From Stigmatella ashevillena (GTDB lineage: Bacteria; Myxococcota; Myxococcia; Myxococcales; Myxococcaceae): a stretch of 64,000 nucleotides of DNA. Where the stretch lies: assembly GCF_028368975.1 (NCBI RefSeq), contig NZ_JAQNDM010000002.1, forward strand, positions 8,922,425 through 8,986,424, read 5' to 3'. Both the position numbers and the translations under genes were made by a program. The notes under the pieces are model-generated. The model ran no database searches and was not told where the DNA came from. It worked only from the letters and a program-made list of their open reading frames with translations. Positions 1 to 64,000 of the stretch are shown here, one piece after another (positions within the stretch are counted from its first letter, which is position 1; every line of letters begins with the position of its first letter).

Positions 1-291
1 AGCCAGACCGTCCTGGCACGCCCCATCCCCGATGACGAGGGCGCGGTAGGTCATGAACTGCTCAGCCGTCATCGCTCGCCACTGCTCCGGGGTGGCGATG
101 TGGACTTCCGAGCCATGAAAGCTGGCGGCGGCCACCGCTTCGCGGCTGCCAGACCCGCCCCTCACACTGCTCGCGAGGATGAGCACTTGGTTGGAGCTCT
201 GACCCGTGGGTTCCACTTCCGCCCCTGCGCACGCCAGGGAAGACACAGTCATTACGAGCACCCACGCTCGCCACAGGGTTCTCAACGTCAT
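1..291 (-). CDS. Secreted lipoprotein, N-terminal part (cut by window edge)
   Basis: This is the first 97 codons of a gene that runs off the left edge. It starts at the ATG at 291, preceded by AAGGTG at good spacing. Residues 1-21 form a signal peptide ending in a lipobox (Ser-Ser-Leu-Ala-Cys), so the product should be an exported lipoprotein. The mature part begins a short beta-alpha domain (Val-Leu-Ile-Leu-Ala-Ser-Ser-Val) with a later segment on thr-ala-glu-gln-phe and a conserved-looking Leu-Val-Ile-Gly-Asp. I recall similar openings in large secreted actinobacterial and myxobacterial proteins that continue into Ig-like or sugar-binding modules, but the rest lies outside the window, so no function is assigned. 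Confidence 0.75.
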   Translation of the reverse strand, partial: MTLRTLWRAWVLVMTVSSLACAGAEVEPTGQSSNQVLILASSVRGGSGSREAVAAASFHGSEVHIATPEQWRAMTAEQFMTYRALVIGDGACQDGLA

Positions 292-324
292 GTTTCACCT
301 TCCGGACGAGGATGGACGTCACCG

Positions 325-340
325 TTGTGAGCGCTCACCA
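325..340. promoter_or_regulatory. Lac-operator-like palindrome
   Basis: TTGTGAGCGCTCACCA contains the perfect 12-bp palindrome GTGAGCGCTCAC (327-338) and differs from an ideal symmetric LacI-family operator only in its right-hand end. It lies 34-49 bases upstream of the lipoprotein start at 291 and about 200 bases from the divergent gene, so it would suit repression of the leftward gene. The regulator is not in the window. Confidence 0.45.
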
Positions 341-542
341 CGGCACGTGAAACTATGAGTGTCACATGCTTTTCGAGTCAATCTGGATTCTCGGTTCTTG
401 GAAAAAGACTCACGGCCTGGTTCAGATGCACCGCAGGCGCACCAAGCGCATGGACGCTTCTCAGGAGATGGAAAAATGACGTAGCGCCCATTTGTGTTAC
501 TGAGAGTGTGTGAATATTTCATGTGTCATGGGATGTCTCCAG

Positions 543-2585
543 ATGTCGCGCGGCCTGAAGCACGGGAGCTTTGCAGCGCTGGTGCTCAGCGCCTTCGTTG
601 CAGCCGCCCAGTCCCCGGTCGTGGCGAACGACAGCTTCGAAGCGCCTCGCTTGAATCTCGGCCAACTCGCTGATCCGTTCCCAGAGGGGTACGGGTGGAA
701 AACGGCAGGCCCCGTCGCGCTCGTGCGCAACGGGGGCATGGCCGAGACGGCGCCGATGGGGCATCAATGGCTGCTCCTGCGCCCCAAGGGGGCCATCACG
801 CAGGAGGTTCAGCTCCAGCCAGGCACGTACACACTGAGCTTGCTGGCGATGCAGAGCCCTGGAAACGACGTGGCCCTGTCGCTGCAAGCCAGCATCGGCT
901 CGTTCAGCGCAGGGGGGCGGACTCCGGCGGCCTCGCGCGGCAAGGTCACCTTCAGCCCGGTGACGATCGCGACGGCCGGTACCTACGCGGTTCGTATCGA
1001 GAACACAGAGGCGAGCAACCTACAGCGGGTGCTGCTCATCGACCATGTCCAGCTGAACCGCCAGGGCACCAACACCCTGCCGGTGGTGGAGGTGACGTAT
1101 CCAGCTCACGGTCAATCGCTCGTGTCCGCCGTCACTTATCTGCGTGCGGCGCCCAACGACGGGGATGGGACCATCACCAAGGTCGACTTCTACCAGGGAG
1201 CCACGCTCGTGGGCACCGCCACCTCGTGGCCCTGGGTGCACGCCAACCGGTGGCTCTCTCCCGGAACGTATTCGATGACGGCGGTGGCCTTCGACAACAG
1301 CGGCACATCCACGACCTCCTCACCCGTGGTCTTGACGGTCGGCACGGCGGGAACGGCTCCCTTCGTCAAGAACAACAACTTCGAGTCGGTCTGGCTCGGC
1401 GAGGGCAGCATGACGGCGACGGCTCCGTTTGAGTGGCTCATGCTCACCAGTGCGACAGGGCTCACCACGAATCAACACCCGATCAGCGCGGGTTCTCCCT
1501 CGGGAGGGGGCAATCAGGCGGCCTACCTGGAGCCCCGGTCCTACAACTTTGGCGGGCCGGCTTCGATCACCCAGAGCGTCAGCCTGCCCGCGGGAACCTA
1601 TGGGGTGAGCTTCCGCGCGGCACAGAACTCCTCGGTGATGACGCTCCGCGTGCTCTTCAATGGGACGCAGATCGCCAGCGTCACGCCGGGACCTGCCTTC
1701 CGCCCGTTCGGATCGTCCGCATTCACCGTGCCCTCCTCGGGGGTGTACGCGCTCCAGCTCTCGGGGACCTCTTCGCTGTCGTATGACGGGTTCCGGGCCT
1801 ATGTGGATGACGTGCGGATCGGGCCGGCGGGACCGCCGACGGTCAGCCTGACCGTGCCTGTGAACGGTCAGACCTTTCAGGCGCCCGTGGCGCTGACGAT
1901 GGTGGCTGACGCGCATGACTACGACGGAACGCTGACGCAGGTGGAGTTCTTCAACGGCGCCACCTCGCTCGGAGTCGCCACCCACCCCCATTCTCTCGAG
2001 TGGCTCAACGTCCCGCCTGGCGCCTACTCCCTCACGTCGCGCGTCACCGACTCATCAGGCCTCTCCACGGTGTCCGCGCCCATCGCTGTCACCGTGCAGG
2101 CCCCCGCCGTTCCCGCGTTCTTCAATGCAGGCTTCGAGCGCGTGCATCAGTTTGGCGGCTACTCCCGAGTGGTGGAGGCAAATGGGTGGCAGAGCTCGGC
2201 ACTGCCCACGGCGATGATCGTCGGCAACACCAACGTTTATACGAGCGGGCCGACGGCTCCGGAAGGACTGCAAGCCTTGCTGCTGAATGGCAGTGGCTGG
2301 GTCTCCCAGGGCGTGTACTTCCCTGCGGGGACCTACACGCTCAGCCTGAAGGCGGCGCAGAAGCAGTACGGCTTCACGAGCAACTTGGCCTTCCGCGTGC
2401 TGATCGATGGAGAGGAGGCGGGGCGGTTCACGCCGCCGGGCTTCGGCTACACGACGTTCACGACGTCTGCGGTCTCCATGGCGACTGCTGGCGTGCGCAC
2501 GGTCCGTATCGAAGGCGTCAGTCCGGCGGCTTCGCCATTCTCCTATCTCTCGGTCGATGATCTGCTCGTCACTGCCCTCCAGTGA
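543..2585 (+). CDS. Secreted multi-domain protein with two Ig-like domains
   Basis: The predicted 680-residue exported protein has a signal peptide at residues 1-28 (positive start, hydrophobic core, Ala-rich end). The mature part alternates three beta-rich modules of about 145 residues (about 28-173, 275-430 and 528-680), each with a Gly-Thr-Tyr-Thr/Gly-Leu-Ser motif, with two bacterial Ig-like domains (about 180-266 and 436-524). The Ig-like domains carry the familiar Asp-Gly-Thr-Ile/Leu-Thr-x-Val-Asp/Glu-Phe-Phe/Tyr-x-Gly core. The repeated large modules resemble carbohydrate-binding jelly rolls, but I cannot name a family. I chose the ATG at 543 because the signal peptide starts there; an in-frame GTG at 510 and ATG at 528 are alternatives. 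It was probably built by duplication of a module plus Ig unit. No catalytic residues are evident, so binding or adhesion is inferred. Confidence 0.8.
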   Translation: MSRGLKHGSFAALVLSAFVAAAQSPVVANDSFEAPRLNLGQLADPFPEGYGWKTAGPVALVRNGGMAETAPMGHQWLLLRPKGAITQEVQLQPGTYTLSLLAMQSPGNDVALSLQASIGSFSAGGRTPAASRGKVTFSPVTIATAGTYAVRIENTEASNLQRVLLIDHVQLNRQGTNTLPVVEVTYPAHGQSLVSAVTYLRAAPNDGDGTITKVDFYQGATLVGTATSWPWVHANRWLSPGTYSMTAVAFDNSGTSTTSSPVVLTVGTAGTAPFVKNNNFESVWLGEGSMTATAPFEWLMLTSATGLTTNQHPISAGSPSGGGNQAAYLEPRSYNFGGPASITQSVSLPAGTYGVSFRAAQNSSVMTLRVLFNGTQIASVTPGPAFRPFGSSAFTVPSSGVYALQLSGTSSLSYDGFRAYVDDVRIGPAGPPTVSLTVPVNGQTFQAPVALTMVADAHDYDGTLTQVEFFNGATSLGVATHPHSLEWLNVPPGAYSLTSRVTDSSGLSTVSAPIAVTVQAPAVPAFFNAGFERVHQFGGYSRVVEANGWQSSALPTAMIVGNTNVYTSGPTAPEGLQALLLNGSGWVSQGVYFPAGTYTLSLKAAQKQYGFTSNLAFRVLIDGEEAGRFTPPGFGYTTFTTSAVSMATAGVRTVRIEGVSPAASPFSYLSVDDLLVTALQ

Positions 2586-2708
2586 CGACGCCCGGGACGT
2601 ACCGATGGTCTGTCGAATGCCTTGGCCCAGATGGAGTGCGTCAGGTCAGCTCGGCCGTCGATTCGACGATCTCGGCTCCATGAGGCAGGGCTCCGTCCCG
2701 CAGCCCCA

Positions 2709-2738
2709 ACGCCCGGCCCTCTTGGAGGAACCGGGCGT
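2709..2738. terminator. Hairpin between convergent genes
   Basis: ACGCCCGG (2709-2716) pairs perfectly with CCGGGCGT (2731-2738) across a 14-base loop. It sits in the 188-bp gap between two genes that end facing each other, which fits a bidirectional terminator. There is no clear T run. Confidence 0.4.
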
Positions 2739-2773
2739 CTGAAGCCGTGGTGCGGGGGACTGCAACGAGACGA

Positions 2774-4243
2774 TCAGCCCGCCGGGCAGAACGTCACGTC
2801 GAGCTGCCTGCCGCCGTTGCAGGTGTAGAACCCCGCCTGATTGGCCGCCATGGGGTAGTCGTCATAGGCGAACGAATACACCGCGCCGCACTGGTCGTGG
2901 ACCCACTTGGCGTAGATGTTATAGGGCTTGCCCGTGTTGTAGTACTGGGCCACGTTGGTGCTGTCCGGGTTGTCCACCATGCCGCGGGTGATGGCCGAGC
3001 ACCACTTGGCGCTCTGCGCGAAGAAGCCGCCCGAGCAGGCGTAGACCTGAGGCGTCTTGTCCGCGCCCGGGTTGCACTGTCCGGGGTACTTCTGCGCGCA
3101 GCGGGTGATCTCGGAGTCCAGCCGCCCGCAGACGGAGCCGCGGCGCGAGTCACCCGCGTACTCTCCATCGATGCAGAAGGAGCGCGGCGCCAGACACACC
3201 GTGTCGCCGCCCATGGAGTAGCGCAGCCCGTCCGGGCACGCGCTGTTGATGGACGCCATCAGCGAGCTTTGGGACCTGTTGCACTGCACCATCTGGCAGC
3301 CGCCGCCCGTGCCCGTGCTGGAGATCTTCATGGGCAGGCCCACGTGGTCCACGTACGTGAGGTTGTAATAGATGTTCTGCACGTTGTTGCCATCGGGCCC
3401 CAGCGTGAACTCGGCCTTCTCCAACTCGCGCGGCGAGGCGGGCGAGGGCAGGGTCTTGTACGCGGACACGCGGCCACTGGGGTAGTTGCCCGGCGGGTAG
3501 TACGTGTACGAGCTGCCCTTGGCCAGGTTGCGGAAGATCTTGTTGCCCGCGCCGTCCCGCTCCAAGGCGATGTCGCCCACGCCCGAGAGCACCACGTTCA
3601 GGTTGAACGGGCAGTTGTTGGTCACCACCACGGGAACCGTGCCGGGAGGGCCACCGCCGCCCCCTCCGCCACCGCTCACCTTGTCGAACGTCCACAGTTG
3701 GTTGGCGGTGCCGGTGTACGGGTACTGCACGAGGCTGGTCCCGTTGTCCGCCGAGCCCCAGTAGAGATCAATGGCCATGCCCGAGTGGCGGGGGTGGAAG
3801 CTGAACTGGTTGTTGCCCCGGGAGGTGAACTGGAACTGCTGGTTGGTTCCGCCCACGTATCCCCACTGATGGAGGACGGCGTTCTGAGCGGTGCTCGCCT
3901 CCGCGATGTCGAGCGCCTTGTTGCTGTTGACGTTGATGATCTTCCAGAACCCGTCCGACGTCGGGGAGATGTGGAACTTCTGCGCGTTGGTGCCATTACA
4001 GTCCCACTCCTGCACCTTGGCGCCATCCGCGGTGCTCGAGGAGGCCACGTCGATACATTTGTTGGTCATGGCCGAGCGGATGACGTAGTCGCCCTCCGAG
4101 ATGCTCGACACGATGGCTTCCTGCGTCACGCTGTCGATGGTTTGTGATTCAACCACCGGCTCACCCTGGTCACATGCGACGGCGGAGGTGAGCAGCATCC
4201 CCGCGCCCAGCAGGCGCGCGGTCTTCTTTGCAAAAAGGGTCAT
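2774..4243 (-). CDS. Lipoprotein with ricin-B lectin and thaumatin-like domains
   Basis: A 489-residue exported lipoprotein: the signal peptide ends in Leu-Thr-Ser-Ala-Val-Ala-Cys at residues 19-25. Residues about 50-190 form a ricin-type beta-trefoil lectin with three repeats, each closing in a QxW-like motif (Ala-Gln-Lys-Phe, Asn-Gln-Gln-Phe, Asn-Gln-Leu-Trp). A run of eight glycines (about 193-200) links it to a Cys-rich C-terminal half. That half contains a Val-Val-Val-Thr-Asn-Asn-Cys-Pro start and an end with Tyr-Ser-Phe-Ala-Tyr-Asp-Asp-Tyr and Val-Thr-Phe-Cys-Pro, the signature of thaumatin/osmotin-like folds. Some thaumatin-like proteins bind or cleave beta-1,3-glucans, so a role against fungal or plant walls is possible but unproven. 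A perfect inverted repeat (4325-4341) lies 82 bases upstream. Confidence 0.82.
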   Translation of the reverse strand: MTLFAKKTARLLGAGMLLTSAVACDQGEPVVESQTIDSVTQEAIVSSISEGDYVIRSAMTNKCIDVASSSTADGAKVQEWDCNGTNAQKFHISPTSDGFWKIINVNSNKALDIAEASTAQNAVLHQWGYVGGTNQQFQFTSRGNNQFSFHPRHSGMAIDLYWGSADNGTSLVQYPYTGTANQLWTFDKVSGGGGGGGGPPGTVPVVVTNNCPFNLNVVLSGVGDIALERDGAGNKIFRNLAKGSSYTYYPPGNYPSGRVSAYKTLPSPASPRELEKAEFTLGPDGNNVQNIYYNLTYVDHVGLPMKISSTGTGGGCQMVQCNRSQSSLMASINSACPDGLRYSMGGDTVCLAPRSFCIDGEYAGDSRRGSVCGRLDSEITRCAQKYPGQCNPGADKTPQVYACSGGFFAQSAKWCSAITRGMVDNPDSTNVAQYYNTGKPYNIYAKWVHDQCGAVYSFAYDDYPMAANQAGFYTCNGGRQLDVTFCPAG

Positions 4244-4324
4244 GTGGTTCGCTCCAACGGTTTGAAAACGGAGGTTCCAGGGACCGCCGGGCTGCGCCCT
4301 TGTTTTGCGTCCCTGGAAAGTTTT

Positions 4325-4341
4325 AAACGGATTACCCGTTT
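4325..4341. repeat. Inverted repeat upstream of the lectin gene
   Basis: AAACGG (4325-4330) and CCGTTT (4336-4341) flank ATTAC, inside an unusually AT-rich patch. It lies between the end of the leftward AHSA1 gene and the start of the leftward lectin gene, so it could be an operator for the lectin gene or part of the terminator of the ArsR operon. Confidence 0.35.
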
Positions 4342-4415
4342 CTCCGCTGGTGCGGACAATACACCAAATTCCGGCGTTTTTCAGTGATTGCGGTGTGAAA
4401 GGCTCGTCGCCTGCG

Positions 4416-4892
4416 CTAGCCCTGGAACCGCTTGTCCAGCTTGGTGAGCTGGCTGGTGAAGCCCTCGACCTGCATTTCGGTGAATCGAGCGTCGTGCATG
4501 GGCGTCAGCGTGACCACCATCCGGACGGTGCTTCCCGAGGGGAAGAGCTCCAGCACCATCGTGCTGTCGTAGGGCTTCACCCCGGGCAGGAAGTCGATGA
4601 TGTGGGTCAGCGCCATCCGCTGGTGGGGCTTGAACTCGGAGAACGTGCCCCGGGTTTCATGGGAGAGGGGCTCGCCCATCTTCTTCATCTGCTCCACGAC
4701 GTCGGGCGCGTCGGCGATCATGTCGTAGTGCAGGAGGCCGCCCAGCTTCGCTTCCAGGGCCTTGACCTCCACGCGGAAGCCTTGCGGTCCCCACCACGAC
4801 TCGAAGCCCTCCTTCGTCGTCCACAGCTCCCACAGCTCCTCGACCCGCGCTTTGTACGTGCGCTCGATCACCACGTTCTTCTTGTCACTCAT
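4416..4892 (-). CDS. SRPBCC/AHSA1-family protein
   Basis: This 158-residue protein fits the usual length of the AHSA1 (activator of Hsp90 ATPase homologue 1-like) branch of the START/SRPBCC fold. It shows the typical opening (Val-Ile-Glu-Arg-Thr-Tyr, then Val-Glu-Glu-Leu-Trp-Glu-Leu-Trp-Thr), the Trp-Trp-Gly-Pro motif near residue 33 and a C-terminal helix. It has no signal peptide. Members bind small hydrophobic ligands and are commonly encoded beside an ArsR repressor, as here: its start overlaps the end of the arsR gene by 8 bases, so the two are translationally coupled. The ligand is unknown. Identity of the fold is secure; the biological role is not. Confidence 0.88.
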   Translation of the reverse strand: MSDKKNVVIERTYKARVEELWELWTTKEGFESWWGPQGFRVEVKALEAKLGGLLHYDMIADAPDVVEQMKKMGEPLSHETRGTFSEFKPHQRMALTHIIDFLPGVKPYDSTMVLELFPSGSTVRMVVTLTPMHDARFTEMQVEGFTSQLTKLDKRFQG

Positions 4893-5226
4893 GGGTGTGT
4901 CCCCTCTTCTTCTTCTGGTGTTGTTCTAGCGCCGCTCCAAACCGGTCCAGCCTCGCCTCCCACAGCGCGTGGTACTGGGCGAGCCACTCCTCCAATTCAC
5001 GGAACGGCTCTGGTCTGAGCGAGTAGAGCCGCCGCTGTCCATCCGGCCGCACCGAGACGAAGCCGGACTCTTGGAGGATGCGGAGGTGCCGGGAAACCCC
5101 CGATTGGTGGATTCCCGCCTGCTCGACGATGTCATTCACCTGTCGTTCGCCTGGCAGCAGCGTCTCCACGATCCGGCGGCGGGTGGGATCCGCAAGGGTC
5201 TGGAAGGCATCGAGTCTCATCGTCAT
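4885..5226 (-). CDS. ArsR-family transcriptional repressor
   Basis: A 113-residue winged-helix regulator. The segment Leu-Ala-Asp-Pro-Thr-Arg-Arg-Arg-Ile (about residues 11-19), the recognition helix Gln-Ser-Gly-Val-Ser-Arg-His-Leu-Arg-Ile-Leu (about 41-51) and the wing Val-Arg-Pro-Asp-Gly-Gln-Arg-Arg-Leu-Tyr match the ArsR fold. No cysteine pair of the metal-sensing type is visible, so it probably belongs to the non-metal subgroup that is paired with AHSA1/SRPBCC proteins. It is first in a two-gene operon with the gene at 4416. The start at 5226 (a second ATG lies at 5220) has no Shine-Dalgarno and sits inside an AT-rich repeat cluster (5225-5250), which suggests autoregulation over a leaderless or short-leader transcript. 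Confidence 0.92.
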   Translation of the reverse strand: MTMRLDAFQTLADPTRRRIVETLLPGERQVNDIVEQAGIHQSGVSRHLRILQESGFVSVRPDGQRRLYSLRPEPFRELEEWLAQYHALWEARLDRFGAALEQHQKKKRGHTHE

Positions 5227-5250
5227 GCATATACATATCGATGCATATAT
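5225..5250. promoter_or_regulatory. AT-rich repeat operator at the arsR start
   Basis: ATGCATATA occurs twice as a direct repeat (5225-5233 and 5241-5249), 16 bases apart, with ATACATATCGATGCATAT between and around them forming an imperfect palindrome. In this GC-rich sequence such a block stands out. It overlaps the arsR start codon and would cover the promoter region, so ArsR binding here is a reasonable inference. Confidence 0.5.
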
Positions 5251-5331
5251 CGGCCGTCAAGCGGCGATGATCTTGGATCCCGGGGTCAACGTTCACGGGA
5301 TACGCCGCACGGCCCGGGAGGAGTGCCGCTC

Positions 5332-5988
5332 TCAGGGCTGCCGCGGAGGCCCTCTTTCGCGGTCCTTCATTCTCTTGGGGCCGAGGGGACGAGCTTCTTC
5401 CCCTCTCGCCGCCAGGAGAGGGGGCTGTTTCGCGGAACTCCAGCTCCGGCCTCCATTCCGCGTGGTCAGCGCCCGGAGAGGGGGTTGCTCCGCGTTCGTG
5501 TCGCTCAGCCACACGGTGCCGTGCTGGCCATCCTTCCAGGCCATTTGCTCGGGCCACTCGGACCAGATCGCCTTGGGCAGCTTGCTGCGCCACTTCCACG
5601 TCGCCCCGCAGTCGGCGCTGGCGAACAGCGAGAGTTCTCCGGGGCCTTCCGTGGTCCATCCCACCAACGCCCGTCCCTGGCAGCCCGAGAAGTGCACGAA
5701 GAGCACCTCGCTGTTGTCCACGGGCGGGAGCACCTCGGCCCAGTGGGCTCCGCCATCCGTGCTGCGCAGCAGCAGCGCCCGGAGCGAGTGCCCTGGCGCG
5801 ACGAGCTTGCCGAGGAGGTAGATGCCTGCCGCCGCGCGCTCGGGGACGGCAAGCCCCGAAATGTGAAGCGACACCGTGTCATCCGGTTCACTCTCGCCTG
5901 CCTCCAACTCCAGGGCAGGGACGGCAAGGGTGGCCAGCAGTGCGCCCAAGGGAAGGAACAGCGCTCCGAAGGCTTTGCGTGGGGGCAT
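5332..5988 (-). CDS. Secreted Asp-box (BNR-like) repeat protein
   Basis: A 218-residue exported protein. I start it at the ATG at 5988, which begins a signal peptide (Met-Pro-Pro-Arg-Lys, then a Leu/Ala-rich core); the open frame continues upstream to 6276 without sense. Three Asp-box motifs are visible: Ser-Thr-Asp-Gly-Gly-Ala-His-Trp, Ser-Ala-Asp-Cys-Gly-Ala-Thr-Trp and Thr-Arg-Asn-Gly-Gly-Arg-Ser-Trp. These mark beta-propeller blades of sialidase or BNR type. Three blades is too few for a closed propeller, so it may be truncated. The C-terminus is basic and unstructured, and a 24-base imperfect direct repeat (5411-5434 and 5470-5493) encodes a duplicated Ala-x-Gln-Pro-Pro-Leu-x-Ala there. 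Catalytic sialidase residues are not seen. Confidence 0.65.
   Translation of the reverse strand: MPPRKAFGALFLPLGALLATLAVPALELEAGESEPDDTVSLHISGLAVPERAAAGIYLLGKLVAPGHSLRALLLRSTDGGAHWAEVLPPVDNSEVLFVHFSGCQGRALVGWTTEGPGELSLFASADCGATWKWRSKLPKAIWSEWPEQMAWKDGQHGTVWLSDTNAEQPPLRALTTRNGGRSWSSAKQPPLLAARGEEARPLGPKRMKDRERGPPRQP
5411..5493. repeat. Imperfect 24-base direct repeat inside the Asp-box gene
   Basis: Positions 5411-5434 and 5470-5493 share most bases, including a central CAGGAGAGGGGG/CCGGAGAGGGGG core. On the coding (minus) strand they give the same peptide pattern Ala-(Glu/Lys)-Gln-Pro-Pro-Leu-(Arg/Leu)-Ala, so the duplication is in register with the reading frame. Confidence 0.55.
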
Positions 5989-6196
5989 GAAAGGTCTCTG
6001 GGTTGACTCCGTGGGGTGCTCGGTGGACTTTCCATGATGGCAGCCATCACGCAACGCGCTCCAGGCCCCGGCGGTGACCGCAGTCACCCGGAGGATGGCG
6101 CCAGGCATCACGGAGGCCGTTGCCGGGCTCACCCGCCGACAAGCGCGTTTGCTTTCACAGCCCTCGAGTGAAAGTTGGAATTGAAGTGCTCCCGGA

Positions 6197-6220
6197 AATG
6201 TCAGACCGACCCGGTATGAA
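6197..6220 (+). promoter_or_regulatory. Recurrent AATGTCAGACC...CCGGTATGA element, copy 1
   Basis: AATGTCAGACC (6197-6207) is followed, 14 bases after its own start, by CCGGTATGAA (6211-6220). The same two blocks at the same spacing occur at 26416, and a weaker copy occurs at 17980. All three lie upstream of genes for exported proteins on the plus strand. Here the gene starts at 6271. It may be a promoter or activator site; the spacing does not fit a classical sigma-70 promoter. Confidence 0.45.
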
Positions 6221-6270
6221 TCTTCTTGCGCGGCGCCATTCAGGGCGTCGCCGAAAGGGTTGCACTCACA

Positions 6271-7782
6271 ATGCATAAGTCATTGATTTCCCTCGGGCTT
6301 TTGGTCGGTATGACAGGGGTCGGCTGCGCGGGTCTCGACGAGGCCGAGGCGGTGGACTCCTCCGTGTCGGCGGACACGACCTCCCAGGTCACCCAAGGCC
6401 TGCTCACCCCTGTCACCGGCACCAGCCCGGTGACCTTCGTCGCCACGTCGGGCAACGAGACGAAGCCATACGACCAGTCCGCCACGTCGGTGGTGGCATA
6501 CCTACGGGACTCAACGACCGGGGCGTTCACGGCCTATCCGGGCACGGGCTCTGCGGACGGCACTCTCTCCGTGCCGAACGTCCCTTCCGGCCGCATCTAC
6601 CTGAAGCTGGGCTCGCGCTACCTGGTGAGCACCGGCCGCGCGTTCGATCTGGGCTCCACGGAGTGGGGCCGCGATGGCACCTTCGCCTTGCTGCCTACCC
6701 CCGTGACGGTGTCCGCCACCAGCCTATCTCCCTGGCAGCCGGGGGACTTCCTGGACATGTATTCGTTGAACCCGGGCGCGTTCGGCTACATCGACGGCAG
6801 CGCCACGGGGTTCCCCCTGGCGGGCGCCACGTCGCTCTCTGGACTGAGCTTTGATTACGCCAACATGCTCAACCCGGTGCTGCTCGACAGCGGCCGCGGG
6901 GATGTGTTCTCGCTGGCGCAGATGCGGTTGCAGACGAGCGCGAATGGATTGCCCTACCACGCGATGCACAAGGTGCTCGACACGAGCATGACGCAGGTGG
7001 AGGGCCAGCCCGTCACCGTCAGCGGCACCTTCATCCAGCCCGTCGCGACAGGCACCTTCGAGGTGGACTGGAGACGCTCGGCCTTCGAGGCCATGCGCAC
7101 CCAGGTGAACCCGGGCGCGGTCAGCACGTACAACGAGATCTGGATGTCCGCCCGGCCGGCTGCGCTGAGTTCGGCGCTGGCGTCCATCAGCGGGCCGCCA
7201 CTGCTCGTGAAGCTCAATCCTGACGCGCAGCGGACCGACATCGTCACGGGGAGCATGACCTACAACAACCCGCTCCCGGCGACGTGGCAGAAGGTGGCGC
7301 TCGCCGCCGCGGGCTTCACGAAGAGCTACGCGCTGGGAACCGCGACGCCCTACACCATGCGCGTGGACATCCGCATGGATCAAGAGGCGAGCGCGTTCAC
7401 CGCCGCGCCCGTGCAGCCCCTCGTCGGGCCGGTGCAGGCGCCCCAGGTGAACACGCGCGGCGCGTTCCAGAACCTCACGGGCGTGGGGACCGACGCCTCG
7501 CTGCGCTGGTCGAAGCCGCTGGTCGGCACGGCCACGAACTACGTGGTGGCCATCTACCGGCTAGGCGCGAGCAACGGCTCCACCACCGCGACGCGCGTGG
7601 CGGTGCTGCACACGGATCTCCAGAGCGTGTACCTGCCCCCGGGCGTGCTGCAGGCGGGCCAGACGTACTTCGCGGAGATTCAGAGCTGGTACCAGCCCGG
7701 CTCGGACCTCGCGACGAGCCCATACAAGCGCTCGTTGCCTCGAGGCCGCGCCAGCGTGCTCACCGGCATGTTCAGCCCGTAG
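6271..7782 (+). CDS. Lipoprotein of unknown function with FN3-like C-terminus
   Basis: A 503-residue predicted lipoprotein. The ATG at 6271 was chosen because it begins a signal peptide ending in Thr-Gly-Val-Gly-Cys; the frame is open further upstream to 6226. The mature protein is Thr/Ser/Gly-rich and beta-structured, with an early segment like a small carboxypeptidase-regulatory or transthyretin fold (Val-Val-Ala-Tyr-Leu-Arg ... Val-Pro-Ser-Gly-Arg-Ile-Tyr-Leu-Lys-Leu) and a final 100 residues with a fibronectin-III-like pattern (Leu-Arg-Trp-Ser-Lys-Pro, Tyr-Val-Val-Ala-Ile-Tyr, Tyr-Phe-Ala-Glu-Ile). No catalytic motif was found. It is probably monocistronic: a strong hairpin follows, and a recurrent motif at 6197 lies upstream. 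Confidence 0.78.
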   Translation: MHKSLISLGLLVGMTGVGCAGLDEAEAVDSSVSADTTSQVTQGLLTPVTGTSPVTFVATSGNETKPYDQSATSVVAYLRDSTTGAFTAYPGTGSADGTLSVPNVPSGRIYLKLGSRYLVSTGRAFDLGSTEWGRDGTFALLPTPVTVSATSLSPWQPGDFLDMYSLNPGAFGYIDGSATGFPLAGATSLSGLSFDYANMLNPVLLDSGRGDVFSLAQMRLQTSANGLPYHAMHKVLDTSMTQVEGQPVTVSGTFIQPVATGTFEVDWRRSAFEAMRTQVNPGAVSTYNEIWMSARPAALSSALASISGPPLLVKLNPDAQRTDIVTGSMTYNNPLPATWQKVALAAAGFTKSYALGTATPYTMRVDIRMDQEASAFTAAPVQPLVGPVQAPQVNTRGAFQNLTGVGTDASLRWSKPLVGTATNYVVAIYRLGASNGSTTATRVAVLHTDLQSVYLPPGVLQAGQTYFAEIQSWYQPGSDLATSPYKRSLPRGRASVLTGMFSP

Positions 7783-7793
7783 ACGCTGAAGTC

Positions 7794-7837
7794 CTGGGAA
7801 GGAAGGGAGCCCGCCGCTCCCTCTCTTCCTCTCCCAG
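7794..7837 (+). terminator. Long hairpin after the lipoprotein gene
   Basis: CTGGGA-AGGAAG-GGAGC (from 7794) can pair with GCTCC-CTCTCTTCCT-CTCCCAG (to 7837) around a CCGCC loop, giving a long, slightly bulged stem 12 bases after the stop at 7782. The next gene starts at 7888. No T tract follows. Confidence 0.5.
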
Positions 7838-7887
7838 AAGAAAATGAGACGAAATTCTGGAGATTCTGTCCTCCTGCTGGAGGGCAC

Positions 7888-9525
7888 ATGAAACTGCGAA
7901 GCATCGTGATCTGGGCCGTGTTGTGGGTGGGCTGTGGCGTCATCGAGCAGGAGCCGCGTATTGAGGAGAGCGCGCCAGCAGAGGCATCCGCGTCGATGGA
8001 TGAACGCGTCTCAGGTGAGAGCCGCTTCGCGCGGGAGGAGCTGGGCGAGGGGGGGAGCACAGTCGGCGCCATGGTGGGGGGGCCCCCTGCGGTGCAACTC
8101 CAGCGCTGGCCTTTCGAGCCCATGGCTCAGTCGGAATGCGCCAGTGGAAAGGGCTTCACCCTGAGCCAGCTCTACGGCCAGACGTGCTTCGCCTACGTTG
8201 CAAAGGTGGGCGGCAACTCAGGCTACTCACAGACCGGTTACATGCACTCGGGTCTGGACTTCGCCATCCCGGGCAAGACCAAGCTCTACGCCGTGGCGGA
8301 TGGTGAGGTCGTCTGCGCCGGGGCTGGCTCCTGCGAATGGGGAGGAATGACCGTCTGTGGCCACCCCGCCGCCACGACGATGAACTGCTGTGACGTCTAC
8401 CCCAACGGTGTCTGCCCGGCCCCGGAGCAGCGCTACCACCTGGTCATCCAGTCCGGAGACGCCCGCATCCTCTACGGCCATGTCTATAAGACGAAGGCCG
8501 GCCTGACCGTGGGGGCGCAGGTGAAGGCGGGGGATGAGCTGGGCGAGTCGGGCGATGCCAGCGGGCCACACCTGCACTTCGAGGTGCGCCACATCAGCAA
8601 CGAGGGATTCGATCCAGTGGCTTTTTTCCCCCTGAGGGATCAGGAGATGGTCCGCGAAGGCTTCACGGTCAATCAGGGCGATCATCTTTGTCGAGACGAC
8701 CTTGGTTCTCAGCCGAGCACCCTCTTTGGCCAATACTCCGGCTGGGTGGAAGAGGGCTGCACCTCCTGGCCGGACGCGCCGACAGGGCCAGTGCGCTGCG
8801 CGGATGGCTTCACCGGCCGGGCCGTCACGGTCTGCACCCCGCCGCTGCCGCCAGTGCCACAGCAGTTCTCGCCTGCGGGCGGGGCTCACGCGGAGGACTT
8901 CTCTCCCACCTTCCGCTGGAGGCGGCCCACCAACCCAAGCGGCTATCCCCTCACCTACGACATCGAGGTGAAGTCGCCCGACGGCGTGGTCCAGATGCTC
9001 TCTCAGGACACGGTGTGCAACGTCTTCGGAACGGGCGACTGCTACACGAGTTATTACCAGCCGTTCCCGACGAAGTACCCAGTGGGGCCCACGCAGTGGA
9101 TGTGGCGCGCCCGGAGCCGGCAGAACGGCCAGTACTCCACGTGGGCCTCGACGAGCTTCACTCCGTTCCTCGACAGCCTCACGCCCTCGTTCTTCCGTCC
9201 CGCGCCGGGGCAGACGATCGACTTGAAGGATTGGCAGAACCGCATGGTCTTCACCGTGCCCACGGGTTGGGACGGCACGGACCGGGCGCTCACCGTGGAG
9301 CTCTACAGCGGCACCACGCTGCTCCGCAGCATCATCCAGTCCAACCTGGGACGCACGCTCCCGTGCATGCATACCACCGATCCGAACCTGCGCGTGTGTG
9401 CCCTGGAGTCGGGCTACACGACCACCGCCAAGGGCACGCTCCGCCTCGAGGCGCACCCGGTGACGTACTCCACCATGGCCGTCGATCGCACCCGGACGGT
9501 GTCGGTCAGCTACAACCAGCCGTAG
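7888..9525 (+). CDS. M23 (LytM) metallopeptidase lipoprotein
   Basis: A 545-residue exported lipoprotein (Leu-Trp-Val-Gly-Cys at residues 12-16) with a peptidase M23 domain at about residues 115-240. The zinc ligands are visible: His120 and Asp124 in His-Ser-Gly-Leu-Asp, and His228/His230 in Gly-Pro-His-Leu-His-Phe-Glu-Val. M23 enzymes cut peptide cross-links of peptidoglycan, so wall remodelling or attack on prey walls is likely. The domain carries an unusual Cys-rich insertion (Cys143 to Cys176, six Cys) in the catalytic fold. Residues about 320-545 form beta-rich Ig/FN3-like modules, probably for binding. GGAGGG precedes the ATG at 7888. It appears to be a single-gene unit between two hairpins. 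Confidence 0.88.
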   Translation: MKLRSIVIWAVLWVGCGVIEQEPRIEESAPAEASASMDERVSGESRFAREELGEGGSTVGAMVGGPPAVQLQRWPFEPMAQSECASGKGFTLSQLYGQTCFAYVAKVGGNSGYSQTGYMHSGLDFAIPGKTKLYAVADGEVVCAGAGSCEWGGMTVCGHPAATTMNCCDVYPNGVCPAPEQRYHLVIQSGDARILYGHVYKTKAGLTVGAQVKAGDELGESGDASGPHLHFEVRHISNEGFDPVAFFPLRDQEMVREGFTVNQGDHLCRDDLGSQPSTLFGQYSGWVEEGCTSWPDAPTGPVRCADGFTGRAVTVCTPPLPPVPQQFSPAGGAHAEDFSPTFRWRRPTNPSGYPLTYDIEVKSPDGVVQMLSQDTVCNVFGTGDCYTSYYQPFPTKYPVGPTQWMWRARSRQNGQYSTWASTSFTPFLDSLTPSFFRPAPGQTIDLKDWQNRMVFTVPTGWDGTDRALTVELYSGTTLLRSIIQSNLGRTLPCMHTTDPNLRVCALESGYTTTAKGTLRLEAHPVTYSTMAVDRTRTVSVSYNQP

Positions 9526-9829
9526 GTGCCGGGGATGCCCAAGTCATGCTGGCGAGCCGGGGTGCGCCACGAGGCGCCCCTGTTCAGTCTGGCGGGAGCA
9601 AGCACGCGCGAAGGGCTGGCGCCAGAGTAGGCGCGGCGCTCGCCCCGGTTGGATGGTCGTCTTCCCGCCGCACGAGCGCCTGCACCCAAGCGAGGAGGGG
9701 ACAGACCGCCCTCCCAGCAAGGGACGAGGCTCGCTTTCGCGCTCCAGCCCTGCCTCGGGTTGCAACGGCTTCCTTCCGTCCTCATGACGGAGGGAGACCT
9801 CAGGTACTGGAGCGATCCCGGGAGGCGGG
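9526..9829. other. Intergenic stretch, 304 bases
   Basis: No credible gene is seen in this gap. It opens with a terminator-like hairpin (9559-9580) and closes with a strong ribosome site (GGAGGCGGG) before the GH15 start at 9830. The promoter of the GH15 gene presumably lies here, but I could not pick a convincing -35/-10 pair. Confidence 0.5.
9559..9580 (+). terminator. Hairpin after the M23 gene
   Basis: GGGG-T-GCGCC (9559-9568) pairs with GGCGCCCC (9573-9580) across an ACGA loop with one bulged T, 34 bases after the M23 stop. TGTTCAGTCT follows, only mildly T-rich. Confidence 0.45.
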
Positions 9830-11731
9830 ATGCGGCAACGGATTGACGACTATGCGTTGCTGGGCGATTGCCACTCCGCGGCGCTCGTCGGTCGCGACGG
9901 CTCCATCGACTGGGCGTGCTTCCCCCGGTTCGACTCGCCCGCGGTGTTCTGTCGCATCCTCGATGTGCGTCGCGGGGGCACCTTCCAGGTGTGTCCCGAG
10001 CGCCCCTACCAGTCCACGCGCCGGTACATCGATGACACCAACGTCCTCGTCACCACCTTCACCACGCCGACCGGAGTGTTGGAGGTGACGGACTGCATGC
10101 CCGTCCGCCTCGGCCGGGAGCGAGGCCCAGGGGTCGGGACGAGGTACTCGCTGCTGCGGAGGCTGCGTTGCGTCGGCGGCGAGGTGGAGGCGCACTTGGT
10201 GGTGGCGCCCCGCTTTGAGTACGGCGCCTTCGTTCCAAGCATCCGTCTCACCTCGGCGCATACGGCGGAGTTGGTGGGGGGGGCGGACGCGTTGTGGGTG
10301 ACGGCCACGCGCCCGATGGTGGCGTACGAGCGTGCCCTGCGTGCCCGATGGCGCCTGTGTGCGGGGGACGAAGCCTGGGTGGAGGCGGCCTGGACCTCCT
10401 CGCTCGTGGAGCGCCGCCTGGAGGCGATGCCGGACCTCGCCACGCTGCGACAGCGGCTGGAGGACACGGTGGCCTACTGGCGCGAGTGGATCTCCCACTG
10501 CGCTTACGACGGCGAGTACGCACCGCAGGTGCGCCGCTCGGCGCTGGTGCTGAAGGCGCTCACGTACGTGCCCTCGGGAGCCATCATCGCGGCCCCCACC
10601 ACCTCCTTGCCCGAGGAGCCCGGAGGTGTGCGCAATTGGGACTATCGCTACACCTGGCTGAGGGACACGACGCTCACGCTCATCTCGCTGATGTTGCTGG
10701 GGTACCAGGAGGAGGCGCTCGCTTTCCGGCACTGGTTGGCGCGCACCAGCGCGGGGCGTGTCGAAGACATTCAGATCATGTACGACATTCGGGGCCACCG
10801 GCTGCTGCCGGAGATGGAGCTGGCCCACCTCGAGGGCCACCGAGGCTCGCGACCGGTGCGCATCGGCAACGGGGCGGTGAAGCAGCTTCAGCTCGACGTC
10901 TTCGGGGAGATGCTGGAGGCGGTGTGGCTGTTCGCGAAGATGGGCGGGCCGGTCTCGGTGAAGACCTGGGACTTCCTGTGCAAGCTGGTGGAGCACGTGT
11001 GCCAGCGGTGGCACGAGCCGGACCAGGGGCTGTGGGAGATACGCGACGAGCCCCGGCACTTCATCCACTCGAAGCTGCTGTGCTGGGTGGCGTTGGATCG
11101 GGCGGTGCGCGTTGCGCGGACGCGGCGGTTTCCTGCACCTGTGGGACGCTGGGTTCGCGAGCGTGAGCGAGTCAGGGAGTACCTCCTGCGGGAGGGTCGG
11201 CGCACGGGGTGGTTCCCCCAGGCGGTAGGCTCGGAGAGGGCGGATGCTTCGGTCCTGCAAATGCCCGCGCTGGGCTTCCTCCCGGCTGCCCACCCGCTGA
11301 TGAGCCGCACGGTGGAGCGGGTTCGCCAGCGGCTGGAGAAGGAGGGGCTCCTTTACCGCTACCACGCCCCGGATGGCGTGGGCGGAGGAGAGGGGGCTTT
11401 TCTCCTGTGCTCGTTCTGGCTGCATGACGTGCTGGTGCACTCGGGGAAAACGCAGGAGGCGGAAGCGCTGCTACGGCACCTGCTGCGGATGGCCAATGAC
11501 GTGGGCCTTTACGCGGAGGAGGCGGTGCCCGGGACGGGCGAGGCGCTGGGCAACTTCCCGCAGGCCTTCACGCACATGGCGCTGGTGGCCTCGTGCGCGC
11601 AGCTCTCCGCGGCCCGGAGCTTTCAGCTCCCGAGGCCCGGTGCGTACGACTTCGCGGACTTCGCACTCACCTACCACCTCGGCAGGCGCGCCATCCTCAT
11701 GTCCCACTTCTCGGTGGAAGCGGTGCAGTGA
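9830..11731 (+). CDS. Glycoside hydrolase family 15 (glucoamylase/trehalase-like)
   Basis: A 633-residue cytoplasmic protein (no signal peptide) of bacterial GH15 length. It opens with the family's Ile-Asp-Asp-Tyr-Ala-Leu-Leu-Gly-Asp-Cys-His-Ser-Ala-Ala-Leu and Asp-Gly-Ser-Ile-Asp-Trp. The catalytic (alpha/alpha)6 barrel shows Asn-Trp-Asp-Tyr-Arg-Tyr-Thr-Trp-Leu-Arg-Asp near residue 267, Leu-Pro-Glu-Met-Glu-Leu-Ala-His-Leu-Glu-Gly near 325 and Leu-Gly-Asn-Phe-Pro-Gln-Ala-Phe-Thr-His near the C-terminus. These motifs are shared by glucan 1,4-alpha-glucosidases and by GH15 trehalases of actinobacteria, so the substrate (alpha-glucan end or trehalose) cannot be settled from sequence. The start is fixed by GGGAGG just upstream. 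Confidence 0.9.
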   Translation: MRQRIDDYALLGDCHSAALVGRDGSIDWACFPRFDSPAVFCRILDVRRGGTFQVCPERPYQSTRRYIDDTNVLVTTFTTPTGVLEVTDCMPVRLGRERGPGVGTRYSLLRRLRCVGGEVEAHLVVAPRFEYGAFVPSIRLTSAHTAELVGGADALWVTATRPMVAYERALRARWRLCAGDEAWVEAAWTSSLVERRLEAMPDLATLRQRLEDTVAYWREWISHCAYDGEYAPQVRRSALVLKALTYVPSGAIIAAPTTSLPEEPGGVRNWDYRYTWLRDTTLTLISLMLLGYQEEALAFRHWLARTSAGRVEDIQIMYDIRGHRLLPEMELAHLEGHRGSRPVRIGNGAVKQLQLDVFGEMLEAVWLFAKMGGPVSVKTWDFLCKLVEHVCQRWHEPDQGLWEIRDEPRHFIHSKLLCWVALDRAVRVARTRRFPAPVGRWVRERERVREYLLREGRRTGWFPQAVGSERADASVLQMPALGFLPAAHPLMSRTVERVRQRLEKEGLLYRYHAPDGVGGGEGAFLLCSFWLHDVLVHSGKTQEAEALLRHLLRMANDVGLYAEEAVPGTGEALGNFPQAFTHMALVASCAQLSAARSFQLPRPGAYDFADFALTYHLGRRAILMSHFSVEAVQ

Positions 11732-11828
11732 GCGGACGCGCTTCCACGCGGAGAGTATCGGGTACAGGACAGTGACCCTGTCCTGCTGTCGGAGTTCTTC
11801 CTCGGCAAGGCCTCTCCAGACTCGCCCG

Positions 11829-11900
11829 ATGGCACCCAGGCACCGCGTCTATCTCATCCCCGGCTTCTTCGGGTTCACTCACCTGGGGGACGAGGGGCCG
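11829..11900 (+). pseudogene. N-terminal remnant of a lipase/alpha-beta hydrolase
   Basis: Starting at an ATG at 11829 the plus strand encodes Met-Ala-Pro-Arg-His-Arg-Val-Tyr-Leu-Ile-Pro-Gly-Phe-Phe-Gly-Phe-Thr-His-Leu-Gly, which looks like the first strand and oxyanion-hole region of a secreted-lipase-type alpha/beta hydrolase. After about 23 codons the similarity stops and the frame drifts into the antisense of the decarboxylase gene that ends at 11920. No nucleophile elbow or other lipase part is present, so this is a broken 5-prime end left by a deletion or rearrangement. Confidence 0.55.
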
Positions 11901-11919
11901 GAACGGAGTCACCAGGAAC

Positions 11920-13182
11920 CTATAGCGCGACCGCGATGTCCTGCCTCACCTGGACCACGTTCTTTGCCGCCGTATCCCCAGACCCCGTGCCCCCATCTGC
12001 CAATTCGGCGTTGTCCGTGATGTAGAGCGCAGCGATCTTCGCTTTTTCGAACAGGGTGCAGCACGTCGACCCGCCGAACGCGAAGTGGCCGATTTCGTCT
12101 CCTCGCTGCACCGAGGCGCCTTCTTGGATCGTCGCCTCGCAGGAAGACACCTCCGTCAGCCCCACGAAAACCATGGCGATCTGCCCAATGCTCGGATTTT
12201 CGGGCTCGATGAAGACGATCGTCCGCGTGTTGACGTGGCTCAGGAACGGGAAGGATGCCGCGTAGTCTTGATCCGGGGCCGGTTGCGCAAAGAAATACCC
12301 TGGGACCGTATGCACTTTCTTGATCTTGCCCGTCACGGGCGAGTGCCAGCGGTGGTAGTTGAAGGGCATCAGGACGATCTGCACTGCCAGCCCGTCGACG
12401 AAGGGTTGCAGCAGGGGACTCTCGGCACTCTCGGCGAGGAGATCCGTGAGGTAATACTGTTCGCCTTTGATGTCGAACGCGGCTTCACGCTGCACCTGCT
12501 TGGAGATCTTCCAGACTTGCCCATCCACGGGGCTGATCACCCGCTTCCCTGTGGGATCCGGCGCACAGGGGCGGCTGGTATCGAAGTCCTTGAACGCGCG
12601 AATGAAGAACTCATTCCAGGAAGTGAATCCTCCATGCGGCTTGGCTGGGTCGTAGACGTAATCATTCATGCTCAGGTACTGGCAGGCCTCCTCGCTGAGC
12701 CAGTTCCCGTAGGAGTCGTTCAGGTAAGCGAGAGAAGCAGGTGTCTCCAGGTTGGCATGGTAGGCTTTCAGGATGTCGGCGAAATAAGGCCGGACCGCCT
12801 CGTTGGTGAAGAAATAATACCCGTAGGTGTTCTCCATGAAGGGTTGCAGGACCGTGTAGAACGGCAGCGCAGCCATGAAGTTCGAATCATACTTGGGATA
12901 GCTGTGGAGCGCGTTGTCGAGCTGCTGGAAGAAGTCCGTCGGCGTCTTGATGTTGATGGGGTTTTTCTGGTTGGCCCCGTCCAGCATGTTCCCGATGTAG
13001 ATGCGGAGGAACTTGTTCTCCGGACGTCTCACATAATCGGCCAACGCTTGCACGGAGGGCGCAAGGTCTCGATGACGCTTGCGAGGACTCTCCGCGAAGA
13101 GCCGATTCGACTCGGCGGCCCTCAACGCCGACCGGGCAGGAGAGGCTTTGGACAGGAGTTCGAAATAAGAGGTTCGTTTCAT
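11920..13182 (-). CDS. Phosphatidylserine decarboxylase-like, soluble
   Basis: A 420-residue protein of the PSD family with the autoprocessing machinery intact: Asp220 in Ile-Ser-Pro-Val-Asp-Gly, His277 in Tyr-His-Arg-Trp-His-Ser, and the self-cleavage site Gly-Gly-Ser-Thr with Ser372, which should become the pyruvoyl group. It differs from the housekeeping membrane enzyme: there is no hydrophobic membrane helix, and about 150 extra N-terminal residues match the size of the PSD-associated N-terminal domain found in fungal and some bacterial soluble members, the group that includes the tryptophan decarboxylase PsiD. The substrate may therefore be a free amino acid rather than a lipid; this is inference. 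The start at 13182 is set by AAAGGTG; the frame is open to 13209. It is probably co-transcribed with the upstream cytochrome-like gene (48-bp gap). Confidence 0.85.
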   Translation of the reverse strand: MKRTSYFELLSKASPARSALRAAESNRLFAESPRKRHRDLAPSVQALADYVRRPENKFLRIYIGNMLDGANQKNPINIKTPTDFFQQLDNALHSYPKYDSNFMAALPFYTVLQPFMENTYGYYFFTNEAVRPYFADILKAYHANLETPASLAYLNDSYGNWLSEEACQYLSMNDYVYDPAKPHGGFTSWNEFFIRAFKDFDTSRPCAPDPTGKRVISPVDGQVWKISKQVQREAAFDIKGEQYYLTDLLAESAESPLLQPFVDGLAVQIVLMPFNYHRWHSPVTGKIKKVHTVPGYFFAQPAPDQDYAASFPFLSHVNTRTIVFIEPENPSIGQIAMVFVGLTEVSSCEATIQEGASVQRGDEIGHFAFGGSTCCTLFEKAKIAALYITDNAELADGGTGSGDTAAKNVVQVRQDIAVAL

Positions 13183-13230
13183 GGGAAGACACCTTTCATG
13201 AGAGAGCACCGGAGGACCAGTGCATGGACG

Positions 13231-14439
13231 TCATGGGGCCAGGAGCACGCCCCACATGAAGCTGAACGTCTGCGACCCTTCGAGGACGGCTGGAATCGGA
13301 GGCCCCATTGGGTTGTATGGAAGCATCGCCTTGGCCGCATCCGTGGGCGCGCCTGTCGCGCTGAACGAGGCATAGGCGTGGCAGCCGATGCAGGACGACG
13401 CGGCCACGGTGCCGTTGCCGACGATGCGCTCGATGACAGAGTTGCCCAGCGCATACGGCGTGCCGTCTGCGGCGAGGTAGTCGACCTGCGTCGACTTCAA
13501 GCAATAGTTCTGCCAGACGGCAGACAGCTTGCTCTGCGCCATGATGGCTTTCAGCGCCGGGGTCTTCTCGCAAGCTCCGTACTGGGTGTTGACCCCATTC
13601 CGGGCTGGTGGCACGGCCGGAGCCGTAGCGCCGAAGGTATCGAAGCAACCCAGATCGTCGCAGCGTCCAGGGGTCATCTGGTGCTCGAAGGTGCCCCACA
13701 CCCAGTTCGGGTTCTGCCTGCTGGCCACGTGCAGCGAGACGAGGGCGTACTCCGTTGAGCCAGAGGTGTTGGTATAATAAAGCTTCCGGATGCGATCCAC
13801 GCTGCCAAGCGCGGGGAGCCACTGGAGCAGGGTCGGGAGCGGGACCCAGTCGCCTTTGACCGCGATGGACGGTGTCGGCATGTCGATGGTGATGGACTTC
13901 TGGAACGCCGTCTTCAGCCCCTCCTGGGTGTTCAAAGCGTTGCTGACGATGTAGTCGAACATGGCGCGGTTTCGCTTGACCTCCTCGGCGATACACGGAG
14001 AGGGCGTTCCGGCGGTGGGAAAGCCACCCACCGCGGCGTTGCCGGGTGTGGCACACCCCACGTCGATGGGGCTCCGCAAGTGGGCACGCACAGCCAGGAG
14101 ACGACTGGTCTGGAACTTCTTCGGCGCCGCAGGATCGGGCCAAGCGGGTGTTTTCGAGAAGGTGTCTGCGTCCGAGGCCCAGGTTTCGAAGACCACCGGC
14201 GATGGGTTCACCGCAGACATCGGTGCTGTGAACGCGGCGAACAACTGCCAGATGAACTCGTCAGAGTTCTGGGTCGTGCCTTCCACGGCCCCCGCCCGTG
14301 CCGGTACCGCCACCACGACGGGGGCAGAGTTGTCGCTCGAAGGGGGCTTGCTATCCAGGGGCTTTGAGGATTTCGTGCAGGCCGCGCTTAGTATGATGCA
14401 AGACAAGCCCAGCAGAGAGGACAGACGTGCTTTGCGCAT
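13231..14439 (-). CDS. c-type cytochrome-like lipoprotein (one CxxCH)
   Basis: A 402-residue exported lipoprotein (signal peptide ending Leu-Ser-Ala-Ala-Cys at residue 21). One haem-attachment motif, Cys-Ile-Gly-Cys-His, lies at residues 350-354, near the C-terminus. The preceding 300 residues contain Trp-rich stretches (Phe-Ile-Trp-Gln-Leu-Phe, Phe-Glu-Thr-Trp) and no second CxxCH. I read it as a periplasmic mono-haem protein of a family I cannot name; similar proteins are annotated only as cytochrome c family. The start at 14439 was chosen for its GGAG at good spacing; an ATG at 14454 and an open frame to 14562 are alternatives. It is first in a likely operon with the PSD-like gene. Confidence 0.75.
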   Translation of the reverse strand: MRKARLSSLLGLSCIILSAACTKSSKPLDSKPPSSDNSAPVVVAVPARAGAVEGTTQNSDEFIWQLFAAFTAPMSAVNPSPVVFETWASDADTFSKTPAWPDPAAPKKFQTSRLLAVRAHLRSPIDVGCATPGNAAVGGFPTAGTPSPCIAEEVKRNRAMFDYIVSNALNTQEGLKTAFQKSITIDMPTPSIAVKGDWVPLPTLLQWLPALGSVDRIRKLYYTNTSGSTEYALVSLHVASRQNPNWVWGTFEHQMTPGRCDDLGCFDTFGATAPAVPPARNGVNTQYGACEKTPALKAIMAQSKLSAVWQNYCLKSTQVDYLAADGTPYALGNSVIERIVGNGTVAASSCIGCHAYASFSATGAPTDAAKAMLPYNPMGPPIPAVLEGSQTFSFMWGVLLAP

Positions 14440-14560
14440 GTTCTTGGACTCCATCGTACAGGTGGAAGGCCTACACTGCGTTTCGCCGCTCCTCGAGCCT
14501 AGGCAGAAGGCTGTCTGTATTGCCACCCTCAAGCACGAGAGTTTAAAACGCGCTCGCACC

Positions 14561-14589
14561 AAATCCGCTCACACGGTTTTCACGGATTT
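14561..14589. repeat. Inverted repeat in a divergent promoter region
   Basis: AAATCCG (14561-14567) and CGGATTT (14583-14589) are perfect complements 15 bases apart, in the 216-bp gap between the leftward cytochrome gene (start 14439) and the rightward small secreted protein (start 14656). A shared operator is possible. Confidence 0.35.
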
Positions 14590-14655
14590 CATGCAAGATG
14601 GGGTCACGCGGGAGCCCCATGGGCGCCTGCGCCCCCCATGCACAGGAGTCCTCCC

Positions 14656-15078
14656 ATGAAGGCTTTCCGTCCCCTCGCCGCCGCCGCGCTGCTCGTGTCC
14701 GCCCCCGCTCTGGCCGCGCACACCATTGGGTCCACCCATGGCCTGTACATCGGCGATAACGGCGCGACCTTTCCAGCAACGGGCGTCAGCATGACGATCA
14801 GCTGGAACGAGAGCACGATGTTCGCTGATGCGAGCTTCCACGGCATCGCGAACGGCAACAGCTATGACTTCGAGCTGGTCGGCTCGTCTGTCACGTCCGT
14901 CACCGCCTCGAACATTACCGGTCTGTGGAACATCAAGCGCAACGGCGCGCTCATCTGCACCGGTTGCACCGGCAGCGCCTATGGGCTGAACGCGTCGGTG
15001 GGCACCGGCATCAAGTTCTACGACAGCACGTACGCGTTTCACTTCAGCGCCACCGTGGATTCGCGCCAGGATTTCTGA
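14656..15078 (+). CDS. Small secreted protein, unknown function
   Basis: A 140-residue exported protein. The ATG at 14656 has AGGAG 8 bases upstream and opens a clean signal peptide (Met-Lys-Ala-Phe-Arg-Pro, Leu/Ala core, Ala-Leu-Ala-Ala end); an upstream in-frame ATG at 14638 lacks this logic. The mature part is small, beta-rich and Gly/Ser/Thr-rich, with two cysteines in Cys-Thr-Gly-Cys that could form a disulfide. I do not recognise the family. It is monocistronic and shares a bidirectional terminator with the gene that faces it. Confidence 0.7.
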   Translation: MKAFRPLAAAALLVSAPALAAHTIGSTHGLYIGDNGATFPATGVSMTISWNESTMFADASFHGIANGNSYDFELVGSSVTSVTASNITGLWNIKRNGALICTGCTGSAYGLNASVGTGIKFYDSTYAFHFSATVDSRQDF

Positions 15079-15086
15079 TGGGCGAG

Positions 15087-15129
15087 GGCTCCAGTCCTGA
15101 CTTTGTGAGAAACGCTCAGGGCTGGAGCC
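15087..15129. terminator. Bidirectional hairpin terminator
   Basis: GGCTCCAG-T-CCTGA (15087-15100) pairs with TCAGG-G-CTGGAGCC (15116-15129), a 14-bp stem with a single mismatch and a 15-base loop. It sits in the 99-bp gap between two convergent genes. Confidence 0.65.
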
Positions 15130-15177
15130 GCCGGGCCGTTCGCCGGACCGCACCGCTGAAAAGAGCGAAACGCGAAG

Positions 15178-17220
15178 CTACCGATCGCCCGTCCAGGTGT
15201 TCCCGCCGCCGTCCTTGAACAAGAACGTTGCGTTGGAGACGTCGTCTTTCGAGACCAAGTTTCCGGAGTTCGCACGGGAGCCGGTGACGCTCGAGTTCTT
15301 GAAGGTGATGGAACCCGTGGTGGGGATCTTCCCGCTGAGGGGGCTGGGGGGGGCCTTGTGCGAGTCGTTGGCCACCATGCCAAACTCGCCGGACTGCTCC
15401 ATGACAATCCGGACGCCGTCGAACTCGGTGTCATCGATCCGCTGGCCCTGCGTGGTCTGAACCAGGACCCCGGAGTAAACAGGGTCGATGATGTCGATGT
15501 CTTTCAAGCGGATGCCCTGAAAGCGGATGAAGGAGTACGGCTCGGCCGGCGAGTAGGGGTTGGCCGCGAACAACCACACCGCGCCCCACTTCAGCCGCTT
15601 GGTTTCATCTCCCTGCACGCTGTCGTCGTCGTTCCACCACATGCGGCCTCCGCAGCGCTCCACCGTCATGTTCTGAAGGGTGGTGAGCCCGGAGAACTCG
15701 TGCTGGGGAGCAAACTCGTTGTCCACGGTAATGCCCGGGTAGCGCAGGGTGTCATAGACAACCGAGTCCTTGATCACGTTGTCGTGGCCGCCGTAAATCG
15801 CGAACCCGGCGGCTCGCCAGATCAGGCCTGCGGTGCAGCGCTCGATGACGTTGCCCTGGTTGGGACCCTCGGGCTGCTTGACCCAAGGCGTGCTCCCAAT
15901 GGGCGCCTTGTCCCAGGTAATGGCAGACCACATGGCGAAGGCATCGTCGCCGGTGTTTCGCGCCGTGCAGTTCACGATCCGCGAGTTGGTGGTTCCGTTG
16001 CAGAAGTTGATGCCGTCCGCCAGGGTGTTGCGGAACCGGCTGTCCTGCCACAGCATGTTGTTGCCGCCCTCTACCCAGCCACCCACGATCATCCGCTCGA
16101 TCCAGAGCCGCTTGAAGACCGCGTTGTTGTGCATGTAGCGGTCGAAGGCGCGCCCGATCCCGTCATAACTGTCCCACGGCCAGTTGCCGAGATCAGCCGC
16201 CGCCTTGTTGTAGCGAGCCGAGCGGTTGCGCCAGGTTCCAAAGATCGCGAAATCCTGGAAGGTGATGTTGTCGCCGCTCAGACGGAACCCGAACTCGTAG
16301 TTGTAGCCCACCTGCTGCGGGGGCGGGGGCACGAATCGCGTGTGCCACATGCCGGCGCCCTGGACGGTCAGACCGGCGGGAACGTAGACCTTGGGGGCCG
16401 CCGGGTTCACGTGCGCCATCACGTAATCGCCAGGCGGGAGGAAGATGCCAGGTTTGCGGCTGGCCACGGCGTCCTGAAGGGCCTGCACCACCGCCGCTTC
16501 GGTGAATTCGCTCACGACGACGTAGTCCGCCGGGGCGGAGAGGGGCGCTGGCGCGAGTTCGAGGTCCATGAAGTCGATGGTGACGGGGAGTCCCGCGGAG
16601 GCATCCGGCGAAACAATCTTCACCACATCGCCCTCGTTGATGGTTGCCCTGCCGTCGGTCGCCAGCAGCGCGTGCGCCTCGTCGTAGATGTGGTGCGCGG
16701 CGCTCCAAGGCAGCTGAAGGCCAAACCCCACGTCGTTGGCGCTCGGGTTTTGGGGGAGTTCGTCCACCTGTTGGCGCGGTAAAGCGTTGTGCGTCTCGGT
16801 GTTGTTCGGGCCGGTGTAGAGCCAGGCGAAATCCGAGTTCACCGTGAGCGTGGCGACCTTCGCGTTATTCACGTAGACATCCAAATGGGCCTCTTTCTCG
16901 TCCGGCACGCTGTAACGCACCAAGACAGAGTTGGCCTTCACGCGGCTCTTCCACTCGACCGCGTCGGTGGGGCCACGCAGTGTCACCGCTTTTCGGCCCG
17001 ATGCCTCGCCGGAGAGCGTGCCTTCCAGCCACGGGCCAACGGTGGTCTGCTCGAGCGTGGCACCGCCGGAGAAAATGCCCGCCTCGGCCTCGTATTCGTC
17101 CCAGGGAACGGTGGCGCCGCGGGGGACGGGGGGATCGCTGGGGGTGTCGTCGCTAGGGTCGTCGCTGCAAGCAACGAGTAGAAGGCATGCGCAGGTCGAC
17201 ACGAGGATCTGACGAATCAT
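15178..17220 (-). CDS. Lipoprotein with CBM35-like and beta-helix domains
   Basis: A 680-residue exported lipoprotein: the signal peptide ends Leu-Leu-Leu-Val-Ala-Cys at residue 18, followed by an Asp/Pro-rich linker. Residues about 40-220 look like a carbohydrate-binding module of CBM6/35 type (Tyr-Glu-Ala-Glu-Ala-Gly, then Val-Leu-Val-Arg-Tyr-Ser-Val-Pro-Asp). The remaining 450 residues form a right-handed parallel beta-helix with rungs such as Asp-Gly-Ile-Asn-Phe and Thr-Gly-Asp-Asp-Ala-Phe, the Gly-Asp-Asp motif seen in polygalacturonase- and dextranase-like folds. This architecture is typical of alpha-1,3-glucanase/mycodextranase (GH87-like) enzymes, but a lyase or other glycosidase is possible. 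The start at 17220 has AAAGGAG upstream; the frame stays open to 17364. Confidence 0.8.
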   Translation of the reverse strand: MIRQILVSTCACLLLVACSDDPSDDTPSDPPVPRGATVPWDEYEAEAGIFSGGATLEQTTVGPWLEGTLSGEASGRKAVTLRGPTDAVEWKSRVKANSVLVRYSVPDEKEAHLDVYVNNAKVATLTVNSDFAWLYTGPNNTETHNALPRQQVDELPQNPSANDVGFGLQLPWSAAHHIYDEAHALLATDGRATINEGDVVKIVSPDASAGLPVTIDFMDLELAPAPLSAPADYVVVSEFTEAAVVQALQDAVASRKPGIFLPPGDYVMAHVNPAAPKVYVPAGLTVQGAGMWHTRFVPPPPQQVGYNYEFGFRLSGDNITFQDFAIFGTWRNRSARYNKAAADLGNWPWDSYDGIGRAFDRYMHNNAVFKRLWIERMIVGGWVEGGNNMLWQDSRFRNTLADGINFCNGTTNSRIVNCTARNTGDDAFAMWSAITWDKAPIGSTPWVKQPEGPNQGNVIERCTAGLIWRAAGFAIYGGHDNVIKDSVVYDTLRYPGITVDNEFAPQHEFSGLTTLQNMTVERCGGRMWWNDDDSVQGDETKRLKWGAVWLFAANPYSPAEPYSFIRFQGIRLKDIDIIDPVYSGVLVQTTQGQRIDDTEFDGVRIVMEQSGEFGMVANDSHKAPPSPLSGKIPTTGSITFKNSSVTGSRANSGNLVSKDDVSNATFLFKDGGGNTWTGDR

Positions 17221-17398
17221 CGTTTGCTGGCTCCTTTTTGAGACGTGAAGTTTCAAAGTATAGGGGAGATGGGGGCCCCGTGGAGGGTGGAGTGCTGGAT
17301 CAGCGAGGCAGAGGAGGTCTGTGGGGGCTCCCTGAGTCTCTTGCAGGTGACACCGCACTTCCACTACACGCTGTCCTTTCTCTGGCCCGGCGACCCGG

Positions 17399-17923
17399 AT
17401 GCCCCTCGTTCGTGCTCCTGCAAATCCCCGCTGTTTCGTGGCCCTGTTTCTATGTCTTGTGGGCGTCCGCGCCGGAGAAACCCTCCGAGCTGCGCGGATC
17501 TCCGATGTCGGGGCCGGTCTCGGTTACTTCACGCTGCGGCTCTCGGATGCAGTCGGTCCGGCGGGGCAGGTGGTCGCGACCGACATCAACGACGAGGTTC
17601 TCGAGCGGCTGCACGTGCGTGTGTCCGGGCGCAAGAACATCGTGGTGCGGAAGGTGGCGCCGGACGAACCAGGCCTCGACCCGGGCGCGTACGACCTGAT
17701 CCTCCTCTCCGAGGTGGACCACTTCTTCTCGGACCGTGAGGCCTTCCTGGTCAAGCTGCGTTCCGCGCTCACTCCGAAGGGCCGTATTGCGGTGACGCAC
17801 CTTCGGGCGATGCGTCCGCCGCTGGTCGCCGCCGCCCAGGCCGCGGGCTACTCCGTCGTTGCCGAGCACGACGGCCTTCCTGAGCACTACCTGCTGTTCC
17901 TACAGCCCTCGTCCAGCCAATGA
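17399..17923 (+). CDS. SAM-dependent methyltransferase, apparently shortened
   Basis: A 174-residue class I methyltransferase core: motif I Asp-Val-Gly-Ala-Gly-Leu-Gly-Tyr-Phe (residues 36-44), the acidic end of strand 2 (Ala-Thr-Asp-Ile-Asn) and Leu-Ile-Leu-Leu-Ser-Glu-Val-Asp-His-Phe. The N-terminus is a signal-peptide-like stretch that leads directly into motif I. In the exported methyltransferases I know of this type, about 45 residues (an Arg-Asp-x-Trp-Gln segment and a helix) lie between the two, so part of the gene seems to be deleted and activity is uncertain. No clear ribosome site was found for the ATG at 17399. The substrate is unknown. Confidence 0.65.
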   Translation: MPLVRAPANPRCFVALFLCLVGVRAGETLRAARISDVGAGLGYFTLRLSDAVGPAGQVVATDINDEVLERLHVRVSGRKNIVVRKVAPDEPGLDPGAYDLILLSEVDHFFSDREAFLVKLRSALTPKGRIAVTHLRAMRPPLVAAAQAAGYSVVAEHDGLPEHYLLFLQPSSSQ

Positions 17924-17979
17924 CGGGAGTGGCTCCGATAAACGGGCGATAGGGGACGGGGGCAGGGGAGGCGGCAATC

Positions 17980-18002
17980 AATGTCAGACGCCCCAATACA
18001 GT
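17980..18002 (+). promoter_or_regulatory. Recurrent AATGTCAGAC element, copy 3 (weak)
   Basis: AATGTCAGAC (17980-17989) is followed at the same 14-base offset by CAATACAGT, a weaker match to the second block of the copies at 6197 and 26416. It lies 34-56 bases upstream of the TTG start at 18036. Confidence 0.35.
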
Positions 18003-18035
18003 GGTGAGGGTCTACTTCTTCAGTGGAGATCCCCC

Positions 18036-18602
18036 TTGCACACCCTTTCGTTTGTAGCAGCCTCGCTGTATCTCGGTCTTCTGCCTTCCACCTATGGAGG
18101 GGCCTCCATCGAGGAGCTGGCTGCGGCCAACAGTTGCACCGCGCCGAGGGGGACGCTGTTTCTCAACGGAGATGTAGGCAGCACAGGGGTGCCCTACTCC
18201 CGCGATTACATCCACCCTGGCGCGGATGTCATTACCCAAGGCACGTGGAACACCTACGTGTATTCCAGCACGAGCCGCGACTACGTGAGGATTCATGTCA
18301 CTCCCACCAACGCCTCCCAGGGGCTTTGGTGGGACGTCGAATTCTCGAGCCGGGAGCTCGGAGCGCCGCTGGCGGTGCGCACCTACACTCAGGCTCAGCG
18401 GGCCCCGTTCGCGGCCCCGGGTTACCCGGGCCTGAGCGTCAGCGGAGATGGGCGGGGCTGCAACACCCTTGCGGGGGAGTTCCAGATTCACGACATCGTC
18501 TGGGACTCGGTGGGCCTGCTCAAACTGTCCGCGTCGTTCCTCCAGCGCTGCGAAGCGGGCAACGCGGTGTTGCGCGGCATGGTGGCGTACGAGCGACCGT
18601 GA
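18036..18602 (+). CDS. Secreted protein of a GRGCN-type family, TTG start
   Basis: A 188-residue exported protein. No ATG or GTG fits; a TTG at 18036, with GTGGAG 8 bases upstream, opens a normal signal peptide (His-Thr-Leu-Ser-Phe-Val-Ala-Ala-Ser-Leu ...), so I use it. The mature protein contains Ser-Gly-Asp-Gly-Arg-Gly-Cys-Asn, then Gly-Glu-Phe-Gln-Ile-His-Asp-Ile and Phe-Leu-Gln-Arg-Cys-Glu, ending in Leu-Arg-Gly. I have seen this combination in uncharacterised secreted myxobacterial proteins; the two cysteines probably pair. Function unknown. A weak copy of the AATGTCAGAC element lies upstream and a bidirectional hairpin follows. Confidence 0.7.
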   Translation: MHTLSFVAASLYLGLLPSTYGGASIEELAAANSCTAPRGTLFLNGDVGSTGVPYSRDYIHPGADVITQGTWNTYVYSSTSRDYVRIHVTPTNASQGLWWDVEFSSRELGAPLAVRTYTQAQRAPFAAPGYPGLSVSGDGRGCNTLAGEFQIHDIVWDSVGLLKLSASFLQRCEAGNAVLRGMVAYERP

Positions 18603-18633
18603 CGTCCGAGTGAACCGCGAATCCAGATGAGAG

Positions 18634-18665
18634 AGCCCGGCCCTGGGAGGAAAGGACCGGGCGCT
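18634..18665. terminator. Bidirectional hairpin terminator
   Basis: AGCCCGG-C-CC (from 18634) pairs with GG-A-CCGGGC-G-CT (to 18665) around a GGGAGGAAA-type loop, with small bulges. It lies in the 106-bp gap between convergent genes at 18602 and 18709. Confidence 0.5.
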
Positions 18666-18708
18666 CCGGGTGAAACCGTGTGTCAGACGAGGGTCTGAGT
18701 CCCTGGGA

Positions 18709-21471
18709 CTAGGGCGCCCAGGGGGACACGATGTTCCAGCTCGAGTCCGCGTTGAATCCGGGAGCCGAGTCCCAGGTGGTCCCGAACCCGGACGCCGTCC
18801 AGACTTCGGCGCCGTAGTGGCGGAGGTAGCGCCCGGGGTAGTTGAAGGACTCGAACGAGATGCCGGTGCCCGACAGACCCGGCTGCGCACAGAAGGTGGC
18901 GTCCTGGTCGAAGAGCACCGTGCCGTCGCGGGCATCCTTGCGGACGCGGCTGCTGGCGTGCCGCAGGTACTGGCCGGGGAAGTTGCGCGATTCGAACGAG
19001 TAGCAGCTCGACTCGGCCAGGCCGGTCACGAGCCGGAAGGTCGCATCCTGCTTGAGCGTGGCGGCGCTGGCGCTGTCGACCACCTCGGTGTTGGCCACGC
19101 TGTCGATGTGGCGCAGGTAGCGGTTGGTGTAGCCCGCCGACGTCACCTGGAAGGACTGGTAGCTGCCCACGGGGACGTTCGCGCCACTCTGCCACCATGG
19201 CGCGGCGATGGCCCAGGTCGCGTCCTGACGGAAGCCCGTGGTGTTGGCGAGCGCCTCCACCCAGAGCCCGCTGTCACGGTGGCGGAGGTAGGAGCCGGGC
19301 AGGTTCTTGGACTCCAGCGAGATGTTCGGCGAGCCGTCGAGCGCCGCGCGAGCGCAGAAGGTGGCGTCCTGATCGAAGAGCGCCGTGCCGTCGCGCGCGT
19401 CCCTGCGGATGCGGTTGGTGGAGTGCCGCAGGTAGCTGCCAGGGAAGTTGCGTGACTCGAAAGAGTAGCAGGCGGCGTCCGCCAGCCCCGCGACGATCTT
19501 GAACGTCGCATCCTGCTTGAGCGTGGCGCTGCTGCTGCTGGTGACAACCTCGGTGGCGCCCAGGCTCTCGAAGTGGCGCGCATAGCGGTTGGTGTAGCCC
19601 GGCGTCGTCACCTGCAAGGCGCGGTACTGGCCCACGGGCAGCGGCCCCAGGTTGTTGAGCTGCCGCGAGGCGGCGATCAGGTTGAGGTGAGCCGTGCGCA
19701 CCTGATTGAGGTCCACCTTGAGGATGGCCCGGTCGTAGGTGTACATGCCGTTCACCTCGTTCTCCACGTCGGTGATCTCGGTGTAGACCGCCGCGCTCAG
19801 GCCTGGCTTGGCCATCAGGGTTTGAAGTCCCTGCATGAGACCCACGTAGCGGGTGGTGAGTGCCGCGCCATCGGCCACCATCTCGTACCCGAAGCCGTTG
19901 CCCGGGCTCCACTCGTGGCCGGCGACCCGCAGGCCCAGGCCACCGAACTCGCCCAGCACCGCGGCGCGCGTGGCCGACGGGGGCGGTGAAGCCGGGCCCA
20001 CGTAGACGTGCCAATCCGCCAGGTCGCCGTTGCCGCCGTCCACGGAGCCGCAGCAGTTGATGCCGCTCATGTTGTCCACCAGGCGGCTGGGATCCCAGCC
20101 CTTCACCAGCGCGGCCAACCGGGCCTGGTCGTACTGGCCCCAGCCCTCGTTCTGCACCACCCAGGCGATGACCGAGGTGGCACTGCGGTGCTCATCGTAA
20201 AGCTCGCGCAGCTCGAGCTCGAACTGGGTGCGCGCGGCGGTGGAGGGGGTCCGCAGGTCCATCAGGGGCATGTCCTGCCAGACGAGGATGCCCAGCTTGT
20301 CGGCCCAGTAGAACCAGCGCTGGGGCTCGACCTTGATGTGCTTGCGGAGGAGGTTGTAGCCCAGGTCCTTGTGCTTCTGGATGTCGAACTTGAGCGCCTC
20401 GTCCGTGGGCGCGGTGTAGATGCCGTCCGGCCAGTAGCCTTGGTCCAGGGTGCCGATCTGGAAGACGAACTGGCCGTTGAGCACCGGGCGCAGCACGCCG
20501 CCCACGAGCTTCAGGCCCACCGAGCGCATGCCGAAATAGCTCGTCACCTGATCCACGACGGTGGTGCCACTCTTGAGGGAGACGCGCAGATCGTAGAGGA
20601 AGGGGCTCTCGGGAGACCACAGCTTGGGGCTGGGGACGGGGATGCGGATCTCTCCATCCACGCTGCCCGTGGCACTGCCCACCTGGGTGGTGCCGTTGAA
20701 GGCAATGGCCTCGACCGTCTGGCCCGCGATGCCCGTGCCGCGCACCGTCAGGCGCAGGGCCGAACCGGCCACGTCCGGCGTCATGTCGAGCCGGGTGATG
20801 CGGGCCGAGGGCGTGGGCTCCAGCCACACCGTCTGCCAGATGCCCGAGGCGGCCGTGTAGAAGATGCCACTCGGGTTGTTGCGCTGCTTGCCGACGGGCT
20901 GACCGCCCACCTCGGTGGGATCATAGACACCGACGATGATTTCATTGGTGCCCCCGTTGAGGTTGCTGGTGATGTCGAAGCTGAAGCTGTCGAAGCCGCC
21001 CTTGTGCGAGCCCACCAACTGGCGATTGACGTAGACGGTGGCCTCCCAGTCCACGGCGCCGAAGTGGAGGTTGACGCGGCGGCCGCTCCAGGCTGCGGGA
21101 ACGGTGAAGGTGCGGCGGTACCACATGCGCTCCTGGTAGCGCTTGATGCCCGAGAGGGCGGACTCGATGGGGAAGGGGACGAGGACGCTCTCGGCGAGGT
21201 TCTGGCCGAAGGGAGGCGTCTGGCCCGCGGTGGCATTGCCGAACTGCCACTCGCCATTGAGGTTCTGCCAATCGGCGCGGACCATCTGCGGCCGGGGGTA
21301 TTCCGGCAGGGCATTGGTGGTGGAGACCTGCGAGGTCCACGGGGTGGCCAGGGGCGGTGTCTTGGGCGCCCAGGCGGCGTGCGCCCCTTGGAGTGAGAAC
21401 AAGCCGCATAACAGAGGCAGCAGCCGCAGAACGGCGTTGCCGACACGCATGAGTTGAGGGGATTTGAGCAT
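18709..21471 (-). CDS. Secreted GH2 glycosidase with two AbfB domains
   Basis: A 920-residue exported enzyme; the ATG at 21471 has GGGAGG upstream and a signal peptide ending about Gly-Ala-His-Ala-Ala. The GH2 parts are in order: the sugar-binding jelly roll (about 60-220, with Leu-Asn-Gly-Glu-Trp-Gln-Phe), an Ig-like domain (about 225-320) and a TIM barrel (about 320-600). The acid/base is Glu442 in Val-Val-Gln-Asn-Glu-Gly-Trp, and the nucleophile is probably Glu508 in Gly-Glu-Phe-Gly-Gly. Two AbfB (CBM42, arabinose-binding) beta-trefoils follow (about 612-765 and 766-920). GH2 covers beta-galactosidase, mannosidase and glucuronidase activities; the AbfB pair points to arabinose-bearing hemicellulose. 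A palindrome (21545-21556) lies upstream. Confidence 0.88.
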   Translation of the reverse strand: MLKSPQLMRVGNAVLRLLPLLCGLFSLQGAHAAWAPKTPPLATPWTSQVSTTNALPEYPRPQMVRADWQNLNGEWQFGNATAGQTPPFGQNLAESVLVPFPIESALSGIKRYQERMWYRRTFTVPAAWSGRRVNLHFGAVDWEATVYVNRQLVGSHKGGFDSFSFDITSNLNGGTNEIIVGVYDPTEVGGQPVGKQRNNPSGIFYTAASGIWQTVWLEPTPSARITRLDMTPDVAGSALRLTVRGTGIAGQTVEAIAFNGTTQVGSATGSVDGEIRIPVPSPKLWSPESPFLYDLRVSLKSGTTVVDQVTSYFGMRSVGLKLVGGVLRPVLNGQFVFQIGTLDQGYWPDGIYTAPTDEALKFDIQKHKDLGYNLLRKHIKVEPQRWFYWADKLGILVWQDMPLMDLRTPSTAARTQFELELRELYDEHRSATSVIAWVVQNEGWGQYDQARLAALVKGWDPSRLVDNMSGINCCGSVDGGNGDLADWHVYVGPASPPPSATRAAVLGEFGGLGLRVAGHEWSPGNGFGYEMVADGAALTTRYVGLMQGLQTLMAKPGLSAAVYTEITDVENEVNGMYTYDRAILKVDLNQVRTAHLNLIAASRQLNNLGPLPVGQYRALQVTTPGYTNRYARHFESLGATEVVTSSSSATLKQDATFKIVAGLADAACYSFESRNFPGSYLRHSTNRIRRDARDGTALFDQDATFCARAALDGSPNISLESKNLPGSYLRHRDSGLWVEALANTTGFRQDATWAIAAPWWQSGANVPVGSYQSFQVTSAGYTNRYLRHIDSVANTEVVDSASAATLKQDATFRLVTGLAESSCYSFESRNFPGQYLRHASSRVRKDARDGTVLFDQDATFCAQPGLSGTGISFESFNYPGRYLRHYGAEVWTASGFGTTWDSAPGFNADSSWNIVSPWAP
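18712..19641 (-). repeat. Tandem duplication of AbfB domain coding units
   Basis: Two units of about 465 bases (roughly 19180-19641 and 18712-19176) encode closely similar AbfB domains, each starting Pro-Val-Gly-(Gln/Ser)-Tyr and sharing Gly-Tyr-Thr-Asn-Arg-Tyr, Thr-Leu-Lys-Gln-Asp-Ala-Thr-Phe, Phe-Glu-Ser-Arg-Asn-Phe-Pro-Gly and Leu-Phe-Asp-Gln-Asp-Ala-Thr-Phe-Cys. The extent of identity suggests a fairly recent internal duplication. Confidence 0.75.
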
Positions 21472-21544
21472 GGGGTCCTCCCGCGGAGCCGACAGGAGGT
21501 GAGGTCGGCAGAGTCCGGGGGAAACCATTATTTACATGAAATTC

Positions 21545-21556
21545 TGTGAATTCACA
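21545..21556. promoter_or_regulatory. Palindrome TGTGAATTCACA upstream of the GH2 gene
   Basis: A perfect 12-bp palindrome inside a strongly AT-rich stretch (about 21528-21590), 74 bases upstream of the GH2 start and about 140 bases upstream of the divergent nitronate monooxygenase gene. It resembles a compact TGTGA/TCACA operator and is a candidate site for sugar-responsive control of the GH2 gene. Confidence 0.4.
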
Positions 21557-21693
21557 TTAAAACGATTTGTTCCAAGTGTTCAATGAGAACCCCCCGTGGA
21601 TGAGGTGGTTGAAGAGACGTGCTGCATTGCGTCAGAGGGAGAAGCGCGTATGAAGTTGGGCGTGTGCCTTCACACGGGAGCGAAAGGACGATC

Positions 21694-22782
21694 ATGACTG
21701 CCTGGCCCGATCGACGCATTCAGGAACTCTTCGGCATCTCTCTGCCCATCATTCAAGCGCCCATGGCCGGTGTGACCACACCACAGATGGTGATCGCCGT
21801 GAGCGAGGCGGGGGGTCTTGGCTCGCTCCCCTGCGCCCTGCTGAGCCTGGAGCAGGCGCGCGAGGCGCTGGACACCCTCCGCCAGGGGACGTCGCGGCCC
21901 ATCAATCTCAACTTCTTTTGTCACCTCCCGCCGCAGGCAGACGCCGCGCGCGAGTCGGCCTGGCGTGCCCGGCTTGCTCCTTATTATGTCGAGCAGGGGC
22001 TGGATCCCGAGGCACCGGTTCCGGCTTCGAACCGCCGACCGTTCGACAGCGCCTTCTGCGAGCTTGTCGAAGAATACAGGCCTCAGGTGGTCAGCTTTCA
22101 CTTCGGGCTTCCGGAGCAGGCGTTGCTGGACCGGGTGAGGGCGGCGGGCGCCAAGGTGATCTCCTCGGCGACGACGGTCTCCGAGGCCCGGTGGCTCGAA
22201 GCGCATGGGTGCGATGCGATCATCGCCATGGGATGGGAGGCGGGCGGCCATCGCGGCAGTTTTCTCACGGACAACATGGCCACCCAGGTCGGGACCTTCG
22301 CCCTCGTGCCCCAGGTCGCCGATGCGGTGAAGATCCCCGTGATTGCGGCCGGCGGCATCGCCGATGCGCGCGGCATCGTCGCGGCGTTCGCGCTCGGCGC
22401 GTCCGCGGTGCAGATGGGGACCGCCTACCTGTTCTGTCCCGAAGCCCGGGTGGCGCCCCCGCATCTCCAGGCGCTGAAGACAGCGGCGGATGATGGCACC
22501 GCGCTCACCAACGTCTTCACCGGCCGACCGGCGCGCGGCATCGTCAACCGGTTGATGCGCGACCTGGGCCTCATGTCGCCGCTCGCACCGGCTTTTCCGC
22601 TTGCGGGAGGAGCGCTTGCTCCGCTGAGGAACCCCTCCGCGCCTGCGGGACCGGGCGACTTCATTCCCTTGTGGTCAGGGCAGGCTGCCCGGCTGGGCCG
22701 GGAACTCCCCGCGGGGCAGCTCACGCGACTTCTTGCCTCCGAGGCCCTGGCGAAGCTGTCTCCCGGCGGAGCCGACCGCTGA
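21694..22782 (+). CDS. Nitronate monooxygenase (2-nitropropane dioxygenase type)
   Basis: A 362-residue FMN TIM-barrel enzyme. The ATG at 21694 has AAAGGACG upstream; the frame is open to 21619. Family marks are Pro-Ile-Ile-Gln-Ala-Pro-Met-Ala-Gly (residues 17-25), Ser-Glu-Ala-Gly-Gly-Leu-Gly-Ser-Leu-Pro, Gly-Trp-Glu-Ala-Gly-Gly-His-Arg-Gly with the conserved His, Ile-Ala-Ala-Gly-Gly-Ile-Ala-Asp and Gly-Ala-Ser-Ala-Val-Gln-Met-Gly-Thr. Nitronate monooxygenases oxidise toxic nitronates such as propionate 3-nitronate using FMN and O2, in the cytoplasm. It is a single gene, divergent from the GH2 gene and meeting serA tail to tail 11 bases later. Identity is firm; the physiological nitronate is not known. 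Confidence 0.9.
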   Translation: MTAWPDRRIQELFGISLPIIQAPMAGVTTPQMVIAVSEAGGLGSLPCALLSLEQAREALDTLRQGTSRPINLNFFCHLPPQADAARESAWRARLAPYYVEQGLDPEAPVPASNRRPFDSAFCELVEEYRPQVVSFHFGLPEQALLDRVRAAGAKVISSATTVSEARWLEAHGCDAIIAMGWEAGGHRGSFLTDNMATQVGTFALVPQVADAVKIPVIAAGGIADARGIVAAFALGASAVQMGTAYLFCPEARVAPPHLQALKTAADDGTALTNVFTGRPARGIVNRLMRDLGLMSPLAPAFPLAGGALAPLRNPSAPAGPGDFIPLWSGQAARLGRELPAGQLTRLLASEALAKLSPGGADR

Positions 22783-22792
22783 GGCCCGGAGG

Positions 22793-24043
22793 TCAGGAGA
22801 CGATGCGCGTCTTGATGTCCGAGTTCAGGCCGGCGATGGCGTCGCAGACCTGCGCGGACACGTCCTGATCCAGGTCCATCACCAAGTAGCCGATGCTGGC
22901 GTCCGTGCTGAGCACCTGGGCGTGGATGTTCGCGTTCAGGTCCGAGACGATGCGGTTGATGTCGCGCAGCACGCCGGGGATGTTGCGGTGGACGTTCAGG
23001 ATGCGGTGCGTGCCCGCGATGAGGGGCGCTTCCACCTGCGGAAAGTTCACCGCGCCCGTGGTGGCCCCGGACCGCACGAACTTGATGAGCGAGGTGGCCA
23101 CCTCGCGGCCGATGGACTCCTGGGCCTCCTCCGTGGAACCGCCGATGTGCGGGGTGAGCACCACGTTGGGCAGGTTCTGCAGCTCGGTGAGGAAGCCGTC
23201 GCTGTTCGTCTCTGGCTCCTCGGGATACACGTCCACCGCCGCGCCCCCCAGGTGTTTGGAGCGCAGCGCCTGCGCCAGCGCGCCGATGTCCACCACCGAG
23301 CCCCGGCTTGCGTTGATGAGGCAGGCGCCCTTCTTCATCTGCGCCAACTCCGCGGTGCCCATCATCATGTTGGTGGCGTGTGTGGCCGGTACGTGCAGGG
23401 TGACGAAGTCCGACTCGGCGAGCAGCTCTCCCAGCGAGGCCGCCGCGCGCGAGTTGCCCAGCGGCAGCTTCGTCATGGTGTCGTAGTAGATGACACGCAT
23501 TCCCAGCGCCTCGGCCAGCACGCCGAGCTGCGAGCCAATGTGGCCGTAGCCGATGATGCCCAGGGTCTTCCCGCGCACCTCGTGGCTGCCGGTGGCCACC
23601 TTGCGCCACTGGCCGGCGTGCACCTCGCGGCTGCGGTCGAAGAGCTGGCGGGTCAGGACGACCACCTCCGCGAGCACCATCTCCGCCACGCTGCGCGTGT
23701 TGCTGAAGGGCGCGTTGAAGCACGGAATGCCATGCCGGTTGCTGGACGCCAGGTCGATCTGGTTGGTGCCGATGCAGAAGGCGCCGATGGCCAGCAGGCT
23801 CTCGGCATGCTCCAGCGCGCCCTCGGGCACGGTCGTCTTGCTGCGGATGCCCAGCAGATGGACTCCGCGCAGCCGCTCCGCCAGTTCCTGGGGTTTGAGT
23901 GCTCCCGGGACGCGCTCCACCACGAACCCCTCGGCCGCCAGCAGCTTCTCGGCGGAAGCGTGGATGTTCTCCAAGAGGAGGACGCGCACGGGGTCCTTGT
24001 TGCTGATGGGCGTGGAGGGATTGGGGAAGTGGGCAGGACTCAT
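22793..24043 (-). CDS. serA: D-3-phosphoglycerate dehydrogenase
   Basis: A 416-residue protein of the E. coli SerA type. It catalyses the first step of serine synthesis, oxidising 3-phosphoglycerate with NAD in the cytoplasm. The NAD site Gly-Tyr-Gly-His-Ile-Gly-Ser-Gln is near residue 165, the catalytic Arg is in Ile-Asn-Ala-Ser-Arg-Gly, Glu lies in Pro-Glu-Glu-Pro-Glu, and His is in Leu-Thr-Pro-His-Ile-Gly-Gly-Ser-Thr-Glu. A C-terminal ACT domain (about 340-416), with Asn-Val-His-Arg-Asn-Ile-Pro-Gly-Val, suggests allosteric inhibition by serine as in E. coli. A perfect hairpin/palindrome at 24076-24092 lies 33-49 bases upstream and may be an operator or the end of the preceding transcript. 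Confidence 0.95.
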   Translation of the reverse strand: MSPAHFPNPSTPISNKDPVRVLLLENIHASAEKLLAAEGFVVERVPGALKPQELAERLRGVHLLGIRSKTTVPEGALEHAESLLAIGAFCIGTNQIDLASSNRHGIPCFNAPFSNTRSVAEMVLAEVVVLTRQLFDRSREVHAGQWRKVATGSHEVRGKTLGIIGYGHIGSQLGVLAEALGMRVIYYDTMTKLPLGNSRAAASLGELLAESDFVTLHVPATHATNMMMGTAELAQMKKGACLINASRGSVVDIGALAQALRSKHLGGAAVDVYPEEPETNSDGFLTELQNLPNVVLTPHIGGSTEEAQESIGREVATSLIKFVRSGATTGAVNFPQVEAPLIAGTHRILNVHRNIPGVLRDINRIVSDLNANIHAQVLSTDASIGYLVMDLDQDVSAQVCDAIAGLNSDIKTRIVS

Positions 24044-24075
24044 GGATCCCCGCTTTAGACGCCGGCCCCCAGGCT

Positions 24076-24092
24076 TTCAAGCTTCGCTTGAA
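24076..24092. promoter_or_regulatory. Perfect palindrome upstream of serA
   Basis: TTCAAGC (24076-24082) and GCTTGAA (24086-24092) are perfect complements around TTC. The element lies between the end of the protease gene (24142) and the serA start (24043), both leftward, so it may be an operator for serA or the stem of the protease terminator. Confidence 0.4.
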
Positions 24093-24141
24093 CTCTCGTC
24101 CGGCGGGCGAAGGGGGAGCCCCGCCCGCGCGGAGCGCGAGG

Positions 24142-25797
24142 CTACTGGAAGGTCCAGGCCACCGTACCGCTGCACGTCTTGTTCTGGTAGCAGCCCGCCC
24201 GGATCTGCAATGTGCCGGCCGTGGGGGCGGTGTAGGTCAGGTTCGAGCCCGCGCCGCCGCAGGCGTCGTCATTGGAGGCCACCTGCGCGCCAGAGACGCC
24301 GTAGAGGCGCACGTAGGTGTCGCCGCTGAAGGTGCTGCCCGGGACTTCGCAGGTGCCCAGGGTGATCTTCTGCCCGGCGCTGACCGTCACGTTCTGGTTC
24401 ACCGTGTTCTGCTGGGCGCTGTTGGTGTTGCTGGCACTGAAGGCATAGGAGCCTCCGGTGGACGGAGGAGGGGCCTCGGTCAGCGCCCACACCACGGTGC
24501 CTCCGCAGCTGCCGGAGGAGTAGCAGCCTGCGCGAATCTCATAGTTGCCGCTGGTGGGCACGGTGTAGGCGAAGTTGGAGGACTGGCCGCTGCAGGCGTC
24601 GTCATTGGAGGCCGCCACGCTGCCTCCCGGCGCGATCAGGCGGAGGTAGGTGTCGCCCGAGGCCGTGGCGCCCGTCAGGCCACAGGTGCCCACGGTGATC
24701 GTCTGGCCGGCGGTGAGGGCCAGCACCTTGTTGGTGGTGTTCTGCTGGGCGCTGTTGGTGTTGGTGGCGGTGTAGGTGAAGCTGTTGGCCGGGGGCTCGG
24801 GCGGCTCAGGCGGCTCGCTGCCGCACAGCCGCAGGCTGCCCGCACCCGCGCAGAGGGCGTCAATGGCGGGGCCCACATAGGTGATGTCCTCGCCCCGGCA
24901 GCCCGTCTGCGTGCACACGTTCACCACGCGGCAGCTGCCATTGGAGGCGTAGTCCGTCTCGCCCCGCACCAGGATACCGGCCACGGTGTAGCCGCTCATC
25001 TCATACACCCCGGAGCCCGAGTTGCCGCCGAAGGTGTCCGTATTGGCGATGAAGTAGTCCAGCGTGTCGGCGCGCGCGTCGCGCACCGTGCCGCCCGAGT
25101 CGATCTTGAAGGGAATCCCACTGCCCGAGCCGATGACCGTCACCTGCTGGCCCGCGGCGAGGGCCGTCCGGGCGGCCCGCACCGGGGCGGGTGCGAAGCG
25201 GGGCGTGGCCGCGCGGTCCAACCGGAGGATGGCATAGTCCAGGTTCCGGCCATTCACCGTGGCTTGCTGGCGCGCGACGATGGACGTGCAACTGAAGATG
25301 TCCGCCGTGGTGACGGGCTCCAGCGTGGTGGCGCTCGGCCGGTAGAACTTGAAGACGAGGCGCGTGTTGGTGCAGGCCGAGGCGCTGGTGACACAGTGGC
25401 CCGCGGTGAGCACCAGGTCGTCGTCGATCAGCGTACCCGAGCAGAAGGCGGGGGTTGGATCCTCCAGGAAGCGCTCGGTGGAGCACAGGTTGAAGGCCGA
25501 GCGGAGCGTCGAGGCGGTGAAGGTGACGTTGTTCGGATTGGTGGCGTTGAAGTCACTGGGGTTCATCAACGCCACGGTGGCCTGCTGGGCCCGGGCGCGC
25601 AGGGTGGCGTCCGGGTGGGCATAGACGTCCATCCGGTCATCGGTGCCGTAGACGACGGGGGCTTGAGACTCTCCCAGGGGAGGGGGGCTGGCCGGAGTGT
25701 CCTCTGCCTCCTGGCCACAGCCTGCGGCCAGGGCGGTACACAGCAGAGAGCCCAGGACTTGGGCGCGCGCGGATGCGCGGATCCATCGGGTTTTCAT
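24142..25797 (-). CDS. Trypsin-like serine protease lipoprotein with two PPC domains
   Basis: A 551-residue exported lipoprotein (Leu-Ala-Ala-Gly-Cys at residues 23-27). The chymotrypsin-fold domain spans about 50-325, with the full triad: His134 in Thr-Ala-Gly-His-Cys, Asp188 in Leu-Asp-Tyr-Ala-Ile-Leu, and Ser260 in Gly-Gly-Asn-Ser-Gly-Ser-Gly. A Glu-Pro-Pro repeat linker leads to two bacterial pre-peptidase C-terminal (PPC) domains (about 338-440 and 449-551). Both have Asn-Thr-Asn-Ser-Ala-Gln-Gln-Asn-Thr, Gly-Asp-Thr-Tyr and Asn-Asp-Asp-Ala-Cys, so they are a duplication. PPC domains usually assist secretion or substrate binding. It probably acts in the periplasm or at the cell surface. 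Confidence 0.92.
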   Translation of the reverse strand: MKTRWIRASARAQVLGSLLCTALAAGCGQEAEDTPASPPPLGESQAPVVYGTDDRMDVYAHPDATLRARAQQATVALMNPSDFNATNPNNVTFTASTLRSAFNLCSTERFLEDPTPAFCSGTLIDDDLVLTAGHCVTSASACTNTRLVFKFYRPSATTLEPVTTADIFSCTSIVARQQATVNGRNLDYAILRLDRAATPRFAPAPVRAARTALAAGQQVTVIGSGSGIPFKIDSGGTVRDARADTLDYFIANTDTFGGNSGSGVYEMSGYTVAGILVRGETDYASNGSCRVVNVCTQTGCRGEDITYVGPAIDALCAGAGSLRLCGSEPPEPPEPPANSFTYTATNTNSAQQNTTNKVLALTAGQTITVGTCGLTGATASGDTYLRLIAPGGSVAASNDDACSGQSSNFAYTVPTSGNYEIRAGCYSSGSCGGTVVWALTEAPPPSTGGSYAFSASNTNSAQQNTVNQNVTVSAGQKITLGTCEVPGSTFSGDTYVRLYGVSGAQVASNDDACGGAGSNLTYTAPTAGTLQIRAGCYQNKTCSGTVAWTFQ

Positions 25798-25946
25798 GGG
25801 GGAATTGTCTCCGGCAACGAGGGATGCTCACCCGGACGGCGGTGAGGGACTGACAGGATGCATAAAGTCCCGCACCTTGTCTCTCCGCCTTGGTGCCAGA
25901 AATCTCGAATTCCCCTTCGAGGGCGCCGAGAACCGGACGGAGGGGG

Positions 25947-26321
25947 CTATTCGTCGTCGGGGTTCTTTAGCCAGGCCAACGCTTCGTCGCGTGTCTCGAA
26001 GGTGCGCGCCGGAATGTTGAGCATGGCCTGCTTCGTCATCCGCCAGGCCTGGAGGCCGGAGGCCGCGGTGGACACGACGCGGGCCGAGCGCTTCATGCCC
26101 TTGAGCTGCGCGAAGGCGTTGAGCTTCGCCATCACCGCGACCATCGTGCCGGGCATGACCCGGAGCTGGGACTGGTCCACCAGCGCGCTCCACTCGCCGA
26201 GCCCCTCGATGATGTCCTTCACGCGAGACAGGTACTCGTCCACGTCCTGCTGGGAGGGCTGGGGGGGATAGACGACTTCAAGGATGCGCTCGGGCTGGTG
26301 AACGGTGATCTGGAAGGGCAT
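25947..26321 (-). CDS. SpoIIAA-like (STAS-type) protein
   Basis: A 124-residue cytoplasmic protein. The ATG at 26321 has TTGGAG upstream; the frame is open to 26342. The pattern of short beta strands and amphipathic helices, with Phe-Gln-Ile-Thr-Val-His-Gln-Pro-Glu-Arg-Ile-Leu-Glu-Val at the start and Phe-Glu-Thr-Arg-Asp-Glu-Ala-Leu-Ala-Trp-Leu at the end, matches the SpoIIAA-like/STAS group. The final Ala-Leu-x-Trp-Leu is typical of that family. No anti-sigma partner is adjacent, so its role is unknown. Confidence 0.7.
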   Translation of the reverse strand: MPFQITVHQPERILEVVYPPQPSQQDVDEYLSRVKDIIEGLGEWSALVDQSQLRVMPGTMVAVMAKLNAFAQLKGMKRSARVVSTAASGLQAWRMTKQAMLNIPARTFETRDEALAWLKNPDDE

Positions 26322-26415
26322 GCGGGTTGGACTCCAAGGCACGGCGGGGCCGGGCCACCGTGTTGGCGGCGCATCCTAACCCTGCTCTGGCGGGCAATTC
26401 ACTCCTTGTCCCGAA

Positions 26416-26438
26416 AATGTCAGACCCGGCCGGTACGA
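26416..26438 (+). promoter_or_regulatory. Recurrent AATGTCAGACC...CCGGTACGA element, copy 2
   Basis: AATGTCAGACC (26416-26426) and CCGGTACGA (26430-26438) repeat the two blocks of the copy at 6197 with identical spacing. Here the gene starts only 10 bases later, at 26448, so if this is a promoter the transcript would be nearly leaderless; it could instead be an operator or RNA element. Confidence 0.45.
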
Positions 26439-26447
26439 GGGGGTTTC

Positions 26448-26717
26448 ATGAGAACGACGCTGTACGTCCTGGGCGCGCTGCTCTGCGTCCTGCCGGGGCG
26501 GATGCTGGAGGGGGCGGGGCTGCCACGGGCTGCCTCTGCGGAGAACAGGAACGCCGGGAGCGCCCAGGACAACGGGCTGCGGCCCGCGACGCCCGGGGGG
26601 CTCAAGCATCCGTGCCAGTTGATCACCTTCATCCAGGTGCCATGTGACGCGGCCACGGCTACCTGCGAATACATGTATTGGGAGTGCCCCCAGAGTGTGA
26701 GCCTGCTGAGGGCCTGA
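26448..26717 (+). CDS. Small secreted protein, unknown function
   Basis: An 89-residue exported protein. The ATG at 26448 follows GAGGGGG and opens a signal peptide (Met-Arg-Thr-Thr-Leu-Tyr-Val-Leu-Gly-Ala-Leu-Leu-Cys ...). The frame is open upstream to 26298, but that part shows no sense. The mature peptide is short, with four cysteines in the last 40 residues (Cys-Gln-Leu, Val-Pro-Cys-Asp, Ala-Thr-Cys-Glu-Tyr, Trp-Glu-Cys-Pro), enough for two disulfides. I do not recognise it. The recurrent motif at 26416 directly precedes the gene. Confidence 0.6.
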   Translation: MRTTLYVLGALLCVLPGRMLEGAGLPRAASAENRNAGSAQDNGLRPATPGGLKHPCQLITFIQVPCDAATATCEYMYWECPQSVSLLRA

Positions 26718-26837
26718 GCCCCTCGGGCCGGGAGTCTGCTCACCCGTCCGGTAATTTCGGCAGCCGCGGCGTGGAAAATCCTTCCCCCCGCGGCGGAAGT
26801 GGCGCCGCAAACCCGTGAGATGTCTGGGCCCGGGGTG

Positions 26838-26853
26838 TGGCACGCCAGACGCA
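26838..26853 (+). promoter_or_regulatory. Candidate sigma-54 promoter
   Basis: TGGCACG-CCAG-ACGCA matches the -24/-12 consensus TGGCACG-N4-TTGCW except at the two T positions, with the required 10-base spacing between GG (26839-26840) and GC (26851-26852). Transcription would start near 26863, some 34 bases before the GTG at 26897. Confidence 0.45.
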
Positions 26854-26896
26854 ATGCCTCCTGGGTGGCCGATGAGGCTGTGAGCTGGAGGGCGCT

Positions 26897-27412
26897 GTGG
26901 GAAGGATGAGGCTGGGAGAGTGGCTGGTCCACAACGGGGCGCTGACACCCGAGCAGGTGGAGACGGCCCTCGCCTATCAGGCCCGCTGGCGGTGCAAGTT
27001 TGGCCAGGCGGTCCTCGAACTGAACATGATGCCCCGCGAGCCGTTCCTGCGCCTGCTGGCGGGCCACCTGAAGGTGCCGTTCATCCGCCCGGAGCAGATC
27101 GACAAGGTGCCCGCCACCACCGTGCGCAAGCTGAGGGCGGATGTGCTCTCCCGGTTGCGCGTGTGTCCCCTGCGCTTCGAACAGGTGGGCACCCGCGGCT
27201 CGGTGTACCTGGCGACGCACCAGCCCGAGAACCTCTCCTTGCTCGATGAGGCGGCCTTCGTCACCGGGCTCACCATCGTGCCCGTCCTGGCGATGGCCGA
27301 GGACATCGAACGGACCCTGCGGCGCCATGGCATCCTCGAGGGCCGTCACCTGGAGCCCATCGAGTTGCCTCCCGAGGAGGAGGTCCGCGCGTCCGTGAGC
27401 GCCGCGCGCTGA
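26897..27412 (+). CDS. MshEN-domain protein (GspE N-terminal type)
   Basis: A 171-residue cytoplasmic protein starting at GTG 26897 (GGAGGG upstream; an ATG at 26906 is possible). Residues 5-70 show the MshEN pattern: Arg-Leu-Gly-Glu-Trp-Leu-Val, Leu-Thr-Pro-Glu-Gln-Val-Glu-x-Ala-Leu, Gln, Phe-Gly-Gln, and Leu-Leu-Ala-Gly-His-Leu-Lys-Val-Pro-Phe. MshEN domains are found at the N-terminus of type II secretion and type IV pilus ATPases; several bind cyclic di-GMP. Here the ATPase is absent, as in the stand-alone proteins that myxobacteria often have. A sigma-54-like promoter at 26838 would put it under an enhancer-binding protein. A signalling adaptor role is inferred. Confidence 0.8.
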   Translation: MGRMRLGEWLVHNGALTPEQVETALAYQARWRCKFGQAVLELNMMPREPFLRLLAGHLKVPFIRPEQIDKVPATTVRKLRADVLSRLRVCPLRFEQVGTRGSVYLATHQPENLSLLDEAAFVTGLTIVPVLAMAEDIERTLRRHGILEGRHLEPIELPPEEEVRASVSAAR

Positions 27413-27562
27413 AGTCTCCCCGCTCTCGCCTGGTCTACGGGCGGTAGGACAGGCCACCGGGGACACGGCCGGGAGGGTGAAGGGCCTGCACGGAGCGCCA
27501 GGGAAGCATCCGCCAGGCTTCCGGGGTTCCGCTTCCTGCTTGACCTCCTGCCCTCGACAACC

Positions 27563-28429
27563 ATGCCCTATCTGCCCATTCGCGGTGCCCAGCTCTACTA
27601 CGAGGACACCGGAGGACCCGGCGAGCCGATCGTCTTCAGCCACGGGTTGCTCTGGAACTCGAATCTCTACGCTCAACAGATCGCGGCGTTGAAGGAACGC
27701 TACCGGTGCATCGCCTATGACCACCGGGGCCAGGGCCGGAGTGTGGCGCCCCCTGGCAAGGGCATCGAGTTGCGGACGGTCTACGAGGATGCCGTGGCGC
27801 TCATCCAGGCCCTGGGGCTGGCGCCGTGCCACTTCGTAGGGTTGTCCATGGGCGGCTTCGTGGGGCTGCGCGTCGCCGCGCGCCACCCGGAGTTGCTGCG
27901 CTCACTCGTCTTGATGGACACGTCCGCGGATGCCGAATCGCTGTGGAACCTGTCCCGCTACAGGCTGTTGACGGCGGCGACGCACTGGCTGGGGCTGCGC
28001 CCCGTGGTGGACCGCATCATGTCCATCTACTTCGGGCCGGACTTCCTGAGGGATCCGTCCCGGGCAGCCGAGCGCGAGCTGTTGCGCCGTCAGCTGGCGA
28101 GCAACCCCCGCGATGTGTGGCGGGCCATGCAGGGCGTGATTACCCGGCGCAGCGTCACGCAAGAGCTGGAGCGCATCCACACGCCGACGCTCATCCTCGT
28201 GGGAGAGGATGACGTGGTGACGACGCCCGAGCGGGCCGAATTGCTGCACGCGCGCATCTTCGGCTCGCGGCTCGTGCGGCTGCCGCATGTGGGACACATG
28301 TCGAACCTGGAGCAGCCAGGGCAGGTGAATGCGGTGCTCCACCGTTTCCTGGCGGACATTTCCGCCCCGGAACGCCCCTCGGTGCGGACCTCTCGGGCAA
28401 TGCCCCTGGTGGAAGCATGGCAACCGTGA
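27563..28429 (+). CDS. Alpha/beta hydrolase
   Basis: A 288-residue cytoplasmic hydrolase with the full set of fold motifs: oxyanion region Ser-His-Gly-Leu-Leu-Trp (about 27-32), Asp-His-Arg-Gly-Gln-Gly-Arg-Ser (about 54-61), nucleophile elbow Gly-Leu-Ser-Met-Gly-Gly (Ser near 95), acid in Val-Gly-Glu-Asp-Asp-Val-Val (near 214) and His in His-Val-Gly-His-Met-Ser-Asn (near 244). The family covers esterases, enol-lactonases and peroxidases, so the substrate is open. No ribosome site is obvious at 27563, but the N-terminus (Met-Pro-Tyr-Leu-Pro-Ile-Arg-Gly) is normal for the family. Confidence 0.9.
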   Translation: MPYLPIRGAQLYYEDTGGPGEPIVFSHGLLWNSNLYAQQIAALKERYRCIAYDHRGQGRSVAPPGKGIELRTVYEDAVALIQALGLAPCHFVGLSMGGFVGLRVAARHPELLRSLVLMDTSADAESLWNLSRYRLLTAATHWLGLRPVVDRIMSIYFGPDFLRDPSRAAERELLRRQLASNPRDVWRAMQGVITRRSVTQELERIHTPTLILVGEDDVVTTPERAELLHARIFGSRLVRLPHVGHMSNLEQPGQVNAVLHRFLADISAPERPSVRTSRAMPLVEAWQP

Positions 28430-28532
28430 GGGAGCGGCCGGAGCGAGTCCATCGGCTGCCCAGGGAGCACGCACTCTCCAGCCGACCGTCCTCCGGAATG
28501 CCTACACCTGGGTCCCAGGGTTGTGCCTGTTG

Positions 28533-29555
28533 ATGCATGACCCCTCCCTTCTTGTCCTGAAGACGTCTGATGCCGTCCGTGGTGTGGAGCGCAATTTGCT
28601 GGTCGCGCCCCTTTACGACGGACACGAGCCGGCCGATGTGTTCCACCAAGCCACGTCGTGGCTGGATGGCATCCACCGGCAGCTCACCCATGGTGGCGAT
28701 GTGCACGTGGCGATGCAGACGTTGCATCGAGGGCTGTTCCACTTGCGCCGCCAGTGGAGCCGGAAGGACTGGCGCCACTTCTGCCTGGAACATGCACGGG
28801 TTCACCCCCTGAGAGAGTTGCTCCACCAATGCCCCTTCACCCGCCACGGCTATGAACGTCCGCGCGGCTACGCAGGAGACGCGGCGCTGATTGATTACCT
28901 CTACGCGGAGTGCGTGGGGGCCGAAGGGCACCTCCAACCCGGGGGCCACATCTACCGATTCATGTACCAGCAGCCGAGCCCCCGGAGTGTCCGGGAACGC
29001 CGGACATTGCTGGCGCGGGAAATCGATGCCGTGGCGGCGCGCACGCACATGCCCCGCCTGCTCTCCGTGGCGTGTGGGCACCTGCGGGAGTCCGAGCTGT
29101 CACACGCCGTGAAGGAGCACCACATTGGTGACTTCATCGCCTTTGACCAGGACCCGATGAGCTTGACGGAAGTCACCCGGCAGCACCCCAACAACGCCAT
29201 CCGGCCCGTCTGTGGCTCGGTGCGTGCATTGCTGACGGGGCGCACCGTGTTTGGACACCTGGACCTCGCCTACTCGGCAGGCCTGTATGACTACCTCTCG
29301 GACAACACGGCCCGGCGGCTCACGCAGATCCTCTTCGGCATGCTCAACCCCGGAGGGCGGCTGATGGTGGCCAACTTCGCCACCTGTCCGGAGGCGGGCT
29401 ATCTGGAGGCGTTCATGGACTGGTGGCTCATCTACCGCGATGAGGACCAGATGCAGGCGCTCACCCTGGACATCGATCCGACGCAGATCGCCGCCACGCA
29501 CATGTTCCGCGACAGCGAGCAGAACGTCATTTATCTGGCGCTGGATCGGCGCTGA
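28533..29555 (+). CDS. SAM-dependent methyltransferase
   Basis: A 340-residue protein; I start it at ATG 28533, although the frame is open to 28329. The N-terminal half is helical (His-Arg-Gly-Leu-Phe, Arg-Gly-Tyr-Ala-Gly-Asp-Ala). The methyltransferase core follows: Arg-Leu-Leu-Ser-Val-Ala-Cys-Gly-His-Leu-Arg-Glu as motif I (about 170-181), Phe-Ile-Ala-Phe-Asp-Gln-Asp (about 200), Leu-Asp-Leu-Ala-Tyr-Ser-Ala-Gly-Leu-Tyr-Asp-Tyr-Leu and Leu-Asn-Pro-Gly-Gly-Arg-Leu. This layout is found in bacterial proteins annotated as extracellular-factor/3-hydroxypalmitate methyl ester synthases, but the substrate here is unknown. Its last 29 bases overlap the end of the kinase gene on the other strand. 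Confidence 0.82.
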   Translation: MHDPSLLVLKTSDAVRGVERNLLVAPLYDGHEPADVFHQATSWLDGIHRQLTHGGDVHVAMQTLHRGLFHLRRQWSRKDWRHFCLEHARVHPLRELLHQCPFTRHGYERPRGYAGDAALIDYLYAECVGAEGHLQPGGHIYRFMYQQPSPRSVRERRTLLAREIDAVAARTHMPRLLSVACGHLRESELSHAVKEHHIGDFIAFDQDPMSLTEVTRQHPNNAIRPVCGSVRALLTGRTVFGHLDLAYSAGLYDYLSDNTARRLTQILFGMLNPGGRLMVANFATCPEAGYLEAFMDWWLIYRDEDQMQALTLDIDPTQIAATHMFRDSEQNVIYLALDRR

Positions 29556-32500
29556 GCTCCACGGGGCGCCGGGGGGGGCCGCTCCGGGGAAGGGTCACGG
29601 TGAAGGTGGAGCCCTGACCGGGCTCACTCTGCACGTCGACGCTTCCCCCGAGTGCCTGGACGATCTCCCGCACCAGCCACAGGCCGATGCCAAACCCGCC
29701 GTAATGGCGCACGGAGACCGCCCGCTCGAAGCGCTCGAAGATGCGGTGCGCGTCCTCCGGGGCGATGCCGATGCCCTCGTCCCGGACCTTCAGCCGGGCC
29801 TCCTGGCTGTCGCCCTCGAGCACCACCTCGATGCGCTTGCGCGCCCCGTACTTCATCGCGTTGGTGAGCAGGTTGCCGGCCACCTGCTCCAGCCGGCTCG
29901 CGTCCCAGTGGCCCACCAGGCTGTCCACGGCGCGCAATTCGAGGGGGCACTCGGCGCGGGCCAGGGCCTCTTTCGAGCGCTCCAGGACGCCGCGCACCAG
30001 GGGGACCAGGTCCACGTCTTCAAGCTTGCCGAGCAACTGGCCTTGCGCGACGCGCGAGATGTCGAGCAGCTCGTTGACCAGCCGGCCCATCCGCTGGGTC
30101 TGGAGGTTGGCCGAATCCAGCTTGGCGCCCAGCCGCTCGGGAGGCATCCGCTCGGTGCCCTGGCGCAGCTGGCTCATCAGCCCCTGAAGGTGGAGCTGGA
30201 GCGAGGTGAGGGGGGTTTTCAGCTCGTGGGCGGCGATGGACAGGAAGTCATCCCGGCGCCGCACGGCCTCCTGCTCTTCGAGGTAGAGCCGGCCGCGCTC
30301 CTCGGACAGGGCCGCCATGCGCTCGAAGCCTTCGGCGTTCTCCAGCGCCACGCTGGCCAGCGTGGTGATGAACCCCGTGAGCCGTTTTTCGTCCTCGCCG
30401 AACAGCTCGCCCACCTGCCGGTGGCTGGCGCACACGCAGGCCACCGTCTTGCCCCGAATCTGAAGGGGCGCGCACAGCAGGGAGCGCACGCCCAGCAGCT
30501 CCATGCTCTCGCTCACGCCTCCCCGCAGGCCTTGATCCATGACCGCGGGGTGGCCCGTCTCCAGGGCCCGGGCAATGGCGGTGCGGCTGACGCCCGCGGT
30601 GAGACGCACGTCTTCTGACAACACGGCGGAGGGATCCAACACCACGCAGTGCTCGGCGCGCAGCAGCTCCAGCATGGATTGACGGACCGCCTCGAACACT
30701 GCCTCTCGCGTGAGGGCGGAGGCGATGCGCCGGCCCGCCTCCAGCACGCGCGGAAAGCGGTCCACGAGGGACAGCGTCTCCGGACGCTCGGGGGCTCCGC
30801 CGGGGGTAAGGGCCTCCTCCGCCAGCCCTTGCTCCATGTCCTGAAGTTCCCGCGTGGCCACCTTGATGTCGTCGCCCGCGTGGGGCCACCCGAGGGCCTT
30901 GCCCACCTGCCCTCGCGCCAGCAACGTCTGCGCGCGCTCGTGGCGCATCTTCAGTTCCTGGGCCACCTTCAGGCTCTGCTCGAGCCACTTCCGGGCCCGG
31001 TGAGGCTGGTCGGCCATGGCCGCCAGCAAGGCCCGCTCGCGCAGGGCGTGGGGCAGGTTGTTGCGGTAGGTGCGGGCAAGCTTGTGGGCGTGCCGGGCGA
31101 CCTGTCCGGCGTAGCGCAGCAGCGTGACGCGGCGCTGGGGCGAGAACGCGGAGAGGCTCTCCACGTGCTGGCGCAGCGCGGTGGCCAGCAGCCCCGGCAC
31201 GGGCGCCACGTACTCCGAGCGCAGGTGGGCGTTCTCGACGACCCGGCTGGCCTGCTCCAGGGTCGTCACCGCGCCTTCCGGATCGCCCTCGTGGAGTTGG
31301 CGGAGGGCCTCGGCCATGAGGGTGCCCGCGCGCGATTGGGGATCCGCACTGGGGTTGAGCAACTCCTCCTCCAGCACGCTGCGGGGGATGCGGCCCCCGG
31401 CCGCCTTGCTCCAGGCCTCCAGGGCCAGCCGCACGGCGTAACGGTCTCCAATGGACTGCGCCGCCCGGTGCAACTGCTGGGCGGAGCTCAGCGCCTCCTT
31501 CATCCGCCCCAGCCGGTAGAGGGCCATGGCCACCTGGAAGTGGGCGTTGTTCACCTCCCACCGGTCTCCGGTCCGCTCCAGCAGGCGGATGGCTTCGCCG
31601 CACCGCTCGATGCACTCCTCGAAGCGGCCAGAGCAGTAGAAGGCCAGGCCATAGAAGTGGAGGGACTGGCCCTGGCCCCACACATCGCCCATCTCCCGGC
31701 GCATGCGCAGGGACTTGTCCACATAGGCGATGGCCCGGCGGAACCAGGGCAGGACGGTGGCCACGGGCGAGTGCTCGGAATAGGACTGAGCCAGCTCGGG
31801 CGTGGGCGGATACCGCTCGGCGATGTTCATTCCCCGCAGGTGGGCCCAGAGCACCGCCATGCGTCCCCGGTGGTACCAGTAGCCGTACGCCATGCGGCTG
31901 TAGATGTGGACGGCGAGCAGGTCCTCGGCGCTGTCTTCCAGCGGGCGGCGGGCCAGCCACAGCTGGGGCACGAGCGTGTGTCCCGCCTGCACGCCCAGCT
32001 CCCACACCGCGCCCAGTCCCAGCATGGCATCGCTGCCGGGCACCCACCGCCCCAGCAACCGCAAGCCCTTCTCCAGCGCCGCGTTGCCCTCGTCGGTGAT
32101 GCCCCGCTTGAAGGCCAGCTCGCCCAGCTTGGCCCACATGCGGGCCTGCTCCACGGGCTCGCCCGCCAGTTGCTGGGCCAGCTCCAATTGTTGCTGGGCG
32201 GCGTCATACCGGCCGCGCAGCATCAGCACGTCGCCCAGACCGGAAGCGATGCGGTAACGGGTGCTCGCGCCAGCGTTGACCGCGCCCCGCTCGGCGATGC
32301 GGTAGTTGAACTCCGCCGCCTCGAGTGCGAACTGTTGCCGGGCGCGCTCGGCGGCCACCAGCGCGTGCGGAAGGGCCAGGGTGTTCTCGCCCGCGGCGTC
32401 GAAGTGGTAGGCCAGCTCGAAGGGGTCTCCCTGCTCGCCGGCGGCGATGGTGCGGGCCGTCAGCCGATGCAGCTCCTGGCGCTCCTGGGGCCCCATCAGC

Positions 32501-34524
32501 CCCAGCAATGCCTCCCGCAGCTTGTCGTGGACGAAGGTGTACCGGCCCCGGCTCTCCTCCCACAGCATGTGCCGACGCCGGGGTTCATCCAGCGCGGTGA
32601 GGATGTTCTCCCGCTCCGAGCCGGAGAGCGCTTCCACCCGGTCCAGATCAAAGCTCTTGCCCAGCACCGCCCCCACCGAGAGCAGGCGCAGGGATTCTTC
32701 CGGCAGCAGCTTGAGCCGGCGCACCAGGAACGAGGCGGCCTGGCGCGAGGAGCGCACGTGCGCCATGGCGCCCGGGTCCACCTGCCAGCCCTCGGGACCT
32801 GCCACCAGCGCGCCATCCTCGACCAGGCCGTGGAGCACCGCCGAGGCCATGAACGGATTGCCCTCGGAGAGCCGGGCCACCAACTCGGTGGCCTCGGGTG
32901 GAAGGGCGCCTGCCATCGACTCCGCCATGTGGGTCACCTCGGCGGCACCGAAGGTGGCCAGGCGCAGGTGGGCGCTGGGTTTCAACCGCCTCAGCACGTG
33001 GCCTGCCCCTACCTCCTCGCTTCGGAAGGACACCACCAACAGCATGTGGCTCCCCGTCTGCTGGATGGCCTGTTGCCAGTTCTCGAGCGCGCGCAGGGTC
33101 AGCTCGTCCGCCCATTGGGCATCATCCAACAGCACCAGCGCGGGCTCGGCCGGGGTGCCCAGCGCGCTCAAGAGGGAGGTGAGGGCGCGGATGCCGCGGC
33201 TCTCGCCAAACGACTCTGGGCCCAGGTTCTGCTGGACAGGAGGGCCCAGCACCGGCTCCAACTGTGGCAGCGCGGTGCACAGCGCGGCTTCCTGGCCCGC
33301 GAGCCGCTGTCGCAAGGTCTCGGCCAGCGCGGGCTGCTCCTGGGCCGACGCGGCGATACCCGCCGCTACCCCCGAGAAGAGCTGGAAAGGGCGCATGGCG
33401 GATTGATCCACCGCTTGGCCCTGGAGAACCCAGGCCCGGTGGTTCACGGCGCGCGCGGCGAACTCCTCCAGCAGCCAGCTCTTGCCTCCGCCGGACTCGG
33501 CCTCGACGATGACCAGCCGGCCCGGCTCCACGTGGGTGCGCTCCAGCTCACGCTCCAGCACCGCCAGCTCCTCCTGACGGCCGACGAAGGAGGGCTCCGT
33601 GAGGCTGCGGCGCTGATCGTGCACGCCGGTGACGAGCTCGGGCTCCGCCTCGCCGTGCGAGAGCGCCTCGTCCAGGGCGCGCAGGTCCGCCAGCGCGGAC
33701 TCCGCGGACTGGTAGCGGTCCGCCGGGTCCGTCTGAAGCAGCCGTCCCACCAGCTCCTCCAGCGCACGAGGCACCTCCACCCCGCCACTGCGCAGCTTGG
33801 GCCGCGCGCCCAGGTGCTGCCGCAGGACGTCTCCCACGGTCGTGCCATCGAACGCCGGCCGGCCCGAGAGCGCCTCGAAAAGGACGATGCCCACGGAGTA
33901 CAGGTCAGACGTGCTCTCCACCGCGCGGTTGAGCAATCCGGCTTGCTCCGGTGAGAGATAGCGCGCAGTGCCCACGGGCAGATCTCTCAATGAGGGATCC
34001 AACCGCTCGCTCCGGGCCAGGCCGAAGTCCACCAGCGTGGCCCGGTCCAGGGGCGCCCCCTCGACGATGATGTTGGAGGGCTTCACGTCCCGGTGAATCA
34101 CCCCGTGGCGGTGGGCCTCCACCAGGCCCACCAGCAGACATTGGCCCAGCGTGAGCACCTCCGCCGGCGTGAGGCTGCCGTGCATGAGCCGCTCCTGGAG
34201 CGTCTCTCCGGGAAGGTAAGGGGTGACCAGGTAGAGGAGCTCCCCCGTCGAGCCCAGGTGGAGCACGGGTTGGAGAAAGGCACTGTCCAGCTCCTCCAGG
34301 ACGGCGGCCTCGTGCTCCAGCCGCAACCGGGCGGTGGGAACAAGCGACGCCCGGGATGTCATCTTGATGACAACCTGACTCCCCGTCCGGTGATCATTGC
34401 CCAGCCACGTGGACACACCCCGGCCTGTTTTCAAGCGCCGGAGCAGTTCGAAGCGGTTGCCCAGACGCCGGCCTGGGAGTGGCTCTCCAGGGACGGCGCC
34501 GACCTGTGGAAAGCCCTCTGCCAT
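29527..34524 (-). CDS. Hybrid Ser/Thr kinase - ATPase - GAF - histidine kinase
   Basis: A 1665-residue signalling protein. Domains in order: a Ser/Thr kinase (about 22-285) with Lys54, His-Arg-Asp146-Val-Lys-Pro-Ser-Asn and Asp166-Phe-Gly; an AAA/NACHT-like ATPase starting with a P-loop (Glu-Ser-Gly-Gly-Gly-Lys-Ser, about 340); a long alpha-solenoid/TPR-like middle (about 600-1190); a GAF domain (about 1220-1390); and a histidine kinase with phospho-acceptor His near 1433 in Ala-Ala-His-Glu-Leu-Lys-Thr-Pro and an ATPase domain ending in Gly-Phe-Gly-Ile-Gly-Leu-Trp. It is cytoplasmic, and both kinases look intact. This architecture (PknK/STPK-HK hybrid) is known in myxobacteria and cyanobacteria. 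The partner response regulator is not adjacent. The start at 34524 was chosen over the open frame to 34569. Confidence 0.92.
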   Translation of the reverse strand: MAEGFPQVGAVPGEPLPGRRLGNRFELLRRLKTGRGVSTWLGNDHRTGSQVVIKMTSRASLVPTARLRLEHEAAVLEELDSAFLQPVLHLGSTGELLYLVTPYLPGETLQERLMHGSLTPAEVLTLGQCLLVGLVEAHRHGVIHRDVKPSNIIVEGAPLDRATLVDFGLARSERLDPSLRDLPVGTARYLSPEQAGLLNRAVESTSDLYSVGIVLFEALSGRPAFDGTTVGDVLRQHLGARPKLRSGGVEVPRALEELVGRLLQTDPADRYQSAESALADLRALDEALSHGEAEPELVTGVHDQRRSLTEPSFVGRQEELAVLERELERTHVEPGRLVIVEAESGGGKSWLLEEFAARAVNHRAWVLQGQAVDQSAMRPFQLFSGVAAGIAASAQEQPALAETLRQRLAGQEAALCTALPQLEPVLGPPVQQNLGPESFGESRGIRALTSLLSALGTPAEPALVLLDDAQWADELTLRALENWQQAIQQTGSHMLLVVSFRSEEVGAGHVLRRLKPSAHLRLATFGAAEVTHMAESMAGALPPEATELVARLSEGNPFMASAVLHGLVEDGALVAGPEGWQVDPGAMAHVRSSRQAASFLVRRLKLLPEESLRLLSVGAVLGKSFDLDRVEALSGSERENILTALDEPRRRHMLWEESRGRYTFVHDKLREALLGLMGPQERQELHRLTARTIAAGEQGDPFELAYHFDAAGENTLALPHALVAAERARQQFALEAAEFNYRIAERGAVNAGASTRYRIASGLGDVLMLRGRYDAAQQQLELAQQLAGEPVEQARMWAKLGELAFKRGITDEGNAALEKGLRLLGRWVPGSDAMLGLGAVWELGVQAGHTLVPQLWLARRPLEDSAEDLLAVHIYSRMAYGYWYHRGRMAVLWAHLRGMNIAERYPPTPELAQSYSEHSPVATVLPWFRRAIAYVDKSLRMRREMGDVWGQGQSLHFYGLAFYCSGRFEECIERCGEAIRLLERTGDRWEVNNAHFQVAMALYRLGRMKEALSSAQQLHRAAQSIGDRYAVRLALEAWSKAAGGRIPRSVLEEELLNPSADPQSRAGTLMAEALRQLHEGDPEGAVTTLEQASRVVENAHLRSEYVAPVPGLLATALRQHVESLSAFSPQRRVTLLRYAGQVARHAHKLARTYRNNLPHALRERALLAAMADQPHRARKWLEQSLKVAQELKMRHERAQTLLARGQVGKALGWPHAGDDIKVATRELQDMEQGLAEEALTPGGAPERPETLSLVDRFPRVLEAGRRIASALTREAVFEAVRQSMLELLRAEHCVVLDPSAVLSEDVRLTAGVSRTAIARALETGHPAVMDQGLRGGVSESMELLGVRSLLCAPLQIRGKTVACVCASHRQVGELFGEDEKRLTGFITTLASVALENAEGFERMAALSEERGRLYLEEQEAVRRRDDFLSIAAHELKTPLTSLQLHLQGLMSQLRQGTERMPPERLGAKLDSANLQTQRMGRLVNELLDISRVAQGQLLGKLEDVDLVPLVRGVLERSKEALARAECPLELRAVDSLVGHWDASRLEQVAGNLLTNAMKYGARKRIEVVLEGDSQEARLKVRDEGIGIAPEDAHRIFERFERAVSVRHYGGFGIGLWLVREIVQALGGSVDVQSEPGQGSTFTVTLPRSGPPRRPVELSADPAPDK

Positions 34525-34892
34525 TCGGTGCCCTCGCCCTCCCTCAGCCCCGCAGGAGCGGGCGGTCATTCAGGTAAGCTTGGTGCCGGGATGAGCCCTG
34601 CCAAGGGGGCAGCGGCCGCTACCGGGGTCGACTGCCCTGGCCTTCAACAATGAAGGGCGTGTCTCTCCCATTCCTGCCCACATCTTCGCCCCTCTGCCTG
34701 GGGAGCAGGCCTCCGGGCAGGCATGACGCGATGCGTGCACAGGCCAAGGTGTGCCGTCGTGCCAGGAAGGGCAAGAGCGCGAGGAATTGCCACCCTGGGG
34801 CCGCAGGCCGCTTGACACCTTGGGTGCCCCAGCCGAAAAGCCCGGCCCAAGGCGGCCCGCCGTCTCCTTCCCTGCCGCCCTGGAGCCTGGGA
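34525..34892. other. Intergenic region upstream of the homogentisate operon, 368 bases
   Basis: This gap separates the divergent kinase gene and the catabolic operon. No gene was recognised. It contains a long imperfect inverted repeat (TGCCTG near 34695 with CAGGCA near 34718) and a perfect -35-like TTGACA at 34812-34817, without a good -10. The operon promoter and its regulator site are presumably here. The frame of the first operon gene is open across the gap from 34650, but the stretch shows no family similarity. Confidence 0.5.
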
Positions 34893-35870
34893 GTGAAGCT
34901 CGCGACCCTCAAGGATGGAACCCGCGATGGACGGCTCATCGTCGTCAAGCGGGATAACTCGGCGTATGCGCTCGCCACCAATGTGGCCCTCACGCTCCAG
35001 GCCGCTTTGGATGACTGGGAGGTCCGGGAGCCGCAGTTGCGCGCCCTGGCCGCACAGCTCGAGGCGGGCACGGTCCAGAGCCGTCCCCTGGACGTGGGCG
35101 CGCTGCTTGCCCCGCTGCCTCGGGCCTATGAATGGCTTGATGGCAGCGCCTTCCTCAACCACGTCCTGCTCGTGCGCAAGGCCCGGGGCGCCGAGCCGCC
35201 CGCCACGCTGAAGACGGATCCGCTTGTCTACCAGGGCGGCTCGGGGGAGTTCCTGGCGCCCACCGCGGACATCCCCCTGGCGGACGAGGCCTGGGGCCTG
35301 GATTTCGAGGGCGAGGTCTGCGTCATCCTCGGAGACACGCCCCAGGGCACGAAGGTCGAGCAGGCGGGCAAACACATCCGGCTGCTGATGATCTGCAACG
35401 ACGTCTCGCTGCGCAACCTCATCCCGGACGAGCTGGCCAAGGGCTTTGGCTTCGTGCAGAGCAAGCCCGCCACGGCCTTCGGCCCCTTCGCCCTCACGCC
35501 GGATGAGCTGGAGCCCGCGTGGAAGGAGGGGCGGGTGCACCTGAGGCTGCGCTCCACCCTCAACGGCGAGCTCGTGGGCGATACCGACGCAGGCCCGGAG
35601 ATGCACTTCTCCTTCCATGAGCTCATCCAGCACCTCTGCAAGACGCGGGGCTTCACCGCGGGCACCATCCTGGGCAGCGGCACGGTGTCCAACGCGGACC
35701 GGGCCCGGGGCATCTCCTGTCTGGCCGAGCGCCGGATGATCGAAACCATCGAGGAGGGCAAGCCCCGCACGCCCTTCATGAAGCCGGGGGACACCATCGA
35801 CATCGAGATGCTGAACGCGGAGGGCCAGAGCCTCTTCGGCCGCATCTCGCAGAAGGTCGTGAAGCGATGA
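34893..35870 (+). CDS. fahA: Fumarylacetoacetate hydrolase
   Basis: A 325-residue cytoplasmic enzyme, the last step of tyrosine/homogentisate breakdown: fumarylacetoacetate to fumarate and acetoacetate. I start it at GTG 34893 (TGGAG upstream) because the family's N-terminus Val-Lys-Leu-Ala-Thr-Leu-Lys-Asp-Gly-Thr-Arg-Asp-Gly begins there. The catalytic core shows the metal-site pattern Asp-Phe-Glu-Gly-Glu-Val (about 149-154), Ile-Cys-Asn-Asp-Val-Ser-Leu-Arg-Asn, Lys-Pro-Ala-Thr-Ala-Phe-Gly-Pro, and Ile-Leu-Gly-Ser-Gly-Thr-Val-Ser-Asn. It overlaps the next gene by ATGA, so translation is coupled. The context of three other pathway genes makes the assignment strong, although the long bacterial FAH branch also handles other acylpyruvates. 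Confidence 0.93.
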   Translation: MKLATLKDGTRDGRLIVVKRDNSAYALATNVALTLQAALDDWEVREPQLRALAAQLEAGTVQSRPLDVGALLAPLPRAYEWLDGSAFLNHVLLVRKARGAEPPATLKTDPLVYQGGSGEFLAPTADIPLADEAWGLDFEGEVCVILGDTPQGTKVEQAGKHIRLLMICNDVSLRNLIPDELAKGFGFVQSKPATAFGPFALTPDELEPAWKEGRVHLRLRSTLNGELVGDTDAGPEMHFSFHELIQHLCKTRGFTAGTILGSGTVSNADRARGISCLAERRMIETIEEGKPRTPFMKPGDTIDIEMLNAEGQSLFGRISQKVVKR

Positions 35871-36514
35871 AGCTCTACGGCTACTGGCGCTCGTCCTGCA
35901 CGTGGCGCGTGCGCATCGCCTTGAACCTCAAGGGCGTGGGCTACACCTACGAGGCGGTGCACCTGCTGAAGGACGGCGGGCAGCAGAACTCGGACGCCTA
36001 CCGTGCCGTGAACCCCCTGCGCACCGTGCCCACCCTGGAGTTTCAGGAGGGGGGCACGGTGCGCAGGCTCTCCCAGTCGATGGCGATCCTGGAATACCTG
36101 GAAGAGCGCCATCCCACGCCTGCCCTGTTACCGGCCGAGCCCTGGGCGCGGGCCCGCTGCCGGATGTTGTCGGAGAGTGTGAACTCGGGCATCCAGCCGC
36201 TGCAGAACACCGCCGTGATGCAGTTCGTCAAAAAGGAATTCCAAGCGGATGAGAAGGCCTTCGCGGCGCACTGGAATGTCCGGGGGCTGACGGCCTTGGA
36301 AGCGATGGTCCAGGAGACCGCGGGGACTTATTGCATCGGTGAGCAAGTGTCGTTCGCGGATCTGTTCCTGGTGCCTCAGCTCTACGGGGCGCGCCGTTAT
36401 GGAGTAGATCTCTCGCCGTACCCCACGCTCACCCGCATCGAAGCGGCGTGCGAGAGACTTCCCGCCTTCCAGGCGGCCCATGCAGACCGGCAGCCCGACG
36501 CAGTCCCTGCCTGA
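35867..36514 (+). CDS. maiA: Maleylacetoacetate isomerase (zeta-class GST)
   Basis: A 215-residue glutathione-dependent enzyme that turns maleylacetoacetate into fumarylacetoacetate. The zeta-class signature Ser-Ser-Cys-x-Trp-Arg-Val-Arg-Ile-Ala-Leu is at residues 9-19, followed by Asn-Pro-Leu-Arg-Thr-Val-Pro-Thr-Leu and Leu-Ser-Gln-Ser-Met-Ala-Ile-Leu-Glu-Tyr-Leu. The C-terminal helical domain has Ser-Phe-Ala-Asp-Leu-Phe-Leu-Val-Pro-Gln. It sits second in the operon, overlapping the hydrolase stop by 4 bases, and is 32 bases ahead of hppD. It is cytoplasmic and of normal length for the family. Confidence 0.94.
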   Translation: MKLYGYWRSSCTWRVRIALNLKGVGYTYEAVHLLKDGGQQNSDAYRAVNPLRTVPTLEFQEGGTVRRLSQSMAILEYLEERHPTPALLPAEPWARARCRMLSESVNSGIQPLQNTAVMQFVKKEFQADEKAFAAHWNVRGLTALEAMVQETAGTYCIGEQVSFADLFLVPQLYGARRYGVDLSPYPTLTRIEAACERLPAFQAAHADRQPDAVPA

Positions 36515-36546
36515 ACGTTTTCTCCCTTTTTTCCAAGGAGCCGACC

Positions 36547-37707
36547 ATGGCCAAGATCGAATCGCTGGGCATCAAGACCATCGAGAGCGTGCACTGGTAT
36601 GTGCATGACCTGGAGCGCAGCCGCCGCTTCTATACACAGGGGCTGGACTTCGCCGAGCTGGGCGTGTCCTCGCCGGAACTGGAGAAGGCAGGCAGGCAGA
36701 AGTCGGCGGTTTTCCAGGCAGGCGACGTCGTGCTCATCGTCAGCCAGCCGGTGGGCGAGGGAGGGCGTGCTTGGCGCTACCTGCGCAAGCACCCGGATGG
36801 AATCGGCACCGTCACCTACGAGGTAGAGGACGTGGAGAAGGCGTTCCGCCTGCTGGAGGCGCGCGGGGGCACCTTCATCACGGACATCCTGCGCTTCGAG
36901 GACGGGCAGGGGGGCCGACTGGCCATGTTCTCCATCACCACGCCGTTTGGTGACACCACCTTCCGCTTCGTGCAGCGCGATGGTTACCGCGCGCTCTTCC
37001 CGGGCTTCGTGGCGCACGACAAGCCCAAGGGGGGCAAGAACCGCTTCGGCTTCGGCCACATCGACCACATGACGGCCAACTTCCAGACGATGCGGCCCAT
37101 GCTCTTGTGGATGGAGCACGTGATGGGCTTCGAGTCCTTCTGGGGCATCGAGTTCCACACGGAGAAGGAAGGCAACGTCAAGAAGGACCATGGCTCGGGG
37201 CTTCGCTCCGCGGTGGTGTGGGATCCGAAGAGCGGGGTGAAGTTCGCCAACAACGAGCCCCTGCGGCCCTTCTTCAAGTCCTCGCAGATCAACGTCTTCA
37301 ACGAAGACCACCGCGGCGATGGCGTGCAGCACCTGGCGCTCACGGTGAAGGACATCCTCACCTCGGTGAGGGAGCTGCGCGACGCGGCGGGCATCCAGTT
37401 CATGCCCACGCCGGGCTCGTACTACGACTTGCTGCCCGAGCGCATCCAGCGCATGGGCATCAAGAAGATCGACGAGGACATCAACGCGCTGCGCGAGCTG
37501 GAGATCCTCATCGATGGGGACAAGGAGCACAGCTACCTGCTCCAGATCTTCATGAAGGAAGCGGCGGGCCTCTACAAGGACCCGGCGGCCGGGCCGTTCT
37601 TCTACGAAATCATTCAGCGCAAGGGGGACAAGGGCTTCGGCGGCGGCAATTTCCGCGCGCTGTTCGAGAGCATCGAGCGCCAACACAAGGCCGAAGGGCG
37701 GATCTAA
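36547..37707 (+). CDS. hppD: 4-hydroxyphenylpyruvate dioxygenase
   Basis: A 386-residue Fe(II) dioxygenase that converts 4-hydroxyphenylpyruvate to homogentisate. AAGGAG precedes ATG 36547; the frame is open back to 36448. Two glyoxalase-type halves are present. The iron ligands are His174 (His-Ile-Asp-His-Met), His262 (Gly-Val-Gln-His-Leu-Ala) and Glu338 (Leu-Gln-Ile-Phe-Met-Lys-Glu), and the C-terminal Gly-Gly-Gly-Asn-Phe motif that closes the active site is present. Third gene of the operon; only 3 bases separate it from hmgA. It acts in the cytoplasm on tyrosine- or phenylalanine-derived keto acid. Confidence 0.96.
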   Translation: MAKIESLGIKTIESVHWYVHDLERSRRFYTQGLDFAELGVSSPELEKAGRQKSAVFQAGDVVLIVSQPVGEGGRAWRYLRKHPDGIGTVTYEVEDVEKAFRLLEARGGTFITDILRFEDGQGGRLAMFSITTPFGDTTFRFVQRDGYRALFPGFVAHDKPKGGKNRFGFGHIDHMTANFQTMRPMLLWMEHVMGFESFWGIEFHTEKEGNVKKDHGSGLRSAVVWDPKSGVKFANNEPLRPFFKSSQINVFNEDHRGDGVQHLALTVKDILTSVRELRDAAGIQFMPTPGSYYDLLPERIQRMGIKKIDEDINALRELEILIDGDKEHSYLLQIFMKEAAGLYKDPAAGPFFYEIIQRKGDKGFGGGNFRALFESIERQHKAEGRI

Positions 37708-37710
37708 GCC

Positions 37711-38871
37711 ATGTTCGAGCGCCGCGTTGTCGGCAAGGTGCCCCGAAAGCACCACATCCAGCTCAAGGATGAGAAGGGGGCGCTCCTCCATGAGGAGTGC
37801 TTCACCCGCGACGGTTTCGAGGGGCCATACACCATCGCCTACCACCAGAAGCCGCCTCACACGCAGAGCCTGGCGGTGGCGGCGCATGGGTGGAAGGCCC
37901 CCGAAGCCATCACCGGGCGGCCCCTCGCCAAGAGGCACTACAAGTCCCAGGAGATGAAGCGCGTGGGGGGAGCCCCCGTCGATGCGCGCGTCCCGTTGCT
38001 CTTCAACGCGGACTTGACGCTCGGGGTTTTGCACCCCACGGAGCCAGACCCCGTCTATTTCAGCAATGGGGATGGGGACGACCTCTTCTACATCCACGAG
38101 GGCAGCGGGCTGCTGCGCTCGCCCCTGGGAGACGTGCGCTTCGAAGCACAGGACTACGTCTTCATTCCCCGGGGGATGGTGCACCGCTTCCTGCCGGATG
38201 CAGGCGTGCCGCAGTACTGGCTCTCCCTGGAGTTGAAGGGGGGCTTGCACCTGCCGAGGCAGTGGCGCAACGAGGTGGGGCAACTGCGCATGGATGCGCC
38301 CTATAGCCACCGGGACTTCCGGGTCGTGGAGTTCACCGGGCCCCGGGACGAAGGGATCCGGGAACTGGTGGTGAAGCGAGGGGAGGCATTTCACGGCTTC
38401 GCCTATCAACACACGCCACTGGATGTGGTGGGGTGGGATGGCACGGTGTATCCGTGGGTGTTTCCCATCCTCAATTTCCAGCCGCGTGCGGGATTGGTGC
38501 ACCTGCCACCCACGTGGCATGGCACCTTCGCGGCGCGGGGGGCCCTCATCTGTTCGTTCGTACCCCGCGTGGTCGACTTCCATCCGGAGGCGATTCCCTG
38601 CCCCTATCCGCATACCTCGGTCGACTGTGACGAGTTCCTCTTCTATTGCAGGGGCAACTTCATCAGTCGGCGTGGGGTGGGGGCGGGCAGCATCAGCCAC
38701 CATCCCATGGGCATGACGCACGGCCCGCATCCGGGAGCCTATGAGGGCAGCCTGGGCCACCGCACCACGGATGAGCTGGCGGTGATGCTCGACACGACGC
38801 TGCCCCTGCAGCCCACGGCCGCGGCGCTCAACATCGAGGATCCCCACTACCAGAACAGCTTCATTCCCTGA
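37711..38871 (+). CDS. hmgA: Homogentisate 1,2-dioxygenase
   Basis: A 386-residue ring-cleaving Fe(II) enzyme that opens homogentisate to maleylacetoacetate. Typical motifs are Asp-Asp-Leu-Phe-Tyr-Ile-His-Glu-Gly-Ser-Gly, Tyr-Val-Phe-Ile-Pro-Arg-Gly-Met-Val-His, Cys-Asp-Glu-Phe-Leu-Phe-Tyr-Cys-Arg-Gly-Asn-Phe and His-His-Pro-Met-Gly-Met-Thr-His-Gly-Pro-His-Pro-Gly, the last carrying iron-ligand region residues. It is somewhat shorter than the roughly 430-residue animal and Pseudomonas enzymes, as in the short bacterial branch. It ends the operon; the stop codon runs straight into a strong hairpin terminator. The four genes together take 4-hydroxyphenylpyruvate to fumarate and acetoacetate. 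Confidence 0.95.
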   Translation: MFERRVVGKVPRKHHIQLKDEKGALLHEECFTRDGFEGPYTIAYHQKPPHTQSLAVAAHGWKAPEAITGRPLAKRHYKSQEMKRVGGAPVDARVPLLFNADLTLGVLHPTEPDPVYFSNGDGDDLFYIHEGSGLLRSPLGDVRFEAQDYVFIPRGMVHRFLPDAGVPQYWLSLELKGGLHLPRQWRNEVGQLRMDAPYSHRDFRVVEFTGPRDEGIRELVVKRGEAFHGFAYQHTPLDVVGWDGTVYPWVFPILNFQPRAGLVHLPPTWHGTFAARGALICSFVPRVVDFHPEAIPCPYPHTSVDCDEFLFYCRGNFISRRGVGAGSISHHPMGMTHGPHPGAYEGSLGHRTTDELAVMLDTTLPLQPTAAALNIEDPHYQNSFIP

Positions 38872-38906
38872 GCGCCTCGCCCTCTGTTCACCGGAGGGCG
38901 ACGCTC
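38870..38906 (+). terminator. Hairpin closing the homogentisate operon
   Basis: GAGCG (38870-38874) plus CGCCCTC (38878-38884) pair with GAGGGCG (38894-38900) plus CGCTC (38902-38906), a two-part stem of 12 bp with a 9-base loop that overlaps the hmgA stop codon. Confidence 0.65.
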
Positions 38907-39098
38907 CGCTCCAGGACCCCTTGCTCGCTCAGCAGCCGGGCTGCGGTGCATGAGCACGTGGGTCCGGCCTGTCCGTCACATCCCGGGGAGCCTCCCTCTG
39001 TCTCGGCGCAGGGGGCACCAGTCTTCTCTCGACCGGGACCCAGTGGAGGGCCTCCTGCGCAGGGCGCGGTCCCACGCAGGCACAGGAGCAACCCCATC

Positions 39099-40565
39099 AT
39101 GATTCACGGTGAGACACACCTTCGCGGGATTCATCCCCCCCAGTCTCAGTTTCACTCCCGGGGGCGCTTCGGCCGGCTCTTTCCAGAGCTGCCCTCCTTC
39201 GCGCCCGACCTGCCGAGGATCCGGGCGGCGCTGATCGAACTGGGCAAGCAGGGCGGGCTGATGGATGCCAACGACCCGTCTCCGCCTCCGCCTGCGCCCA
39301 ACCTCAATCCGGACAATGAGGACATCACCGCGGGCTTCACGTTCTTCGGGCAGTTTGTCGACCACGATTTGACGTTTGACCCGACCTCCATCTTGGAGAG
39401 GCAGAACGATCCGGAAGCCTTGGAGAACTTCCGCACGCCGGCGCTCGAACTGGACAACATCTATGGGGCAGGTCCGAGAGCCGCCCGCCACTTCTACGAC
39501 ACGGACAATCCGGCGAAGTTCCTCCTGGACGTGCTGAGCGATGCGCCGGGCTCGCAGGACGACATGCCGCGCAACCGGCAGGCCACGGCGATCATCTCGG
39601 ATCCCCGCAACGACGAGAACGTCATCGTCTCGCAGTTCCACGTGGCGATGCTCAAGTTCCACAACGCGGTCGTGGATCACCTGATCGCCAAGAACGTCTC
39701 CCCCTCCGAGGTCTTCGAAGAGGCGCAGCGGATGGTGCGCTGGCACTACCAGTGGATCGTCCTCAAGGAGTTCCTCCCGAAGATTGCTGGCGCGGATGTG
39801 GTGAGGGCGGTGCTGCAGGCTCCCCCGCGGGCCCGCTTCTTCCAGTGGCGGAACGAGCCGTTCATCCCGGTGGAGTTCTCGGTGGCGGCCTACCGGTTCG
39901 GGCACAGCCAGGTGCGGCCGGGCTACCGGGTCAATCAGGGCTTCGCCGCGGGCATCTTCAACAGCACCATCGCGGCGGATGTCGCGGATCCGAATGACCT
40001 GCGGGGGGGCAAGCGCGCCCAGCGGCGGTTCGTGGAATGGGATCTGTTTTTCCCCATCACGGGCGCCACGCGTCCGGCTCAGCAGGGCAAGCGGATCGAC
40101 AGCCGGCTGTCGAGCCCTCTCTTCGCACTGATCCAAGGCGCTCCTGGCCAGGTGGCTGGCAGCGGGGCGGGCACGGCCTCCAACCCTGTCTCGCTGGCAC
40201 AGCGCAACCTGCTGCGAAGCCTGGCGCTCAGCCTGCCTTCGGGACAGGCCATGGCCAAGCGCATGGGCATCAAGCCCCTGACGCCCGACCAGCTCGCGGA
40301 TCTGAAGCCGCTCGGCGTGGGGTTCGAGCTCGCCACGCCGCCCTGGTTCTACATCCTGAAAGAAGCCGAGGTGAACGGCGGGGGCAAGCGGCTGAGCGGC
40401 GTGGGGGCCCGCATCGTCGCGGAGGTGCTCATCGGGATTCTCCAGGGAGACCGGCGCTCGTTCCTGAATGCCAACCCCGACTGGAAGCCCGAGCTTGCCA
40501 ACAGCAAGGGTGAGTTCTTCATCGAAGACCTGTTGCGGTTCGCTGGAGCGAAGCTGGGGCCGTAG
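39099..40565 (+). CDS. Animal-type haem peroxidase
   Basis: A 488-residue protein of the peroxidase-cyclooxygenase superfamily. ATG 39099 is preceded by AGGAG; the frame is open to 38946. The distal His is His89 in Phe-Gly-Gln-Phe-Val-Asp-His-Asp, with Asp next to it for haem ester linkage. The proximal His is His269 in Phe-Ser-Val-Ala-Ala-Tyr-Arg-Phe-Gly-His. A further landmark is His-Asn-Ala-Val-Val-Asp-His-Leu. There is no signal peptide, so it is cytoplasmic or exported by another route. Family members use H2O2 to oxidise halides, phenols or lipids; myxobacterial ones are uncharacterised as far as I know. It stands alone, 228 bp after the homogentisate operon and beyond its terminator. 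Confidence 0.88.
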   Translation: MIHGETHLRGIHPPQSQFHSRGRFGRLFPELPSFAPDLPRIRAALIELGKQGGLMDANDPSPPPPAPNLNPDNEDITAGFTFFGQFVDHDLTFDPTSILERQNDPEALENFRTPALELDNIYGAGPRAARHFYDTDNPAKFLLDVLSDAPGSQDDMPRNRQATAIISDPRNDENVIVSQFHVAMLKFHNAVVDHLIAKNVSPSEVFEEAQRMVRWHYQWIVLKEFLPKIAGADVVRAVLQAPPRARFFQWRNEPFIPVEFSVAAYRFGHSQVRPGYRVNQGFAAGIFNSTIAADVADPNDLRGGKRAQRRFVEWDLFFPITGATRPAQQGKRIDSRLSSPLFALIQGAPGQVAGSGAGTASNPVSLAQRNLLRSLALSLPSGQAMAKRMGIKPLTPDQLADLKPLGVGFELATPPWFYILKEAEVNGGGKRLSGVGARIVAEVLIGILQGDRRSFLNANPDWKPELANSKGEFFIEDLLRFAGAKLGP

Positions 40566-40632
40566 GCGATGGGGCGGCTGGCCGGGGGGAGCCATGGACA
40601 TGGCTCCCCTCTGCTGTAGGGCAGAGAGCGGC

Positions 40633-41235
40633 TCAATACTGGACGCCGTCCAGCCTTTCCAGCACAGCCTTGATTGCCTCTGGGGTGGTGCCGTGCCGCT
40701 TTGCAAGGTCCACGGCTGAGTATGTCACAGCCACGGTCGAGGGCGGATCTTCCGCGAATCCCTCCACGACGATGGGACCGATGTCTCCCGGCCACACGAG
40801 AGCGCTCAATTCGTGGCACCTGCGCGCAGGATTCAGAATGGTGAAATGTGGCCAGAGAGGGAAACGGAGAGTGCGGACGTCTCCTCCGAGGAACCTGCAT
40901 CCATCCAGTTGCGCTGCGCTGAAATCGCAATCCTCGATGCTGCTCTGTCCTGGAGAGGATGGCCACTCCCCAAAGTCGTTGCCTCTGAATCGTCCGGTGA
41001 ACCGGCAGCCTTTCAGGTGGGAGGAGTTCCACTGGAAGTTCTTCAACTCACGCCGGGCCTCGAAGGTGCAGTCAATGAATTGTGCATGGGGAATGATCAA
41101 GTTTCGCGCGGCAACCTTCAGCACAAGTGTGCAGTGGCGAAGCGTCAAGTGTGGCCCAAGGAAATAAACAACATGGGACCCGATTTCGATTCGCTCATTG
41201 GAGAGTTCTGTGTTTTCGAGGTTGACTTGGCTCAA
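40633..41235 (-). CDS. Pentapeptide-like protein, unknown function, TTG start
   Basis: A predicted 200-residue cytoplasmic protein. The frame is open far upstream (to 41658) across the acetyltransferase gene, but a TTG at 41235 with GAGGAG 9 bases upstream is the best start; a GTG at 41361 would overlap the neighbour. The middle has spaced repeats like those of pentapeptide proteins (Phe-Ile-Asp-Cys-Thr-Phe, Leu-Lys-Gly-Cys-Arg-Phe, Ile-Glu-Asp-Cys-Asp-Phe, Leu-Asp-Gly-Cys-Arg-Phe), giving a short beta-helix. The C-terminus ends in a small helical segment (Leu-Ala-Lys-Arg-His-Gly-Thr-Thr). I recall similar hypothetical proteins in myxobacteria but no known function. Confidence 0.6.
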   Translation of the reverse strand: MSQVNLENTELSNERIEIGSHVVYFLGPHLTLRHCTLVLKVAARNLIIPHAQFIDCTFEARRELKNFQWNSSHLKGCRFTGRFRGNDFGEWPSSPGQSSIEDCDFSAAQLDGCRFLGGDVRTLRFPLWPHFTILNPARRCHELSALVWPGDIGPIVVEGFAEDPPSTVAVTYSAVDLAKRHGTTPEAIKAVLERLDGVQY

Positions 41236-41318
41236 GGTGCTGCTCTCCTCAAAACGTGATGAGAGCGACTGGCTCGTGACACAAGAGCAGCCAACTCGTT
41301 TGGGTATCGCTGGAGGCT

Positions 41319-42122
41319 TCAAGCGAAATGAGCCATCTCTTGCTGTGAGAGTCTTGGAGACGTGAGGCCCGCACGGAGGAAGAAGCGCTCGCAGGGCCCC
41401 TCTGGAACGATGACACTCACGGAGAGCGGCTTGCCGGGATGCACTGAGGCCAGTGCCCGCAGCAGCTTGCTTCCCGCTCCCTTGCCGCGCACCTGCGGTT
41501 CCACGGCGATGGCCCTGAGCGCAAGCGTGGGGGCAGAGAGGTCTCCGAGCACTGCCACCGCCGGTCCAAGTCGGAACGCACGGACGGGCACCGCCAGACC
41601 TGCCACCGTGGGCGGTGCGAGTTGCCACGGCAAACCTTCGGGGAGCAACCGCGCGCATTCCACAGGCTCCACCTCCTCAAGCGTGGCGGGTTCCGGCGCA
41701 GGCGTCCCGACGAAGCCCACCAGCCGACGTACCCGCTGGAAGCCCAGGCGCTCGTAGAGCTTCACCGCAGGGGTGTTCTGCTCGATGACTTCCAACACCA
41801 TCCGGGTGTCCCCGCGTGCGCGTGACTCTTCCATCAGCGGACCCAAGATGGCGCCGCCGAGCTTGCGATTCCGGTAAGCAGGCACGATTCCCATGGCCGC
41901 CACCCGGCTCATGCGCCCTCGCCGCGCGATCAGCACCAGACCTACCGGTTCTCCTCCCACCCGCGCGATCCGGCTGTCGGCCAATGAGATGTGCTCGCTC
42001 CGCATGCGCGCGTCGAACAGGAATGGGGAATCCGGCACCTGGACGAAGTAGTCCTCGAAAGAGCGGGAGAAAAGTGTGGAGAGCTCCCGGAGAGAGAGTT
42101 CCGAGGCAGGGGTGAGATTCAT
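41319..42122 (-). CDS. GNAT acetyltransferase with two GNAT halves
   Basis: A 267-residue cytoplasmic acetyltransferase. The N-terminal half has a complete GNAT core: Ala-Ala-Met-Gly-Ile-Val-Pro-Ala-Tyr-Arg-Asn-Arg-Lys-Leu-Gly-Gly (acetyl-CoA loop, about 75-90) and Leu-Tyr-Glu-Arg-Leu-Gly-Phe (about 122-128). The C-terminal half repeats the pattern in weaker form: Leu-Arg-Ala-Ile-Ala-Val-Glu-Pro-Gln-Val-Arg-Gly-Lys-Gly-Ala-Gly-Ser-Lys and Arg-Phe-Phe-Leu-Arg-Ala-Gly-Leu. Tandem GNAT proteins of this size are known; the substrate is unknown. It faces a histidine kinase gene across a region dense in palindromes. Confidence 0.88.
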   Translation of the reverse strand: MNLTPASELSLRELSTLFSRSFEDYFVQVPDSPFLFDARMRSEHISLADSRIARVGGEPVGLVLIARRGRMSRVAAMGIVPAYRNRKLGGAILGPLMEESRARGDTRMVLEVIEQNTPAVKLYERLGFQRVRRLVGFVGTPAPEPATLEEVEPVECARLLPEGLPWQLAPPTVAGLAVPVRAFRLGPAVAVLGDLSAPTLALRAIAVEPQVRGKGAGSKLLRALASVHPGKPLSVSVIVPEGPCERFFLRAGLTSPRLSQQEMAHFA

Positions 42123-42197
42123 GCGCCGCGAATTCTCTCTTGGGGCTGCGGGGCCGTCCAGCAGCGGCCTTCATGAATGCCCTCTTGGGGAGGAATG

Positions 42198-42314
42198 TGA
42201 CCCACCATGGGTCATTTGCAGGAGCACCTGCAAAGTCCAATGAGAGCAGACACCTCATTCCCAAAGTCCTGACGGGATCGTCAAGATGTCCAGTGTGAGG
42301 CAAACTGTCTGGAC
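42198..42314. promoter_or_regulatory. Cluster of three palindromes in a divergent intergenic region
   Basis: TGACCCA-CCA-TGGGTCA (42198-42214) is directly followed by TTTGCAGG-AGCA-CCTGCAAA (42215-42234), both perfect. GTCCAG (42288-42293) pairs with CTGGAC (42309-42314) further right. They fill the 233-bp gap between the acetyltransferase (start 42122) and the histidine kinase (start 42356), so they may be operators for either or both genes, or RNA hairpins. Confidence 0.5.
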
Positions 42315-42355
42315 CTTGTTCCAGCGGGGCCAGCGCCCGGCGGTAGGCTTCCCAC

Positions 42356-43690
42356 GTGATATCCCCTGACCCCTCCGATGAGAAGGTCCTGATTCACGTT
42401 CAGAAGCAGAGCTATTTCAACGGCTCGCTCTACCTGCTCGGTGGATTGGCTTTCCACTGTCTGGTGTCGGGGACGCTGCCGCTGGGGCTCGTCGTCTGGG
42501 AATTGGTGCTCGCAGGACTCTTCCTGGTGCTGGGCGTCACCATGGGCATGAGAGGGTTCCCGCCCGAGCGCGTGGGGGTGATCGGCGGAGGTCTGGGGAT
42601 GGTGTCCGCCTTGCTGTTCGTTCACTGGAGTGGCGGACCGTTCAGTCCCTACATGCACATGTTTGGCGCCCTGCCGTTCATGCTGGCGCTGTTTACTCCT
42701 GGCAGCAGCCAGCCGACGCTCGTGAGTGGCAGCGCATCGCTCGTCGCGTTGTCGCTCGTGAGTGGGCTGGCCGGGATGCCGCCGCGCGTGATGATGCTCC
42801 AGGCCTTTTCCAGCGGGTTGCTCCTGGTGCTGGCATTCACGGGCTCCCGCGTGTACCAGCGGGTGATCAGCGCACAGCGAGAGGCCCACCGGGCGCGGCT
42901 CCAGGCAGTGGAGCAACTCGCGGAGAGCGAGCGTCTGAGGGGGCGCGCCGAGAGGGAGCGCGCCGAGGTGGAGCGGCTGGTGTTGATGGGTCAATTGGCC
43001 GCGGGAGTCGCGCATGAGGTGAACAACCCTCTGGCCTTTGTGAAGGCCAACCTGAACTTCCTCGAGCGCAAAGGGACAGGCGATGGCTCTCCCCTGGACA
43101 GGGCGGAGTTCCGGAGCGTGCTGCGAGAGACCCTGGAGGGGGTGGCACGCATCCAGCAGATCGTCACGGACCTGAAGGATTTCTCGCGTGCGGGGACCCT
43201 GGACGACAAGGAGGGGGGCGCGTTGGAGGACGCCCTGCGAGAGGCGGGCCGTCTGGCCTCGGTGCGCCTGGGTGCGGGCTCTCAGGTGGAACTGGAACTC
43301 GAGCCGGGGCTGCCCGCGGTGCGGCTGGGCCAGCGGCACATGGTGCAGGTGATGGTGAACCTGTTGCTCAATGCGGCGGACGCGGTGGAGCAGGCGGAGC
43401 CCCCCCGTTCCCCCCAGATTTCGGTGCGCGCGCGGCGGGTGGGGGAGGGGGTGGACCTCTTCGTGGAGGACAACGGGCCGGGCATCCCCCCGGAGGTCCT
43501 GCCCCGGCTCTTCGAGCCCTTTTTCACCACGAAACCTCCCGGCAAGGGCACGGGGCTGGGGCTTGCCCTGTGCCGGGAGTACATCGCGCGGGTGGGGGGC
43601 ACCCTGCGCGCGGAGAACCGAGCCGGAGGCGGTGCCCGGTTCATCCTGCGGTTGCCCCTGGCGGTGGAGTCCGGAGCCATCAGGGTGTGA
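42356..43690 (+). CDS. Membrane sensor histidine kinase
   Basis: A 444-residue inner-membrane kinase starting at GTG 42356. Residues about 24-165 hold around six hydrophobic helices with short loops and no periplasmic domain, so it probably senses within the membrane. A coiled linker (170-210) leads to the dimerisation/phospho-acceptor domain with His220 in Ala-Ala-Gly-Val-Ala-His-Glu-Val-Asn-Asn-Pro-Leu. The ATPase domain has Asn-Leu-Leu-Leu-Asn-Ala-Ala-Asp-Ala, Asp-Asn-Gly-Pro-Gly-Ile and Gly-Thr-Gly-Leu-Gly-Leu. The His-Glu-Val-Asn-Asn-Pro type is usual for NtrB-like family kinases, which often pair with enhancer-binding proteins. No response regulator is adjacent (orphan). The stop is 84 bp before the DUF2381-type gene. 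Confidence 0.9.
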   Translation: MISPDPSDEKVLIHVQKQSYFNGSLYLLGGLAFHCLVSGTLPLGLVVWELVLAGLFLVLGVTMGMRGFPPERVGVIGGGLGMVSALLFVHWSGGPFSPYMHMFGALPFMLALFTPGSSQPTLVSGSASLVALSLVSGLAGMPPRVMMLQAFSSGLLLVLAFTGSRVYQRVISAQREAHRARLQAVEQLAESERLRGRAERERAEVERLVLMGQLAAGVAHEVNNPLAFVKANLNFLERKGTGDGSPLDRAEFRSVLRETLEGVARIQQIVTDLKDFSRAGTLDDKEGGALEDALREAGRLASVRLGAGSQVELELEPGLPAVRLGQRHMVQVMVNLLLNAADAVEQAEPPRSPQISVRARRVGEGVDLFVEDNGPGIPPEVLPRLFEPFFTTKPPGKGTGLGLALCREYIARVGGTLRAENRAGGGARFILRLPLAVESGAIRV

Positions 43691-43774
43691 AGGGGAGTCT
43701 GCCGTTGCAGGGGTGACCCCCGAAGGACGTCTGGCGCCTTGTGGTAGGGTGGTGACCTCGGAGGTTCTACGCCC

Positions 43775-44656
43775 CTGGCCCTACCCAAGACCTCGCTGTT
43801 CCTCGCCCTCTGCCTGCTGGTGGTGGGCCCCGCCGCCGCCCAGTCGCCCGCCCGCCAGCGTCAGGATCGGCGCGCCTCACTGCCCACCACTGACTCCGAG
43901 GCCTTGTCCGAGCTGTACGTGGCGGCGGGCAATCTCACCACGGTGACGTTCAACGGGCCCCTGGACCGGGACAGCCTGGTGGTGGATCGCACGCGCTTCA
44001 GGTGGATGGACGTCGGCGAACGGATGCTCGTGCTGGAGCCCTTCACAGACCTGGGCCCCGGTGAGCGGCTCATTTTGCAGATCCGCTTCAAGGACAAAGC
44101 TCAGCCTGCGAAAGCCATCCTCGCCGTCGTCTCCAAGGCGGACGTGATGGACGGCAAGGTGGAGATGGACCGGCGAGCGAATACTCCTGAGGCGCTGCTC
44201 GCGGCCCTTGCTCAGAAGGAAGTGGAGTTGGAGGAACTCAAGGCTCGGAGCGCGGTCAGTGGCCCCGCGAGCCTCGTCCTCTCGGGGTGGTTCACCCAGT
44301 TCACGAAGCCTGTTTTGCTTACGCAAAGGGAGGCTCCGGCTGACGGCAGTGGTTTGGCGGTCATGGAGAGCATTGGCTATGGCGGGTCGTTCTCGTCAGT
44401 GGTGGCCATTGAGTTGCAGAACCTCGCCGCTCAGACGCCGTGGACTTTGGGACAGGCCCGCCTGACGAGCCCTCAAGGCATTCCACCCAAGGTGCTTTCG
44501 GTGCAGATGAAACCAGAGCCACTGGCCCCAGGAGAGAAGGGGGTAGTGGTAGTGGAGGTGGCGACGGCACCGTGGGCGTCCGGCAAGGAATTCAGCGTGG
44601 AACTCGTAGAGGCCGGCGGTCCGCGGCGCCTCTCCGTCAACCTGTTTGCGAAGTAG
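43775..44656 (+). CDS. DUF2381-type secreted protein, probable CTG start
   Basis: A 293-residue exported protein resembling the myxobacterial DUF2381 paralogous family, which usually sits next to a Ser/Thr kinase, as here (12 bp apart). The only standard start, GTG 43820, would cut off the signal peptide. A CTG at 43775 lies 10 bases after GGAGG and opens a proper signal peptide (Leu-Ala-Leu-Pro-Lys-Thr-Ser-Leu-Phe-Leu, Ala-Gln end). The frame closes at a TAG just before, at 43745. The mature protein is beta-rich with a helical segment of Glu/Leu repeats (Lys-Glu-Val-Glu-Leu-Glu-Glu-Leu-Lys). Its function is unknown; pairing with the kinase suggests a shared signalling or export system. Confidence 0.72.
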   Translation: MALPKTSLFLALCLLVVGPAAAQSPARQRQDRRASLPTTDSEALSELYVAAGNLTTVTFNGPLDRDSLVVDRTRFRWMDVGERMLVLEPFTDLGPGERLILQIRFKDKAQPAKAILAVVSKADVMDGKVEMDRRANTPEALLAALAQKEVELEELKARSAVSGPASLVLSGWFTQFTKPVLLTQREAPADGSGLAVMESIGYGGSFSSVVAIELQNLAAQTPWTLGQARLTSPQGIPPKVLSVQMKPEPLAPGEKGVVVVEVATAPWASGKEFSVELVEAGGPRRLSVNLFAK

Positions 44657-44668
44657 GAAGCCCCGCCC

Positions 44669-46471
44669 ATGACGATGGACGCTTTTCACCCAGACCACCT
44701 CAAGCCAGGACAAATGGTGGGCCCCTGGCGCATTGTCGAGTCGCTGGGCAGCGGCAACTTCGGACACGCCTTCAAGGCGGAGCGGGAGGGAGATCTCTTC
44801 ACGCTGAAGATGGCGGTGCGGCCTGCACCGGACCTGCCCCAAGAGACGCCCGAGAGGACCCTGGAAGAGCGGCAGGTGGACGGGCGCATGTGCCACGAGG
44901 CCGCTGTCCTCATGGCCAACACGAGCCATCCTGGCCTGCCTCACCTGCGTGCCATGGACAGGTGGCCTCATCCCATCCGGGGTTACCTCTACATCGTTAC
45001 TGACTACGTGCCGGGCGGCCCTTTCCACGAATGGCGAGAGCAGACCCGGCCCACGGCTGCCCAACTGGTGGACATCTTCATCGACGTGGTGCGCGCGGTG
45101 GCCCTGCTGCACCGCCGCGGCATCCTTATCCGGGACTTCAAGAGCGAGCATGTCATCGTCAACCCCAACGACCACAAGCCGGTCATCGTGGACATGGGAA
45201 GTGCCTGGCTGCCGGGGGGCTCCACGCTCACCGTGGGGTTGGCGCCTGGAACACCCCATGCGTTGCCACCGGAGTGCATCGCCTTCATTCGCGAGGGGGC
45301 ATGGAAGGAGGGGGCTCGGTTTGGTGCGAACGCGGCGGGAGACCTCTACCAACTCGGCGTCTTCATCTACGAGGCCCTCACGGACCACTGGCCCTTCGAT
45401 CCGCGGATGTCCCAGGATGAGCTGCTGGCCGCCATCGAGACCGTCATTCCCCGCGCGCCTCATCGCATCAACCCCGAGGTTCCCGAGGCGCTGAGCCGCA
45501 TTGCGCTGAAGCTGCTCGAGAAGCGGCCGGAGGACCGCTACCAGAGCGCCGAGGGCTTGCTCCAAGCGCTCTGGGATGCAGCGAAGGAGCGCTCCAAGCC
45601 AGCCTGGAAGGTGTCTCTGGAACTTCCGGCGGGGGGGCCGGCTCCTGTGAGCCAGGAAGAGGTGGAGGAGCGCCGCCTCCAGAAGCAGGAAGCGGAACGC
45701 AAGGCGAAGGAGGTTCGCGAGCAGGGGACACAAGAGCTTTCACACGAGGAAGCCTTGGCGCAACTCTCCGTTCTCACTCAGGAGATCCAGAACCAGTGGC
45801 GGTTGGTTCAGGAGAAGGCTGCCCGGAGCAAGACGAGATGGCGGAGAATCGCCCTCGTGGTGGGGCCGCTCTTGCTGGTTCTGGGTCTCTTCGCCGCCCG
45901 GCAGGTGTGGCTTACTCCCGTCCCGGCATTCCCCACTGCATCCGAGAAAGGAAGTTCGTCCGTGTCCACCTTCAGCAACTCCCGGCCCATCAGAATCGTT
46001 TCCGTCTGGCTGTGCGCCGCGTTCAGCATCGGGTGCCCGGCGGCCCAGGTGCGGCCCATGCCGGGGGATTGTCCCCTGGAGACAGCCGAGAGGATGAGGG
46101 AAATGGGCTTCTTAGAGCGTGGCGGCAACGAGGTCATCATCGACATCCACCAACCCGGCACGCGGACTCAGGCTGGCATCTATCGCGAAGGAAAGGTCGT
46201 CGGCCGGGTGGTGACCACATCGTACAAGGGAGCTCTGCCCGATGGGACTCTCCTCTACGGGCAGCTCTGGACCGAGAATATTTTCAAGAGGGGGGAGGAG
46301 GCAGTGCTCGGCCGCTATACCGAGGCACTTCTGCCGGATGGGCGCCGCATCCCTGTTTGCTTCTCGTTGGGAGATGACACCGGGCTGACCACCAAGATGG
46401 ATGGCTCGAAGCCCGGCCAAGCCCGTCTTCAGCGCTCCTGGGTGGTCCGGGCCGTCGAGATATGGCCGTGA
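44669..46471 (+). CDS. Ser/Thr kinase with altered active site and fused exported tail
   Basis: A 600-residue protein. Residues 15-305 are a protein kinase: Gly-Ser-Gly-Asn-Phe-Gly loop (27-32), Lys47, catalytic loop Ile-Arg-Asp156-Phe-Lys-Ser-Glu-His (His-Arg-Asp is Ile-Arg-Asp, and the usual Asn is His161) and Asp175-Met-Gly in place of Asp-Phe-Gly. Glu-rich coiled coil (330-390) leads to a membrane helix (393-412). A linker then reaches a second hydrophobic stretch (441-456) ending in Cys, followed by a 145-residue beta domain. That last part has its own ribosome site and GTG in frame (45947-45964), so it may also be made alone as a lipoprotein. It starts 12 bp after the DUF2381-type gene, presumably one operon. 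Activity of the kinase is uncertain. Confidence 0.85.
   Translation: MTMDAFHPDHLKPGQMVGPWRIVESLGSGNFGHAFKAEREGDLFTLKMAVRPAPDLPQETPERTLEERQVDGRMCHEAAVLMANTSHPGLPHLRAMDRWPHPIRGYLYIVTDYVPGGPFHEWREQTRPTAAQLVDIFIDVVRAVALLHRRGILIRDFKSEHVIVNPNDHKPVIVDMGSAWLPGGSTLTVGLAPGTPHALPPECIAFIREGAWKEGARFGANAAGDLYQLGVFIYEALTDHWPFDPRMSQDELLAAIETVIPRAPHRINPEVPEALSRIALKLLEKRPEDRYQSAEGLLQALWDAAKERSKPAWKVSLELPAGGPAPVSQEEVEERRLQKQEAERKAKEVREQGTQELSHEEALAQLSVLTQEIQNQWRLVQEKAARSKTRWRRIALVVGPLLLVLGLFAARQVWLTPVPAFPTASEKGSSSVSTFSNSRPIRIVSVWLCAAFSIGCPAAQVRPMPGDCPLETAERMREMGFLERGGNEVIIDIHQPGTRTQAGIYREGKVVGRVVTTSYKGALPDGTLLYGQLWTENIFKRGEEAVLGRYTEALLPDGRRIPVCFSLGDDTGLTTKMDGSKPGQARLQRSWVVRAVEIWP
45947..45964 (+). other. Internal ribosome site and GTG start within the kinase gene
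   Basis: AAAGGAAG (45947-45954) is followed after 7 bases by an in-frame GTG (45962-45964). Translation from here gives 169 residues beginning with a short basic segment (Asn-Ser-Arg-Pro-Ile-Arg), a hydrophobic core (Ile-Val-Ser-Val-Trp-Leu-Cys-Ala-Ala-Phe-Ser-Ile-Gly) and Cys: a plausible export signal of lipoprotein type, although the lipobox is imperfect. Confidence 0.5.
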
Positions 46472-46530
46472 ACGTTCTGACCCTTCTCCAAAGCAATCGA
46501 GAAGCGCGAGCGTCCGTCTAGGATGTTCGG

Positions 46531-47134
46531 ATGAGCAAGTCTGTCGAGTTGGGCACGGTGGAATTGCCCGAGGGAGTTCTCCTCATCCTGGATCCGGGGC
46601 TGGCGCGCTATTGGCGTCATGAGGGAGAGCCTGTTTCCCCCCGGAAGAGCGATCCTCCTGAAACGGCCGGGAATTTCCTCCCTGCTTCCTTTATAATGTC
46701 CGGGATCTCGAGACGGCTCGGCAGCACTTCGATGCGTTCGCCCGGGAGTCGGGTTTCGAGGCACACGCGGAAGTCCTCGGCCTTCGGGAACCCCATACTT
46801 GCCGGGTCCGCTCCGCACTCGAAGCAGGCAAGGGGCTCGGGGTCGTCAAATACAATGGGTTCTGGGTCGTGGCCGTGGAGGGCTTGCCGCCCGCCCGCCC
46901 GCTGAAGGTGGTGGGTGTCCCCATGCCCCGGGGCGAGTTCTCGAGCCGCTGGGCGAGTCCTCGACAGTGGCTGGGCGTTCTCCTCGGGCACCAAGGACGA
47001 GGCGTACATGCGCAACGCGTCCAATCTGTGCCTCATGCGGGTACAGCTTTCCCGAGCTCGCCGAGATCCTCGAGGCCCCAATCGGGGCGCTGTACCGGCG
47101 GGAGGGAGACCGGTTCGTCGAGGACGTGCCGTAA
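46531..47134 (+). pseudogene. Frameshifted protein gene, at least three frame changes
   Basis: An ATG at 46531 begins a good protein start (Ser-Val-Glu-Leu-Gly-Thr-Val-Glu-Leu-Pro-Glu-Gly, then Leu-Ala-Arg-Tyr-Trp-Arg-His). Sense then moves to another frame (Tyr-Asn-Val-Arg-Asp-Leu-Glu-Thr-Ala-Arg-Gln-His-Phe at 46692, through Gly-Leu-Gly-Val-Val-Lys-Tyr-Asn-Gly and Val-Gly-Val-Pro-Met-Pro near 46923), back to the first (Glu-Ala-Tyr-Met-Arg-Asn-Ala-Ser-Asn-Leu-Cys-Leu-Met-Arg near 47008) and then to the third (Tyr-Ser-Phe-Pro-Glu-Leu-Ala-Glu-Ile-Leu-Glu at 47042), ending in Asp-Arg-Phe-Val-Glu-Asp-Val-Pro and TAA. The first parts resemble uncharacterised myxobacterial proteins I recall. The last part may be from a second, unrelated gene. 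It is not functional as one reading frame. Confidence 0.65.
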
Positions 47135-47318
47135 TTTCCGGTGAGGAGAGGAGGTGTCCATCCGCTTGTGGGGAGAACAGGAGGGAATGTCATCCTCTGG
47201 CCATCGCTTGCTTCTCTGTGCACTGGGCGACTGGCCGAGGGCCTTGTGGGAAAAGAGGGTCCCTGGATGCTGACGCCAACGTTATCTTCTGAGAAGGGCC
47301 TTTTCAGTTCAGAGCGCC

Positions 47319-48419
47319 ATGGACCCCACCGTCCCAGCAGAGTTTCTCCGTCAGCGAGACTCAATCATCGACGATTGGTTCAGACGGGTGAGCGAGCGCC
47401 CGGTTGCTCGTTCTCTTCCGCGCAAATCGATCCTGAACAATGTTCCTGGCTTGGTGGACCAGATCATCGAGGCGTTGGCCAAGACAGCCGATCTCCAGGG
47501 GGGCGCGCTGAGCATTCCGAGAGAAATCGCTGAAGAGCATGGCGAAAGCCGCCTCGACCTGGGTTATGGCCTGATGGAGTTGGGAGAAGAGTACAACTCG
47601 CTTCGGGATGCCTTCCTGAGCGTCCTGGACTCGGCCGGGATTGCCCTGAACAACGCGACCGCGAGCGCCTTGCATGGGGCGATTGATCAGGCCCACCGGG
47701 CAGGGGTGGAGCATTATATCCAGTGTCGGGAAGAGCGGCTCAGGGAGCGCCAGTCGGACTTTCTGGCCCGGCTCGTCCATGACTTCCGTTCCCCCCTGAG
47801 CACGGTCCTGACCAGCGTCGAGCTCATCCGGAGGGGAGATTCCCCCAGCGAGGGGCTCTCCCGGAACCTGGAGCGCATCGAGCGTGCTACGCGGCGGTTG
47901 CTTTTGCTCATCGAGGGGCAACTGGCCACCGAAGCGGCGCTTGCTGGCAATCTCCAGTTCCAGGTGGTGGAGGTGAATCTCTCCGAGGTGGCTGAGGATG
48001 TGCACGCCATCGTGCAGACTCGCGCGGAGGAGAAGGGGATTGTCCTGAAGGAAGATGTTCCCGCTGGGATTCAGCTCAGGACAGACCGTCTCTTGCTCGG
48101 CCAGGTGCTGCAAAACCTCGTCGACAATGCAATCAAGTACACCTCCCAGGGGGCCGTGATGGTCCAGGTCCGCGAGGTAGGTGGCGAAGTGTTCATCACG
48201 GTCGAGGATACCGGACGAGGCATCGCACCCGAGCTGCTCCCCGTCATCTTCGACATGTACAAGCGCAGCGAGCACGTCTCCCCGGGGCGGGGTGTGGGAC
48301 TGGCCGTTGTGAAGACCATCGTGTCTTTTCTGGGCGGGACGATCCACGCGGAGAGCGAGCCGGGCAAGGGCAGCCGTTTCATCGTCTCCCTGCCGAGAGA
48401 GTATTCCGCGCGTTCATGA
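47319..48419 (+). CDS. Histidine kinase with RsbRD-type N-terminal domain
   Basis: A 366-residue soluble kinase. The N-terminal 135 residues are helical and match the globin-like RsbR/RsbRD N-terminal domain (Asp-Asp-Trp-Phe-Arg-Arg-Val ... Asn-Asn-Val-Pro-Gly-Leu-Val), a sensor domain of stress signalling proteins. The phospho-acceptor is His154 in Leu-Val-His-Asp-Phe-Arg-Ser-Pro-Leu. The ATPase domain has Asn-Leu-Val-Asp-Asn-Ala-Ile-Lys-Tyr, Asp-Thr-Gly-Arg-Gly-Ile and Gly-Arg-Gly-Val-Gly-Leu-Ala. No membrane segment. It stands alone after the pseudogene and ends facing the carboxypeptidase, so it is an orphan kinase. The ligand or signal is unknown. Confidence 0.88.
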   Translation: MDPTVPAEFLRQRDSIIDDWFRRVSERPVARSLPRKSILNNVPGLVDQIIEALAKTADLQGGALSIPREIAEEHGESRLDLGYGLMELGEEYNSLRDAFLSVLDSAGIALNNATASALHGAIDQAHRAGVEHYIQCREERLRERQSDFLARLVHDFRSPLSTVLTSVELIRRGDSPSEGLSRNLERIERATRRLLLLIEGQLATEAALAGNLQFQVVEVNLSEVAEDVHAIVQTRAEEKGIVLKEDVPAGIQLRTDRLLLGQVLQNLVDNAIKYTSQGAVMVQVREVGGEVFITVEDTGRGIAPELLPVIFDMYKRSEHVSPGRGVGLAVVKTIVSFLGGTIHAESEPGKGSRFIVSLPREYSARS

Positions 48420-48470
48420 ATGAAGGGTCGAAGGTCTCCGGACGGGCCCGGGTGTCCGGGCGCGTTCGCG

Positions 48471-50129
48471 TCACTCGGCCTTCTTCGGAACATCCCCCGC
48501 GCTCACCACGCGGTGGACCGGGTGAAGCTCTCCCACCCGAATGAGGCTGTCGAGGAACTGCCAGCGGCAGAAGCCATCGTCGGAGTGTGGTTCGAGCAGG
48601 TACACGGCCAACGTCCCCGCGCGCTGGGCCGTGGGGACGTACAGCGTGCCCACGGGGAACTCGCGTGTGGAGCGCTCCGGGGACACCGTGAGCACGGTCT
48701 CGAAGCGGACGGGCTTGGGCTTCTGGCTGAGCGGAACTTCCGCCTCCCCTGGGGGCGGGACGTTCGCGGCCACATCGGGGCTGAAGGTCTCCTCGCGGCG
48801 GGCCACCCGGTAGCTGTCGACCGTGAGGCGCCGGGGGGCGTCCAGCCGCTCGAAGCGGATGCCGTGGCCCTCCAGGCGCGGGGCGAGCGCTTCCGGCACG
48901 AGGTACGCCAGCGGCGTGCTCACCGCTTGGGTGGGCACGAACGTCCGGTAGTGAGGGACGCGGTATTCGCGCCGGCGCTTTCCCGGGTAGCGCCGCTCGG
49001 TAATGCTGGCCTCGTCGAAGGCCAGCAGGTGGGCCACGTCGCCGGGCTTCGCGTAGGCCGGGTACTCGAATGCAAGCTCGCCCGTGCCGGTGCGCGTGGC
49101 CACCCCGTAGTTGATGCCCACGAGCGTCTCCACATCGGCGGCCTCGCCCCTCGCGAGGATGCGCTTCTCCTCGGCTTCGGTGAGGGCACGGTAGGGGGCC
49201 GTGTTCTTCGCCGCGTCCCGGAACAGCTCGAGCAACCACGCCCGCATCACCGCGCAGCGGCGAGGAAAGCTGATGTAGCTGTAGGTCTCGAGCAGCACAT
49301 CGAGTCGGCCGAGCAGCCCCCGGTAGTGGCTGCCGAAGCGGGGCAGGGCGGGATAGGTGTGCCAGCCCGAGCGGGGCTCGCCCTCGCTCCGGTAGTTGCC
49401 GTACCAGAAGCTGTCGAAGCCATGGCGCTTCTTCACGGCCTTCGCCACGCGCTCGAGCATCTGCCGGTTGAAGTGCCGCAGCTCCGCGAAGAGCGGCTCA
49501 TTGGAGTGCGAGGTGTCGAAGGTGAGATCGAAGGCGTGAATGCTGCCATCGGTGGTGTGGCAGTCGATGAAGAGGTGGGGCCACCAGGTCTGGTACAGGG
49601 TGGCCAGACAGCGCGTCTCGGGCGCCTCCTGCTTCATGTTGTCGCGGTTGAGGTTCCAGCCCTCGCCCGTGTAGCGCATGCCCACGCCCCCCGCGGGGTT
49701 CAACTGGCCCTCGAGGTCCTTCAGGTTCAGCCGCCGGTTGGAGGTGCTGATGCGGTCGTTGCCGTCCGGGTTGAAGTCCGGAATCAGCACCAGGCAGAGC
49801 TTGTCGAGCAGCTTCTTGCCGAGGGGGGAGAGCGTCAGGTCGCGCGCGAGTGCCAGCACGGCCTCCTTGCCCTCCACCTCTCCGGCGTGGATGTTGGCCT
49901 CCACCATCACCACGGTCTTCTTCTGTTTGCGCGCGAGCTCGGGCGTGAAGCAGCCCCGGTCGCTCAGCACGAGCGCCACCATGGGCTGCCCTTCGCCGCT
50001 CTTTCCGAAGTCCACCCGCCGGGCGAGCTTCGTGCGGTGGCACAGCTCGTCGACGAAGGCGAGCACGTCGGCGTGACGGGAGGTTTCCGTGTAGTTCGAG
50101 GCTTCGGCCCGGGTGAGCAGCTCGGTCAT
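48471..50129 (-). CDS. M14 zinc carboxypeptidase
   Basis: A 552-residue metallocarboxypeptidase. Zinc ligands are visible: His81 and Glu84 in Asn-Ile-His-Ala-Gly-Glu, and His191 in Phe-Ile-Asp-Cys-His-Thr-Thr-Asp-Gly. The Asn-Arg-Arg-Leu-Asn-Leu and Gly-Trp-Asn-Leu-Asn-Arg-Asp motifs between them fit the substrate-binding Arg region. Residues beyond 350 form a C-terminal beta domain ending in Asp-Val-Pro-Lys-Lys. There is no signal peptide, so it may be intracellular or exported by another path. M14 enzymes remove C-terminal residues of peptides or trim peptidoglycan stems; which one applies is unknown. It is 45 bp from the gene at 50175 on the same strand, so a shared transcript is possible. 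Confidence 0.9.
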   Translation of the reverse strand: MTELLTRAEASNYTETSRHADVLAFVDELCHRTKLARRVDFGKSGEGQPMVALVLSDRGCFTPELARKQKKTVVMVEANIHAGEVEGKEAVLALARDLTLSPLGKKLLDKLCLVLIPDFNPDGNDRISTSNRRLNLKDLEGQLNPAGGVGMRYTGEGWNLNRDNMKQEAPETRCLATLYQTWWPHLFIDCHTTDGSIHAFDLTFDTSHSNEPLFAELRHFNRQMLERVAKAVKKRHGFDSFWYGNYRSEGEPRSGWHTYPALPRFGSHYRGLLGRLDVLLETYSYISFPRRCAVMRAWLLELFRDAAKNTAPYRALTEAEEKRILARGEAADVETLVGINYGVATRTGTGELAFEYPAYAKPGDVAHLLAFDEASITERRYPGKRRREYRVPHYRTFVPTQAVSTPLAYLVPEALAPRLEGHGIRFERLDAPRRLTVDSYRVARREETFSPDVAANVPPPGEAEVPLSQKPKPVRFETVLTVSPERSTREFPVGTLYVPTAQRAGTLAVYLLEPHSDDGFCRWQFLDSLIRVGELHPVHRVVSAGDVPKKAE

Positions 50130-50174
50130 GGAGGCGCATCCGAGCGCTCCCCCCGGGCAGCGTCAAGCGTTTGC

Positions 50175-51467
50175 TCAGCGCCCCGAGAGGCTGGCCAGAG
50201 GGTCCTCCAGGGGCTCTGGCATCACCCACACGGAGGCGGGCTGGAGGTAGACCTGGTTGAAGGCATGCATGATGCCCGCCCAGCGGTCCGGGAAGAGGGC
50301 CCAGTTGTACTCCGTGGCGGGCGCGGTGAAGGGGTTGCCGTCCCGGTCCGGCCGGGTGGCCGCGAAGGCTTCATAGGTCCATACCGTGGTGCCGAACTCC
50401 GTGCGGAGCGCGGGGCTGATGATCTCCAGCAGCGCGGCACGGGACGCCTCGTCGGCCCGGGGGCTGGCGGGGGTGAAGACCGGCTGGGCCTGGTCATGTT
50501 GCTCACGCCAGGCAATGTAGTTGGTGCCCATGGCGATGAGCGCATCCCGGGCCGCGGGCGTGGGGGCCACGCGGGCCTCTTCGTAGAGGGCGAAGGCCGC
50601 CAGCAGCAGGCTCTTCCAGCCCATGCCGGGGAAGAGCTGGTCCATCTGGTACGGACGGGGCGTGTCCTGCGCGTGTGCGAGCGCGTAGGTGTAGGCGAGC
50701 CGGGCCTCTGCCAGGCTCGCGCCGGGAATCGAGAACGCCGTCAGGACCTGCTCGCTCGTCACTGCGCTCGTCTGTGCCTGGCGCCACGTGAGGTAGAGCC
50801 GCCCGGCGCCACCAATGTCCGAGAAGATGGCCAGGTTGCTCTCGTGCAGGGTGCGCTCGAAGGTGCGCACGATGGCCTTGGCCTTGTCGAGTGGCCAGAA
50901 CCCGGGCGTGTTCCAGTAGATCCAGGCGAAGCGGGAGGCGGTGGACAGCAGGACCCGGGGATCGGCCATCACTTGCACGTTCACGGCCGAGAGCAGCGCC
51001 GCGAGCGAAGCCGCCACGTCGGTGGGAAGTCCATGCACGGTCAGCTCCTGGGCGAGGCTCGCGATGGGCGCGCGTGCCGGGCCCGTGATGCCCGCCCGGT
51101 CCAGGGCATGGCCCACGGAGAAGGAGGGCCATGTCTGGGCGGCGTCGATGATGCGCAGCGCGATGCCCGCGCCGAGCATGCCCTTGCCCCCCGCATGCGC
51201 GGCGTGCGGCGCGAAGCCGTACCAGGTGGGCCGCACGGGGCTGCTGCCGCCGGGCTGGAAGGCCGGGTCGAGCAAGGACTGCATCTCGTTGGCGAGCTGG
51301 ATGTAGCCCTCGATGATGAGGCGGTTGTCCTCCAAGGGCGTCGCGCCTTGCGCCTGAGGCAGGGGGAGCATCGCCAGCCCCAAGGCCAGCACCCATGCCA
51401 CGGGGGGAAGGGAGCGGAACGCGAAACGGCGGGAAGTAGGAACGGGACGGGGGAAGAGGCTCTCCAC
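50175..51467 (-). CDS. Secreted protein of unknown function
   Basis: A 430-residue exported protein. The frame is open to 51539; I start at GTG 51467, which has CGGAG upstream and begins a signal peptide after a basic stretch (Ser-Arg-Arg-Phe-Ala-Phe-Arg) with a Leu/Ala core ending Gln-Ala-Gln-Gly-Ala. The mature part looks largely alpha-helical, with Trp-rich motifs (Phe-Ala-Trp-Ile-Tyr-Trp-Asn-Thr, Asn-Trp-Ala-Leu-Phe-Pro-Asp-Arg-Trp-Ala-Gly). I do not recognise the family, and no catalytic signature is evident. It lies upstream of the carboxypeptidase on the same strand, and a perfect 18-bp palindrome (51562-51579) lies about 95 bases before its start. Confidence 0.7.
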   Translation of the reverse strand: MESLFPRPVPTSRRFAFRSLPPVAWVLALGLAMLPLPQAQGATPLEDNRLIIEGYIQLANEMQSLLDPAFQPGGSSPVRPTWYGFAPHAAHAGGKGMLGAGIALRIIDAAQTWPSFSVGHALDRAGITGPARAPIASLAQELTVHGLPTDVAASLAALLSAVNVQVMADPRVLLSTASRFAWIYWNTPGFWPLDKAKAIVRTFERTLHESNLAIFSDIGGAGRLYLTWRQAQTSAVTSEQVLTAFSIPGASLAEARLAYTYALAHAQDTPRPYQMDQLFPGMGWKSLLLAAFALYEEARVAPTPAARDALIAMGTNYIAWREQHDQAQPVFTPASPRADEASRAALLEIISPALRTEFGTTVWTYEAFAATRPDRDGNPFTAPATEYNWALFPDRWAGIMHAFNQVYLQPASVWVMPEPLEDPLASLSGR

Positions 51468-51561
51468 GGCGAAGCTCCGGGATGAAAAAAACGGGAGAGC
51501 GGAGCAAGGTAACTGCCAGGCGCTTATCCGCTGGTTCATCCCGGAAACGTGCCGGGGAAGG

Positions 51562-51579
51562 ATGTTGGCGAGCCAACAT
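51562..51579. promoter_or_regulatory. Perfect palindrome ATGTTGGC-GA-GCCAACAT
   Basis: Eight-base arms (51562-51569 and 51572-51579) around GA form an 18-bp perfect operator-like site in the 288-bp gap between the leftward secreted-protein gene (start 51467) and the rightward hybrid kinase (start 51756). No regulator gene is adjacent. Confidence 0.5.
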
Positions 51580-51755
51580 TCCGAGAGAGACCCGGAAGGG
51601 CTCTTTTCCAGGCAGTGGAGCAGGCAAGCGCTCTGAACGGTCTGCTATCGGCGCTGAAGGGGCCATGTTACAGGCCTTTCACGTGCACCCCGTGCCATGT
51701 CCCGCACGGAAACGGGTCCCCGTGGACCTGAGCCGGGTGCCGTGAATTTCGACCC

Positions 51756-53642
51756 ATGACTTTGACTTTCTCCGAGCGCTTTACCGCATGGGTGGTTGAC
51801 GACAGTCCCATGGAGGCGGAAGCCGTTCAGCGCGTGCTGGCCCCCTCGGGCGATGTCGAGATCTTCCTGGATGGCGCCACGCTCCTCGAGCGCATCTCGC
51901 TGGCCCCCTTGCCCGACGTCATCGTGCTCGACTGGATGTTGCCGGGCTCTTCGGGACTCGAAATCTGTAGCTTCCTGCGTCTGCGCTGGGATGAGGCGGA
52001 GCTGCCCATCTTGCTGCTCACCGCGCGAGGGGCCAAGGCGGATGTCGTCGAAGGGCTCTCCGCCGGGGCCAACGATTACGTCTCCAAGCCCTATGCTCCC
52101 CAGGAGCTGGCCGCCCGGGTCTCGGTGCTCGTCCGGCTCCGGCGTGCCCATCTGCGTGCACTCCGGGCCGAGTCCGAGGTCCGGCAGCGAGAGACCGACT
52201 ACCGCCGGTTGACGGACAACCTGCCGGATGTCGTGTCACGCATCGATCACCAGCACCGTCACCTCTATGTCAGCCCGAGCGTCACCCGGCTCTGGGGGCT
52301 TCCGGCCGAGCACTATCTGGGAAAAACGACCGTCGAACTCGGCATGCCCGCCAATCAGGTGGCCGAGTGGAATGCCGCCGTGGATGCCGCCCTGAGAGGG
52401 CGCGAGGCATCCATGCACTTCGATCTCTCGTCCCGGGGCGGGCTTCGCCACTTCCATTCCCGCGTCGTCCCCGAGCGGGATGAGGAAGGCAATGTGGTGT
52501 CGGTCCTGTGCATCGCGCGGGACATGACGTCCCAGGTTCGTGCCGAGCAGGCCATGCGCGAGAGCGAGGAGCGGCTGCGGCTGGCGCTCGAGGTGGGAAA
52601 GATCGGGACGTGGGACAGCAATCCCCAGACGCAGGAGATGACGTGTGATGCCCGGGCCAAGGTGCTCTTTGGCCTGAAGCCAGAGGGGAAGGTGCACCCG
52701 GACCACCTCTTCGAGCCGCTGTCGCCCGAGGACCGCGAGCGCGTTCGCACCGAAGTGGACAGGGCGCTGGCAGGTGAGAACGGCGGCCTGTTCGCCACCG
52801 AGTACCGGACACCCCTGTCCGCGGATGGTGTCGAGCGCTGGGTATCGGTTCAAGGGCGGGTCTTTTTCGATGAGCAGGGGAAGGCGGTGCGCTTTCTCGG
52901 CACCGTGAGGGACATCTCCGAGGGGCGGCGCCAGGAAGAAGAAGCCAGACAGATGGCGGAGTTCCAGGAGAAGCTGGTGGCCATCGTGGGGCATGACCTG
53001 CGCAACCCCTTGAGCGCGATTCAGGTGTCCGCGGCGTTGCTGGCCCGGAAGTTGGGCGAGCCGTCCCTGTTGAGGAAGCTCCACGTCATCTCCACCGCCG
53101 CCGATCGGGCCGGCCACATCACGAGGGATCTGCTGGATCTCACCCAGGCGCGGCTGGGAGGGGGCATTCCCGTGCGCCCCCAGCCCTGTGAGCTCCATGC
53201 GGTCATCCGGGAGGTGGCCGAGGAGCACCACGCGGCCCATCCCGAACGGGACATCCGGCTGGACCTGGCCGACACGGCCGAAGGGGTGTGGGACCCTGAG
53301 CGGCTCGCGCAGGTCGTGGCGAATCTTCTGAGCAATGCCTTGAATTACAGCCCTCCCGGGACGCCCGTGGAGGTGTCGAGCCAGCGGCATGCGGAGGAGC
53401 TCGTTCTGCGCTTCCACAATCAGGGGTCCCCTATCCCCGAGGAGCTGCGCTCGCGCCTCTTCGCGCCCTTCAAGCGCCGCCCCGAGCGGAGTGCAGGCCC
53501 GAAGGACGGGCTCGGACTGGGGCTCTACATCGCCGAGCGCATCGTGTCTTCCCATGGAGGGCACATCGCGGTGGAGTCCGCCGAGCCCCAGGGGACCACT
53601 TTCTCCGTGCACCTGCCCTGGCGTGTCCCGGAGGGGGCGTGA
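51756..53642 (+). CDS. Hybrid receiver-PAS-PAS histidine kinase
   Basis: A 628-residue soluble signalling protein. An N-terminal receiver domain (about 10-130) has Asp15-Asp16, the phospho-acceptor Asp59 (Val-Leu-Asp-Trp-Met-Leu-Pro), Thr89 and Lys111. Two PAS domains (about 145-265 and 275-395) follow, the second ending in Gly-Thr-Val-Arg-Asp-Ile-Ser. The histidine kinase has His near 413 in Val-Gly-His-Asp-Leu-Arg-Asn-Pro-Leu, and an ATPase domain with Asn-Leu-Leu-Ser-Asn-Ala-Leu-Asn-Tyr and Gly-Leu-Gly-Leu-Gly-Leu. A receiver at the N-terminus means it can be phosphorylated by another kinase, then signal on through its own kinase. The output partner is not adjacent. No ribosome site is evident at ATG 51756. 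Confidence 0.9.
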   Translation: MTLTFSERFTAWVVDDSPMEAEAVQRVLAPSGDVEIFLDGATLLERISLAPLPDVIVLDWMLPGSSGLEICSFLRLRWDEAELPILLLTARGAKADVVEGLSAGANDYVSKPYAPQELAARVSVLVRLRRAHLRALRAESEVRQRETDYRRLTDNLPDVVSRIDHQHRHLYVSPSVTRLWGLPAEHYLGKTTVELGMPANQVAEWNAAVDAALRGREASMHFDLSSRGGLRHFHSRVVPERDEEGNVVSVLCIARDMTSQVRAEQAMRESEERLRLALEVGKIGTWDSNPQTQEMTCDARAKVLFGLKPEGKVHPDHLFEPLSPEDRERVRTEVDRALAGENGGLFATEYRTPLSADGVERWVSVQGRVFFDEQGKAVRFLGTVRDISEGRRQEEEARQMAEFQEKLVAIVGHDLRNPLSAIQVSAALLARKLGEPSLLRKLHVISTAADRAGHITRDLLDLTQARLGGGIPVRPQPCELHAVIREVAEEHHAAHPERDIRLDLADTAEGVWDPERLAQVVANLLSNALNYSPPGTPVEVSSQRHAEELVLRFHNQGSPIPEELRSRLFAPFKRRPERSAGPKDGLGLGLYIAERIVSSHGGHIAVESAEPQGTTFSVHLPWRVPEGA

Positions 53643-53699
53643 GGAGTGCCCGGTACGGAGCTGTTGCCGGGGGAAGTCCAAGCGGGCTGAGCCCCGGGC

Positions 53700-54710
53700 T
53701 CAGCTGCCCGTGGCGGCGCTGAGGGAGGGCCGGTTGCGGCGCTCCCGCCGATACGCTCCCGGCGCGATGCCTTCCCAACGCTTGAAGGCCCGGTTGAACG
53801 ACGCCTCGCTGTGGTAACCGGCGTGCTCCGCCACTTCGCTCAGCGGGAGGGTGCTCTCGCGCAGGAGCTGGGCGGCCTTCGTCATCCGCCACCGGGCGAG
53901 GTACTCCAGCGGAGGGTCTCCGACGAGGCTGCTGAAGCGGGCGGCAAACCCGGAGCGGGAGAGGGCCACGGCCGCCGCGAGGCTCTCGACGGTCCAGGAT
54001 TCGGCGGGCCGCTCGTGGATGAGCGAGAGGGCCTTGGCGATCTGCGGATCCGCGAGCGCGCACAGCCCATGTTTCTGGCACCCGCCCACGGCGATGTGCG
54101 TGCGAATGGCCTGGACCAGCAGGATGTCCGCGAGACGGCTCATGACGACCGTGGCGCCCGGCCGGGTCGAGGTGCTCTCCGAGATGAGCAACTGCACGGC
54201 GGAAGCCAGCGAGGGGCCCGCCACGGAGGAATCGGCGGCGACGTGGATGACGCGCGGCAGCTTCTCGAAGAGCAACGTGCGGGGCGCGGTCCCGAACTGG
54301 AACGCCCCTGTGACCAGGGTGCTCCGGGCGCCGGTGCCCCCCAGCCGCAGGGGCGCTCCCAGGGCGTGGGCCCGTTGGCACGCGCCGACTTCCATGGCAT
54401 GGAGCGGACTGTCCTTGGCATCCCGGAGGGAGTAGCTCCCGCCATGAGGCAGCAGCGCCAGGTCGCCTGCCGAGAGGGCCATGGGAGTGCCGCTCCCCTC
54501 GAATTCGAGAAGGGCGCCCCCGCGCGCGACGACGACGATGTGGGCGGCCTCGGTGCCGGGAAACTGGATTCCCCAGGGGGCCTCCAGTTCGAGGCGCCCA
54601 TAAATGAGGGTCGACAGGCGCATCGTGTCCAGCACATCCGCCAGGACATCGGTTGCGTACGCGTCCTCATTGCTTGGACGACCGGTCAATTCTTTTGGAC
54701 CCATTGCCAT
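53700..54710 (-). CDS. AraC-family transcriptional regulator
   Basis: A 336-residue regulator. The N-terminal part (about 30-210) is a cupin-type AraC-binding domain (Pro-Trp-Gly-Ile-Gln-Phe-Pro and Gly-Asp-Leu-Ala-Leu-Leu-Pro-His-Gly). The C-terminal two helix-turn-helix units (about 240-330) include Ser-Leu-Ala-Ala-Ala-Val-Ala-Leu-Ser-Arg-Ser-Gly-Phe-Ala-Ala-Arg-Phe and Ala-Gly-Tyr-His-Ser-Glu-Ala-Ser-Phe-Asn-Arg-Ala-Phe-Lys. It is divergent from the OYE gene at 54783 with only 72 bp between starts, where two ACGTCCA half-sites lie, so it very likely controls that gene. The start is the ATG at 54710 (an ATG at 54704 is in frame); a long upstream extension of the frame is antisense to OYE. 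Confidence 0.9.
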   Translation of the reverse strand: MAMGPKELTGRPSNEDAYATDVLADVLDTMRLSTLIYGRLELEAPWGIQFPGTEAAHIVVVARGGALLEFEGSGTPMALSAGDLALLPHGGSYSLRDAKDSPLHAMEVGACQRAHALGAPLRLGGTGARSTLVTGAFQFGTAPRTLLFEKLPRVIHVAADSSVAGPSLASAVQLLISESTSTRPGATVVMSRLADILLVQAIRTHIAVGGCQKHGLCALADPQIAKALSLIHERPAESWTVESLAAAVALSRSGFAARFSSLVGDPPLEYLARWRMTKAAQLLRESTLPLSEVAEHAGYHSEASFNRAFKRWEGIAPGAYRRERRNRPSLSAATGS

Positions 54711-54745
54711 GGAACGTCCATAGCGGCCTGGACATTTTACGTCCA
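54710..54745. promoter_or_regulatory. Operator-like repeats between the AraC and OYE genes
   Basis: TGGA-ACG-TCCA (54710-54720) and TGGAC-ATTTTAC-GTCCA (54729-54745) are two dyads; ACGTCCA recurs directly at 54714-54720 and 54739-54745, 25 bases apart. They sit at the AraC start and 38-73 bases upstream of the OYE start, ideal for regulator binding at both promoters. Confidence 0.55.
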
Positions 54746-54782
54746 CACCGGTTGAGCCGGAATCCCTTCTGAGGACACCGCC

Positions 54783-55868
54783 ATGGAAGACACGCCGAGT
54801 CTTTTCTCTCCTTTTCGCCTGGGCAGCCTTGAACTGAAGAACCGCATGGTGATGGCCCCCATGACGCGAAGCCGGGCGATCGAGGGCAATGTGCCCAACG
54901 CCCTGGCCTCCACCTATTACGTCCAGCGCGCCTCCGCGGGGTTGCTCATCACCGAGGCCACGCAGGTGAGCCCGCAGGGGGTTGGCTACATCCGCACGCC
55001 GGGGATCCACTCTCCCGAGCAGGTGGCGGGTTGGAAGACGCTCGTCGAGGCGGTTCACGCCGCGGGGGGGAAGATCTTCGCGCAGCTCTGGCACGTCGGC
55101 CGCGTGTCGCACCCTGACTTTCATGACGGGGCGCTTCCGGTCGCCCCGTCTGCCCTCCTCGCGGAGGGCGAGGTCTTCACGCTGCGGGGCAAGACCCAGA
55201 TGGTGACGCCCCGGGCGCTCGAGCTGAGTGAGATTCCGGGGGTGGTCGAGCAATTCCGGCGTGGCGCCGAGAATGCGAAGGCGGCGGGGTTCGACGGCGT
55301 CGAAATCCATGGGGCGAACGGCTACCTGCTCGATCAGTTCCTGCGCGATGGCTCCAATCAGCGCACCGACGCCTATGGCGGCAGCATCCAGAAGCGCGCG
55401 CGCTTTCCCCTCGAAGTCGCCGAGGCCGTGGCCGGCGTGTGGGGCGCCCAGCGCGTGGGCTACAGGCTCTCTCCGCACTTTACCTTCCAGTCGATGTCGG
55501 ATCGTCAGCCCCTCGAGACCTTCTCCTACATCACCGAGCAACTGAGCCAGCTCGGACTCGGCTACCTCCATGTGTCCGAGGCCCTCAGCGGCGTGATGGC
55601 GCCCCCGCCCGGGGCCGTCCGCATGACCCCCCTGCTGCGGCAGAAGTTCAAGGGCGCCCTGATCGCCAATGGAAGCTATGACGCGCGTGCGGGTCAGGAG
55701 GTGATTGCCCGCGGGGAGGCCGACCTGGTGGCCTACGGCGTGCCGTTCCTCGCCAATCCCGATCTGCCCGAGCGGTACAAGCAGGGCAGCTCGCTCAATG
55801 CGCCGGACCGGGCGACCTTCTATGCGGGCGAGGAGAAGGGCTACATCGACTATCCCGCGCTCAGGTAA
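54783..55868 (+). CDS. Old Yellow Enzyme-family ene-reductase
   Basis: A 361-residue FMN TIM-barrel oxidoreductase of the NemA/N-ethylmaleimide reductase type. It reduces activated C=C bonds using NAD(P)H in the cytoplasm. Family motifs are Pro-Phe-Arg-Leu-Gly-Ser-Leu-Glu-Leu-Lys-Asn-Arg, Met-Ala-Pro-Met-Thr-Arg-Ser-Arg-Ala, Ile-Thr-Glu-Ala-Thr, Gln-Leu-Trp-His-Val-Gly-Arg, and His-Gly-Ala-Asn-Gly-Tyr-Leu-Leu-Asp-Gln-Phe followed by Asn-Gln-Arg-Thr-Asp-Ala-Tyr-Gly-Gly-Ser. It is single, divergent from an AraC regulator whose likely operators lie between them, so it is probably induced by an electrophile or related signal. GAGGACACC precedes the ATG at 54783. Confidence 0.94.
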   Translation: MEDTPSLFSPFRLGSLELKNRMVMAPMTRSRAIEGNVPNALASTYYVQRASAGLLITEATQVSPQGVGYIRTPGIHSPEQVAGWKTLVEAVHAAGGKIFAQLWHVGRVSHPDFHDGALPVAPSALLAEGEVFTLRGKTQMVTPRALELSEIPGVVEQFRRGAENAKAAGFDGVEIHGANGYLLDQFLRDGSNQRTDAYGGSIQKRARFPLEVAEAVAGVWGAQRVGYRLSPHFTFQSMSDRQPLETFSYITEQLSQLGLGYLHVSEALSGVMAPPPGAVRMTPLLRQKFKGALIANGSYDARAGQEVIARGEADLVAYGVPFLANPDLPERYKQGSSLNAPDRATFYAGEEKGYIDYPALR

Positions 55869-55889
55869 GCCCGGCGAGGGGGCGCGCCG

Positions 55890-56402
55890 TCACGGCTGCG
55901 TGACGGCCTCGAAGATCTCCGGCTCGGGGAGCGAGAGCACCTCGCGGCCGGTCTCGGCCAGCTTCTCGCGCGGCACATCGAGGTAGCGCTGGGCGAAGGT
56001 GCGGGCCGGACGCAGGGTGATGGACTGACCGGTGTTCCGGTTGCGGAAGGTGGTGGCCACTTCCTCGGCGCTGGCCACGTCCAGGCGGGAGAGGTTGAGC
56101 TTGCCGAGACTGGCCCCCGTGGCGGCCGCGGCCCCGTCCGCCACGCAGGCATATTGGACCTGGGCGGGGCTGTGGTGCACCACCTCAAGTTGAAAGCTTC
56201 CCGCGGGGAGCCCGAGCTGGCGCAGCGCATACTCGCCCATGCGGTAGCCTGCCACCGCCCAGGGCCCGGCGCCCCCGTGCACGGCGGCGACGCGCTCCAG
56301 GGCAGGGCTCCCGTGCGGGGAGGCGTGGTGCGCGCCCGTACAGGCGGCGCTCATCAGCATCATCACGAGAGGGCAGAGGAGGCGTCGCGGGTGCTTGGGC
56401 AT
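55890..56402 (-). CDS. FmdE-like domain lipoprotein
   Basis: A 170-residue exported lipoprotein (signal ending Leu-Met-Ser-Ala-Ala-Cys at residue 21). The mature part has the shape of FmdE-family domains: a His-Gly-Gly-Ala-Gly-Pro-Trp-Ala-Val-Ala-Gly-Tyr-Arg-Met-Gly-Glu opening, then Tyr-Ala-Cys-Val-Ala-Asp-Gly and Gly-Ala-Ser-Leu-Gly-Lys-Leu-Asn-Leu, and Phe-Arg-Asn-Arg-Asn-Thr-Gly. FmdE-type proteins are known in formylmethanofuran dehydrogenase clusters and in metal-dependent contexts; here the usual Cys ligands of the opening are replaced by Gly/Ala, so metal binding is doubtful. The role in the periplasm is unknown. CGGAG precedes the start at 56402. Confidence 0.65.
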   Translation of the reverse strand: MPKHPRRLLCPLVMMLMSAACTGAHHASPHGSPALERVAAVHGGAGPWAVAGYRMGEYALRQLGLPAGSFQLEVVHHSPAQVQYACVADGAAAATGASLGKLNLSRLDVASAEEVATTFRNRNTGQSITLRPARTFAQRYLDVPREKLAETGREVLSLPEPEIFEAVTQP

Positions 56403-56491
56403 GGAGGGCTCCGGGAGAGAGAAGGGGGGCCCGTTCTACCGCATCGGGAACGCCCGGCGTCCACGCCCAGAGACGTGTGTCGGCCGGATCC

Positions 56492-57154
56492 TCAGGCGAC
56501 TTCCGAGACCGTCTCTTCTTCACGCAAGCGGGGCACGGTATCGAGGGCGGGGTATTTCCCGCGGACGCCCCGGTAGAACTCCCGGATCTGATCCATGTCG
56601 GCGCGGAGGTTGCCCGTGGGGGTGAAGAGGGGACCGAGCCCCGCGGTCTTCGTCCCAAAGTCCAGATAGGACAGGAGGATGGGAACCTGGGCGCCTCGGG
56701 CAATGTGGTAGAAGCCCGACTTCCAATACTCCACCTTCTTGCGCGTTCCATTGGGAGGAACCGCCAGATAGAGGGTGTCGGACTGCTTGAAGCGTTCCAC
56801 CACCTGGTGCACCAGGCCTTGGGGGGAGCGCCGGTCCACGGGGATTCCGCCCAGCGCCTTCATGAACCAGCCAAAGGGTCCCTCGAACAGCGTGTGCTTG
56901 CCCAGCCAGGAGATTTTGATCCCCAGGATGTAGGCCGACGCGAGCATGAAAGGCAGATCCCAATTCGAGGTGTGCGGCGCGGCAATGAGAACGAATTTTT
57001 TCGTCTCGGGCATTTTTCCTTCGAAGCGCCAGCCGAATACCTTCATCCACGTCCTGCCCATCCCGTACTTGATGCGCCGCCACATGCCACGGAATCCTTC
57101 CAAGAGAGACTGCCCGTTGAACCTCCAGGCTACCTCTTCCCTGGGGCCGGGCAT
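56492..57154 (-). CDS. Lysophospholipid acyltransferase (PlsC-like)
   Basis: A 220-residue glycerolipid acyltransferase. The catalytic His-x4-Asp motif is in Ala-Ala-Pro-His-Thr-Ser-Asn-Trp-Asp-Leu-Pro (His at about residue 60), and the substrate motif is Gly-Gly-Ile-Pro-Val-Asp-Arg-Arg-Ser. Pro-Pro-Asn-Gly-Thr-Arg stands for the third block usually written Pro-Glu-Gly-Thr-Arg, so its Glu is replaced by Asn. Hydrophobic patches suggest peripheral membrane attachment. Members transfer acyl groups to lysophospholipids or related lipids. The start is ATG 57154 with CGGAG upstream; the frame is open to 57742 but antisense to modB there. Confidence 0.85.
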   Translation of the reverse strand: MPGPREEVAWRFNGQSLLEGFRGMWRRIKYGMGRTWMKVFGWRFEGKMPETKKFVLIAAPHTSNWDLPFMLASAYILGIKISWLGKHTLFEGPFGWFMKALGGIPVDRRSPQGLVHQVVERFKQSDTLYLAVPPNGTRKKVEYWKSGFYHIARGAQVPILLSYLDFGTKTAGLGPLFTPTGNLRADMDQIREFYRGVRGKYPALDTVPRLREEETVSEVA

Positions 57155-57180
57155 AAGGGCTCCGTGCGGGGTTCCATGAA

Positions 57181-57274
57181 GACGGAGGCTGCTCCGTCGC
57201 TCCTCGGGGGTGGTTGTTCCCTGGCAGGCGAGCTTGTAGAAGTGGGGCTCTTGGGTTCTTCCTGCCAGGAAGGG
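57181..57274 (+). promoter_or_regulatory. Structured modB leader that pairs with the ribosome site
   Basis: The leader holds a perfect 7-bp hairpin GACGGAG-GCTG-CTCCGTC (57181-57198), then a nested structure. TTCCCTGGCAGG (57217-57228) pairs with CCTGCCAGG-AA (57261-57271), and GAGC (57230-57233) pairs with GCTC (57247-57250) inside it. The right arm overlaps GGAAGGG (57268-57274), the ribosome site for GTG 57281, so folding could block translation. It is compatible with a riboswitch or translational control of molybdate uptake; no known class is proven. Confidence 0.45.
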
Positions 57275-57280
57275 TAAGCG

Positions 57281-57958
57281 GTGGACGAGGCCGCCTTCCT
57301 GTTGAGCCTGCGTCTTGCCGCGTGGACGACGTTCATCCTCCTGGGGATGGGTTTGCCCATCGCCTGGTGGCTGGCCTCCTCCCGCTGGCGGTGGAAGTTC
57401 CTGGTGGAGGCCGTGGTGGCGCTGCCCCTGGTGTTGCCCCCCACGGTGCTCGGCTTCTACCTCCTGCTGGCGCTGGGCCCGCGCAGTCCGCTGGGCAAGG
57501 GGTTCGAGGCGCTCGTGGGCCATGCGCTCCCCTTCAGCTTCGAGGGCCTCTTGCTGGCCTCGGTGCTCTACAGCCTCCCGTTCGCCGTCCAACCCTTCAC
57601 CGCGGCGCTCGCGGGCGTGGATCGGCGGCTCCTGGAGGCGTCGTGGTGTCTGGGGGTGTCGCGTTTCCAGACCTTCGTGCGCATCGTGCTTCCCTTGTCC
57701 GCCACCGGCATCCTGGCGGGCATGGTGCTCACGTTCGCGCATACCCTGGGCGAGTTCGGGGTGGTGTTGATGGTGGGGGGGAACCTGGAGGGGCGGACCC
57801 GCACCTCCTCCATCGCCATCTATGACTCGGTGCAGGCGCTGGACTACGCATCCGCGGGCCAGACGTCGCTGGTGTTGCTCGCCGTCTCGTTCGCGGTGCT
57901 GGCGCTCACTTATGGGCTTCAGCGCGGGGTGTGGACTCCATGGTTCCGGCGCTCGTAG
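57281..57958 (+). CDS. modB: Molybdate ABC transporter permease
   Basis: A 225-residue inner-membrane permease with five or so membrane helices, normal for ModB. The cytoplasmic loop that couples to the ATPase is visible: Glu-Ala-Ser-Trp-Cys-Leu-Gly-Val-Ser-Arg-Phe-Gln-Thr-Phe-Val-Arg-Ile-Val-Leu-Pro (EAA motif, about 125-145). Other family marks are Leu-Pro-Leu-Val-Leu-Pro-Pro-Thr-Val-Leu-Gly-Phe-Tyr and Gly-Glu-Phe-Gly-Val-Val-Leu-Met-Val-Gly-Gly-Asn. It starts at GTG 57281 after GGAAGGG, which lies in a hairpin. It overlaps modC. No modA binding-protein gene lies on either side, so the binding protein must be encoded elsewhere. Confidence 0.93.
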   Translation: MDEAAFLLSLRLAAWTTFILLGMGLPIAWWLASSRWRWKFLVEAVVALPLVLPPTVLGFYLLLALGPRSPLGKGFEALVGHALPFSFEGLLLASVLYSLPFAVQPFTAALAGVDRRLLEASWCLGVSRFQTFVRIVLPLSATGILAGMVLTFAHTLGEFGVVLMVGGNLEGRTRTSSIAIYDSVQALDYASAGQTSLVLLAVSFAVLALTYGLQRGVWTPWFRRS

Positions 57959-59028
57959 TCGAGCTCGAGAAGCGCTTCCAGGGGGGGCCCACCATTCAGG
58001 CGTCCCTGGAGTGGAGCGCCACGCCCGGCCGGGTCGCGGTGCTGTTCGGCCCCTCGGGAGCAGGAAAGACGACGGTGCTGCGGTGCCTCGCGGGGCTCGA
58101 CCGGCCCGAGCGCGGCCGGATCCTCTTTCACGGCGAGCCCTGGTGCGACACCCAGGCGGGGGTGTTCTTGCCGCCCCAGCAACGGCGCGTCGGCCTGCTT
58201 TTCCAGGACTACGCCCTCTTTCCGCACCTCACCGCGGAGCAGAACGTCCAGTACGGCCTCTCCCACCTCCCTGCCTCCGAGCGGCGTGAGCGCTCGCGCT
58301 CCCTCTTTGCGCTGCTCCACCTGGAGGGGCTCGAGCAGCGCGGGCCGCGCGAGCTCTCCGGCGGCCAGCAGCAGCGGGTGGCGCTGGCGAGGGCGCTGGC
58401 CATCCGCCCGAAGCTGTTGCTGCTGGATGAGCCCCTGTCCGCGCTGGATGCGCCCTCGCGCGAGCAACTCCGGGGAGAGCTGCGGCGGCTGCTCCGGGAG
58501 TTTGGCGTTCCCACCTTGGTGGTGACGCATGACCGGCTGGAGGCGCTCGCGCTGGGCGATGACCTGGTGGCGATGGAGGGTGGGCGGGTGCGCCAGGTGG
58601 GGCCCGTGGCCGAGGTGTTCAACCACCCGGTGGAGCTCGCGGTGGCCCGGATGACGGGGTTCGAGACCGTCCTGCCCGGGAGAATCCTCCGGCGCGAGGA
58701 GGGGCTGGCCACGGTGGCGGTGGGGCCGCATGCCCTCACCGTCCTGGAGCCGGCGCAGGCTGGAGACGAGGTATTCGTCTGTCTCCGCGCGGAGGACGTC
58801 ACCCTGGGGCCTCCCGAGGCCGCGCCCACCAGCGCGCGCAACCGCCTGCCCTGCACCGTGGTGTCCCTCGTTCCCGAGGGGGCCTTGGTCCGGGTGGCGC
58901 TCGATGCGGGCTTCCCGCTGGTGGCCCGCGTCACCCGCTTCTCCCGGGAGGAGCTGGGGCTCGCCGAGGGACGGCCCGTCACCGCCACCTTCAAGGCGCC
59001 CGCCGTGAGGTTGGTGCCACGCTCATGA
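57931..59028 (+). CDS. modC: Molybdate ABC transporter ATPase
   Basis: A 365-residue ATPase. Walker A is Gly-Pro-Ser-Gly-Ala-Gly-Lys-Thr-Thr (about 40-48). The Q loop is in Phe-Gln-Asp-Tyr-Ala-Leu-Phe-Pro-His-Leu, the signature is Leu-Ser-Gly-Gly-Gln-Gln-Gln, Walker B is Leu-Leu-Leu-Leu-Asp-Glu-Pro-Leu-Ser, and the switch His is in Val-Thr-His-Asp. A C-terminal TOBE/Mop-like domain (about 240-365) is the usual molybdate-sensing regulatory part of ModC. It starts at GTG 57931, inside the end of modB (28-base overlap); ATG 57940 is the alternative. With modB it makes the import core for molybdate or tungstate. A hairpin at 59040-59069 follows. Confidence 0.92.
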   Translation: MDSMVPALVVELEKRFQGGPTIQASLEWSATPGRVAVLFGPSGAGKTTVLRCLAGLDRPERGRILFHGEPWCDTQAGVFLPPQQRRVGLLFQDYALFPHLTAEQNVQYGLSHLPASERRERSRSLFALLHLEGLEQRGPRELSGGQQQRVALARALAIRPKLLLLDEPLSALDAPSREQLRGELRRLLREFGVPTLVVTHDRLEALALGDDLVAMEGGRVRQVGPVAEVFNHPVELAVARMTGFETVLPGRILRREEGLATVAVGPHALTVLEPAQAGDEVFVCLRAEDVTLGPPEAAPTSARNRLPCTVVSLVPEGALVRVALDAGFPLVARVTRFSREELGLAEGRPVTATFKAPAVRLVPRS

Positions 59029-59039
59029 CGCGGTGCAGT

Positions 59040-59069
59040 GCGAGCCTGACGCGCCTGTGGCAAGCTCGC
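59040..59069 (+). terminator. Hairpin after modC
   Basis: GCGAGC (59040-59045) pairs with GCTCGC (59064-59069), 12 bases after the modC stop. It separates modBC from the next ABC operon, whose first gene starts at 59077; no T run follows. Confidence 0.4.
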
Positions 59070-59076
59070 GCTCCAC

Positions 59077-60585
59077 ATGGAGACACCCTCTCCGCTCCTT
59101 CGGCTCTCGAACATCACCAAGAGGTTCCCCGGCGTCACCGCCAATGACCGGGTGAGCGTGGACTTTCAGGCCGGCGAGGTCCATGCCCTGCTCGGGGAGA
59201 ACGGGGCGGGGAAGACCACGCTGATGAACATCCTCTATGGGGTGCATCCGCCCGATGGGGGGGAGCTGTTCTTCGAGGGAAGGCCCATCCGGATTGGCTC
59301 TCCGGCCCAGGCGCTGCGGCTCGGCATCGCCCTGGTGCCCCAGCATCCCTTGCTGGTGGAGCGCCACACCGTGGCGGAGAACCTGGTGCTCGGGTTGCCC
59401 GGCGGCTTCGTGCTGTCCCGGCGCCGGCTCCTGGCGAGGTTGCGCGAGCGGTTGGCGGGCCACCCCCTCCAGATGGACCTCGAGGCCCGGGTGGACAGCC
59501 TCTCCGCCGGGGAGAAGCAGCGGCTGGAAATTCTTCGGGCCCTGCTGCGGGGCTCCCGGGTGCTCATCCTGGACGAGCCCACCAGTGTTCTCACCCCCCA
59601 GGAAGTGGCGCCACTCTTTCAGCAGCTCGCCCAGCTCAAGGCCCAGGGGCTGGCCATTCTCTTCATCAGCCACAAGCTCGATGAGGTGCTCTCCCACGCG
59701 GATCGCATCACCGTGTTGCGAGGGGGAAAGAAGGTGGGCGAGCTGACCGCCCGTGAGGCCACCCAGGCTCAGCTGGTGCGGCTGATGTTGGGGCGCGAGG
59801 GAACCCCCCGTCCCGCGCTCGCCCCGCCCCAACCGGGTGTGCGGTTGGCGGTGACGGGGCTGGAGGTGCGCTCCAGCCGGGGACTGCCTGCGGTGAAGCG
59901 GACGTCGTTCACCTTGGCGCCGGGAGAGATTGTCGGCATCGCCGGGGTGGCCGGCAGTGGCCAGCGGGAGCTGGCGGAGGCGCTCACGGGCCTGAGGCCC
60001 TTTCGAGGCGAAATCGCGCTCGATGGCCAACCGCTGGAGGGGCTCTCTCCGGCGAGGCTCTTCTCCCTGGGCGTGGCCCATGTTCCCGAGGAGCGCGCGG
60101 CGGGCACCGTTCCCGCTTTGAGCGTGGCGGAGAACCTGGCCCTGCGAACCTATGACACGGCCCTGCGCCAGGGGCCCTGGTTGGTGCCCGCGAGGGTGGA
60201 GCGGGAGGCCGTCGAGCACATCCGGGCCTATCAAGTCTCTCCCCCGAGCCCCCGGACGCCGCTGCGGCTGTTGTCGGGGGGCAACATCCAGCGCGTGGTG
60301 CTGGCCCGGGAGCTGGCGGGCTCGCCCCGGTTGCTCATCGCGGTGCACCCCACGTATGGCGTGGACGTGGGGGCCACCGAGCAGGTTCACCGGCTCCTCA
60401 TCCAGCGGGCCCAAGAGGGTTTGTCGGTGGTGCTCGTGACGGAGGATCTCGACGAGCTGATGGCCCTGTCTCACCGGGTGGCTGCGCTCTACCAGGGCGA
60501 GCTGCGAGGCCCCTACCCCGTGGGCGAAGTGGACATGGCGCGGCTCGGGCGGATGATGACGCGGGCTTCGGAGGACGTGGCGTGA
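59077..60585 (+). CDS. BMP-type ABC transporter ATPase (two ATPase domains)
   Basis: A 502-residue double ATPase of the sugar/nucleoside class. The first half is active-looking: Gly-Glu-Asn-Gly-Ala-Gly-Lys-Thr-Thr (about 40-48), Leu-Ser-Ala-Gly-Glu-Lys-Gln-Arg and Leu-Ile-Leu-Asp-Glu-Pro-Thr. The second half is degenerate: Gly-Val-Ala-Gly-Ser-Gly-Gln-Arg replaces Walker A, and Leu-Leu-Ser-Gly-Gly-Asn is followed by Ala-Val-His-Pro-Thr-Tyr-Gly in place of the Asp-Glu catalytic pair. This is usual for the family (YufO/NupA-type). It is the first gene of a four-gene uptake operon with two permeases and a BMP binding protein, and overlaps the next gene by GTGA. Nucleosides are the most likely cargo. 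Confidence 0.9.
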   Translation: METPSPLLRLSNITKRFPGVTANDRVSVDFQAGEVHALLGENGAGKTTLMNILYGVHPPDGGELFFEGRPIRIGSPAQALRLGIALVPQHPLLVERHTVAENLVLGLPGGFVLSRRRLLARLRERLAGHPLQMDLEARVDSLSAGEKQRLEILRALLRGSRVLILDEPTSVLTPQEVAPLFQQLAQLKAQGLAILFISHKLDEVLSHADRITVLRGGKKVGELTAREATQAQLVRLMLGREGTPRPALAPPQPGVRLAVTGLEVRSSRGLPAVKRTSFTLAPGEIVGIAGVAGSGQRELAEALTGLRPFRGEIALDGQPLEGLSPARLFSLGVAHVPEERAAGTVPALSVAENLALRTYDTALRQGPWLVPARVEREAVEHIRAYQVSPPSPRTPLRLLSGGNIQRVVLARELAGSPRLLIAVHPTYGVDVGATEQVHRLLIQRAQEGLSVVLVTEDLDELMALSHRVAALYQGELRGPYPVGEVDMARLGRMMTRASEDVA

Positions 60586-61637
60586 TTCGCTTCGAGGAGG
60601 ATCCCCACCCGCGGCGGCTCAAGTTGATCGGCGTGTACGTGGCGGTGCTGGCGCTCGCGTTCGTGCTGGCCGGAGGGGTCTTCGCCGCCTATGGCGTGGG
60701 CCCCTGGGAGGCCTACCGCACGCTGCTGGAGGGGACCCTGGGCGATTCGCAGGGCTTGGCCGAGGTGCTGCGCCGCACCATTCCCCTGCTGCTCATTGGC
60801 AGTGGCCTCACCCTGGCCTTCCGGGTGCGCTTCTTCAACATCGGCGCGGAGGGGCAGTTGCTGCTGGGCGCGGTGGCCAGCGGGGCGGTGGCCCTCTTCC
60901 TGCCTGCGAGTGCCCTGAGTTTGCCCCTCATGTTTCTCGCGGGGGCGGTGGCGGGCGGGCTGTGGGCGTTGCCGGCCGCGTGGTTGCGCGCCCGCATGGA
61001 CGTGAACGAGATCCTCACCACGCTGATGCTGAACGCGGTGGCGGGCTACCTTGTCATCTACCTGGTCGGAGGCCCCTGGAGGGGCGAGCAGGTGCAGGGC
61101 TACACCTATACCGACGCGTTCCCCGAGGCGGTGTGGTTGCCGCTGCTGGGGCAGACGCTGGTGCACTGGCCGACGCTGGTGCTGGGGGTCATCCTGGCAG
61201 GGGTGTTGCAAGTGCTGCTCACCCGGACCCCCTTGGGGTACGCGCTGCGCGTGGTGGGAGAGAGCCCCCGGGCGGCGCGCTATGCCGGCATGCCCATTTC
61301 CCGGGTGGTGTTGCTCACGGGTTTGTTGTCCGGGGGGGCCGCGGGGCTGGCCGGCGCGGGTGAGGTGGCGGGCATCCATCACCGCTTGCTGGAGCCCGCG
61401 CAGATCTCCATCGGCTATGGCTTTACCGCCATCATCGTGGCCTGGCTGGCCCGAGGCCATCCGGCGCTGGTGCTGCTCACCGCCCCGCTCATGGGCCTCA
61501 TTCTGGCGGGGGGAGATCTGTTGAAGATCAGCCTCAACATGCCCTTCCGGATCATCGATGTCTTCAGTGGGCTTATTCTTCTGTGTCTGATCGCCGGGGA
61601 GTCCTTGTCGCGCTACCGCGTGAGGTGGGGGACATGA
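60582..61637 (+). CDS. BMP-type ABC transporter permease 1
   Basis: A 351-residue inner-membrane protein with 8-10 hydrophobic helices, matching the first permease (YufP/NupB-like) of BMP-family importers. Conserved-looking parts are Phe-Asn-Ile-Gly-Ala-Glu-Gly-Gln-Leu, Asp-Val-Asn-Glu-Ile-Leu-Thr-Thr-Leu-Met-Leu-Asn and Gly-Glu-Ser-Pro-Arg-Ala-Ala-Arg-Tyr-Ala-Gly. It starts at GTG 60582, overlapping the stop of the ATPase gene by 4 bases, and its own stop overlaps the next permease by ATGA, so translation of all three is coupled. Confidence 0.9.
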   Translation: MIRFEEDPHPRRLKLIGVYVAVLALAFVLAGGVFAAYGVGPWEAYRTLLEGTLGDSQGLAEVLRRTIPLLLIGSGLTLAFRVRFFNIGAEGQLLLGAVASGAVALFLPASALSLPLMFLAGAVAGGLWALPAAWLRARMDVNEILTTLMLNAVAGYLVIYLVGGPWRGEQVQGYTYTDAFPEAVWLPLLGQTLVHWPTLVLGVILAGVLQVLLTRTPLGYALRVVGESPRAARYAGMPISRVVLLTGLLSGGAAGLAGAGEVAGIHHRLLEPAQISIGYGFTAIIVAWLARGHPALVLLTAPLMGLILAGGDLLKISLNMPFRIIDVFSGLILLCLIAGESLSRYRVRWGT

Positions 61638-62497
61638 CCGAGGAGGTGCTCCAGGCGCTGCTCCGGGCCCTCTCGTTCGGCACGCCGCTGCTGCTGGCGA
61701 CGCTGGGAGGAATCATCAACGAGCGCGCCGGGGTGGTGAACCTCGGCGTGGAAGGCATGATGGCGGTGGGGGCGCTGGCCGCCTTCGGTCTGGCGTCGGG
61801 CTCGGGCGCGTGGGAGTGGGCGGTGGGGCTCGCGGCCCTGGTGGGGGCGCTGGCGGCCCTGGTGCACGGTTTTGTCACCCTCACGCTGCGGGCCAATACC
61901 TATGTGTCCGGACTGGCGTTGTCCCTGCTGGGGCTGGGGGTCTCCGGGCTGCTGGGCAAGCCGTACGAGGGGGCCTTCCTCTTCGAGTCCGCCCCCGAGT
62001 TGCCCTTCACCCTGGCGGCGGGGGGGCTGGCGGTGCTGCTCTGGGGCTTTCTCTTCTTCACGCGGCCGGGGCTGGTGCTTCGCTCGGTGGGGGAGAACCC
62101 CGCGGCGGCGGACGCGCTGGGCATTCCCGTGTTGGCGGTGCGCTACCTGGCGGTGGCCTTCGGCGGAGCCCTGGCGGGAGTGGCCGGGGCCTTTCTCTCG
62201 CTGGCCTATCAGCCCGCGTGGACCGATGGCATGACGGCCGGGCTGGGGTGGATCGCCGTGGCGCTCGTCATCTTCTCGGGCTGGCATCCGCTGCGTGCCG
62301 TGCTGGGCGCCGTGTTCTTCGGGCTGCTGTACTATTTGCAGTTCCGGCTCCAGTCACAGAGCCAGGTGCCCACCGAGCTGTTCGCGGCCATGCCGTACTT
62401 GCTGGTGGTGGGCGTGTTGGCGCTGGCGGGCGTGCGCCGTTCGCGGGGAGCGGCCCCGGCGGCGCTGGGCAGATCTTACCAACGCGGTGAGCGATGA
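61634..62497 (+). CDS. BMP-type ABC transporter permease 2
   Basis: A 287-residue inner-membrane permease (YufQ/NupC-like) with about eight hydrophobic helices. Family marks are Gly-Gly-Ile-Ile-Asn-Glu-Arg-Ala-Gly-Val-Val-Asn-Leu-Gly-Val-Glu-Gly-Met-Met and Gly-Glu-Asn-Pro-Ala-Ala-Ala-Asp-Ala-Leu-Gly. I start it at ATG 61634, which overlaps the preceding stop (ATGA); the frame is open to 61583. It partners permease 1 as a heterodimer. A 16-bp gap with a ribosome site precedes the binding-protein gene. Confidence 0.92.
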   Translation: MTEEVLQALLRALSFGTPLLLATLGGIINERAGVVNLGVEGMMAVGALAAFGLASGSGAWEWAVGLAALVGALAALVHGFVTLTLRANTYVSGLALSLLGLGVSGLLGKPYEGAFLFESAPELPFTLAAGGLAVLLWGFLFFTRPGLVLRSVGENPAAADALGIPVLAVRYLAVAFGGALAGVAGAFLSLAYQPAWTDGMTAGLGWIAVALVIFSGWHPLRAVLGAVFFGLLYYLQFRLQSQSQVPTELFAAMPYLLVVGVLALAGVRRSRGAAPAALGRSYQRGER

Positions 62498-62513
62498 GAG
62501 AGGAGCGGGGACG

Positions 62514-63662
62514 ATGAGAGGACACGGGTGGCTGGCGCTGCTGGTGCTGGGGCTGTGTAGCGCGGCACAGGCCGAGGAGCAGAAGTTCAAGGCGTGCTTC
62601 ATCTATGTGGGGCCGGTCGGGGACATCGGCTGGAGCTACGCGCACGACGAGGCGCGCAAGCTGACCCTGAAGGAATTTCCCTGGCTGGAGACGCAGTACG
62701 TGGAATCCGTTCCCGAAGGGCAGGCGCTGCCGGTGATCGACCGGCTGGTGAAGGGGGGCTGCAAGGCCGTCTTCACCACCAGCTTCGGCTTCATGGACCA
62801 GACGCTGGAGGCGGCGAAGAAGTACCCGGAGGTGGTGTTCGCTCACGCCACGGGCTTCAAGCGCGCGCCCAACATGGCGACGTACATGGCGGACTTCTAC
62901 CAAGTCTACTACCTCAACGGATTGATGGCGGGCGCGCTGACGAAGACGGGGAAGGTGGGCTACGTGGCGGCCTTCCCCATTCCGGAGCTGAAGCGTCACA
63001 TCTCCGCCTTCGCGCTGGGCGTCCGAGCGGTCAACCCGGAGGCGACGGTGAACGTGAAGTGGATCAACTCCTGGGTCAGCCCCACCAAGGCGCGCGAGGC
63101 AGCCGAGGCGCTGATGGCCGAGGGCAATGACGTGCTCGCCTTCACCGAGGACACGGCCACGGTGGTGCAGGCGGCGGGCCGCAAGAAGGTGCCCGTCTTC
63201 GCGCACTACTCTCCCATGCACCGGTTCTCGCCGGACTTCGTCGTGTCCGGGCAGCTCGTGCACTGGGAGAAGATCTACATCGACTTCCTGAAGAAGGTGC
63301 GGGACGGCACGTACGCACCGGGCAAGTTGCAGGACGTGGACTACTGGTGGTTGCTGCGCGAAGGCGCGGTGGAGCTGGGTGCGCAGCCCGGCATGCCCAT
63401 CAACCCCAAGTGGGTGGACGCGCTGAAGAAGGCGCAGATGACGGTGGAGGGCAAGCCGGTGTCCGTGCACGACCGGGTGATGACGCTGCTCAAGGACATG
63501 TCCTCGAGCAAGCCCGGCTTTGACCCCTTCCAGGGCCCGCTGACGGACCGCCAGGGCAAGGCGCGGGTGCCCGCGGGCAAAGGCATGTCCATCCAGGAGC
63601 TGAACCAGATGCAGTGGGTGGTGCCCGGCGTGGTGGGGCCCGTGGCCGACGAGCCCAAGTAG
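62514..63662 (+). CDS. BMP-family substrate-binding protein
   Basis: A 382-residue periplasmic binding protein. AGAGGAG precedes ATG 62514 and a signal peptide follows (Met-Arg-Gly-His-Gly-Trp-Leu-Ala, Leu core, Ala-Gln-Ala end); the frame is open to 62295 but overlaps the permease. BMP-family features include Tyr-Val-Gly-Pro-Val-Gly-Asp-Ile-Gly-Trp-Ser-Tyr near the start, Thr-Ser-Phe-Gly-Phe-Met-Asp and Gly-Tyr-Val-Ala-Ala-Phe-Pro. The BMP family binds purine nucleosides in Treponema, Streptococcus and Bacillus. It is the last gene of the operon, an order seen in some BMP systems. It has no lipobox, so it is probably soluble in the periplasm. Confidence 0.92.
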   Translation: MRGHGWLALLVLGLCSAAQAEEQKFKACFIYVGPVGDIGWSYAHDEARKLTLKEFPWLETQYVESVPEGQALPVIDRLVKGGCKAVFTTSFGFMDQTLEAAKKYPEVVFAHATGFKRAPNMATYMADFYQVYYLNGLMAGALTKTGKVGYVAAFPIPELKRHISAFALGVRAVNPEATVNVKWINSWVSPTKAREAAEALMAEGNDVLAFTEDTATVVQAAGRKKVPVFAHYSPMHRFSPDFVVSGQLVHWEKIYIDFLKKVRDGTYAPGKLQDVDYWWLLREGAVELGAQPGMPINPKWVDALKKAQMTVEGKPVSVHDRVMTLLKDMSSSKPGFDPFQGPLTDRQGKARVPAGKGMSIQELNQMQWVVPGVVGPVADEPK

Positions 63663-63740
63663 GACGGGGCCAGGGAGAGCCATTCACTCCAGGACGTATT
63701 GAAGCGCCTGGGCTCTTGTTTCCATGGTCACTCTCCCGGC

Positions 63741-63771
63741 AAGGGGGGTAGGAGGGGCCGTATTCCCCCTT
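63741..63771 (+). terminator. Hairpin between the BMP operon and the sensor gene
   Basis: AAGGGGG (63741-63747) pairs with CCCCCTT (63765-63771) across a 17-base loop, 79 bases after the BMP gene stop and just before the next start. It may end the operon or fold in the sensor leader. Confidence 0.35.
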
Positions 63772-63786
63772 CGTGGACAGGAAGAC

Positions 63787-64000
63787 ATGACCATCGGGAA
63801 GAAGATCGTGACGGGGTTCGGCCTGTGCTTGCTGGTGCTGCTGGCCGTGGCCCTTGTGGCTTTTCAGGGCGCGGAGCAGCTGGTGCGGACCTCCGATGAT
63901 GTCGTGACGAGCCGTGAGCAGGCGCGCTACCTGCGCGAGGTGCGCACCATGCTCCTGGATGCGGAGACGGCCCAGCGAGGGTTTCTCCTCACGGGACAAG
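63787..64000 (+). CDS. CHASE3-domain sensor, N-terminal part (cut by window edge)
   Basis: The first 71 codons of a sensor gene that runs off the right edge. AGGA precedes ATG 63787. A basic N-terminus (Thr-Ile-Gly-Lys-Lys-Ile-Val) is followed by a membrane helix (Leu-Leu-Val-Leu-Leu-Ala-Val-Ala-Leu-Val-Ala). A helical periplasmic domain then begins, with Leu-Asp-Ala-Glu-Thr-Ala-Gln-Arg-Gly-Phe-Leu-Leu-Thr-Gly-Gln, a hallmark of CHASE3. The rest could be a histidine kinase or chemoreceptor. It may be a receiver of the BMP operon's substrate, but that is only a guess from position. Confidence 0.75.
   Translation, partial: MTIGKKIVTGFGLCLLVLLAVALVAFQGAEQLVRTSDDVVTSREQARYLREVRTMLLDAETAQRGFLLTGQ

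Follow-up and report, generated by a model that had tools for sequence, protein, structure and literature searches.

HrcQ has an internal start whose product, the C-terminal region, binds to full-length HrcQ (PMC8553256), and a study in Salmonella discusses further internal-start pairs, SsaQ among them, and also cites CheA and IF2 (infB), in which in-frame alternative starts give two functional forms (PMC11005335). The gene analysed here resembles both sets of examples: as with SctQ, HrcQ and SsaQ, there is one gene with one frame, in which an internal start would yield the C-terminal region as a separate protein; as with CheA and IF2, the alternative starts lie in frame and two functional forms would result. 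Whereas SctQ, HrcQ and SsaQ are part of the cytoplasmic sorting platform of type III secretion, the short form here carries a predicted lipoprotein signal peptide and would end up in another compartment. Two further differences are that the long form here is a kinase and that many paralogues within one genome share the arrangement. To our knowledge, no export signal is gained by the short forms of CheA, IF2 or SctQ/HrcQ/SsaQ. We regard HrcQ as the nearest experimental parallel to the arrangement proposed here.

A second likeness is to type IV secretion systems (T4SS), in which the gene for VirB9 is followed by that for VirB10, a protein with a cytoplasmic N-terminus, one membrane helix, a linker and a C-terminal beta domain. 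At the locus described here a VirB9-like gene likewise precedes a VirB10-like one, the long form is laid out like VirB10, and the predicted folds of the two products, a DUF2381 protein and the tail of the kinase, resemble those in the T4SS outer-membrane core complex (for example PDB 6gyb, 3jqo, 8rt6, 7muc). Unlike VirB10, the long form carries a kinase where VirB10 has its N-terminus, and a lipid anchor is predicted for the VirB10-like part; and, unlike in T4SS, searches of the genome that contains the locus matched neither the TrbI/VirB10 sequence family (PF03743; matched in 2 of 14 control genomes) nor, at E 0.001, the VirB4-type ATPase PF03135 (1 of 14 control genomes). Finally, the long form shares with PASTA-type kinases (PknB/Stk1, NF033483) a cytoplasmic kinase, one helix and a C-terminal part beyond it, but its C-terminal domain is different, and it scores 89.8 bits against NF033483 vs a cut-off of 450.

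The gene lies in a 64,000-nucleotide stretch of Stigmatella ashevillena DNA, the whole of which we call the window. As set out below, we consider it likely that it yields two products from one frame, the shorter being encoded by a ‘gene within a gene’.

A kinase gene with a candidate internal start

All features described here lie on the forward strand of the window. The open frame 44669..46471 encodes the long form, a 600-residue membrane Ser/Thr kinase with a tail. The first-pass annotation had read into this single frame a Ser/Thr kinase, a membrane helix, a ribosome site followed by a 7-base spacer and an in-frame GTG, and a signal-peptide-like segment that ends in Cys and leads into a 145-residue domain, and each of these elements was recovered. 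In a Pfam profile search, PF00069 (Pkinase) matched residues 21–299 of the 600 codons (44729..45565) with E 3.4e-21; Lys47, Asp156 and Asp175 are invariant in alignment A2, and the domain can be classed as a Hanks-type Ser/Thr kinase, with the Lys, the catalytic Asp and the DFG Asp all present. The catalytic loop (residues 154–161, 45128-45151) reads IRDFKSEH vs the usual HRDxKxxN; His takes the place of the Asn in the window copy and its close paralogues, L032, L290 and L293 (A2) keep the Asn, and kinase activity may therefore be altered. An E/K/Q-rich stretch, the putative coiled coil of the first-pass annotation, is missing from L290 and L293, the two genus-g3 rows of A2, and is therefore no family-wide feature.

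Beyond the kinase domain lies a hydrophobic membrane helix, TM1, which spans residues 393–412 or thereabouts (45845..45904) and is positive on its N-side; the top hydrophobic 17-mer before the linker reaches KD 1.6 in 114 of 115 representative relatives. The linker that follows is variable and, in many relatives, Pro-rich. It contains the Shine-Dalgarno (SD)-like sequence AAAGGAAG (45947..45954), the spacer TTCGTCC (45955-45961) and, in frame as codon 432, a GTG (45962..45964). Lys427-Gly428 (AAA GGA), which form part of the SD-like sequence, are invariant in A2 amid the variable linker. The codons after the GTG encode MSTFSNSRPIRIVSVWLCAAFSIG and then Cys456 (46034-46036), from which 145 residues run to the end of the frame. 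On the strength of codon-level conservation, mRNA unfolding and a lipobox pattern, the short form (45962..46471) is predicted to be a 169-residue lipoprotein precursor, consisting of a 24-residue signal peptide that ends in FSIG directly before the Cys (45962..46033; lipobox pattern and charge bias) and a tail domain of 145 residues counted from the lipobox Cys (46034..46468), for which structure prediction gives a beta domain like the VirB10 C-terminal domain (CTD). No Pfam or NCBIfam entry matches the short form at E up to 1.

Translation from 44669 would thus give a membrane Ser/Thr kinase composed of a cytoplasmic kinase, one helix, the linker and the tail, while the second ribosome site and the GTG at 45962 would give a shorter product whose first 24 residues would act as a lipoprotein signal peptide, so that the same tail domain would also be made as a free, exported, lipid-anchored protein. 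The kinase gene begins 12 bases after the DUF2381 gene (43775..44656), and the pair is flanked by histidine kinase genes (42356-43690 and 47319-48419), one of them with an RsbRD_N domain. Alternatively, a promoter within the kinase gene could give rise to a short transcript of its own on which most internal initiation takes place, and the tail would then be regulated apart from the kinase. The 12-base gap suggests one operon but is neutral on an extra internal promoter, and we regard such a transcript as an unlikely main source of the short form.

Fused and stand-alone copies of the tail

Searching the window's genome with the tail (tblastn, E up to 10) gave 31 matches in 30 places: 21 fused to kinase-length frames, 8 short frames and one fragment (L024), which accounts for two of the matches. 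L024 (G000:C2:5623104-5623352) is a decayed copy in which there are a TAG and a change of frame. Of the 8 short copies, seven were aligned with the fused tails in alignment A1, the more distant L028 being left out. Across the phylum, 70 of 195 genomes had tail matches, of which 65 (one with a weak match) belong to the same family as the window; the other five had one weak hit each, with E 3e-4 to 6e-3. At least 20 genomes of the family had no tail match, and the number of matches counted per genome reached 55.

The data set comprises 319 loci, yielding 215 fused frames (194 of them unique), where ‘fused’ means that the open frame has 330 residues or more ahead of the tail, and 110 short frames. 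It is a sample and not a census, as 140 of the fetched stretches were picked for long frames among the matches listed. Counts were made on 115 cluster representatives of the 194 fused genes (3-mer Jaccard not above 0.30). Elsewhere the tail is a separate gene, a point that the first-pass annotation had wished to see checked: there are 95 unique short frames that represent stand-alone tails. One relative's copy, L331, has a 377-codon frame around the tail only, with an EKGSATV stretch and the tail kept; given that frame length, its kinase part is probably frame-broken.

To relate the two states, a FastTree tree was made from 115 fused and 57 stand-alone tails (172 in all), 38 of the 95 stand-alone tails having been dropped as too similar or of odd length. 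At least 4 changes between the fused and stand-alone states are needed on this tree, which makes the fused state an old one that rarely changes. In a search of the fetched loci, which at most of them covered 1500 bases of flank, 1 of 95 stand-alone tails (L134) had a kinase frame immediately before it. In L134 (1345-1350) a TAG directly after the internal GTG breaks the fused frame, a nonsense change. The absence of stops inside fused frames is no evidence here, because ‘fused’ was defined as an open frame. A recent loss of a stop codon is not supported as the origin of the window's gene, given at least 4 state changes over 172 tails and the one nonsense case among 95 stand-alone tails.

The tail also keeps company with DUF2381 in both states. 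Stand-alone tails directly follow a DUF2381 gene in 57 of 95 cases, and DUF2381 precedes fused genes in 86 of 194, or in 66 of the 103 that have at least 400 bases upstream; these are undercounts, because one query and short flanks were used. Since stand-alone tails occur next to DUF2381, it is plausible that the tail was once a separate gene.

Conservation of the internal site and start

Taken alone, the internal site of the window copy is suggestive at most: the linker acquires a strict site in 4.8% of trials when synonymous codons are drawn at random for its fixed amino acids, and in 1.5% when its codons are shuffled. Its recurrence across the family makes it more than chance. Within the window's genome, 18 of the 21 fused copies have an SD core of at least five bases placed 9–11 bases before an in-frame linker GTG; L023 and L040 have four-base cores and L038 has none.

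For the family as a whole we defined a strict site as AAGGA, AGGAG or GGAGG at a spacing of 5–9, measured from the end of the full AAGGAGG, before an in-frame ATG, GTG or TTG that lies 14–60 codons before the Cys. Such a site precedes the tail in 70 of the 115 representatives, vs 37.2±4.0 after synonymous recoding with the codon usage of the kinase part (maximum 51 in 500 runs), 29.1±4.1 with that of the linkers themselves (maximum 42), and 7, 7, 8, 11 and 13 in five control windows; the representatives share ancestry, and counts and z-values overstate their independence. Under a relaxed definition a site is present in 104 of 115, vs 31–47 in the control windows, leaving 11 without even a relaxed site.

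Codon choice at the expected start position tells the same way. With the spacing from an SD core set at 7–8, a start codon occupies the in-frame position in 60 of 112 cases vs 24 of 324 in kinase-part controls. Where the codon at this position encodes Val, 45 codons are GTG and one is not (59% GTG expected); where it encodes Leu, 5 are TTG and 4 are not (13% TTG expected). When sites were placed by a rule that uses the protein alone, which was possible in 87 representatives, the codons there were Val (GTG 56, other 3), Met (13), Leu (TTG 8, other 5) and Ile (2), so that 77 of the 87 are GTG, ATG or TTG; in 7 of the 10 exceptions a GTG or ATG follows within three codons, the rule having picked a neighbouring codon. 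On the tail tree, at least 15 interchanges of GTG, ATG and TTG as start codon are needed for the 70 sites (assuming their homology), and the strict site appears or disappears at least 27 times over the 115 representatives.

In addition, the mRNA around the internal start was compared with synonymous recodings of the same amino acids in 42-base windows from the 70 strict-site genes. It is less folded at -15, 0, +12, +24 and +36 (z 4.9, 6.2, 4.8, 5.5 and 2.7), with no such unfolding at -60, -45, -30, +48 and +60 (z -1.0, -1.8, -0.7, 1.5 and -0.9); shared ancestry inflates these z-values, and the flat flanks serve as a control. The window's own gene has a similar dip, with folding energies of -2.9 and -0.3 kcal/mol at 0 and +20, and of -11 to -15 kcal/mol at -80, -60, +40, +60 and +80. 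Codon choice keeps the mRNA unfolded around the internal start. With the GTG bias, the switching of start codons and the mRNA unfolding in agreement with the excess of strict sites, the internal site is conserved beyond what the amino acids demand.

According to the first-pass annotation, the idea of an internal start would fall if homologues were always uninterrupted fusions with no conserved GTG or ribosome site and if proteomics showed no short product. The kinase-linked homologues are indeed uninterrupted, with rare exceptions, but most of them keep both the start and the ribosome site.

These findings bear on two further explanations. One holds that the gene is the relic of a fusion, in which a tail gene lost its separation from the upstream kinase and the ribosome site, start and signal peptide are leftovers, so that the long kinase is the only product. 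Stand-alone tails with signal-peptide-like N-termini do exist beside DUF2381, and 45 of the 115 fused representatives have no strict site, as a relic might lead one to expect. However, in a fused state as old as the tree implies leftovers should decay, and the site persists within linkers that are otherwise variable; GTG, ATG and TTG interchange, sites exceed expectation at the level of codons, and the mRNA is unfolded. We therefore think a relic improbable. Instead, since the fusion is stable and the internal start has been kept within it, both products appear to be under selection.

On the other explanation, the conserved K-E-G-x-V-K stretch would serve the protein itself, perhaps as a motif in the linker for a protease or for docking, and would look like a ribosome site as a by-product of Lys, Glu and Gly codons. 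Amino acids do contribute, since on their own they give a strict site in the recoded linkers far more often than is seen in control windows. In a wide test, too, the best SD energy anywhere in the stretch differed from synonymous recodings at p<0.05 in just 6 of 115 representatives (mean -8.05 observed vs -7.19±0.30 recoded), a weak result because the K-E-G residues themselves encode SD-like sequence, and the test was replaced by the fixed-spacing tests above. Those tests are what a protein motif fails to account for, namely the number of strict sites, the 45:1 preference for GTG among Val codons at the correct spacing, the 5 of 9 Leu codons that are TTG, the start codons at 77 of the 87 protein-defined sites (with a GTG or ATG close by most exceptions) and mRNA unfolded by codon choice, and we give a mere protein motif very little credence.

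Putative export signal, predicted folds and possible roles of the two proposed products

Lipobox patterns of the PROSITE type are permissive, asking for Ala, Gly or Ser at -1, the Cys, and an uncharged stretch before it. This pattern is present in the window copy, in 90 of 115 fused tails and in 83 of 95 stand-alone tails, vs 9 of the 775 other Cys residues of the same fused proteins; position -1 is Gly, Ala or Ser in all 115 fused tails and in 94 of 95 stand-alone ones. The Leu (or Val/Ile) that a strict lipobox has at -3 is absent from the window copy, which has Ser there; Leu occupies this position in 19 of 115 fused representatives, and many tails depart from the strict lipobox.

The fused form had also been credited with an odd topology, and the charges bear this out. 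TM1 and the second hydrophobic segment are each more positive on the N-side than on the C-side in 103 of 115 representatives; going by these charges, each should insert from the cytoplasmic side, a demand that a single chain can hardly meet for both. A tail started separately would resolve the conflict. The remaining explanation for a free tail, cleavage of the long form by signal peptidase II or another protease near the lipobox in place of internal initiation, could draw on the widespread lipobox pattern but is hardly credible, since by established topology rules two N-side-positive segments would leave the second one on the wrong side of the membrane for lipoprotein processing, and since the ribosome site and the unfolded mRNA would go unexplained. 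Of the two origins proposed in the first pass, fusion by stop loss, as a recent event, is not supported, and a locus with a long kinase and a free lipoprotein is favoured by conservation, unfolding and the lipobox. It is most likely that the locus makes both, the production and lipidation of the short form being what we infer from conservation.

Turning to the upstream gene, its product belongs to DUF2381 (TIGR02268 paralogous family; PF09544, E 3.2e-51) and is a predicted VirB9-like exported protein. Its start is likely CTG 43775 rather than GTG 43820: the frame has no ATG, GTG or TTG before the signal-peptide-like stretch, GGAGG at 43760 is followed by CTG 43775, and several relatives have TTGG.ACTAC or CTG.CACTAC at this position, which together suggest that DUF2381 starts with CTG or TTG. 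The window's genome contains 31 DUF2381 matches and the 14 control genomes none, a large expansion.

By sequence, the tail has no PDB match up to E 1, and a Pfam search of 28 tails (E up to 0.1) returned no match to PF03743 and one weak match to PilO (E 0.014). An AlphaFold 2 model of the tail from 13 sequences (pLDDT 87.6, pTM 0.82) resembles the VirB10 C-terminal domain, aligning with VirB10-type CTDs at VIA-align Z 8.9, 8.2, 8.0 and down to 5.2 (14 T4SS entries), vs 3.1 for the next unrelated chain; the best Foldseek E was only 4.7e-3. The DUF2381 model (12 sequences; pLDDT 81.2, two-domain pTM 0.45) has two beta-sandwich domains and a VirB9-type Foldseek match at 6.3e-9, and in this model the protein resembles VirB9. 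Its N-terminal domain aligns with VirB9-type chains at Z 14.3 (1.7 Å over 105 residues), 12.7 and 10.4, while its C-terminal domain is unspecific, unrelated folds matching it at Z up to 9.4; in sequence, a weak TraK_C match in 1 of 12 proteins points the same way. The single PDB chains matched are, we assume, VirB9, VirB10 or their counterparts. In the open-licence literature, we found no paper naming DUF2381 or TIGR02268 and nothing related on VirB10 in myxobacteria.

In light of these models, the VirB10-CTD-like tail and the VirB9-like DUF2381 protein may assemble in the manner of the T4SS outer-membrane core complex, in which case the lipid-anchored short form would supply free tail subunits and the long form would connect the complex, through the envelope, with the kinase in the cytoplasm. 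Extending this to the family, we suggest tentatively, as a possibility somewhat less likely than not, that many members of the window's family carry from some to dozens of stripped-down VirB9/VirB10-like core complexes that are without a recognised secretion machine and act as envelope sensors, and that one gene provides the VirB10-like subunit twice, once tethered across the inner membrane to a Ser/Thr kinase and once lipid-anchored by way of the conserved internal start, with translation setting the ratio between kinase-linked and free subunits.

If the two-product reading is true, a large class of myxobacterial membrane kinases has been misread, each gene hiding an exported lipoprotein that a gene caller listing one product per frame would miss. 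Internal initiation would here change the compartment of a domain, and would do so repeatedly in many paralogues, which would form a natural series for following the evolution of internal starts. It would also connect the VirB9 fold with DUF2381, a family that has no assigned function, and would suggest in concrete terms what these kinases might be sensing through the envelope.
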